Virus record (IMG/VR): IMGVR_UViG_3300032893_000272 | Coordinates: 1 to 23,833 of that record | DNA: 23,833 nucleotides | Strand: one strand, 5' to 3' | Source of the DNA: a virus | Shown: positions 1 to 23,833 of the stretch, one piece after another | Layout: each line of letters starts with the position of its first letter | How positions within the stretch are numbered: the stretch's first letter is position 1 | Notes under the pieces: generated by a model | Database searches by the model: none | Told to the model about the DNA's origin: nothing | What the model saw: the letters and a program-made list of their open reading frames with translations, nothing else | Program-made: the position numbers and the translations under genes

Positions 1-68
1 TCCATAGCGGCGCGGATCAAGATCAATCGCGCCTCGGCGTCCGATACGGGTCTAAACGTCTTGAGCAT
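1..68 (-). CDS. Partial hypothetical protein (N-terminus only)
   Basis: The first 22 codons of a leftward gene run off the left edge of the window. The ATG at 66-68 has an AAGGGA ribosome site about 9 bases upstream, and the reading frame is open to the edge. The visible start reads MLKTFRPVSDAEARLI, which is too short for a family call. It is the last visible member of the leftward small-gene operon (68 to 974), placed 29 bases after the membrane microprotein gene. No function is assigned. Confidence 0.5.
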   Translation of the reverse strand, partial: MLKTFRPVSDAEARLILIRAAM

Positions 69-97
69 AGGATCGTCCCTTATCCTAGTTGAGAGAG

Positions 98-226
98 TTA
101 CCGGCGGCCGGCCGGCGCGGTGCGATAAATGCGCGGTGACGCCACGCGGCCGAGGCCAAGCGCCATCAGCCGCGCGACGCCGAGCGTCGCTATCGCGTAG
201 AGAAGCCAATAGATTGCCAAATCCAT
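98..226 (-). CDS. Membrane microprotein, 42 aa
   Basis: This short ORF has one hydrophobic segment covering roughly residues 3-27 (DLAIYWLLYAIATLGVARL...), followed by a basic tail ending in RR. That suits a single-pass inner-membrane peptide. Its ATG overlaps the TAA of the upstream 88-aa gene in a TAATG junction, so translation is probably coupled. The family is not recognised. Small single-span proteins in phages include holins, superinfection-exclusion and antirestriction factors, but nothing here separates these. Support is the tight junction, the coherent hydrophobic segment and the same-strand neighbours. Confidence 0.55.
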   Translation of the reverse strand: MDLAIYWLLYAIATLGVARLMALGLGRVASPRIYRTAPAGRR

Positions 227-492
227 TATCTGCGCCTCAATTCGGGATAGTGAACCGTATACGCATGTTCGCGGTGCTTCGGGTCTTTCTGTTCAGGCAC
301 GGCGAGCGTATCCCAAAAACCCTCAGCGCCTCGGCAAATCGGGCAATGGCAAACGCCACAAGATCGCCATAGCGCGCGCGGCAAAACTACGAACCGCGTG
401 CGAGTTGCGGGTTGTCCATTGACGGGAAAGTGGGCCTCGAAGACCCGCATCCCGTTAAGCTGGAAAGCTGCATCGTCCATTTTTTCGTCCAT
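226..492 (-). CDS. Small Cys-rich (zinc-site-like) protein, 88 aa
   Basis: Hypothetical protein with a clustered cysteine motif CGVCHCPIC at about residues 45-53, which could hold a metal ion. The start at 492 has a CGAGG ribosome site about 8 bases upstream and overlaps the TAA of the preceding gene (TAATG). A second Met at residue 5 is a possible alternative start. It belongs to a leftward operon in which three successive products are small and cysteine-rich, so a DNA- or protein-binding accessory role is plausible but unproven. Confidence 0.6.
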   Translation of the reverse strand: MDEKMDDAAFQLNGMRVFEAHFPVNGQPATRTRFVVLPRALWRSCGVCHCPICRGAEGFWDTLAVPEQKDPKHREHAYTVHYPELRRR

Positions 493-656
493 TAGCGGGC
501 CTCGGCCTGTTCCAGTAGCCGGCGAATCGCGTTCGTCAATCCGTTTCGCATGTCGTAGCGTTTAAAGCACGCCCAACATGCAAGCAGGCCGCGATCCTTG
601 TCTCGGCCGCAAACCGGGCAGCGTTCGGAATCCCTGCAATTCTCGTAGTCGTCCAT
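492..656 (-). CDS. Small double-CxxC zinc-ribbon-like protein, 54 aa
   Basis: The protein has two CxxC knuckles, CPVC and CWAC, about ten residues apart, separated by a charged stretch. This is the arrangement of a minimal zinc ribbon or rubredoxin-like knuckle. The chosen ATG (654-656) has a strong AGGGG site 8 bases upstream. The frame stays open to an earlier ATG at 726-728 (78 aa), which would close the gap to the upstream gene but lacks a clear ribosome site. Its stop overlaps the next start. Function unknown. Confidence 0.6.
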   Translation of the reverse strand: MDDYENCRDSERCPVCGRDKDRGLLACWACFKRYDMRNGLTNAIRRLLEQAEAR

Positions 657-734
657 GCGATCATCCCCTATCAAGTTATTCGGCTTGATTGCTGTTCGGT
701 CAGATTGAATTGTCGCCGAGGTCGTCATCGGTGC

Positions 735-974
735 TTAGCTGGCTTTCCGGCCGAATAACTCGCCGGCCTCTTGGGTGAATAGCTCGGCCTGTTTCCGTTC
801 AGGCGCATGTAGCGCCGGCCATATCTCGCCTTGATTGTGGCAATAGCAATCGCAAACGATCCGGGCCTGATAGCTGCCCATCTTATCGGACAAATTCTCG
901 AATTTCGCGCCGAGGCATTCGGCATGCTGCCGCCGCGCGCACGGCTGGAAAGTCCGGTATTCGTTAGCATTCAT
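735..974 (-). CDS. Small Cys/His-rich hypothetical protein, 79 aa
   Basis: First gene of the leftward operon. The ATG at 972-974 was preferred because GAGG lies about 10 bases upstream; the ATG at 993-995 in the same frame has no ribosome site. The product has C..RRQHAEC near the N-terminus and CDCYCH in the middle, so four or five Cys/His ligands could bind zinc. The TATAAT box of the predicted leftward promoter lies 34 bases upstream. The family is not recognised. Small promoter-proximal phage genes are often host-takeover factors, which is inference only. Confidence 0.6.
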   Translation of the reverse strand: MNANEYRTFQPCARRQHAECLGAKFENLSDKMGSYQARIVCDCYCHNQGEIWPALHAPERKQAELFTQEAGELFGRKAS

Positions 975-1007
975 CTTGTGTTTGCCTCGTAACATATCAG
1001 AGGCTTG

Positions 1008-1056
1008 ATTATATCATATTTTTGTCAAGTCCTGTCAATACTGTCAGAAATGTCAA
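1008..1056 (-). promoter_or_regulatory. Leftward promoter with an array of TGACA repeats
   Basis: Read on the minus strand, a perfect TATAAT (1008-1013) lies 19 bases downstream of a perfect TTGACA (1033-1038). Further TGACA units start at 1023, 1042 and 1051 on plus-strand numbering (three TGTCAA and one TGTCAG in all), so the array repeats every 9-10 bases. The predicted transcript start is near 1001, giving a leader of about 27 bases before the ATG at 974. The repeats may simply be overlapping -35 boxes, or tandem operators stacked on one helical face. Confidence 0.6.
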
Positions 1057-1098
1057 TACTTACAAGGCTTTATCAGCATTCGCATCTTGTATTCATCG

Positions 1099-1113
1099 TT
1101 CGCATTTTGCGAA
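1099..1113. repeat. Perfect inverted repeat TTCGCA-TTT-TGCGAA
   Basis: Two 6-base arms with a 3-base spacer form a dyad inside the control region. The right half, ATTTTGCGAAT, recurs at 1574-1584. It is a possible regulator half-site pair. Confidence 0.4.
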
Positions 1114-1254
1114 TCGATATCACGCTATAACTCTTTCCTGTATAAGATGCCACGTCGGCGAACGTCTCGGCCGCTATCGTCCTAATCGTCATCAGATAAT
1201 CGTAGGTCGGCCTAATCGGATGTCATGGCCCGAGGCCGCGCGGGCCGGCCTGTA

Positions 1255-1268
1255 GCCGAGGCCTCGGC
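1255..1268. repeat. 14-base perfect palindrome GCCGAGGCCTCGGC
   Basis: A spacer-less GC palindrome within the control region. Related CTCGGCC/GGCCGAG words occur nearby near 1166, 1231 and 1399. The same word is common in coding DNA here as Ala-Glu or Gly-Leu codons, so significance is uncertain. Confidence 0.35.
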
Positions 1269-1358
1269 CATCAGCTTCGCATAAGCCGCATTCTGTTAAC
1301 TACGATAGTCGGCGATTGTCTAATGATATCAATAGGTTAGCGCATATCGGCGAAGTTA

Positions 1359-1374
1359 TGGCGAATTATCGCCA
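1359..1374. repeat. Inverted repeat TGGCGA-ATTA-TCGCCA
   Basis: Perfect 6-base arms around a 4-base AT centre, making a 16-base fully symmetric site. Its size and AT centre resemble a typical homodimeric repressor operator. It sits mid-way between the two divergent promoters. Confidence 0.45.
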
Positions 1375-1412
1375 GCGCTTGAGGTCTGACCGGCCCGGCC
1401 TCGGCATCCTTT

Positions 1413-1518
1413 CGGCCGTCCTAGGGTGGTCGGGGATACCTTGCCGGCCGTCCAAGGCCGCCCTTCAGGGGGTCTCCGCGTGAGTACTTAACTCCCCTCG
1501 ATGTGTGGGGATACCTTG
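1413..1518. repeat. Interleaved direct repeats with hairpin potential
   Basis: GGGGATACCTTG occurs at 1432-1443 and again, identical, at 1507-1518, 75 bases apart. CGGCCGTCC occurs at 1413-1421 and 1445-1453. Between them, GAGT-acttA-ACTC (1482-1494) and neighbouring AGGG/CCCT arms could fold. The block is non-coding and could be an RNA element or a protein-binding array. Confidence 0.45.
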
Positions 1519-1644
1519 GGGGCTAGGCTGCCTTTTCCCACTAGCGTCTATCTTGAGGGAGTCACATTTTCAGATTTTGCGAATTGAAGATTCTTATTCT
1601 CTCCGTATGGGTTTCCGCACGTTTGAGATGGGAGATTGAATTAA

Positions 1645-1690
1645 TTGACAGTTGTGACATTGACATAGACTGTCATTAGCGCTACATAAT
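1645..1690 (+). promoter_or_regulatory. Rightward promoter with TGACA repeats
   Basis: A perfect TTGACA (1660-1665) lies 19 bases before CATAAT (1685-1690), the same unusual spacing as the leftward promoter. A second TTGACA is at 1645-1650, TGACA at 1655-1659, and an inverted TGTCA at 1671-1675. Transcription would start about seven bases after the -10 box, essentially at the ATG at 1698, so the first message may be leaderless. Confidence 0.55.
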
Positions 1691-1697
1691 TCGGGGG

Positions 1698-2075
1698 ATG
1701 GATTTATTTGCGCTAAGAGACGCTGGAGGGAAGAAATTGGAGCCGATATACGGGGATTTTGCGAAATTGCCGAAAGATTTTTGGGAGAATGCGCGGAGCA
1801 TGGAGCGGATTCCGTCCTGCTCGGTGAAGTTTTATGCGCAGAGTTGGGATTACGGACGGCGAATTTCCCTTGTAGAGACTGCGCTTTCTTTGGAAAAAGA
1901 GCCGGAGATGCGGACGCGCGAAAATATCTGCATGACGATTGTCACTCCATGCGAATTGACAGATTCGCAGATGTTGTCGGGCTACGAGCCCGCCGGAGCG
2001 TGCTACAAGCCCGAGGACATTCAACGTCTGATGGATGCTCTCTGGGCGATCGGGGTGAGGCCGAGCCGTGGGTAA
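1698..2075 (+). CDS. Hypothetical protein, 125 aa, first gene of the rightward operon
   Basis: Soluble-looking protein with no membrane segment and four scattered cysteines. The family is not recognised. The ATG directly follows a run of five G and sits where transcription from the upstream promoter is expected to begin, so initiation may be leaderless or use the immediately adjacent G-run. The gene opens the long rightward operon and overlaps the next gene (2068) by 8 bases. The lack of any other coherent frame over this interval supports it as coding. Confidence 0.65.
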   Translation: MDLFALRDAGGKKLEPIYGDFAKLPKDFWENARSMERIPSCSVKFYAQSWDYGRRISLVETALSLEKEPEMRTRENICMTIVTPCELTDSQMLSGYEPAGACYKPEDIQRLMDALWAIGVRPSRG

Positions 2076-2187
2076 ATCCATCCGGTGTCCATTCTGCAAC
2101 GAGCGGAAATGGTATCCGGCAGTTCGCATCTGGGCGGATGTGTTTCTCTATCACGTCTGGCGTGCGCACGGGCTGATGCTCTGCTGA
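2068..2187 (+). CDS. C2H2 zinc-finger-like microprotein, 39 aa (GTG start)
   Basis: A short ORF missed by ATG-based or length-limited calling. The GTG at 2068-2070 has GGTGAGG seven bases upstream, an excellent ribosome site, and overlaps the preceding stop by 8 bases. The product contains CPFC (Cys7, Cys10) and, after 18 residues, His29-x4-His34, with a terminal Cys39. This is the ligand pattern of a C2H2 zinc finger with aromatic core residues (W15, Y16, W22, F26). It could bind DNA or a host protein; the target is unknown. The coherent zinc-finger pattern in such a short frame is the main support. Confidence 0.6.
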   Translation: MGKSIRCPFCNERKWYPAVRIWADVFLYHVWRAHGLMLC

Positions 2188-2201
2188 AAACGAGGCCTGA
2201 A

Positions 2202-2579
2202 ATGTTTACCGAGACGCCGAAAGCTAACCCGGAAACGCCCGCTGTAAAGAAGGCAGGAAAGTATCACGCGCTGGCCGAGGCTATTCGCCGGGGATGCAAG
2301 ATTAGCCCGGTCCAGTGTCGGCGGCTGACTTTCGTTCCACCCGGTGAATGGGGCGAAGAATTGGCCTCTTGCGCGCTTGGAGCCGCCGCGCTCGCTGTCG
2401 GATTTGAATACGACCGAGCCAATTTTACGCCGTCTGTTTTTTCGTATCGCCTGCATCGGCAATTCCCTGAGTTGCAGGACCGCATCGAAGAAACGCTTCT
2501 GATGAACAAGATCATCGCGCTGAACGACGATAGGGGATGGTCGCGCGAGAAGATCGCCGATTGGCTCGATTCGCTCTAA
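2202..2579 (+). CDS. Hypothetical protein, 125 aa
   Basis: The frame is open from further upstream, but the ATG at 2202 has GAGG six bases upstream and follows the previous stop by 14 bases, so it was chosen. The N-terminal 20 residues are rich in Pro, Lys and Thr. The rest is helical-looking with an Ala-rich segment (ALGAAALAVGFEYD) and ends WSREKIADWLDSL, reminiscent of short HTH-like helices. A role in DNA binding is a guess; no family is recognised. Confidence 0.65.
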   Translation: MFTETPKANPETPAVKKAGKYHALAEAIRRGCKISPVQCRRLTFVPPGEWGEELASCALGAAALAVGFEYDRANFTPSVFSYRLHRQFPELQDRIEETLLMNKIIALNDDRGWSREKIADWLDSL

Positions 2580-2586
2580 GGCGTCT

Positions 2587-2928
2587 TTGAGCATCCAGGA
2601 TTTCGATTTTTGGGGGGAGTGGGACGATTTGATTAAATCGCCGCCAATAGAACAGATGACGCGACGCCAAAGGGCGAACAGAATCATCAAGCTGAAAATC
2701 CAGAAGGAGCGGGCCGCTGCGGCTCTGAAATACGCCATAGATGAGTTGGGAAAGCTGGAGTCGGAAACAGAAGTTGCTTCGCAGGAGGGGACAAATGGCC
2801 GGGAGCGGAGTGCCGAGACAGGAACTGTCAAAACTGCCACAACGCCCGAGAACGGCGCCGGACATTCGACCGTGGCGGCCGGGCCTGAGAATCTGGGCAA
2901 TGGTCGTGTCGAGAGATTCCGATGGTGA
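2587..2928 (+). CDS. Hypothetical helical protein, 113 aa (TTG start)
   Basis: The frame opens with a TTG preceded by AAGG, 7 bases after the previous stop. Residues 1-60 look like a genuine protein: an aromatic start (DFDFWGEWDD) followed by a long charged amphipathic helix or coiled coil (RRQRANRIIKLKIQKERAAAALKYAIDELGKLE). The last 45 residues are low-complexity (Thr, Gly, Ala, Glu) and lie over the start of the next gene in another frame. The tail may therefore be an overprinted extension. No family recognised. Confidence 0.5.
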   Translation: MSIQDFDFWGEWDDLIKSPPIEQMTRRQRANRIIKLKIQKERAAAALKYAIDELGKLESETEVASQEGTNGRERSAETGTVKTATTPENGAGHSTVAAGPENLGNGRVERFRW

Positions 2929-3181
2929 TTACATGCTCGTACCGGCGGTCTTTCTCGGCAAGCAAATCGAGGATATTTTAGCCCGACCGGGCAATGTTTT
3001 CGTGAGAATCGGCAGGGAAATCGCCCAGGTGGCGCGCGAGCGGCTGTTTCTGCATTCCGGAGACGGGGGAACGGAAGTGGCTCGATGGAATGCCTTTCGA
3101 CGGTCTATGCCGCCGTCAACGTCGGAGACTTCGCCTCGGCATGCCGTGGGGAACATTCTGCAAGAGGCGGATGCGGAGTAG
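2795..3181 (+). CDS. Hypothetical protein, 128 aa
   Basis: The ATG at 2795 has a near-ideal AGGAGGGG ribosome site (CAGGAGGGGACAAATG) and was preferred over the frame's upstream start. The first 45 codons overlap the preceding gene in a different frame by 134 bases. The N-terminus is Pro/Arg-rich. The centre (DYMLVPAVFLGKQIEDILARP) looks like a small folded domain, followed by a basic helix. An internal ATG at 2900 is possible but has a weaker site. No family recognised. Confidence 0.55.
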   Translation: MAGSGVPRQELSKLPQRPRTAPDIRPWRPGLRIWAMVVSRDSDGDYMLVPAVFLGKQIEDILARPGNVFVRIGREIAQVARERLFLHSGDGGTEVARWNAFRRSMPPSTSETSPRHAVGNILQEADAE

Positions 3182-3189
3182 GGTTGAAA

Positions 3190-3250
3190 GGGGCGAGGGG
3201 TCGTTGAGGGTCTTCGGGCTCTCGTAGAGTGTATAGCGGCCCTTCGCCCC
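3190..3250 (+). ncRNA. Structured RNA leader: long stem plus cUUCGg tetraloop hairpin
   Basis: GGGGCGAGGG (3190-3199) can pair with CCCTTCGCCCC (3240-3250), leaving a single-base bulge. Nested inside, GAGGGTC (3206-3212) pairs with GGCTCTC (3217-3223), with two G-U wobbles, around a TTCG loop closed by C-G. That is the exceptionally stable cUUCGg tetraloop. The element lies in a 78-base gap and ends ten bases before the ATG of the 3260 gene, leaving its ribosome site single-stranded. No U-tract follows, so it is probably a processing or translation-control structure, not a terminator. Confidence 0.5.
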
Positions 3251-3259
3251 GAAAGAAAG

Positions 3260-4111
3260 ATGAGCAAGCGGACGAATAGACGCCGAGGAGCCCCGGACGG
3301 AGCCCGTCTGCGGGTCGATACGCTGCGGGAGGCCGAGGCGGCAGCCGAGCGTATCGAGGACTTGGTTCGCGTGGCGCCGGCGCGCGGCACTGGCGTCAAT
3401 CAGTGGATCAAGACCTGCCCCATCTGTAAGGCGCCCGAGCGCCGGGCCATGAACGAATCGATCCTGATGGGGCTGACTTACCGAAAATTCGTCGCCCGAT
3501 GGGGCGAGGGCATTCTATCCCTGCCTCAATACATGCGCCATCGGCGGATTCACATCTTCCAATTGATTCGCGGCCTGGGGACTCTGGAAGCGTCAACTTC
3601 GATGCTCAAGATTATGCGCTTCCCGATGGACGGCACGGCTTATGAACAGGCCGATTTCTGCGTCAAGCAGATTGGGTATATGCTCGACCAGCGGCGATTC
3701 GGGAAGCTGACGGACCCGACCGTGGCCGGTGAGTATGAGGGCGTGCGCAAAGACTGCATCGCGATTCTCAAGGCGATCGATATTCGCGAGAAATTCCGGG
3801 GCGAGGTTCCGGTCGGCGAAGTAGTAGACGAAGACGAAAGAGCGCTACTCCAATCGGCGCAGAGGTTGATCGATGAGCAAGAACGAGAAGATCAAGGCGG
3901 AGATGATCAACGCACAGACGGGACCGCAAGTGAACCAACCGGAGACGATCAATCCGCCGATGCCGCCGTTGGACAATCCGGCGGATCAGCGGACGATGGC
4001 GCGGGCGCCGTCATTCCCGAGGTTTCAGCCGACGCCGAGCGCTACATCGACCTTGAGACTTTGGGGGATGACGCTCCCGGAACTGGCGGCGATGCTGGAG
4101 AAACTGTCTAA
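3260..4111 (+). CDS. Zinc-finger/HTH DNA-binding protein, candidate small terminase
   Basis: 283 aa. After a basic N-terminus, residues 50-98 contain CPIC (Cys53, Cys56) and RHRRIH (His94, His98) bracketing an HTH-like stretch (MNESILMGLTYRKFVARWG...LPQYMRH). This Cys/Cys...RHxxxH layout is common in phage and bacterial DNA-binding proteins with a resolvase-like HTH. Residues 100-200 are helical. The last ~80 are an acidic Gly/Asp/Ala/Ser-rich tail that overlaps the next gene by 239 bases. Its place upstream of the large terminase and its zinc/HTH head make it a candidate small terminase subunit, but homology was not tested. Only a weak GAAAGA site precedes the ATG. Confidence 0.6.
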   Translation: MSKRTNRRRGAPDGARLRVDTLREAEAAAERIEDLVRVAPARGTGVNQWIKTCPICKAPERRAMNESILMGLTYRKFVARWGEGILSLPQYMRHRRIHIFQLIRGLGTLEASTSMLKIMRFPMDGTAYEQADFCVKQIGYMLDQRRFGKLTDPTVAGEYEGVRKDCIAILKAIDIREKFRGEVPVGEVVDEDERALLQSAQRLIDEQEREDQGGDDQRTDGTASEPTGDDQSADAAVGQSGGSADDGAGAVIPEVSADAERYIDLETLGDDAPGTGGDAGETV

Positions 4112-4268
4112 GGGCATCGTCTCACAAAACGCCTGGGGCACGACGGAGAATATCTGCAAGATTTGCAAAAATTGGTCGTATCAGTCGAGGGCCACATGTG
4201 TCCATGTGCAATTGAGGGAGTTGCTGAAGAAGATCGCCGAGAAGCCGCCGGTCCCGGTCGCGTCCTGA
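3873..4268 (+). CDS. Hypothetical protein with C-terminal CxxC...CxH zinc site, 131 aa
   Basis: The ATG at 3873 has GAGG about 8-9 bases upstream. Residues 15-60 are Pro/Asn-rich and probably unstructured. Residues 64-125 look folded, with two helices flanking Cys95-x2-Cys98...Cys109-x-His111, a likely zinc site. The first 239 bases overlap the C-terminus of the 3260 gene in another frame. Third-position GC by eye is clearly higher in this frame across the overlap, which argues that this frame is the older coding one. It overlaps the downstream HTH gene by 73 bases. No family recognised. Confidence 0.65.
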   Translation: MSKNEKIKAEMINAQTGPQVNQPETINPPMPPLDNPADQRTMARAPSFPRFQPTPSATSTLRLWGMTLPELAAMLEKLSKGIVSQNAWGTTENICKICKNWSYQSRATCVHVQLRELLKKIAEKPPVPVAS

Positions 4269-4411
4269 AATTGAAGGAAGTTGCGGACATTCTCCGGGTC
4301 ACGCGGGTCACGCTGCATAAGATGATCGCGAAAGGCGAGATTCGAGGATTCAGAATCGGCCGCGCGTGGCGATTCATGCCCGAGGAAGTCGATCGGCTGA
4401 TAGAAGGATGA
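4196..4411 (+). CDS. Excisionase-like winged HTH (MerR/HTH_17 type) protein, 71 aa
   Basis: Residues 23-70 match the DNA-binding excisionase family pattern: KLKEVADILRVTRVTLHKMI, then GEIRGFRIGRAWRF, then EEVDRLI. That is helix-turn-helix, a wing with Gly-Arg-x-Trp-Arg, and a closing helix. Such proteins bind DNA as recombination directionality factors, small terminases or transcription regulators. With no integrase in view, a packaging or regulatory role is as likely as excision. The ATG at 4196 has GAGGG 4-5 bases upstream. The first 22 residues, including CPC, precede the domain. Confidence 0.75.
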   Translation: MCPCAIEGVAEEDRREAAGPGRVLKLKEVADILRVTRVTLHKMIAKGEIRGFRIGRAWRFMPEEVDRLIEG

Positions 4412-4414
4412 TCG

Positions 4415-4654
4415 ATGTTGAAATGTGCCCTGTGCGGCGCGGCTTTCGTTCGCGGTGGAAATCGGCAGCGATATTGTTCGCGGAACTGTCACGACTTGCG
4501 ATATGGACGATCCGCCCGAGGACGGCTCTCTCGCCGAATGGCGAATCGACGATGGAAGCAACGGCGCCGCCTCGGTGTATCGGGCCGACGGGCAACTCTG
4601 CTGATTGCGCTTGCGGATGCTCTGTATGATTTGAGGCAATACGAAGGAAGATGA
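4415..4654 (+). CDS. Small basic zinc-binding protein, 79 aa
   Basis: The N-terminus holds CALCG (Cys4, Cys7) and, 13 residues later, YCSRNC (Cys21, Cys25). This is the four-Cys pattern of a zinc ribbon of the kind written C..CG..F......YCS..C. A strongly Arg-rich segment (SARGRLSRRMANRRWKQRRR) follows, suited to nucleic-acid binding, then a short Leu/Ala helix. An AAGGATG site precedes the start 3 bases after the HTH gene's stop, and the stop overlaps the next ATG (ATGA). It may partner the HTH protein just upstream, which is inference from adjacency. Confidence 0.6.
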   Translation: MLKCALCGAAFVRGGNRQRYCSRNCHDLRYGRSARGRLSRRMANRRWKQRRRLGVSGRRATLLIALADALYDLRQYEGR

Positions 4655-6075
4655 GCATGCTAAAAAATGCGAGCTTCGTTGCAGCGATCGTAGTGGCGCT
4701 TTGCCAGCCGGCGCTGGCGCAGATCAACACGGGCGGCGCGGGCTCGCGAATCAGCTATCGCAATCCCGCGCTCTACAACGGCGGCTATGCGATCGCCGTC
4801 ACCGGCGTGATGGTCTACGACAGCAAGACCGGGACGTATGGCGCTATCACAGCGGGCCTGGGCGCGGGATTCAACCCATTGTGGAATTCGGTATGCAATG
4901 GCGTGAACCCGAATGGCGTCAACGGGCCATCCAAGATCGACTCACCGGCCGCGTCGAATCCGCGATGCTCGCCGCAGCCCGCCTCGGCCTCGGTCGATGC
5001 GTGCGTTTCGGGCGTGACGTATGAGCAGGCGGCCCCGGTCCTGACTGCCGGCAACGGCTGCGGCAGCGGACCAAATACTGCAAACGATGTAACGGTCGTC
5101 ATGCCCGAGAGCGCCTACACGCTCGCGCTCAATAATCCGGCCGAATGGTCTCAGATTCCGAGTGGGCTGACTTCAAATTCGTTCGCATCTATTCCCGCGT
5201 ATGGCGCGACGGATGACGCACTAATCGGCTTTTTCAAATCGTTTCCCAATGGGGGCCAGTACGCGCACGGGGATGAAGGGATCGGCACGCTGACTCATGT
5301 GTACATGGGGCCGACGATCCTCGGCGTGACGGCCAATACCTGCACATTCCAAGGTCCATCGGCATATAGTTCGAATCTCTACGCTCACGCGAGCAATCCC
5401 TTTACTCTCTCGGGGACGATTGTTGATCTGTCTAGCTCTTGCGGCAGCTTCGTGAATGCCAACACGGCAGCGATGAATGGCTTGGTCGAGGTAACGTGGG
5501 ATAATGCCCCATCGGCATCGGACGAAGGTACGGGAATTTTTCACTACGATCATTGTGGGAATTCCAGCACGCAGACGAATTTCTTGGTTGGCTTTTTGGA
5601 AGCCATCTCTGTCTCGAATCCGACTACAACCTACATGGTCGATGCTAACGGCGCGTTCGCTTCGCTCAATTCTTCCGCGTCTATCACATACCAATGGAAT
5701 CACGGCGGAACGGTTAGCTCCGGCGTGGCGCACAATTGGAGCATCGTGCCGTCCACGGGATGCAACACGCCGCCGAGCGGCGAGGGCGCGGGGCCGCTAC
5801 AACGTACTTCGTTTCAGGCCGAGGCCGGGAAGATGGGCGGGATATTGGACTTGACCGATGGCGAGCAACGGATCGACAGCGACGCGATCGATGTGCGAAC
5901 AAATCCGCCGACGCATATTCTCGGGGTCTACGACCGATGCGGCGGAACGGATCGAGTTAACCCGGCGCTGGAGCGCAAAGTGGTCGACTTCATGTCGAAT
6001 CGGACGACGGCCTATCTGAAATTCCGGCCGGCGCCGATGGCGTCCACGAACCCAGGACATTTTTGCCATGATTGA
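4651..6075 (+). CDS. Large secreted protein with Sec signal peptide, 474 aa
   Basis: The N-terminus is a textbook Sec signal: MLKNAS, a hydrophobic core (FVAAIVVALC), then a cleavage site at Ala-Leu-Ala|Gln near residue 24. The mature part is rich in Asn, Ser, Gly and Thr, with many cysteines (e.g. SVCNG, NGCGSG, SSSCGS, DHCGNS, DRCGGT), as in disulfide-stabilised exported proteins. It has no transmembrane anchor and no catalytic motif I recognise. Two ATGs compete; the one at 4657 fits the GAAGGA site better (about 8 bases) than 4651. A phage gene upstream of terminase coding a large exported protein is unusual. An adhesin, exclusion factor or spike-like protein is possible. Confidence 0.7.
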   Translation: MSMLKNASFVAAIVVALCQPALAQINTGGAGSRISYRNPALYNGGYAIAVTGVMVYDSKTGTYGAITAGLGAGFNPLWNSVCNGVNPNGVNGPSKIDSPAASNPRCSPQPASASVDACVSGVTYEQAAPVLTAGNGCGSGPNTANDVTVVMPESAYTLALNNPAEWSQIPSGLTSNSFASIPAYGATDDALIGFFKSFPNGGQYAHGDEGIGTLTHVYMGPTILGVTANTCTFQGPSAYSSNLYAHASNPFTLSGTIVDLSSSCGSFVNANTAAMNGLVEVTWDNAPSASDEGTGIFHYDHCGNSSTQTNFLVGFLEAISVSNPTTTYMVDANGAFASLNSSASITYQWNHGGTVSSGVAHNWSIVPSTGCNTPPSGEGAGPLQRTSFQAEAGKMGGILDLTDGEQRIDSDAIDVRTNPPTHILGVYDRCGGTDRVNPALERKVVDFMSNRTTAYLKFRPAPMASTNPGHFCHD

Positions 6076-6361
6076 TATTGCGGCGTTGCGGAAGCGGGTT
6101 GAGTGGTGCCATCCGACAATCGTAATGGACGTTGGTGAGATGCGCGAACTGCTGGACGAGATCGAGCGGCTGCGCGGCGACGATGAGCCGTCCAAAGAGG
6201 AGTTTGCCGTTCGTATTGTTACGCGGCGCATCGCGGAGCTTGAGGCTGCGTTGCGGGAGATTAGACGCATGGCCGACGGTGCAATCTCTGCCGAAGCGCA
6301 GGAAACGGCGCTGAATCTCATATGTGGAATCGCCCGCGCCGCATTGGAGAAGAAGCCATGA
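6068..6361 (+). CDS. Small coiled-coil protein, 97 aa
   Basis: Almost wholly helical and highly charged (MRELLDEIERLRGDDEPSKEEF; RIAELEAALREIRRMADG), suggesting a dimeric coiled coil. It overlaps the upstream secreted-protein gene by 8 bases, with AGGA about ten bases before the ATG, and overlaps the next start by 4 bases. Similar small coiled-coil ORFs are widespread in phage genomes and mostly uncharacterised. No specific family is claimed. Confidence 0.65.
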   Translation: MIDIAALRKRVEWCHPTIVMDVGEMRELLDEIERLRGDDEPSKEEFAVRIVTRRIAELEAALREIRRMADGAISAEAQETALNLICGIARAALEKKP

Positions 6362-6420
6362 CGATCTTCTGCTACCGCTGCGGGCGCGTGGTGCAATTCC
6401 CGCATGAGCACAAGGGATGA
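6358..6420 (+). CDS. 20-aa CxxC...HxH zinc-finger micropeptide
   Basis: This ORF is only 21 codons long, but it starts and ends in ATGA overlaps with its neighbours (stop of the 97-aa gene, start of the cupin). GGAG lies 8 bases before its ATG. The peptide has Cys5-x2-Cys8 and His16-x-His18 (FCYRCGRVV, then PHEH), enough ligands for one zinc ion in a minimal knuckle. The perfect double coupling and ligand pattern argue for real translation. A coupling-only ORF that just threads ribosomes to the cupin gene is the alternative. Confidence 0.5.
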   Translation: MTIFCYRCGRVVQFPHEHKG

Positions 6421-6845
6421 TTCATTCTATCCTCAATGCGCTGTTCGGCAAGGCCGAAGAAATCAACGGACACGAACGATGCCCGACGTATTTATATAGA
6501 TGGCCGATTTTCAAGATGCGCTCGGGGGTTGCGGCTTATATACATCATTTCGTCGCCGACGATTGGTCGCTCGATCTGCACGATCATCCCAAGCGGTTTG
6601 TGACAATAGGCCTGAGGGGCGCCTACTACGAAGAAGGCCCAATAGGTGGTCGCTGGTATCGCGCGCCGTGGATTCGCACTTTTCCAGCAACGCACATGCA
6701 CCGAATTAAAGTTCCATCACAAGGCTGTTGGACTCTGGTATTCGTCGGACGTACTCGGCGCGCATGGGGTTTTTGGCAAGGCGTCCATTGGATTCCTTGG
6801 ATTGAATATGTCGAAGGCGACGAGGCTCGTAAATCATGCCCCTGA
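6417..6845 (+). CDS. Cupin-fold protein, 142 aa
   Basis: The sequence carries cupin-type metal ligands: His55-x-His57 in DLHDHP, a following Gly-rich turn and Glu72 (GAYYEEGP), then His93/His95 in ATHMHRI. It ends with the aromatic strand motif RRAWGFW seen in small cupin-like proteins of phages and bacteria. Cupins bind Fe, Mn or Zn and act as dioxygenases, isomerases or sugar/ligand sensors; the substrate here cannot be told. The start overlaps the micropeptide's stop (ATGA), and the stop lies 10 bases inside the terminase gene. Confidence is in the fold, not the reaction. Confidence 0.65.
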   Translation: MIHSILNALFGKAEEINGHERCPTYLYRWPIFKMRSGVAAYIHHFVADDWSLDLHDHPKRFVTIGLRGAYYEEGPIGGRWYRAPWIRTFPATHMHRIKVPSQGCWTLVFVGRTRRAWGFWQGVHWIPWIEYVEGDEARKSCP

Positions 6846-8422
6846 CGCCTCAAGAGCTACGGGCCGCCATCCGCGAAGACTATAATTTATTCTTTGCGAC
6901 GATGAATCCGCGTCTCAAGCTGGCGCGGTTCCAGCGCGAGATTGTCATGCCGGCGATCACGCGATTCGAAAAAGGCGAATGGTCACGCCTCGCGATTCTG
7001 CTGCCACCTAATCACGGCAAGACGACAGCGATCACGATCCCGATGCCTATGTTTCGCATGGGCAATCAGCCGGACAAGACCGTAATGCTCTTGTCCTATT
7101 CGAATCAACTCGCCGAGGACTTCGGCGAGAAGATAAAGACCGGCGTCAAGAGCAAGGCGTTCAGGTCAGTCTTTCCGAACTTCCGGCTGCGCATGGGCGC
7201 ACAGAGCAAGAAATTCTTTCGAACAGAAGAAGGCGGGTCGTTCTATGCCATCGGCCTCGGCGGTACGGTCGAGGGCAAGCGCGCGGACCTGCTTCTGATG
7301 GACGATCCGATCCAGAATATGCAGGAGGCCATGTCCGCGCCTCGAATGTCGAATCTCTATACGAATTTCGAGGCGGTCGTGAAGACCCGTCTCAATGAAA
7401 ACGGGCAGATTCTTCTGATAACTACCCGATGGTGTCTCAACGATTTTGTCGATCGCGTCATGGAGAAAGAGGGCGAGTTTTGGAAAATCCTCGCTCTGCC
7501 GGCCCAGATGGACAGTGGAGAATATCTGTGGCCCGAGCGTTTCCCGCCCGAGCACTACGAGAGCCACAAGCTGAATCAATCGCTCTGGAATGCCAAGTTC
7601 ATGCAGGCGCCCGAGCGCGGACAAGGGCCGTGGTTTGCCTCGCGTAACTGGATTCTTTGGTACGACAAGCCGCTTAGGCCGGGCAAATATAATACATACA
7701 TTCTGGTCGACCCGGCGCTGCGCAAAGAGGCCACCAGCGACCGAACGTCCATCATGGTCATCTGTACCGTGCCGGCCATTCCGCCATCTCACGACCCCGG
7801 TTTCATCCTGGCCGATTGGACATTGGACAGGCTCGACCCCGGTGAGCGGCAGGCCGAAATCATCCGGCTTATCAAAAAATGGAAGCCTCTCAAGGTCGGG
7901 TACGAAGAAGTCGGCCTCGGGTCGGATTCCTATCACCTGAAAAATGCCATGCTTGAGGCCCGGCTGGATACCTCGGTTATTCCATTGGGCAGGTCCGGGC
8001 CGTCGCATGGGCAATCAAAAGAGAATCGCATCGGGAATCTTGTTCCGGTATTTCGCAAGGGTCAGATTGTCATGCCGCGCCGGCATCTGGTGCGTCTCAA
8101 AAACGGCGAGACGATGGATTTAATCCGGTATTTCCTTGAGGAAGAATATGATCGGTACGCCGGGAAGCGTACAACTAGACACGACGACGCGCTGGATTGC
8201 TTGAGCCGGATTCTGGAACCCGAGATGTATTTCGACCATAGCGTACCGGGGCGCAAAGAGAAGTCGACGTATTACGAGCCGCAAGGCTCCTGGGTTGTGA
8301 ATTACGCTTTCGGGATGGGGCGCATCAATGACCGAGTACATGCGAAACTGGTTTCGGAAAGCCGCCGAGAAATGGGATGCGGAAGTGGCCGTCGGCGCAA
8401 CCCGCGTTTGCCAGAAATGTAA
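6836..8422 (+). CDS. terL: Terminase large subunit (ATPase and nuclease)
   Basis: The motor that cuts and pumps DNA into the procapsid through the portal. Visible motifs: Walker A LPPNHGKT (residues 56-63), Walker B LLLMDDP (152-158), coupling motif ITTRW (195-199), and RNase H-like nuclease acidic residues Asp292 (ILVDPA), Glu357 (GYEEVG) and Asp450/451 (RHDDALD). At 528 aa it has a normal length. The last ~30 residues (after GRIND) overlap the HNH gene by 95 bases and look atypical (GCGSGRRRNPRL), so this tail may be dispensable. The start overlaps the cupin stop. Confidence 0.95.
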   Translation: MPLTPQELRAAIREDYNLFFATMNPRLKLARFQREIVMPAITRFEKGEWSRLAILLPPNHGKTTAITIPMPMFRMGNQPDKTVMLLSYSNQLAEDFGEKIKTGVKSKAFRSVFPNFRLRMGAQSKKFFRTEEGGSFYAIGLGGTVEGKRADLLLMDDPIQNMQEAMSAPRMSNLYTNFEAVVKTRLNENGQILLITTRWCLNDFVDRVMEKEGEFWKILALPAQMDSGEYLWPERFPPEHYESHKLNQSLWNAKFMQAPERGQGPWFASRNWILWYDKPLRPGKYNTYILVDPALRKEATSDRTSIMVICTVPAIPPSHDPGFILADWTLDRLDPGERQAEIIRLIKKWKPLKVGYEEVGLGSDSYHLKNAMLEARLDTSVIPLGRSGPSHGQSKENRIGNLVPVFRKGQIVMPRRHLVRLKNGETMDLIRYFLEEEYDRYAGKRTTRHDDALDCLSRILEPEMYFDHSVPGRKEKSTYYEPQGSWVVNYAFGMGRINDRVHAKLVSESRREMGCGSGRRRNPRLPEM

Positions 8423-8867
8423 AATGGAAAAGCCGACCGTCGAATTTTATCCTGCCATCACGCGGCGTTGCCGGGAATGCCATTGTGCCGCTACTCGCGC
8501 ATGGTCCGGCCGAAATAAACCAAAGATGGCCGGCTACGCCCGACAATGGCGTCGGCGCCATGCCATGCGCCACAAGGAACAATACACGCGCTGGAGGGAG
8601 GCGAATCGCGAGCGTCTTCTTTTAGCAAAAGTGGAATATGAATCTCGCCGCCGTGCGCGGACGGCAATCGCTTTGCCCGCATCGGGGATTCTCGGTCGCA
8701 TCGCGATATTCGGCGGCCTGTGTTGGCTTTGCGGAGCGCCATGGGAACAGATCGATCACGTCAAGCCGCTGAGTAAGGGCGGCGCGCATCTGCTCGCTAA
8801 TCTTCGGCCAATTTGTCAAAAATGCAACCGGCGCAAGAGCAATCTGTGGCCGGTCGTAAATTACTAG
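8328..8867 (+). CDS. HNH endonuclease with extra zinc knuckles, 179 aa
   Basis: The C-terminal HNH/His-Me finger shows CWLC (Cys132, Cys135), IDHVKPLSKGG (catalytic His144), N158 in LLANLRPICQKCN, and Cys163/Cys166, a complete zinc-stabilised HNH. The N-terminus has a second Cys4 set (CQKC 28-31, CREC 48-51), joined by a very basic helical linker. HNH proteins beside terminases are known to act in cos/pac cleavage during packaging in many phages. A free-standing homing role is the alternative. It overlaps the terminase 3' end by 95 bases and has a GGGG site upstream. Confidence 0.88.
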   Translation: MTEYMRNWFRKAAEKWDAEVAVGATRVCQKCKMEKPTVEFYPAITRRCRECHCAATRAWSGRNKPKMAGYARQWRRRHAMRHKEQYTRWREANRERLLLAKVEYESRRRARTAIALPASGILGRIAIFGGLCWLCGAPWEQIDHVKPLSKGGAHLLANLRPICQKCNRRKSNLWPVVNY

Positions 8868-8878
8868 GAGGGGTCAAA

Positions 8879-9124
8879 ATGGGAGAAGGAAAATTCAGCA
8901 GCTACGATCAACCGGCAGCAGCAATGCCATCAACGATGCCCGACAATCGTCTGGGGCACATCGAACCGCCGAGGCCCGTTTCTATGCTGGATCGAATCGG
9001 TCAGCTAGAAAAGGAAATCGCAATTTTCGGAGACCGATTTGCCAACTTCGAGCGTGAAACAGTCAGCCAAATCAGGATACTTAGGCAGATCGTGGAGCAA
9101 GCGGTAGGAATTGCGTTGCCATGA
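8879..9124 (+). CDS. Small coiled-coil hypothetical protein, 81 aa
   Basis: The ATG at 8879 has a canonical AGGAGGGG site (TAGGAGGGGTCAAAATG) and follows the HNH stop by 11 bases, so upstream starts in the frame were discarded. After a Pro-rich flexible start, residues 40-80 form a probable coiled coil (MLDRIGQLEKEIAIFGDRFANFERETVSQIRILRQIVEQAV). The stop overlaps the next ATG. Function unknown; a helical assembly or scaffolding partner is possible. Confidence 0.7.
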   Translation: MGEGKFSSYDQPAAAMPSTMPDNRLGHIEPPRPVSMLDRIGQLEKEIAIFGDRFANFERETVSQIRILRQIVEQAVGIALP

Positions 9125-9318
9125 GGCAATTCCATCTACTGCGCGAAGAAGACGTGAGCGGCGTAAGCGGGACCGGCATTGTGGCCGAAGGCGTTGAATT
9201 CGAGAGCGGCAAGGTCGTAATAAGCTGGCTCGTTCCGCCGTTCAGCATGTCGATTCACAACAGCATGGAAGCCGCGCGAAACGTCCACGGCCATGAGGGG
9301 AAGACCAAATTCGTATGA
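9121..9318 (+). CDS. Small conserved-type hypothetical protein, 65 aa
   Basis: The layout RxFHLLREEDVSGVSGTGIVAEGVEFESGKVVISWL...S..EAARNVHGHEGKT resembles a compact beta-rich family found in many phage and actinobacterial genomes (FHL.R.EDVSGVSGTG.VAEGV.F..G.....W). I recall this pattern but could not check it. The function is undescribed to my knowledge. ATGA overlaps at both ends place it tightly in the operon. Confidence 0.75.
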   Translation: MRQFHLLREEDVSGVSGTGIVAEGVEFESGKVVISWLVPPFSMSIHNSMEAARNVHGHEGKTKFV

Positions 9319-9524
9319 ACGGCCGGGATAAATCAATCGCGCATCGCGCGGAAATCGAACAGCAGCTACGGGCGCAGCGCGACGCGGCTGATTATCTGGC
9401 GAGCGTGCCAACTCGCGTGTCGATGGTCAATCAGATTCAGCAGAAGAATCTGAGCCCGCGCGACCTGGAGAAGATTCGCGCGGCGGAACGGAAGCGGCAT
9501 AGACGGAGAAATCGAGGCTGGTGA
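9315..9524 (+). CDS. Small basic helical protein, 69 aa
   Basis: Helical with strong charge alternation (AHRAEIEQQLRAQRDAADYL) and a very basic C-terminus (AAERKRHRRRNRGW) that could bind nucleic acid. It overlaps both neighbours by four bases (ATGA upstream, GTGA downstream). No family is recognised. Position between HNH and portal suggests a packaging or head-assembly accessory, by context only. Confidence 0.65.
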   Translation: MNGRDKSIAHRAEIEQQLRAQRDAADYLASVPTRVSMVNQIQQKNLSPRDLEKIRAAERKRHRRRNRGW

Positions 9525-9745
9525 CGAACCCTATACCCAAAAGAGGCAGCGATGCTTGCGTGAGGGCGATCGCCATGCAAGCGGAGCCGAAGCAATCGCC
9601 TACACCGGGGAGCTTTGCGGGGCTGAAAAACCGGGAAGAGGTAATAGCTAAACCCCGCCCTACACAATGCGAATGTGCGGCGCGTCATCAAGCATGCAAT
9701 CTCGTCCCGCGCAATCACGCTCGCTGGTGCCCGGAGTATCGCTGA
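9521..9745 (+). CDS. Cys-rich hypothetical protein, 74 aa (GTG start)
   Basis: Starts at GTG in a GTGA overlap with the previous stop. The first 45 residues look flexible. The C-terminal 25 residues contain CECAARHQAC...HARWC, five potential metal ligands or disulfides. The stop codon overlaps the ATG of the next gene (TGATG). No family is recognised. Coding is supported mainly by the perfectly phased overlaps on both sides. Confidence 0.5.
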   Translation: MTNPIPKRGSDACVRAIAMQAEPKQSPTPGSFAGLKNREEVIAKPRPTQCECAARHQACNLVPRNHARWCPEYR

Positions 9746-9996
9746 TGGGACAGCTACGCGCAGTCGAATTGAAGACATTTACCGAGAAGACGCGGGAGAC
9801 GATCGCCAAGGTTCTCGATCGCATCAACGATGGCGAGATTATCGAGAAAATTTTGATCGTGACGGCATCGAGCGTTCCCGACGATAAGGCCGTGCATTTC
9901 TATCGAACGGTCTCATCCTGCGACATGACCTGTGCCGATGAATTGTGGCTTCTCGAAAACGCGAAGTGGAAGCTGTTGAATGAGGTTAGGGGATAA
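9745..9996 (+). CDS. Hypothetical protein, 83 aa
   Basis: The ATG at 9745 overlaps the previous TGA (TGATG) and has GGAG 8 bases upstream. An earlier ATG in the frame lies inside the previous gene and was rejected. The protein looks like a mixed alpha/beta domain (AVELKTFTEKTRETIAKVLD, then IIEKILIVTASS). It is immediately followed by a GTG-started gene. No family is recognised. Confidence 0.65.
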   Translation: MGQLRAVELKTFTEKTRETIAKVLDRINDGEIIEKILIVTASSVPDDKAVHFYRTVSSCDMTCADELWLLENAKWKLLNEVRG

Positions 9997-10182
9997 GTGA
10001 AATTTAAGCCGCTCAAATTGCCGCCGCCTACGGACGCCGAGAAAGTATGGGCGTCCCCCGAAAGCTGCGCGCGTATGCAGAAGATCGCGAATCATACGCT
10101 GCGCCAATTGCTCAAAGGGACCAATTTAGAAGGGAAGCTAACAATCAGGGTGCAGCGTTGGGGAAATTCGCGCGACAATTGA
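9997..10182 (+). CDS. Hypothetical protein, 61 aa (GTG start)
   Basis: The GTG at 9997 directly follows the previous TAA and has AGGGGA just upstream (TTAGGGGATAAGTG). The protein is basic, with a Pro-rich start (KPLKLPPPTDAEKVW) and one central helix, ending in a short strand-like run (GKLTIRVQRWGN). The 3' end overlaps the next small gene by 25 bases in another frame. Function unknown. Confidence 0.6.
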   Translation: MKFKPLKLPPPTDAEKVWASPESCARMQKIANHTLRQLLKGTNLEGKLTIRVQRWGNSRDN

Positions 10183-10349
10183 AACAGCGCCAGCGCGATC
10201 GCGCGCTGGATTCTCGTCCGGGTGCCAGCGAGGCGGATACGCTGCGCCGCTTCGCGTCGCTCCTTGATCATATTCCGACCGAGGATGAATTGCGGAGAGC
10301 GTTTCGTAGGATAGCGGAGGGGGAAGATGGGTACGCTCGGACTACCTGA
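10158..10349 (+). CDS. Small helical protein, 63 aa (TTG start)
   Basis: The frame extends back to an ATG at 10047, but that would overlap the previous gene by 136 bases. The TTG at 10158 with AGGG seven bases upstream is preferred. The product is basic at the start (GKFARQLKQRQRDR), then acidic-helical (DTLRRFASLLDHIPTEDELRRAFRRIAEGEDG). It overlaps the portal start by 23 bases and carries the portal's ribosome site. Function unknown. Confidence 0.55.
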   Translation: MGKFARQLKQRQRDRALDSRPGASEADTLRRFASLLDHIPTEDELRRAFRRIAEGEDGYARTT

Positions 10350-12528
10350 CGATCTGCCGCCGGCGGATTTACTCAACTCAATGCCCGAGTTCGAGGTCGG
10401 CGAGCGCACCGGGCCGCTCATCAAGATGCCGCCGCCGCGCACCCGGCCGCCGTCGCTGGATAAAGTCCCCGGTATACAGCGGCCCCTGACGCATCTCGTC
10501 CAGTGGATGCAAAAAGAAATGCGGGACTCCAAGCCGCATGTCGAGAAATTCCGCACACAGGCGATGGAATGCTATCGGTTCATCGCGAACAAGCAGTTCC
10601 GGGATTCCGATATAACGCTGATGCAGAATCGCGGGCGCGCGCTCGCGGCCTTTAACAACGTCCAGAAATTCATGCGGTTTGTCTCGGGCATTCAACGCCG
10701 GGCGCCCCTGGCGTTGCTGTATCTGCCTCTGGTGGAAGATCGGCAGCAACAGGCCGCGTATGCCGAATATCTCACGCGGACATCGGAGTGGCAGCTAAAC
10801 GTCTCACAGGCTCGCTGGCACCACGGGCGCGTGTTCGAGGATTTGCTGATCTGCGGCATGGCGTGGTCGGACCAATTCATCGACAAGCACAAAGACCCCG
10901 GCGGCCTGCCTGGCTATAAGCGCATCTCGCCTCTAGAGATGATGTGGCCGCAATCCGGCAATCAGAATCTTGAAGGTACGCGCTGGCGTGCGCGATGCAG
11001 CAATCTCCCGGTCGACCAAGCGATGCGTCGCTGGCCGGACATGAAAAGCTATATTCAGGCGTTTACTAGCTCGGCCGACATGCAGTATCCATCTCGCGAA
11101 ATGCCGAGTGTCGTCAAATACGTCATGCCCTATATCTGGGCGGAGCCCATCAACCGCATCGCGTCTTCCGGGAAGCAGCCGAAGAAGGGCGAGGCGGCCA
11201 TCACAGAATTCCAGTGGTGGGAGGACGAGATGGGCGTCTACTTCTACGATCCGGTCCAGCAACTTGATCGCTGGCTCCCGGAGCGCGGACCAAAGAATTT
11301 TTACAAATACCGCGATAACGTCAAAGAAATGCTGAAGGCCGAGATTCAGGATTTCGACCGCGTAGAAAAGCGGACGTTTTGGAGGACTTACTTACTCGGT
11401 GATCAATACATGCTGGAGATGCCGAAGCGTCTCCCGACAGAAGACGACTTCTGCCTCAACGCCGTCACCAGCAATTGGAACGAACAGGATAAGGTCTGGT
11501 ATGGCTTTGTCCAGGCGCTGATCAATCCCCAGGAATACGCGAACAGGTATTTCAATCAGCTAATCGAGATCATCGCGTATCAGGGCAAGGGCGGCGCAGT
11601 CTATGAGTCGGATGCCGTCGACGAAGGGCAGGCCAAAGAGCTTGAGATGAGTTGGGCCAAGCCGGGCGGTTGGACGCGGCTCAAGACGGGCGCGCTGTCA
11701 CAGGGCAAGTTTCGCGAAAAGAGCGTCGGCCAAGTGCCCGACGCCGCGCTCGCCGTTCTCCAGTTTGCGACGAAATCTATGGAGAATGTCACGGGCCTGT
11801 CTCCCGAGGCGTTCGCGCAGCCATCGTCAACATCGGCATCGGGCGCCTCACAGCGCCAACGCATGTTCGCCGGTCTGCTTTTGCTGGCCTCGGAATTCGA
11901 CAACTTCGCGCAGTTCAAAAAGAAAGACGCGGAAATCGCGCTCGCGCATCTCCGGTTGCTCGCGGACGATCGGCTTGTCGCGGTCGGCGATCCAGCCGAC
12001 CCGCAAATGCTCAAGCTGATGCGGTCGCCCTTCAATACGAAGACGGAAGTCTTCATTGAAGAAACGGACATGGACCCCACGGCGCGGCAAGTATGGACGG
12101 ATCAGGTAATGCAGATCGCGCCGGCGCTGATACGCACGGGTAACTTTCTGCCGGACATTCTCGACATGCTGATGATCCCGGCGAAATTCCGCAACAAGCT
12201 GAAGCAGTCGATCGCGCAGAGCGCGCAGCAGAAACAGCAAATGGCACAGCAGGGGCTTTCGGTCGGCGGCCGGGGCAAGGCGCGATCGGTCGAGGAAATC
12301 CAGGCGCACGTTCAGGGCATGCGCCAGAAGGCCGCGCTCGACTTTGCGAAAGCACAAGCCACGATGGCCGGCATGAAACGCGACGATCTAACGGCCGTGC
12401 TCTCGGGCCTGCTTGATGCTCACAATGAGGCGAGAGCCCGGCAGCAGCACAGCATGGAGTTGGCGAAGGGCGCGCTGGACATTTTCAGCTCGGGGATGCA
12501 GCCGGCGGGCGGCGGCGCGGGGCAATAG
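10327..12528 (+). CDS. P22-type portal protein, 733 aa
   Basis: The portal is the dodecameric ring at one capsid vertex through which DNA enters and to which terminase and connector bind. Length (733 aa, against about 725 for P22 gp1) and order fit. Recognisable stretches are CYRFIANKQF near the N-terminus, the core FEDLLICGMAWSDQFID, YKRISPLEMMWPQS, and the late ATKSMENVTGLSPEAF...SASGASQRQRMFA. The C-terminus is a long Gln/Ala/Lys helix (QSAQQKQQMAQQ...), matching the barrel helices of P22-like portals. GGAGGGGGAAG immediately precedes the ATG. The family call is from recognition, not a search. Confidence 0.85.
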   Translation: MGTLGLPDDLPPADLLNSMPEFEVGERTGPLIKMPPPRTRPPSLDKVPGIQRPLTHLVQWMQKEMRDSKPHVEKFRTQAMECYRFIANKQFRDSDITLMQNRGRALAAFNNVQKFMRFVSGIQRRAPLALLYLPLVEDRQQQAAYAEYLTRTSEWQLNVSQARWHHGRVFEDLLICGMAWSDQFIDKHKDPGGLPGYKRISPLEMMWPQSGNQNLEGTRWRARCSNLPVDQAMRRWPDMKSYIQAFTSSADMQYPSREMPSVVKYVMPYIWAEPINRIASSGKQPKKGEAAITEFQWWEDEMGVYFYDPVQQLDRWLPERGPKNFYKYRDNVKEMLKAEIQDFDRVEKRTFWRTYLLGDQYMLEMPKRLPTEDDFCLNAVTSNWNEQDKVWYGFVQALINPQEYANRYFNQLIEIIAYQGKGGAVYESDAVDEGQAKELEMSWAKPGGWTRLKTGALSQGKFREKSVGQVPDAALAVLQFATKSMENVTGLSPEAFAQPSSTSASGASQRQRMFAGLLLLASEFDNFAQFKKKDAEIALAHLRLLADDRLVAVGDPADPQMLKLMRSPFNTKTEVFIEETDMDPTARQVWTDQVMQIAPALIRTGNFLPDILDMLMIPAKFRNKLKQSIAQSAQQKQQMAQQGLSVGGRGKARSVEEIQAHVQGMRQKAALDFAKAQATMAGMKRDDLTAVLSGLLDAHNEARARQQHSMELAKGALDIFSSGMQPAGGGAGQ

Positions 12529-12547
12529 CTTCTAAATCGAGGGGTCA

Positions 12548-13156
12548 ATGGAAGAAACGGAAACGCCAGTTAAGAAGAAGCGTCGCAAGCGGCGACAATC
12601 GCAGCCGGTCGAAATCAAATTCGATCGACTCGTTCGCGCATGCGCGATTCTCGGGGAATTGAAAGAATTGCCGTGGACGCCGAAGGGCCGCAAGGCCTTG
12701 GCTGTTTTGACGAACGCCGTCGAAAGTCAAATCTTGGCGACTCCGGCATTGCTTTTTGCGCGTCTCGCAGCCGCGCAGAACGGTCACGCGGCGCCGGGCG
12801 GCCCTTCCCCCGTGCCGGCGCCCGTGACCGCCACCGTCCAGCCTGTGCCACAACCGGACAATCGCCAGCGCACGGTGGGCGCTGAGGCTCCGGTTATCTC
12901 CCTATCTGACATTGACCTATTTATAGCGGAGGAAACACCGGGTCGATGGACGCAATTCCAACTCGGGGCTCGGCTAGTGCCTGTGATCTTTCTCTCGCGC
13001 GAGGAATATGGGGCGTTGCGGCGCGACCTGGCGGCCGAGGCCGGCGATCTGGAGGGCTTCAAGGCCGACATCGCGAAAATCGTCCCGGATGATTTGGTTG
13101 TCCAGTTCTTTCAGAACGTCGTCGCGGTCTACAAGGGATGCGCAATTAGGGTATGA
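12548..13156 (+). CDS. Hypothetical protein, 202 aa, basic N-terminus
   Basis: Begins with a Lys/Arg cluster (KKKRRKRRQSQ), then a helical segment (residues 22-75), a Pro/Val/Ala linker (about 80-105), and a C-terminal alpha/beta part (VISLSDIDLF; FLSREEYGALRRDLAAEAGDL). GAGGGG precedes the ATG by four bases. It follows the portal by 19 bases and ends in an ATGA overlap with a zinc-finger gene. The two-domain, linker-joined design suggests an assembly adaptor, but no family is recognised. Confidence 0.6.
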   Translation: MEETETPVKKKRRKRRQSQPVEIKFDRLVRACAILGELKELPWTPKGRKALAVLTNAVESQILATPALLFARLAAAQNGHAAPGGPSPVPAPVTATVQPVPQPDNRQRTVGAEAPVISLSDIDLFIAEETPGRWTQFQLGARLVPVIFLSREEYGALRRDLAAEAGDLEGFKADIAKIVPDDLVVQFFQNVVAVYKGCAIRV

Positions 13157-13362
13157 AAAACGCGCCCGGTGTTAAGTGCCGGCATTGCGATTACATCGCA
13201 CGGCTGACAGAAGCGGAGATGAAACGCGGAGATACATGGCCGCGATTCTGGATGGATAATCATTTCCAACACAAACATCCGGAAGTGTGGCGAGAGATTG
13301 CGCGCCAGCGCGGGGCCGCCCGTCGGCGCGAGCGCGATATGCGGGTAAGGTTAGCGGACTGA
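13153..13362 (+). CDS. C2H2-like zinc-finger protein, 69 aa
   Basis: Contains Cys9-x2-Cys12 (VKCRHCDY) and His37...His40/His42 (NHFQHKH), a C2H2 zinc-finger arrangement with about 24 residues between pairs. An Arg-rich C-terminus follows (ARQRGAARRRERDMRVR). Such a protein probably binds nucleic acid. ATGA overlap upstream and TGATG overlap downstream couple it to the ATP-grasp gene, so it may be that enzyme's partner. That link is inference from adjacency. Confidence 0.7.
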   Translation: MKNAPGVKCRHCDYIARLTEAEMKRGDTWPRFWMDNHFQHKHPEVWREIARQRGAARRRERDMRVRLAD

Positions 13363-14639
13363 TGGCTAACGGACGCACAGCGCTGGTCTACGATTCGGGC
13401 GATTTCACGCATTTTGCGCAAGCCATCGCGCCGGGCTTTACTAAGACGTTCTACTTCTCCGAATGGATGAGTTCGCATCCGCATCTTAGAGACGTTATGG
13501 CCGGGGACATTCCCGGCCTCACGCGCGTCAACTGGTTCGAGAAATACATAGACCAAGCCTCGGTCATCATCTTTCTCGATTGCGGTGACGGCGACATGAT
13601 GACGTGGCTCCGGAAAAAGGGCTATCGCGTCTGGGGCTGCGGCCTGTCGGATGCCTTGGAGCTTGATCGGGTCAATTATCGGGCTGTTTTGGATCGTCTT
13701 GCGCTCCCGGTTGTGCCGGCGGACATCATCACCGGCATGGACGAATTGGAAAAATATCTCAAGAAGCCCGAGAACGAAGACCGATGGATCAAAATTTCGT
13801 TCTTTCGAGGCGACGCGGAAACTTATCATCACGAAACATGGTTCACTACACAGAATTGGTTTGAGGAAAAGAAAAGAGCATTCGGGCCGGGCGCGCATCG
13901 CGTCGTCTTTGTCTGCGAAAAGCCGGTTCCCGGCGTCGAGCCCGGCTATGACGGCTATGTAATTGACGGAATGTTTCCCAGGCTCGGGATGTGGGGATGG
14001 GAATATAAGAATCGGGCCTACGTCGCGCGCGTTCAGAACGTCGCGCAGATGCCGGCGGCCATTCGAATTGTCGAGGCGCTTGGGCCGGACTTGCGAACGC
14101 TCGGGATGCGCGGCAATTTCCACACAGAGCAACGGATCGCCGAAGATGGCGAAGTCTACATAACCGATCCGGCGACGCGCCTCGGAAGTCCGCCGGGCGA
14201 AATTATGGGGCTGCTGTATTCGAATTGGGCAGACATCATCATGGCCGGCGCCGGCGGCGAGCTAGTCGAGCCGCAACCGATCGCCGAGTACGCCGCCCAG
14301 GTCGTGCTCTACACGCCACACGCGGAGGATAACTTCATCGCATTCGACATTCCGGATGAAGTCGGCGAGCTATTCCGAATGCGCCGCGCATTCCGCGATC
14401 CCAAAGGCGTCTACTGGCACGTTCCGGATGGGCATTTGGATCAAGTCGGCTCGGCGCTCGGCTTTGGCGATACGCCCGAGGAAGCAATCCGCATTGCTGT
14501 CCAAAATGCCGAGAAGGTCAAAGGCTACAACGTCGAATTCGCGCCGGACGTGGAAGACAAGCTATTGAAAGTAATCAAGGACGGGGCCGCCGCCGGCGTG
14601 CCGTTCACGGACAGGCTATACGATGAAATGGTCGCTTAA
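13362..14639 (+). CDS. PurD-like ATP-grasp ligase, 425 aa
   Basis: Probably joins a carboxylate to an amine or other nucleophile using ATP. The layout follows glycinamide ribonucleotide synthetase (PurD): an N-terminal Rossmann-like part with FLDCGDGD (72-78), GYRVWGCGLSDALELDR (87-103) where PurD has its GxxVxG...AxLExDR element, and a VKIS-like strand RWIKISFFRGDAET (141-154). The ATP-site segment is YITDPATRLGSPPGE (266-280). The C-terminus is SALGFGDTPEEAIRIAV (364-380), like the PurD end. The start at 13362 overlaps the upstream stop (TGATG). Its substrate is unknown; nucleotide/DNA modification or peptide tagging of a head protein are options. Its place between portal and scaffold is unusual. 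Confidence 0.65.
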   Translation: MANGRTALVYDSGDFTHFAQAIAPGFTKTFYFSEWMSSHPHLRDVMAGDIPGLTRVNWFEKYIDQASVIIFLDCGDGDMMTWLRKKGYRVWGCGLSDALELDRVNYRAVLDRLALPVVPADIITGMDELEKYLKKPENEDRWIKISFFRGDAETYHHETWFTTQNWFEEKKRAFGPGAHRVVFVCEKPVPGVEPGYDGYVIDGMFPRLGMWGWEYKNRAYVARVQNVAQMPAAIRIVEALGPDLRTLGMRGNFHTEQRIAEDGEVYITDPATRLGSPPGEIMGLLYSNWADIIMAGAGGELVEPQPIAEYAAQVVLYTPHAEDNFIAFDIPDEVGELFRMRRAFRDPKGVYWHVPDGHLDQVGSALGFGDTPEEAIRIAVQNAEKVKGYNVEFAPDVEDKLLKVIKDGAAAGVPFTDRLYDEMVA

Positions 14640-14850
14640 AATGGTCGGGGCGCCCGATGCTCTCGATAAGGAATTTCGCCGGGTCCGTAACATGCCTTTC
14701 ATGGTCGCTGATTTGATCCGGTTCTACCTTAGCGCAGCCGATGGCGCCATGCTGGTTGAAACAACTGGCGAAATGACGCCTTTGAATGAATTGTCCGTAA
14801 CGATCACAATCAAGAGGGATGGAGGGGTAGCAGATGGCGCGCATAGATAA
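14623..14850 (+). CDS. Hypothetical protein, 75 aa
   Basis: Starts 17 bases inside the ATP-grasp gene with AGG seven bases upstream, and overlaps the scaffold start by 17 bases. A second in-frame ATG at 14641 is possible. It looks like a small alpha/beta domain (FMVADLIRFYLSAADGAML; ELSVTITIKRDGG). It carries the scaffold's ribosome site within its own 3' end. No family recognised. Confidence 0.6.
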   Translation: MKWSLKMVGAPDALDKEFRRVRNMPFMVADLIRFYLSAADGAMLVETTGEMTPLNELSVTITIKRDGGVADGAHR

Positions 14851-15850
14851 CGTCGAACAATGGCTGAAGACCGGACGGGTCCAACCGCCCTTGACGGCCC
14901 CTAAGCCGGAAGCAACGGAACCGCCGGACGGCGAAGTAGCTCGGCCGCTTGAAGGCGCCCCGGATGTGGTCGAGACGGGAGGGCCGCCCGAGATTGGAGA
15001 CGCCGATGCCGGTGCCGCACCGCCCGCAGCACCATTCGCAAAAGGCGAACCCGAGAACGCGCCTTTTCGCGAAATGCGAAAACTCAAGCAGCAAATCCGG
15101 GAGCTACAAGAGCGGATCGTTGCGGCTGGCGGAACGCCGGCGACGCCGGCCGTATCGGACGATCTGCCGACGATCGATACGCCGATTGAGCATTTCGATG
15201 CCCGGCTGAAGCGGCTCGAAAATGCCCTGATGCAAGAGCGCGCGGTCAATCAGAATCTCCAGTCGACGCTCTCGGCCATGAATCAGGAGGCCAATTACCG
15301 GCAGAGTCATCCTGATTACGATAAGGCGATGCGCTACCTGGAGAGTAGCGAACACAAGATTTGGGGCGACACGGGCGGCCTGACCGCGCTCGCGGCCCAG
15401 ATGCTTGAAGCGAACGAGGCGGCTTTCGAGCGCGAGGCCCGGTTACGCGGCGGAGAAACGGCGCCCGAGGACATTGCCCTGGAAGTCGCGCGGAATCAAA
15501 TCAGCGTCAACGGTCGCAATCAGCTTGCGGAGATTGCGCGCCGAACGGGGCAAAGCGTCCCCGAGGTCATCGTGAAGGCGGCGCGGGCTCGCGGATGGAA
15601 TCCGGAGGGCGAGGCTGCCGCTGCGCCGGCTAAGGCGATAGACCGGGTGCGCGCATCGGTCGAGCGCGGCCGAGGCGAGAGCTTGTCGGCGATGCAGCCG
15701 GGAAATTCTCCGGCGCCACGCCCGGTGATCCAAGACAAAGAGGCGCTGTCTGAATTTCTGGAGACGGCCGATCCGCAACAGCGCGCCGAGTTCATTCAGC
15801 GGCAGGATGCCGAAGACCCGCGCTGGTTCGAACGCATCTTCCAGCGATGA
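14834..15850 (+). CDS. Putative scaffolding protein, 338 aa
   Basis: Charged, Ala/Pro/Glu-rich and largely helical, as scaffolds are. A disordered start (residues 15-75) is followed by a coiled coil (REMRKLKQQIRELQERIV) and a second one (FDARLKRLENALMQERAVNQNLQ). Residues 155-250 form a helical domain, and the C-terminus is short and basic-aromatic (EDPRWFERIFQR), a type of end that binds capsid subunits in P22-like systems. GGAGGGG lies 6 bases before the ATG. Position after the portal and before the capsid gene fits, although an inverted cassette separates it from the capsid gene. Confidence 0.75.
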   Translation: MARIDNVEQWLKTGRVQPPLTAPKPEATEPPDGEVARPLEGAPDVVETGGPPEIGDADAGAAPPAAPFAKGEPENAPFREMRKLKQQIRELQERIVAAGGTPATPAVSDDLPTIDTPIEHFDARLKRLENALMQERAVNQNLQSTLSAMNQEANYRQSHPDYDKAMRYLESSEHKIWGDTGGLTALAAQMLEANEAAFEREARLRGGETAPEDIALEVARNQISVNGRNQLAEIARRTGQSVPEVIVKAARARGWNPEGEAAAAPAKAIDRVRASVERGRGESLSAMQPGNSPAPRPVIQDKEALSEFLETADPQQRAEFIQRQDAEDPRWFERIFQR

Positions 15851-15915
15851 TGATCTGGTACTGGTGGCCGGCCTTTATGATGTGGCTCGCCGGCGAAGAA
15901 GAACAAGGGGATTAA
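15847..15915 (+). CDS. Trp-rich membrane micropeptide, 22 aa
   Basis: A 22-codon ORF whose ATGA start overlaps the scaffold stop and whose TAA lies 3 bases before the next ATG. Residues 1-16 are entirely hydrophobic and aromatic (MMIWYWWPAFMMWLAG), followed by a short acidic tail (EEEQGD). It would insert in or lie on a membrane. It also carries the next gene's ribosome site (AAGGGG). It could be a true small membrane protein or a coupling ORF. Confidence 0.45.
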   Translation: MMIWYWWPAFMMWLAGEEEQGD

Positions 15916-15918
15916 GAA

Positions 15919-16218
15919 ATGGGGAATACCGATCAAGTTGCCGTTGTCGCTAAACGATCTTTGAGACGTGAATTGTTATACAAGCTCGGATTTTATCGCC
16001 GATTCCCCGAAAGATGGATAGACGACGATCCTCGCGCCAGCAAATTACCCGGTTGGTTTCGGACAACTGTAATTACTCATTTTTCTTGGAAGGATCGTTT
16101 CCGCCTTCTATTTCGCGGATGGCTTCGCGTCGATCTGGACTGTCGTGCGAATGTGGTCGTTGATGAGGTAATAAGTATAGCTACAGTTTCAACTTTATGG
16201 TCGGAACCGAGGGATTGA
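15919..16218 (+). CDS. Hypothetical protein, 99 aa
   Basis: Contains the sequence pattern ITHFSWKDRFRLLFRGWLRVDLDCRANVVVDEVISIATV. This resembles a small beta-rich family I have seen annotated only as hypothetical in phages (fsW.dRlrlL.sG.l.V...). The first 40 residues are basic and aromatic (LYKLGFYRRFPERW). AAGGGG precedes the ATG. Base composition is a little more AT-rich than neighbours (e.g. TTATACAAG, ATTTTATCG), which may hint at a different origin. Confidence 0.65.
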   Translation: MGNTDQVAVVAKRSLRRELLYKLGFYRRFPERWIDDDPRASKLPGWFRTTVITHFSWKDRFRLLFRGWLRVDLDCRANVVVDEVISIATVSTLWSEPRD

Positions 16219-16219
16219 A

Positions 16220-16516
16220 ATGCCAGAAGGAAAAGCACCGTGGCCGCCGGGATTATCTACGTCATGGCGGCTGACTGACCAAAAACCAGACTACGCGACG
16301 ATCGACCTGATCGATAGTCCGATTGTCCGAGGCGAGCGCGGCAAGGCGCCGATCGTCTGCGCCTCGGCGGAAATCAAATTCGGCGGCAACTGGAATTTCG
16401 TTGCCATGCTCGGCATCAAGATGGTCGAGATGGCCGCCCAAATGGCGCAAGCCGAACAGGCGAACGAGAAAAAGATCGAAGTCGCGCCGGCCGATACTCT
16501 GAGGCTCCTGAAATGA
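16220..16516 (+). CDS. Hypothetical protein, 98 aa
   Basis: Starts one base after the previous stop with GAGGGA upstream. The N-terminus is Pro/Trp-rich (PWPPGLSTSWRLTDQ), followed by beta-like segments, then a long Met/Ala helix (FVAMLGIKMVEMAAQMAQAEQANEKK). It ends in ATGA overlap with the next gene. No family recognised; the helix could be an oligomerisation element. Confidence 0.6.
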   Translation: MPEGKAPWPPGLSTSWRLTDQKPDYATIDLIDSPIVRGERGKAPIVCASAEIKFGGNWNFVAMLGIKMVEMAAQMAQAEQANEKKIEVAPADTLRLLK

Positions 16517-16842
16517 TCCACACGGCGCCCAATACGATCATTAGGCCGGACAAGACCGGCGCCTATCCCCTGCCGCAATCGGGCCTTCGCTGCGCCGGCA
16601 ATTGCGGCTGGAAGCTGGATTCCTGGGGATATTACTGGCTCGGCAACGGGCCGTTCTGCTATCGGTGCTCGGTCGACCGGGCGAAAGTTATCGACCGGCC
16701 AGATCAATACAACTTTGTCGAAGACCCCTATCGGCTACGCGGCCTGCCCGATGAGGCGCATTATTCGTACCTGCCAGAAGAATCGCAGATCAACAATCGC
16801 TACACGATGCGGCGATTGCTCGGGACAAGGGCCAAGAGATGA
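16513..16842 (+). CDS. Zinc-site hypothetical protein, 109 aa
   Basis: Has Cys27-x3-Cys31 (RCAGNCGWKL) and Cys49-x2-Cys52 (FCYRCSVDR) about 17 residues apart around an aromatic stretch (DSWGYYWLG). This is a likely zinc-ribbon fold, here in the first half of the protein. The second half is charged and rich in Tyr/Arg. ATGA overlaps link it to both neighbours. No family recognised. Confidence 0.65.
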   Translation: MIHTAPNTIIRPDKTGAYPLPQSGLRCAGNCGWKLDSWGYYWLGNGPFCYRCSVDRAKVIDRPDQYNFVEDPYRLRGLPDEAHYSYLPEESQINNRYTMRRLLGTRAKR

Positions 16843-16940
16843 ACCCGCGAAAGGCTAGGAGGATAGTGAGAGAGGCCGTCCGGGCAATCCGGAAGGCCAT
16901 GCACGGCTTACGCTGTACGGCTTGCGGTAACAGATTCTAG
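16839..16940 (+). CDS. Basic CxxC micropeptide, 33 aa
   Basis: Begins in an ATGA overlap with the preceding stop. Residues 3-22 form a strongly basic helix (RKARRIVREAVRAIRKAMHG), followed by Cys26-x2-Cys29 and a short end (GNRF). Helix plus knuckle suggests RNA or DNA binding, possibly as a dimer sharing one zinc ion. It is the last rightward gene before the inverted cassette; the convergent leftward gene ends only 40 bases further on. No clear terminator hairpin is seen in that 40-base gap. Confidence 0.5.
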   Translation: MNPRKARRIVREAVRAIRKAMHGLRCTACGNRF

Positions 16941-16980
16941 ATGCCCGCTGACGACACGGCCAATCCGGGATATGCCATCT

Positions 16981-17100
16981 CTAAGGCCGGCGGGCGCGGC
17001 CCGGACTACAGAGCAAAAGCAGCAGCGGACACACGATCAATGCAATTCCGACTTCCAGCAGCGTATAGCATGCGGTCCAGCCTACGCATGACATAAGCAT
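16981..17100 (-). CDS. Membrane microprotein, 39 aa
   Basis: Last gene of the leftward cassette. The hydrophobic run YTLLEVGIALIVCPLLLLLC (about residues 12-31) is a clear transmembrane segment, followed by a basic tail (GRARRP), so the C-terminus is probably cytoplasmic. It overlaps the upstream Cys-rich microgene by 19 bases. A second Met at residue 3 could be the true start. A holin or other membrane role is possible; no family recognised. This is preferred over the plus-strand ORF covering the same bases because of the membrane pattern and the cassette's strand. Confidence 0.5.
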   Translation of the reverse strand: MLMSCVGWTACYTLLEVGIALIVCPLLLLLCSPGRARRP

Positions 17101-17186
17101 TCGCATTTCAGCTTCTTCCCGAACCAGTAGAGAAATCCGCCGCACAGATAGTGCTGATGCCAGCGGGCGCAGCGACTAGATTTCAT
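17082..17186 (-). CDS. Cys/His-rich microprotein, 34 aa
   Basis: Six cysteines/histidines are packed around aromatic residues: RCARWHQHYLCGG, then FLYWFGKK, then KCECLCH. This resembles a tiny zinc- or disulfide-stabilised peptide. The ATG sits in an ATGA overlap with a frame (17183-17283) that looks coding but lacks its own start. No strong ribosome site is seen, so translation probably depends on coupling. Confidence 0.5.
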   Translation of the reverse strand: MKSSRCARWHQHYLCGGFLYWFGKKLKCECLCHA

Positions 17187-17283
17187 TCGATGCGGTTTGC
17201 CGGCAGGCGCTCGATCGCCGACCGGCCGTTATACTGCCGCCACCGCAAGGCCGTTTCGAGTTCCGAGTTTTCATAACTTCCTA
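17183..17283 (-). other. Coding-looking frame without its own start; possible -1 frameshift extension
   Basis: In this frame the translation (GSYENSELETALRWRQY..., then SAIERLPANRIE) has high third-position GC and ends in an ATGA overlap with the next microgene. No usable start codon is near. The frame extends back to a TTG at 17419 with no ribosome site, inside the 66-aa gene. A -1 slip at the end of the 66-aa gene (GCG GTC TAG) would join the two into a 99-aa protein. A competing ATG ORF (17176-17274, 32 aa) has an AGGAAG site but unlikely composition. Confidence 0.4.
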
Positions 17284-17481
17284 GACCGCATCGGTGTAAG
17301 GCGGGTCCGGGTGATACGTCAATTGCGGCATGATGACCTGGGGCTCGGGATTGTGCTGTTTCGCCGGCGACGTTATCGGCTCGGCCTTGGGTCTCGGCCG
17401 ATAAGTTGTCAACAGGCAAAGCCCGAATCCGAAAGCCACGGCGGCAAAGAGCGTGACGGACGTTCGCAGAATTGGCTTCAT
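17281..17481 (-). CDS. Small single-pass membrane or exported protein, 66 aa
   Basis: Residues 8-25 form a hydrophobic helix (VTLFAAVAFGFGLCLLTT) after a basic start. A Pro-rich, probably periplasmic segment follows (RPRPKAEP...KQHNPEPQ...HPDPPYTDAV). A TM plus Pro-rich tail recalls Rz1-type spanins, but the Cys in GFGLC does not fit a lipobox, so a spanin call is not made. The ATG overlaps the upstream stop (ATGA), and GGAG lies nine bases upstream. The downstream frame may be a frameshifted extension. Confidence 0.6.
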   Translation of the reverse strand: MKPILRTSVTLFAAVAFGFGLCLLTTYRPRPKAEPITSPAKQHNPEPQVIMPQLTYHPDPPYTDAV

Positions 17482-17753
17482 ACCGGCTTCTCCCCGTCCA
17501 TCGGTTTTTGCATCAATGCCTCGGACTTGATCGTGAAGGGCAACGGCTGCGCCATCACGAAATAGACCGGATTCCCGCGCGTGTCATATGCCTTGGGGCC
17601 ATCGAATCGGTAGATCGCCATGACCGGATGAATAACCCGGATGGTGCTCCCGTCTTCGAGGACGTATTCGGACTCTTTTTCGTGGCGTTCTTTGATTTCG
17701 ACTCTAGTAGCCGGAACCTTGTTCCCGCCGCCCATGTCTAGCATCTCGGACAT
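17478..17753 (-). CDS. Hypothetical protein, 91 aa
   Basis: Looks like a compact beta-rich domain (TRVEIKERHEKESEYVLEDG; TIRVIHPVMAIYRFDG; NPVYFVMAQPLPF). It has a GGGGG site 9-10 bases upstream, follows the 224-aa gene by 12 bases, and is coupled to the membrane gene by ATGA. No family recognised. The context is a leftward cassette with membrane microproteins. Confidence 0.65.
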   Translation of the reverse strand: MSEMLDMGGGNKVPATRVEIKERHEKESEYVLEDGSTIRVIHPVMAIYRFDGPKAYDTRGNPVYFVMAQPLPFTIKSEALMQKPMDGEKPV

Positions 17754-17765
17754 TCCAATGACCCC

Positions 17766-18440
17766 CTAATCCAATTCGATTTTACGCTTAGGTTGCGGCC
17801 CGACTTCGGGCACTTCGATCTTTTTCTTTTCCGATGCACGCGCTCGCCGCAAGCTCGGTGCTTCCTTGCGAATGGCGTCGGTCAATCTCGGTGGCGGATC
17901 GACGGGCGCAATCCGTATCCCGCGCCGGTATATTTCGGTGACTTCGCGCTGCGGCATTTGCTCAAGCATCATCGACAGATATTTATTCGCCTGCCGCTGC
18001 GCGGCGACCGTCTCGGAATCGTACATGCCGATCGCATCCCTGAAGATCGGATTATCCACAACGGTTGTGCCATTATCCACAGGCTTGTCGCCGAGGACGC
18101 CGATCTTCGCCGCCTGCACTTTGGCTAGGTATTCGTCACGCTCGCGCGCGGCGCGCTGATAGGCCGTCTCGCCGGTTCCTGTCATGGCGTCCCGCATTGC
18201 GTCATTCCAGGACTTGAATTCCCGGCCGGCCTCTCGGGCTTCGTCGATTTCGCGCTCGATGAATTCGCGTATCCGGGCTTCTTCGTTGGGAAATTCCCGG
18301 CGAATCTGTTGAGCCGTCATCAAGCGCTTGCGATCGACGGCTTGGGGCGCGGGCGGTTTGATGCCAACCGCATTCGCCATGCCCCGCTCTATCATCATTT
18401 TCGCCCACATTTTCGCGGTCGGATCGTCGCGCTTAGCCAT
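17766..18440 (-). CDS. Charged helical hypothetical protein, 224 aa
   Basis: Largest gene of the leftward cassette. It is highly charged and helical, with long runs such as EEARIREFIEREIDEAREAGREFKSW (shown only in part: EFIEREIDEAREAG) and YQRAARERDEYLAKVQAAKI, and a basic Lys-rich C-terminus. No membrane segment and no recognisable catalytic motif. It overlaps the zinc-ribbon gene by 8 bases and has no clear ribosome site of its own, so coupled translation is likely. Confidence 0.7.
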   Translation of the reverse strand: MAKRDDPTAKMWAKMMIERGMANAVGIKPPAPQAVDRKRLMTAQQIRREFPNEEARIREFIEREIDEAREAGREFKSWNDAMRDAMTGTGETAYQRAARERDEYLAKVQAAKIGVLGDKPVDNGTTVVDNPIFRDAIGMYDSETVAAQRQANKYLSMMLEQMPQREVTEIYRRGIRIAPVDPPPRLTDAIRKEAPSLRRARASEKKKIEVPEVGPQPKRKIELD

Positions 18441-18600
18441 TGTTTCGCCGAGGCTTATCCCAATATGCCGACCGACACTTTGGATTTGGGCAAGTTATTG
18501 GGGAAATGCGGAGGTTTCGAGGCTTCCAAACGTGCCCACAGCGCAGGCACTTATACCCTTCGACGGTAATCTGGTGGCGCTGTGGCCGAGCCATTTCCAT
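18433..18600 (-). CDS. Zinc-ribbon protein, 55 aa
   Basis: First gene of the leftward cassette. The core reads YKCLRCGHVWKPR, then CPNPKCRSAYWDKPRR. This is a four-Cys zinc ribbon (Cys18, Cys21, Cys37, Cys42) with the typical CGHxWxPR and CRSxYWDxPR context of small zinc-ribbon DNA- or RNA-binding proteins in bacteria and phages. A regulator or adaptor role is likely. The ATG is only about 10 bases from the predicted -10 box, so the message may be nearly leaderless. It overlaps the next gene by 8 bases. Confidence 0.75.
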   Translation of the reverse strand: MEMARPQRHQITVEGYKCLRCGHVWKPRNLRISPITCPNPKCRSAYWDKPRRNNG

Positions 18601-18851
18601 CACAGAAATGTAGTACCAAAGAACGCACTACTTGTCAACGTGTATTGACCAGATACTTGAGAACGGGCAAATACTGAATCACGTTTCGCGGGGTGTCGAT
18701 CGTCAAAACCCTGCTTCGTTTTCCTTCCGGCTTTCCGTCATAAAGCCAGTCTCGGTGAACGTGTCTTTTGCGTTCGAGGGATTGGATGAAGACGGCTAAC
18801 GAAAACACAATTCAAACCAGGGGGCTCGCATAGGAGCGAGGGCGTAGGACT
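18601..18851. other. Intergenic region between the leftward cassette and the capsid operon
   Basis: 251 bases with divergent promoter elements at its left (18610-18675). A hairpin GGCTTT-ccgtcat-AAAGCC lies at 18729-18747. A possible 15-codon leader ORF lies at 18786-18833 (GAGGG five bases upstream). A CTCGC-ataGGA-GCGAG hairpin at 18825-18840 overlaps the capsid gene's ribosome-site region. No larger gene is supported. Confidence 0.6.
18610..18675. promoter_or_regulatory. Divergent promoter pair sharing a GTCAA-N6-TTGAC dyad
   Basis: On the minus strand, TTGACA (18633-18638) is 17 bases from TACTAC (18610-18615), facing the zinc-ribbon gene. On the plus strand, TTGACC (18645-18650) is 19 bases from AATACT (18670-18675), facing the capsid gene. 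The two -35 boxes form an inverted repeat across 18634-18649, so one bound protein could control both directions. The -10 boxes are weak matches. Confidence 0.45.
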
Positions 18852-20012
18852 ATGGCCGAAACCGTAATTGCGCAGAATGACCCGACCGCAGTAGTTGTCT
18901 ACTCCGAACGGGCCTTTTCACAGGCGATCTATTCGACGATCGCTTTCAAGCTCGCGGCAATGGGCCTTTCCGCGCGCGACCAGACGGGATTTGTCCAGTT
19001 CCTGTCTGAGACGCTGGCCGGCCCCGGCGATACGGTCAAATATGACCTGATTCCGAATGCTCTCGGTCCCGGCGTCCTCGGCGATGCTCCGGTATCGGGC
19101 TCGGAATTGTCGCTCTCGCCCGTACAGGACACGCTGTATATCAATCAACAGCGTAACGCGATCCTGCTCAAAGGCCGCATGTCGCAGCAGCGCATCCCGA
19201 TTTCGCTGCGCGATTCGGCCGTCGTATCAAACGCCAATTGGGGCAAGGAGATTCTGGATTACGGGCTCCTGAACCAGCTTGGCGGCAATACCAATCAGAC
19301 GAATCTGGCCTACGTCGGCAACAATGCGACGATCGCGCCCAGCGCGAATAACTGGATTCTGGCGAGCGGCGCGGCGGCGACTTCCGGTAACGAGACCGCC
19401 ATGACCGTGAGCAACGGCCTTTTCAGCCTGTCGCTCATTCCCCAGGCGGTTGCGCTCGCGCAAGGCCAACTCCAGTTCCCCATCAAGCCGGTCGAGATAA
19501 AGGGCGTCGAAATTCAGGGCGTCCTGTTCCTGTCACATCTGCAAGTCCGCGATTTGAAAAAGAATTTCAATCCCGGCGAGTGGGGCAATATCTTCGCTCT
19601 GGCTATGCAGGGTGGACAGGTCTCGGGCAATCCGCTTTTCACCGGCGCCATCGGCGTCTATGAAAACGTGGTCATGCACCAGACCCGTCGGGTTCCGTGG
19701 GGCGACGCCACACAGAATCAGTGGATGGTCTCTCCATCGCTGCAAATGGTCGCCGGCCCCGGCTGCCTCGGCAAAACGTCAATCGCGAGAGCGGTCTTCG
19801 TCGGCGCACAGGCGGCCACGATGGCTTTCGGCGGAGCGCCGAGCGACATGGGCGCGCCTCTGCGGGCCTCTTGGTACGAGGAATTGCTGGACGCGGGCAA
19901 CCAGCTTCGCATCACGATCGGCTTTATCTGGGGCGTCAAGAAAGTCCAGTTCCTGTCCCAGGATTACGGCATGATCACGATTTCGAGCTACGCGAGCCCG
20001 AGCGGATCGTAA
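18852..20012 (+). CDS. Major capsid protein, N4-gp56/DUF4043-like, 386 aa
   Basis: Forms the head shell. The translation has features of the N4-gp56/DUF4043 capsid family: a start like FSQAIYSTIAFKLAAMGL, GPGDTVKYDLIPNALGPGVLGDAPVSG, LYINQQRNAILLKGRMSQQR, and a late RVPWGD...ARAVFVGAQAATMAFGG with WYEELLDAGNQLRITIGFIWGVKKVQF. Length (386) fits. It follows a strong GGAGCGAGGGCGTAGGACT leader and starts its own transcription unit after the inverted cassette. Family recognition is by eye. Confidence 0.85.
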   Translation: MAETVIAQNDPTAVVVYSERAFSQAIYSTIAFKLAAMGLSARDQTGFVQFLSETLAGPGDTVKYDLIPNALGPGVLGDAPVSGSELSLSPVQDTLYINQQRNAILLKGRMSQQRIPISLRDSAVVSNANWGKEILDYGLLNQLGGNTNQTNLAYVGNNATIAPSANNWILASGAAATSGNETAMTVSNGLFSLSLIPQAVALAQGQLQFPIKPVEIKGVEIQGVLFLSHLQVRDLKKNFNPGEWGNIFALAMQGGQVSGNPLFTGAIGVYENVVMHQTRRVPWGDATQNQWMVSPSLQMVAGPGCLGKTSIARAVFVGAQAATMAFGGAPSDMGAPLRASWYEELLDAGNQLRITIGFIWGVKKVQFLSQDYGMITISSYASPSGS

Positions 20013-20092
20013 AAACGATAGGAAATTAAACAAAAATACCGGCCGCAACTGGAACGAGATGACCGAAAGCGAGGTACGCAAAGGGAGACTCT

Positions 20093-20632
20093 ATGGCAAC
20101 GGTTTACTACGCTGACAATTATCAGGCCTCGCCGCTGACGGCGCCGGGCGGATGGCCTCTGACGCGGGAATTCTCTTTCCTCGTCGGGACCAACTTCGTC
20201 GTCAACGACACGGTTCGTCTGATGACGTTCCCTGGCCTCGGACCCGGAATCATCGTCGATTGGTGGTATCTCTATGTGCCCGTCATCGACGGCGGCGCGG
20301 GTAGCTCGACGGTGGCCTACAGCCTCGGTGACGTGCTCTCGAATACCACGCTGCCGGCGGAAACGGGCTCGGGCTCGGCATACGTCCCCGATCCGGCGTC
20401 GTACATGGCGATCCAGACGCCGGCGAGCGGCGCGGCGGCGACGTACTACTCGCAGAAGGACGGCGTAGCCGGCCATCTGCCTTTTTCGTACAGCCAGTTT
20501 GGGCCGAACGACTCGGGCGGCTTCTTCGACCTGCTCTTTAAGGTCACGACCGCGCCGAATACTGGCGAGCACAGCGTGACGATCAAGGGCGCCGTCGGCT
20601 ATCACATGGCCGGCCCGACTCCGACCGTCTAG
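20093..20632 (+). CDS. Putative capsid decoration/minor head protein, 179 aa
   Basis: Small, Gly/Ser/Thr/Pro-rich and beta-looking (VNDTVRLMTFPGLGPGIIVDWWYLYVPVIDGG; VTTAPNTGEHSVTIKGAVGYHM), without membrane segments. It comes directly after the capsid gene, where decoration or head-stabilising proteins often lie. GGGAG precedes the ATG by five bases. The role rests on position and composition only; no specific family is claimed. Confidence 0.55.
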   Translation: MATVYYADNYQASPLTAPGGWPLTREFSFLVGTNFVVNDTVRLMTFPGLGPGIIVDWWYLYVPVIDGGAGSSTVAYSLGDVLSNTTLPAETGSGSAYVPDPASYMAIQTPASGAAATYYSQKDGVAGHLPFSYSQFGPNDSGGFFDLLFKVTTAPNTGEHSVTIKGAVGYHMAGPTPTV

Positions 20633-20641
20633 AGGCGAATC

Positions 20642-20887
20642 ATGGCGGAATTGCTGCACTTGGGAATCGGCTTCTTCGGGATGATGGGACCGGATGCGGC
20701 CTCGACGCCGGATCATCCCATTCCTGAAGTCCAGTCGACCCCGGCCGGCGATCCGCTTGGGGATTTCGGGATGCAGACCGGCTATCCGAATCAGACAACG
20801 GATGCGGTCGAATCCCGGCGATTCCAGATCACGGCAGGGAGCGCAACCGGGCAAGACCCAGGCCCGAAACGCAATCACGACTTTTAG
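20642..20887 (+). CDS. Hypothetical protein, 81 aa
   Basis: Starts with a short hydrophobic, Gly-rich segment (ELLHLGIGFFGMMG) followed by a Pro/Gly/Thr-rich, probably disordered remainder. AGAGGCG lies five bases before the ATG. It has the look of a structural accessory protein in the capsid operon. No family recognised. Confidence 0.6.
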   Translation: MAELLHLGIGFFGMMGPDAASTPDHPIPEVQSTPAGDPLGDFGMQTGYPNQTTDAVESRRFQITAGSATGQDPGPKRNHDF

Positions 20888-20898
20888 GAGCGAGAACA

Positions 20899-21267
20899 AT
20901 GGCTGAAGAAAAGATTTTCAAGGGCGCTTACCCTTACGGCCGTCCGGTGAATCACACGCCGGGAATGGATCACGAACAGCAGCGGCGCGACGCGGCCGGC
21001 TATTCGACTTCCGAGGAAATGGTGACGGGCGGCATTCTCTGCAACGCGCTCGACAACGGCGGAATGGAAGTCGGCAATCCGCGCGACCTCGATCCGATGA
21101 GCGAGGAATACCATCCGCTGACCTACGGCGATTCCATCATGCCGGCGCCGGCGAGCGGCGGCGGAATGGGCGACGGTACGCGAAACGTCGAATCGACCAA
21201 GCAGGGCGGATCGATGGCGATGGCGCCCCAGGTCTATTCGAAGTATCAGAAACGCGGCGATTATTAG
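20899..21267 (+). CDS. Hypothetical protein, 122 aa
   Basis: Polar, Gly/Met/Glu-rich and probably largely unstructured (HTPGMDHEQQRRDAAGY; SGGGMGDGTRNVESTKQGG). A TTAGGAGCGAG ribosome site precedes the ATG. It lies in the capsid operon among short proteins of similar style. No family recognised. Confidence 0.6.
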   Translation: MAEEKIFKGAYPYGRPVNHTPGMDHEQQRRDAAGYSTSEEMVTGGILCNALDNGGMEVGNPRDLDPMSEEYHPLTYGDSIMPAPASGGGMGDGTRNVESTKQGGSMAMAPQVYSKYQKRGDY

Positions 21268-21298
21268 GCCTTTGAGCCGGCGGTGACGGGGGGATCGT

Positions 21299-21457
21299 AT
21301 GCCTAGCTCTCGCGTAATGGGCAAGTTTTCACACGGGCTACTCAAGAGCGGGAGCGGGCATACGGTCACGGATCGAAAACAGGCGATCGCCATCAAGATG
21401 AGCGAGGAACGCAAAGAAAAGGCGCACGGCGGCCATTACCCGGAGAAAAAGAAGTGA
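21299..21457 (+). CDS. DUF6496-like small basic protein, 52 aa
   Basis: The central sequence MGKFSHGLLKSGSGHTVTDRKQAIAIKMSEERK matches the remembered DUF6496 pattern (M.EF.HG.LKSGSG..VT.RKQAIAIALSEAR), whose function is unknown. It is found in many phages and bacteria, often next to structural or host-interaction genes. The C-terminus adds a Lys/His-rich tail. A GGGGGG site lies 4-5 bases before the ATG. The stop overlaps the next start (TGATG). Confidence 0.75.
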   Translation: MPSSRVMGKFSHGLLKSGSGHTVTDRKQAIAIKMSEERKEKAHGGHYPEKKK

Positions 21458-21840
21458 TGAAGCGAATCATCGGTCTCGGCCTGGCCGTCATCGGGACAGC
21501 CGCATTTATCGCCATGCTCTATGTCATGCAAATGGGCGATGTGCAGGCACAAATTACTCCCGGCACCATCAACGGCACGCTGATTTCCTACAATTGCGCG
21601 AATTTCACGAGCGAAGTCCACAATGCTCCGTGGTGCTTCAATCCACAGAACGGAATTCTTTATGTGTGGGACGGCTCAAGCTCTTACGTAGCGTTCACCG
21701 GCGGCGGTCAGTTTGCCGGCGGCACGGGTGGTACGGGCGCTAAAGGTGGCACCGGGGGTACTGGCGGAACCGGCGCGGCGGGTGGAACCGGAGGAACCGG
21801 GGGCACCGGCGGTACTGGCGGCACCGGGGGTACTCCGTAA
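21457..21840 (+). CDS. Exported Gly-Gly-Thr repeat protein, 127 aa
   Basis: An N-terminal hydrophobic signal or anchor (KRIIGLGLAVIGTAAFIAMLYVMQ) ends at a possible VQAQ site near residue 32. Residues 45-80 hold a domain YNC...NAPWCFNPQNGILYVWDG with Cys47 and Cys60 (C-x12-C), shared with the 22263 protein. Residues 88-126 are 13 triplets, eleven of them Gly-Gly-Thr, like collagen-like or PE-PGRS-type repeats. A GTG at 21454 fits the GGAG site slightly better than the ATG at 21457. An exported phage protein with a repeat arm suggests surface or host interaction. Confidence 0.7.
   Translation: MKRIIGLGLAVIGTAAFIAMLYVMQMGDVQAQITPGTINGTLISYNCANFTSEVHNAPWCFNPQNGILYVWDGSSSYVAFTGGGQFAGGTGGTGAKGGTGGTGGTGAAGGTGGTGGTGGTGGTGGTP
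21718..21834 (+). repeat. 9-base tandem repeat coding Gly-Gly-Thr
   Basis: Thirteen 9-base units of the form GGN GGN ACN, with two divergent units (Gly-Ala-Lys and Gly-Ala-Ala). Third positions vary between units, so the repeats are kept at protein level and not simply recent copies. Length change by slippage between related phages is likely. Confidence 0.85.
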
Positions 21841-22056
21841 ATGGCGAGCCCGAACGACGATCGCTACGCGAAAGAGGAACATCGGCCGACCAGCGAAGAC
21901 ACGCCGATGGGCAAATATGTCTCGGAGCATCCGGAAAAGCCGAAGTCTTCGCCGGCCGCGAATCCGTCCTTCTTCAGCCGGGCCGTCCACCATGTCGAGA
22001 ACACAGCTTCGGGCGGCGCGATCGATACGGTGAAGGGCGCGCTCGACCATTTCTAA
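21841..22056 (+). CDS. Hypothetical protein, 71 aa
   Basis: Starts immediately after the previous TAA. Hydrophilic N-terminus with Asp/Glu/Lys/Pro; a C-terminal amphipathic helix (FFSRAVHHVENTASGGAIDTVKGALDHF) may bind membranes or partners. Only a run of G's (GGGGGT) 10 or so bases upstream serves as a ribosome site, so re-initiation is likely. No family recognised. Confidence 0.55.
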   Translation: MASPNDDRYAKEEHRPTSEDTPMGKYVSEHPEKPKSSPAANPSFFSRAVHHVENTASGGAIDTVKGALDHF

Positions 22057-22066
22057 GGGGTCTACG

Positions 22067-22258
22067 ATGAAAGAAATGGGCAAAGGAATGGCTCAGGATG
22101 TTGGCAAGCTGGCCGAGGGCGTACAGACGACCCGGACGACGCCGACGAATCCGGGCAACGCTACGAAATTCTACAACCCGGTCAACGGCGGGAAGAACGA
22201 CGGCGAGCATCCGGCCAAGCAACAGCCGGAAACGCTCCGCTATATTCACGGGGAGTAA
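22067..22258 (+). CDS. Hypothetical protein, 63 aa
   Basis: Begins MKEMGKGMAQDVGKLAEG, a short amphipathic helix, then a Gly/Asn/Thr/Pro-rich extended part ending PETLRYIHGE. AAGGGG lies 8 bases before the ATG. It ends four bases before the TTG of the secreted-protein gene and carries that gene's GGGGAG ribosome site. No family recognised. Confidence 0.6.
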   Translation: MKEMGKGMAQDVGKLAEGVQTTRTTPTNPGNATKFYNPVNGGKNDGEHPAKQQPETLRYIHGE

Positions 22259-22262
22259 TCCG

Positions 22263-23051
22263 TTGAAATGGCTATTTGGTCTTCTAGCGAGTCTGCTCTG
22301 CGCGTCTTCGGCTTTGGCCCAGACCGCGCCGATGACTTCGTTCGGTTTCGTCTCCAGCCAATACTGCGATAGCGTCACAACTGAATTCCCGAAAGCTCCT
22401 TGGTGCTATCAGCCCAAGAGCGGCCTGCTCTATTTGTGGAATGGCTCGAATGGCTATTCGGTTTTCAACGGCCTCGGGAGTTTCAGCCCGACTCTAGCCG
22501 GCGTAGTAACAGGCGCATCGAGTGCCAACGTGTTCAACTCCACGAACACATCCGGCAACGAGATGGACAATGCCCTCATCATCAACAATGCTTCTGGGCA
22601 TAACGGCAATGTTGACCTACAAATCCAACCCGATACCGCAAATAGTGATATAGCTTATATCCAATTGGACAGCGGTACAGCTGGGGTTCTCAGTTGGTTT
22701 GAAGAAGGTCCAGGCGGGACTGGAGCTGAGCTCGACTTTGGCGTTCAAGACAATTCTTCTTCATATACCCAGATAGAATGCGATTCCCCCGCCTACAACT
22801 TTGGCTATCCAGGTTATTGCTACATAAATTCAGGTGACGGATTTGGATCGCCATTTTTCAAATTCATTACCATATATTCCGCTGCTGGAACCGCCATTCC
22901 TGCTGCTGCATCGGCCAACAATCACGCTCGTGCGTGCGTATCCGATTCCACGGCCTGCACAAGCGGCACAACCTATACAAGCGGCGGCAGTACGGCTTGT
23001 GAATTGTGGTCAAATGGTTCTGCGTGGAAAGAATCGGGAAGTGGTTGTTGA
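22263..23051 (+). CDS. Secreted protein related to the 21457 product, 262 aa (TTG start)
   Basis: The TTG at 22263 has GGGGAG 8 bases upstream and starts a perfect Sec signal peptide (KWLFGLLASLLCASSALA|Q); the long upstream extension in this frame was rejected. Residues 34-68 repeat the C-x12-C domain of the 21457 protein (YC...KAPWCYQPKSGLLYLWNGS). The centre is Asn/Gly/Ser-rich with beta-helix-like spacing. The last 60 residues (ACVSDSTACTSGTTYTSGG, then WSNGSAWKESG) resemble tail ends seen in phage fibre-associated proteins. A secreted adhesin- or receptor-type role is likely. Confidence 0.75.
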   Translation: MKWLFGLLASLLCASSALAQTAPMTSFGFVSSQYCDSVTTEFPKAPWCYQPKSGLLYLWNGSNGYSVFNGLGSFSPTLAGVVTGASSANVFNSTNTSGNEMDNALIINNASGHNGNVDLQIQPDTANSDIAYIQLDSGTAGVLSWFEEGPGGTGAELDFGVQDNSSSYTQIECDSPAYNFGYPGYCYINSGDGFGSPFFKFITIYSAAGTAIPAAASANNHARACVSDSTACTSGTTYTSGGSTACELWSNGSAWKESGSGC

Positions 23052-23723
23052 ATGGCCGGCAGCATCATCAATCCTTATTACTCCCTGACCTGGGGGGACG
23101 TAAAAAACAGAATCGTCAAAGACCTCGGGAATAAGACCTGGCTACTTCCCGATGCCGACGCATACGCGCGCGGCAGGATCGAATACTACACACGCGAGCT
23201 TTTCTATCCGTCCGCACAGACGACGTATGTAGCGACGCGGCCGGGCGTCTCGTCCTATCAGCTTTTCAGCCCGCTCGCCGACGTTCCGGGCCAGCCGATC
23301 CAGCAAGTCGAGAAAGTCCGGCTCCTATTGAACGGCGCATGGATTCCGCTCGTCTTCGTGCCTTGGCGGGAGATTATCGACGAAGACGCCGTGTCGCCGC
23401 CGGTACAGACCATCCCGGCGGAATGGTCGCTGCGCGCCAATTACATCCGCTTTTTCCCGACGCCGGCGGGCGCATGGACGGTTGAATTAACGGTCGGCTC
23501 CAAGATTCCGGCGCCCCTGGAAGACACGGACGTTAGTTTCTGGACGCAAGACGGCGCCGAGCTAATCATCGCATCGACCGTGCTCATCATGTGCGAGACC
23601 GTCGTCGACGATCCGGACCGGGCAACGCGGGCGCGCGACCGCGAAGCGCTTGAGAGAATGTCGCTGAACGAACAGGCGGCGCGCATCCGAGGCGGCATAC
23701 AAATCCGGCCATACTATGCCTAG
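23052..23723 (+). CDS. Putative head-tail connector/adaptor protein, 223 aa
   Basis: Starts right after the previous TGA. The pattern TWGDVKNRIVKDLGN...DADAYARGRIEYYTRELFYPS near the N-terminus is a helical start like those in small head-completion or adaptor proteins. It is followed by a beta-rich middle (YVATRPGVSSYQLF; VEKVRLLLNGAWIPLVFVPW; SLRANYIRFFPTPAGAWTVELTV) and a final helix (REALERMSLNEQAARIRGG). Order after capsid genes and before a tail-type gene supports an adaptor such as the P22 gp4 class. The exact family is not confirmed. Confidence 0.6.
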   Translation: MAGSIINPYYSLTWGDVKNRIVKDLGNKTWLLPDADAYARGRIEYYTRELFYPSAQTTYVATRPGVSSYQLFSPLADVPGQPIQQVEKVRLLLNGAWIPLVFVPWREIIDEDAVSPPVQTIPAEWSLRANYIRFFPTPAGAWTVELTVGSKIPAPLEDTDVSFWTQDGAELIIASTVLIMCETVVDDPDRATRARDREALERMSLNEQAARIRGGIQIRPYYA

Positions 23724-23833
23724 CCGCCGCAATCTCGTCCGTCTCCCATATCGAGACTTCTCGCCGGACCTGGACGAATTCACGCCGGGCTCGGTGCGGG
23801 ACATGTTCGGCTTCTATCCGACCGAAAAGGGTT
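23716..23833 (+). CDS. Partial tail/DNA-stabilisation-type protein (N-terminus)
   Basis: Overlaps the previous stop by 8 bases and runs off the right edge after 39 codons. The start LVRLPYRDFSPDLDEFTPG, then VRDMFGFYPTEKG, follows a pattern common at the N-terminus of large podovirus tail or packaged-DNA-stabilisation proteins (PD.D..TPG.....N..P...G). The call rests on that pattern and on position after the connector gene. Confidence 0.5.
   Translation, partial: MPSRRNLVRLPYRDFSPDLDEFTPGSVRDMFGFYPTEKG

Follow-up and report, generated by a model that had tools for sequence, protein, structure and literature searches.

Clusters of ATP-grasp, amidoligase and glutamine amidotransferase genes in phages are already known, as is the ATP-grasp superfamily itself, and the main survey of these clusters is reportedly that of Iyer et al. 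(2009). In the LUZ24-like phage UFV-P2, a 291-aa ATP-grasp protein belongs to the early module on the positive strand, where amidoligase, GATase and GGCT-like genes lie nearby (PMC3890496). The R2K clade (CDC123, DUF4343) lacks the linker Lys and carries a second Lys/Arg in the RAGNYA loop (PMC4431377). Phage SpeD homologues form another related system: the HTVC201P homologue is an arginine decarboxylase and other phage homologues are ornithine decarboxylases (PMC9992855), and His68 is reported to be essential in the AdoMetDC of T. maritima (PMC10407285). The main texts of the latter two papers mention neither ATP-grasp nor a ligase, and no paper joining ATP-grasp, pyruvoyl-dependent enzymes and phage was found in the literature searched. 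Here we describe a PurD-fold, late-module phage ligase family that appears to be undescribed. The family, its pairing with a SpeD-like gene and its shared C-terminal tail were not found in the literature searched, and a mention in Iyer et al. (2009) is possible.

The ligase locus in the window and the extent of the family

The window, which is the whole stretch of DNA analysed, is an entire IMG/VR record of 23,833 bases. The genes of its packaging-to-capsid region that concern us are as follows.

6836..8422, + strand: terminase large subunit (phrog_38, 1.2e-72)
10327..12528, + strand: portal protein, P22 type (PF16510, P22_portal, 8.3e-50; phrog_156, 1.9e-55)
12548..13156, + strand: 202-aa ORF between the portal and the 69-aa ORF, whose start it overlaps (translation)
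13153..13362, + strand: 69-aa ORF with a CxxC-X24-HxxHxH pattern, overlapping the ligase start (translation)
13362..14639, + strand: ATP-grasp ligase of PurD fold, 425 aa, P0004 (AF2, Foldseek and conservation over 101 sequences; Arg103 in the linker, Lys144, Glu186, Glu256, Asp269, Arg273)
14623..14850, + strand: 75-aa ORF, overlapping the ligase 3′ end by 17 nt (translation)
14834..15850, + strand: 338-aa ORF, called scaffold by position only
18852..20012, + strand: major capsid protein (PF13252, Phage_capsid_3, 2.8e-48; phrog_334, 8.8e-54)

The order is therefore portal, 202-aa ORF, 69-aa ORF, ligase, 75-aa ORF, 338-aa scaffold-position ORF and capsid. No family match was obtained for the 202-aa ORF in Pfam, PHROG or NCBIfam, for the 75-aa ORF in Pfam or PHROG, or for the 338-aa ORF in Pfam or PHROG, and the last also had no phage match. 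The first-pass annotation had described the 69-aa product as a C2H2-like protein whose gene is coupled to the ligase. The cysteine and histidine pattern is present, without a significant Pfam or PHROG match, and the ligase ATG does overlap the TGA of ORF 13153-13362 (TGATG); no homologue of the 69-aa ORF was found in the related loci searched. The coupling was seen in this phage only, and a conserved zinc-finger partner was rejected. Elsewhere in the window, an HNH endonuclease ORF (8328-8867) overlaps the terminase 3′ end, and HNH genes also occur in the packaging-to-capsid region of the distantly related podoviruses L002-L004. A 142-aa ORF at 6417-6845 looks cupin-like by eye and has no Pfam match.

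The whole-length window protein had no match in 50,697 GenBank phage records even at E 10, matched plasmids only at E > 0.7, and its peptide patterns had no match in IMG/VR. The family was opened by a degenerate DNA pattern around D-P-A-T-R-L-G-S-P-P-G-E, which returned 12 contigs, 4/12 being true relatives with 31-33% identity to the window protein. Alignment of these four with the window protein yielded 51 loci, and further alignment yielded 210 confirmed IMG/VR loci, 80 of which were kept. A profile scan across bacteria and archaea (84,980 genomes), for which alignment A3 was used, A2 being too diverse, gave five positives including Bradyrhizobium sp. YR681. A strong match was present in 2/266 Bradyrhizobium genomes. 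Rhizobiales prophages are among the bacterial genomes holding a family member, and in two Bradyrhizobium genomes the cassette adjoins portal and capsid genes. Searches of GenBank phages with three other members yielded at most a match of 48 residues (E 0.04). The ligase family is phage-specific. It comprises at least 210 contigs of uncultivated phages in IMG/VR and a few bacterial genomes, is unrecognised by Pfam, PHROGs and NCBIfam, and has no clear relative in the GenBank phage set.

Fold and active site of the ligase

No significant Pfam, PHROG or NCBIfam match was found for the window ligase, and a plain sequence search of the PDB gave a sole match, which covered T. maritima PurD in its C-terminal part only (E 0.002). 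The AlphaFold2 model, built from 36 sequences, reached pLDDT 95.0 and pTM 0.92. When this model was compared with the PDB by Foldseek, the top 11 matches were all PurD/GAR synthetases of various organisms (TM 0.64-0.73, lowest E 2.4e-20); after them came biotin carboxylases, further PurD entries, PurK, PurT and amino-acid ligases of the BacD type. There were 651 PDB matches at E<=0.001, and among the 50 matches listed all were known ATP-grasp enzymes. The model contains the pre-ATP-grasp, RAGNYA and kinase-like parts of the superfamily fold. Predicted viral structures match it as generic ATP-grasp only (best TM 0.48-0.55), and the family profile matches PurD 2yw2 at E 2.8e-8. These results, together with the at least 210 relatives, bear out the first-pass annotation of a PurD-like ATP-grasp ligase, and the structure comparison with PurD proposed there found an ATP-grasp fold.

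The purD model TIGR00877 had no match in the window at E<=10 and was found in 14/14 control genomes. The GGREH, KADGLAAGKG and PNTGGMGAYSP stretches of E. coli PurD have no counterpart in the 36-member alignment, and hhalign of the family against the single E. coli PurD sequence gave a probability of only 36%. Membership of the ligase in PurD was rejected on the TIGR00877 result and the absence of PurD's substrate and ATP-loop motifs. The ligase is nearest to the PurD branch of the ATP-grasp superfamily but is without PurD's substrate sites, and since the substrate motifs of PurD are missing, PurD chemistry is unlikely. Regarding the PurD-like N- and C-terminal features noted at first, the fold stands, including the PurD-type C-terminal part, but PurD's own N-terminal motif is absent.

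Arg103, Lys144, Arg149, Glu153, Asp197, Glu214, Glu256, Asp269, Arg273 and Pro277 are invariant in 101/101 sequences, although identity between family members and the window's copy is only 23-36%. In a sequence alignment with E. coli PurD, as distinct from superposed coordinates, Arg103 would correspond to the linker Lys, Lys144 to the RAGNYA Lys and Asp269 to the Glu of ExN. The Asn position of ExN aligns with Cys or Thr in most members (D-x-C/T-x-R), by which the Mg-binding Asn would be replaced, and the glycine-rich ATP loop appears to be absent from the family. As for the ATP-grasp signature set, Arg103, Lys144, Glu256 and Asp269 are invariant in the 101 sequences and the ExN Asn is absent. 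The proposed check of the ATP-site residues found the catalytic positions kept throughout and two ATP-grasp elements missing. The window ligase is probably a working ATP-dependent ligase, because Arg103, Lys144, Glu256, Asp269 and Arg273 are invariant in 101 relatives. The replaced ExN Asn and the absent glycine-rich loop mean, however, that its chemistry could differ or be lost.

Late-module setting, SpeD-like partner and shared tail

The positions of the gene in relatives were compared over 108 unique loci. Portal and capsid of the P22-like relatives are not closely similar to the window's, and gene order was therefore compared by function only. The upstream neighbour lies on the same strand in 100/106 loci, and in 71/100 of these it overlaps the ligase or ends <=20 nt away. 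In 53/108 unique loci, a portal, terminase, capsid, head-closure or tail gene could be identified within 6 kb, and the remainder have large neighbours without family matches or are short contigs. A P22-type portal is nearby in 34 loci in which the ligase precedes the portal. In others, L033 and L043 for example, the ligase has an internal-virion-like gene on one side and, on the other, a gene whose N terminus is of tail-fibre type (phrog_376 upstream; phrog_13893). In some loci, L101 among them, it follows unassigned ORFs of 1,300-2,400 aa, and in L036 it comes last, next to a convergent DNA polymerase gene.

The first-pass annotation placed the ligase between portal and scaffold. This order is right in the window, with scaffold assigned by position only, but the place is not specific in relatives, and a fixed place there was rejected since the position varies. 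The position is neither fixed nor random, mostly falling in late virion regions: the portal/TerL side, the internal-virion/tail-fibre side, or the last late gene. Of the two refuting signs named in the first-pass annotation, a fold other than ATP-grasp and a scattered gene position, neither therefore applies cleanly. The ligase is a late-module gene in the readable loci and not a fixed head-assembly gene, which agrees with the earlier view that it is foreign to standard head morphogenesis yet sits among virion genes.

Several neighbours were recorded in passing. A 1706-aa polyvalent-type ORF with a Kinase-PolyVal domain (L101:875-5995) overlaps the ligase start by 4 nt. The polymerase gene of L036 (12771-15497, - strand) encodes a uracil-DNA-glycosylase domain fused to a family A DNA polymerase. 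A HELxE protein of ~125 aa, k6, has no Pfam/PHROG match and is present in 15 loci, usually adjoining the ligase (L034:9615-9986, L052:9537-9914, L045:9599-9991 and 12 others).

In many loci a SpeD-like protein of 120-130 aa is encoded directly upstream of the ligase. It was found in 50/97 loci with enough upstream DNA, directly adjacent in 44. Three tested examples pass the cut-off of Pfam PF02675 (AdoMet_dc), the AF2 fold matches T. maritima AdoMetDC (the only four matches under E 0.001), and alignment with a pelagiphage SpeD homologue gave probability 95 and E 2.5e-8. The pyruvoyl Ser63 is kept in 57/57 and Cys83 in 56/56. Asp replaces His68 in 51/57, leaving the Ser63/His68/Cys83 self-processing and catalysis set incomplete, and because this His is essential in T. 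maritima AdoMetDC the SpeD-like partner may not self-process. In the ligase tree, a single 77-row set (support 99) takes in every SpeD carrier. The window belongs to a 24-row set (support 99) that has no SpeD partner; its branch is long and its exact neighbour unsure. A SpeD-like gene was looked for in the window and not found; the 69-aa zinc-finger-like ORF occupies the partner's place, which in relatives is taken by SpeD-like or other genes. In pelagiphage HTVC121P (L160:14541-14906), the SpeD homologue adjoins ribonucleotide reductase genes, with no annotated ligase nearby.

In loci that have a P22-type portal, or one of the small neighbours k3 and k5, 35/39 ligases carry a GxISxK-type C-terminal tail, versus 1/62 elsewhere; the regex was written after the tails had been seen, the 39-versus-62 split not being used in writing it, so that these counts describe rather than test. 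The same tail was present in k3 (22/25) and k5 (11/20), versus 19/1445 other genes (1.3% background), and as the loci showing it (L019, L020, L066, L161 and other P22-portal-type loci) are related to each other, the counts are not independent. The tail had no Pfam domain in the proteins scanned, and the window ligase is without it. In G016, a 7.15-Mb Bradyrhizobium contig, the full order is k3, SpeD-like gene, tailed ligase, k5, portal, scaffold-position gene and capsid. That three otherwise unlike neighbours carry one and the same tail suggests that they bind a partner in common, plausibly in assembly.

Proposed function and comparison with known systems

The reading we prefer, to which we give about an even chance, is that of a late-module, phage-specific carboxylate-amine ligase that takes its amine from the SpeD-like enzyme where present and yields a small conjugate or an amine-modified virion protein. 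We infer ligase activity, amide chemistry, amine donor, target and expression timing as follows. The ligase would activate a carboxylate as acyl phosphate with ATP and then join an amine to it. The SpeD-like decarboxylase, where co-encoded, would supply this amine by decarboxylating an amino acid, for example ornithine or arginine, an idea that comes from the action of phage SpeD homologues on those two (PMC9992855). For the window phage, either the host or a gene lying beyond the sequenced part may provide the amine. What is made, probably a small conjugate of the amine or else a virion protein modified with it, would be used during particle making. The first-pass annotation had suggested a nucleotide, the phage DNA or a virion protein as the target, any of which may apply. 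Against the preferred reading stand the replaced ExN Asn and absent glycine-rich loop of the ligase and the Asp at His68 of most SpeD-like partners; moreover, the window's own lineage (the 24-row set) is without SpeD partner and its ligase is without the tail.

The ligase could instead act on virion proteins specifically (portal, internal-virion or tail proteins), attaching either an amine or an amino acid to their carboxylates at side chains or at the terminus, much as RimK modifies ribosomal protein S6. Its place beside virion genes in unrelated phage types favours this, as does the tail that the P22-like ligase has in common with two small neighbours, as if all were on a common assembly. 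On the other hand, to our knowledge the characterised PurD-branch enzymes act upon small molecules, and no target gene is kept alongside the ligase across phage types; we regard this possibility as doubtful. A bolder reading is more doubtful still: a two-enzyme cassette of pyruvoyl-type decarboxylation and ATP-driven attachment, recruited by the tail to the forming particle, might mark the virion or its DNA counter-ions with a novel amine conjugate.

It is improbable that the ligase is catalytically dead and has a structural or scaffolding role instead. The lost ExN Asn and glycine-rich loop and the structural neighbours would fit such a role, but the charged active-site positions stay invariant in 101/101 sequences despite the low identity to the window's copy. 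A role in DNA base modification, with an amine-bearing group placed onto phage DNA, seems quite improbable. Polyamine-bearing bases are known in phages, and an amine-making partner with an ATP-dependent ligase could build such a group; the setting is nevertheless one of late virion genes, and no base-modification genes were recognised among the identified ligase neighbours. A diverged PurD, kept as a host-takeover metabolic gene for purine synthesis, is very improbable, for although PurD is nearest in fold and sequence, TIGR00877 recovers only the controls, the three PurD stretches are without counterpart and the hhalign probability to E. coli PurD is low.

The family is of interest because its charged active-site residues are conserved, because it stays in late virion modules across phage types that are unrelated, and because about half of its loci pair it with a SpeD-like gene. 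If the ligase makes or attaches an amine, chemistry would be performed during particle assembly.

Compared with PurD, the ligase has the same overall fold, the N-terminal pre-ATP-grasp domain, the PurD-type C-terminal part, the strand motif R-x-G-x-P and the linker E-x-x-K/R. It differs in having no TIGR00877 match, in its missing substrate and ATP-loop motifs, in the change of ExN to DxxxR and in its phage virion-gene setting. With the R2K clade it shares the positively charged Arg149 in the loop that follows the strand-2 Lys, and an atypical glycine loop; membership was rejected, although Arg149 is present, because the linker Arg103 is invariant, and there is no Pfam R2K match. The SpeD-like partner resembles the described phage SpeD homologues (PMC9992855, PMC10407285) in fold, in Ser63 and Cys83 and in a recognisable kinship to the pelagiphage type, but differs from them in the change of His68 to Asp in most members and in its pairing with a ligase. 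Like the LUZ24-like clusters, the family provides an ATP-grasp enzyme encoded by phages, for which amide-bond formation together with partner enzymes is predicted, but it differs in its length of 425 aa, its PurD branch, its late module and its SpeD-like partner.
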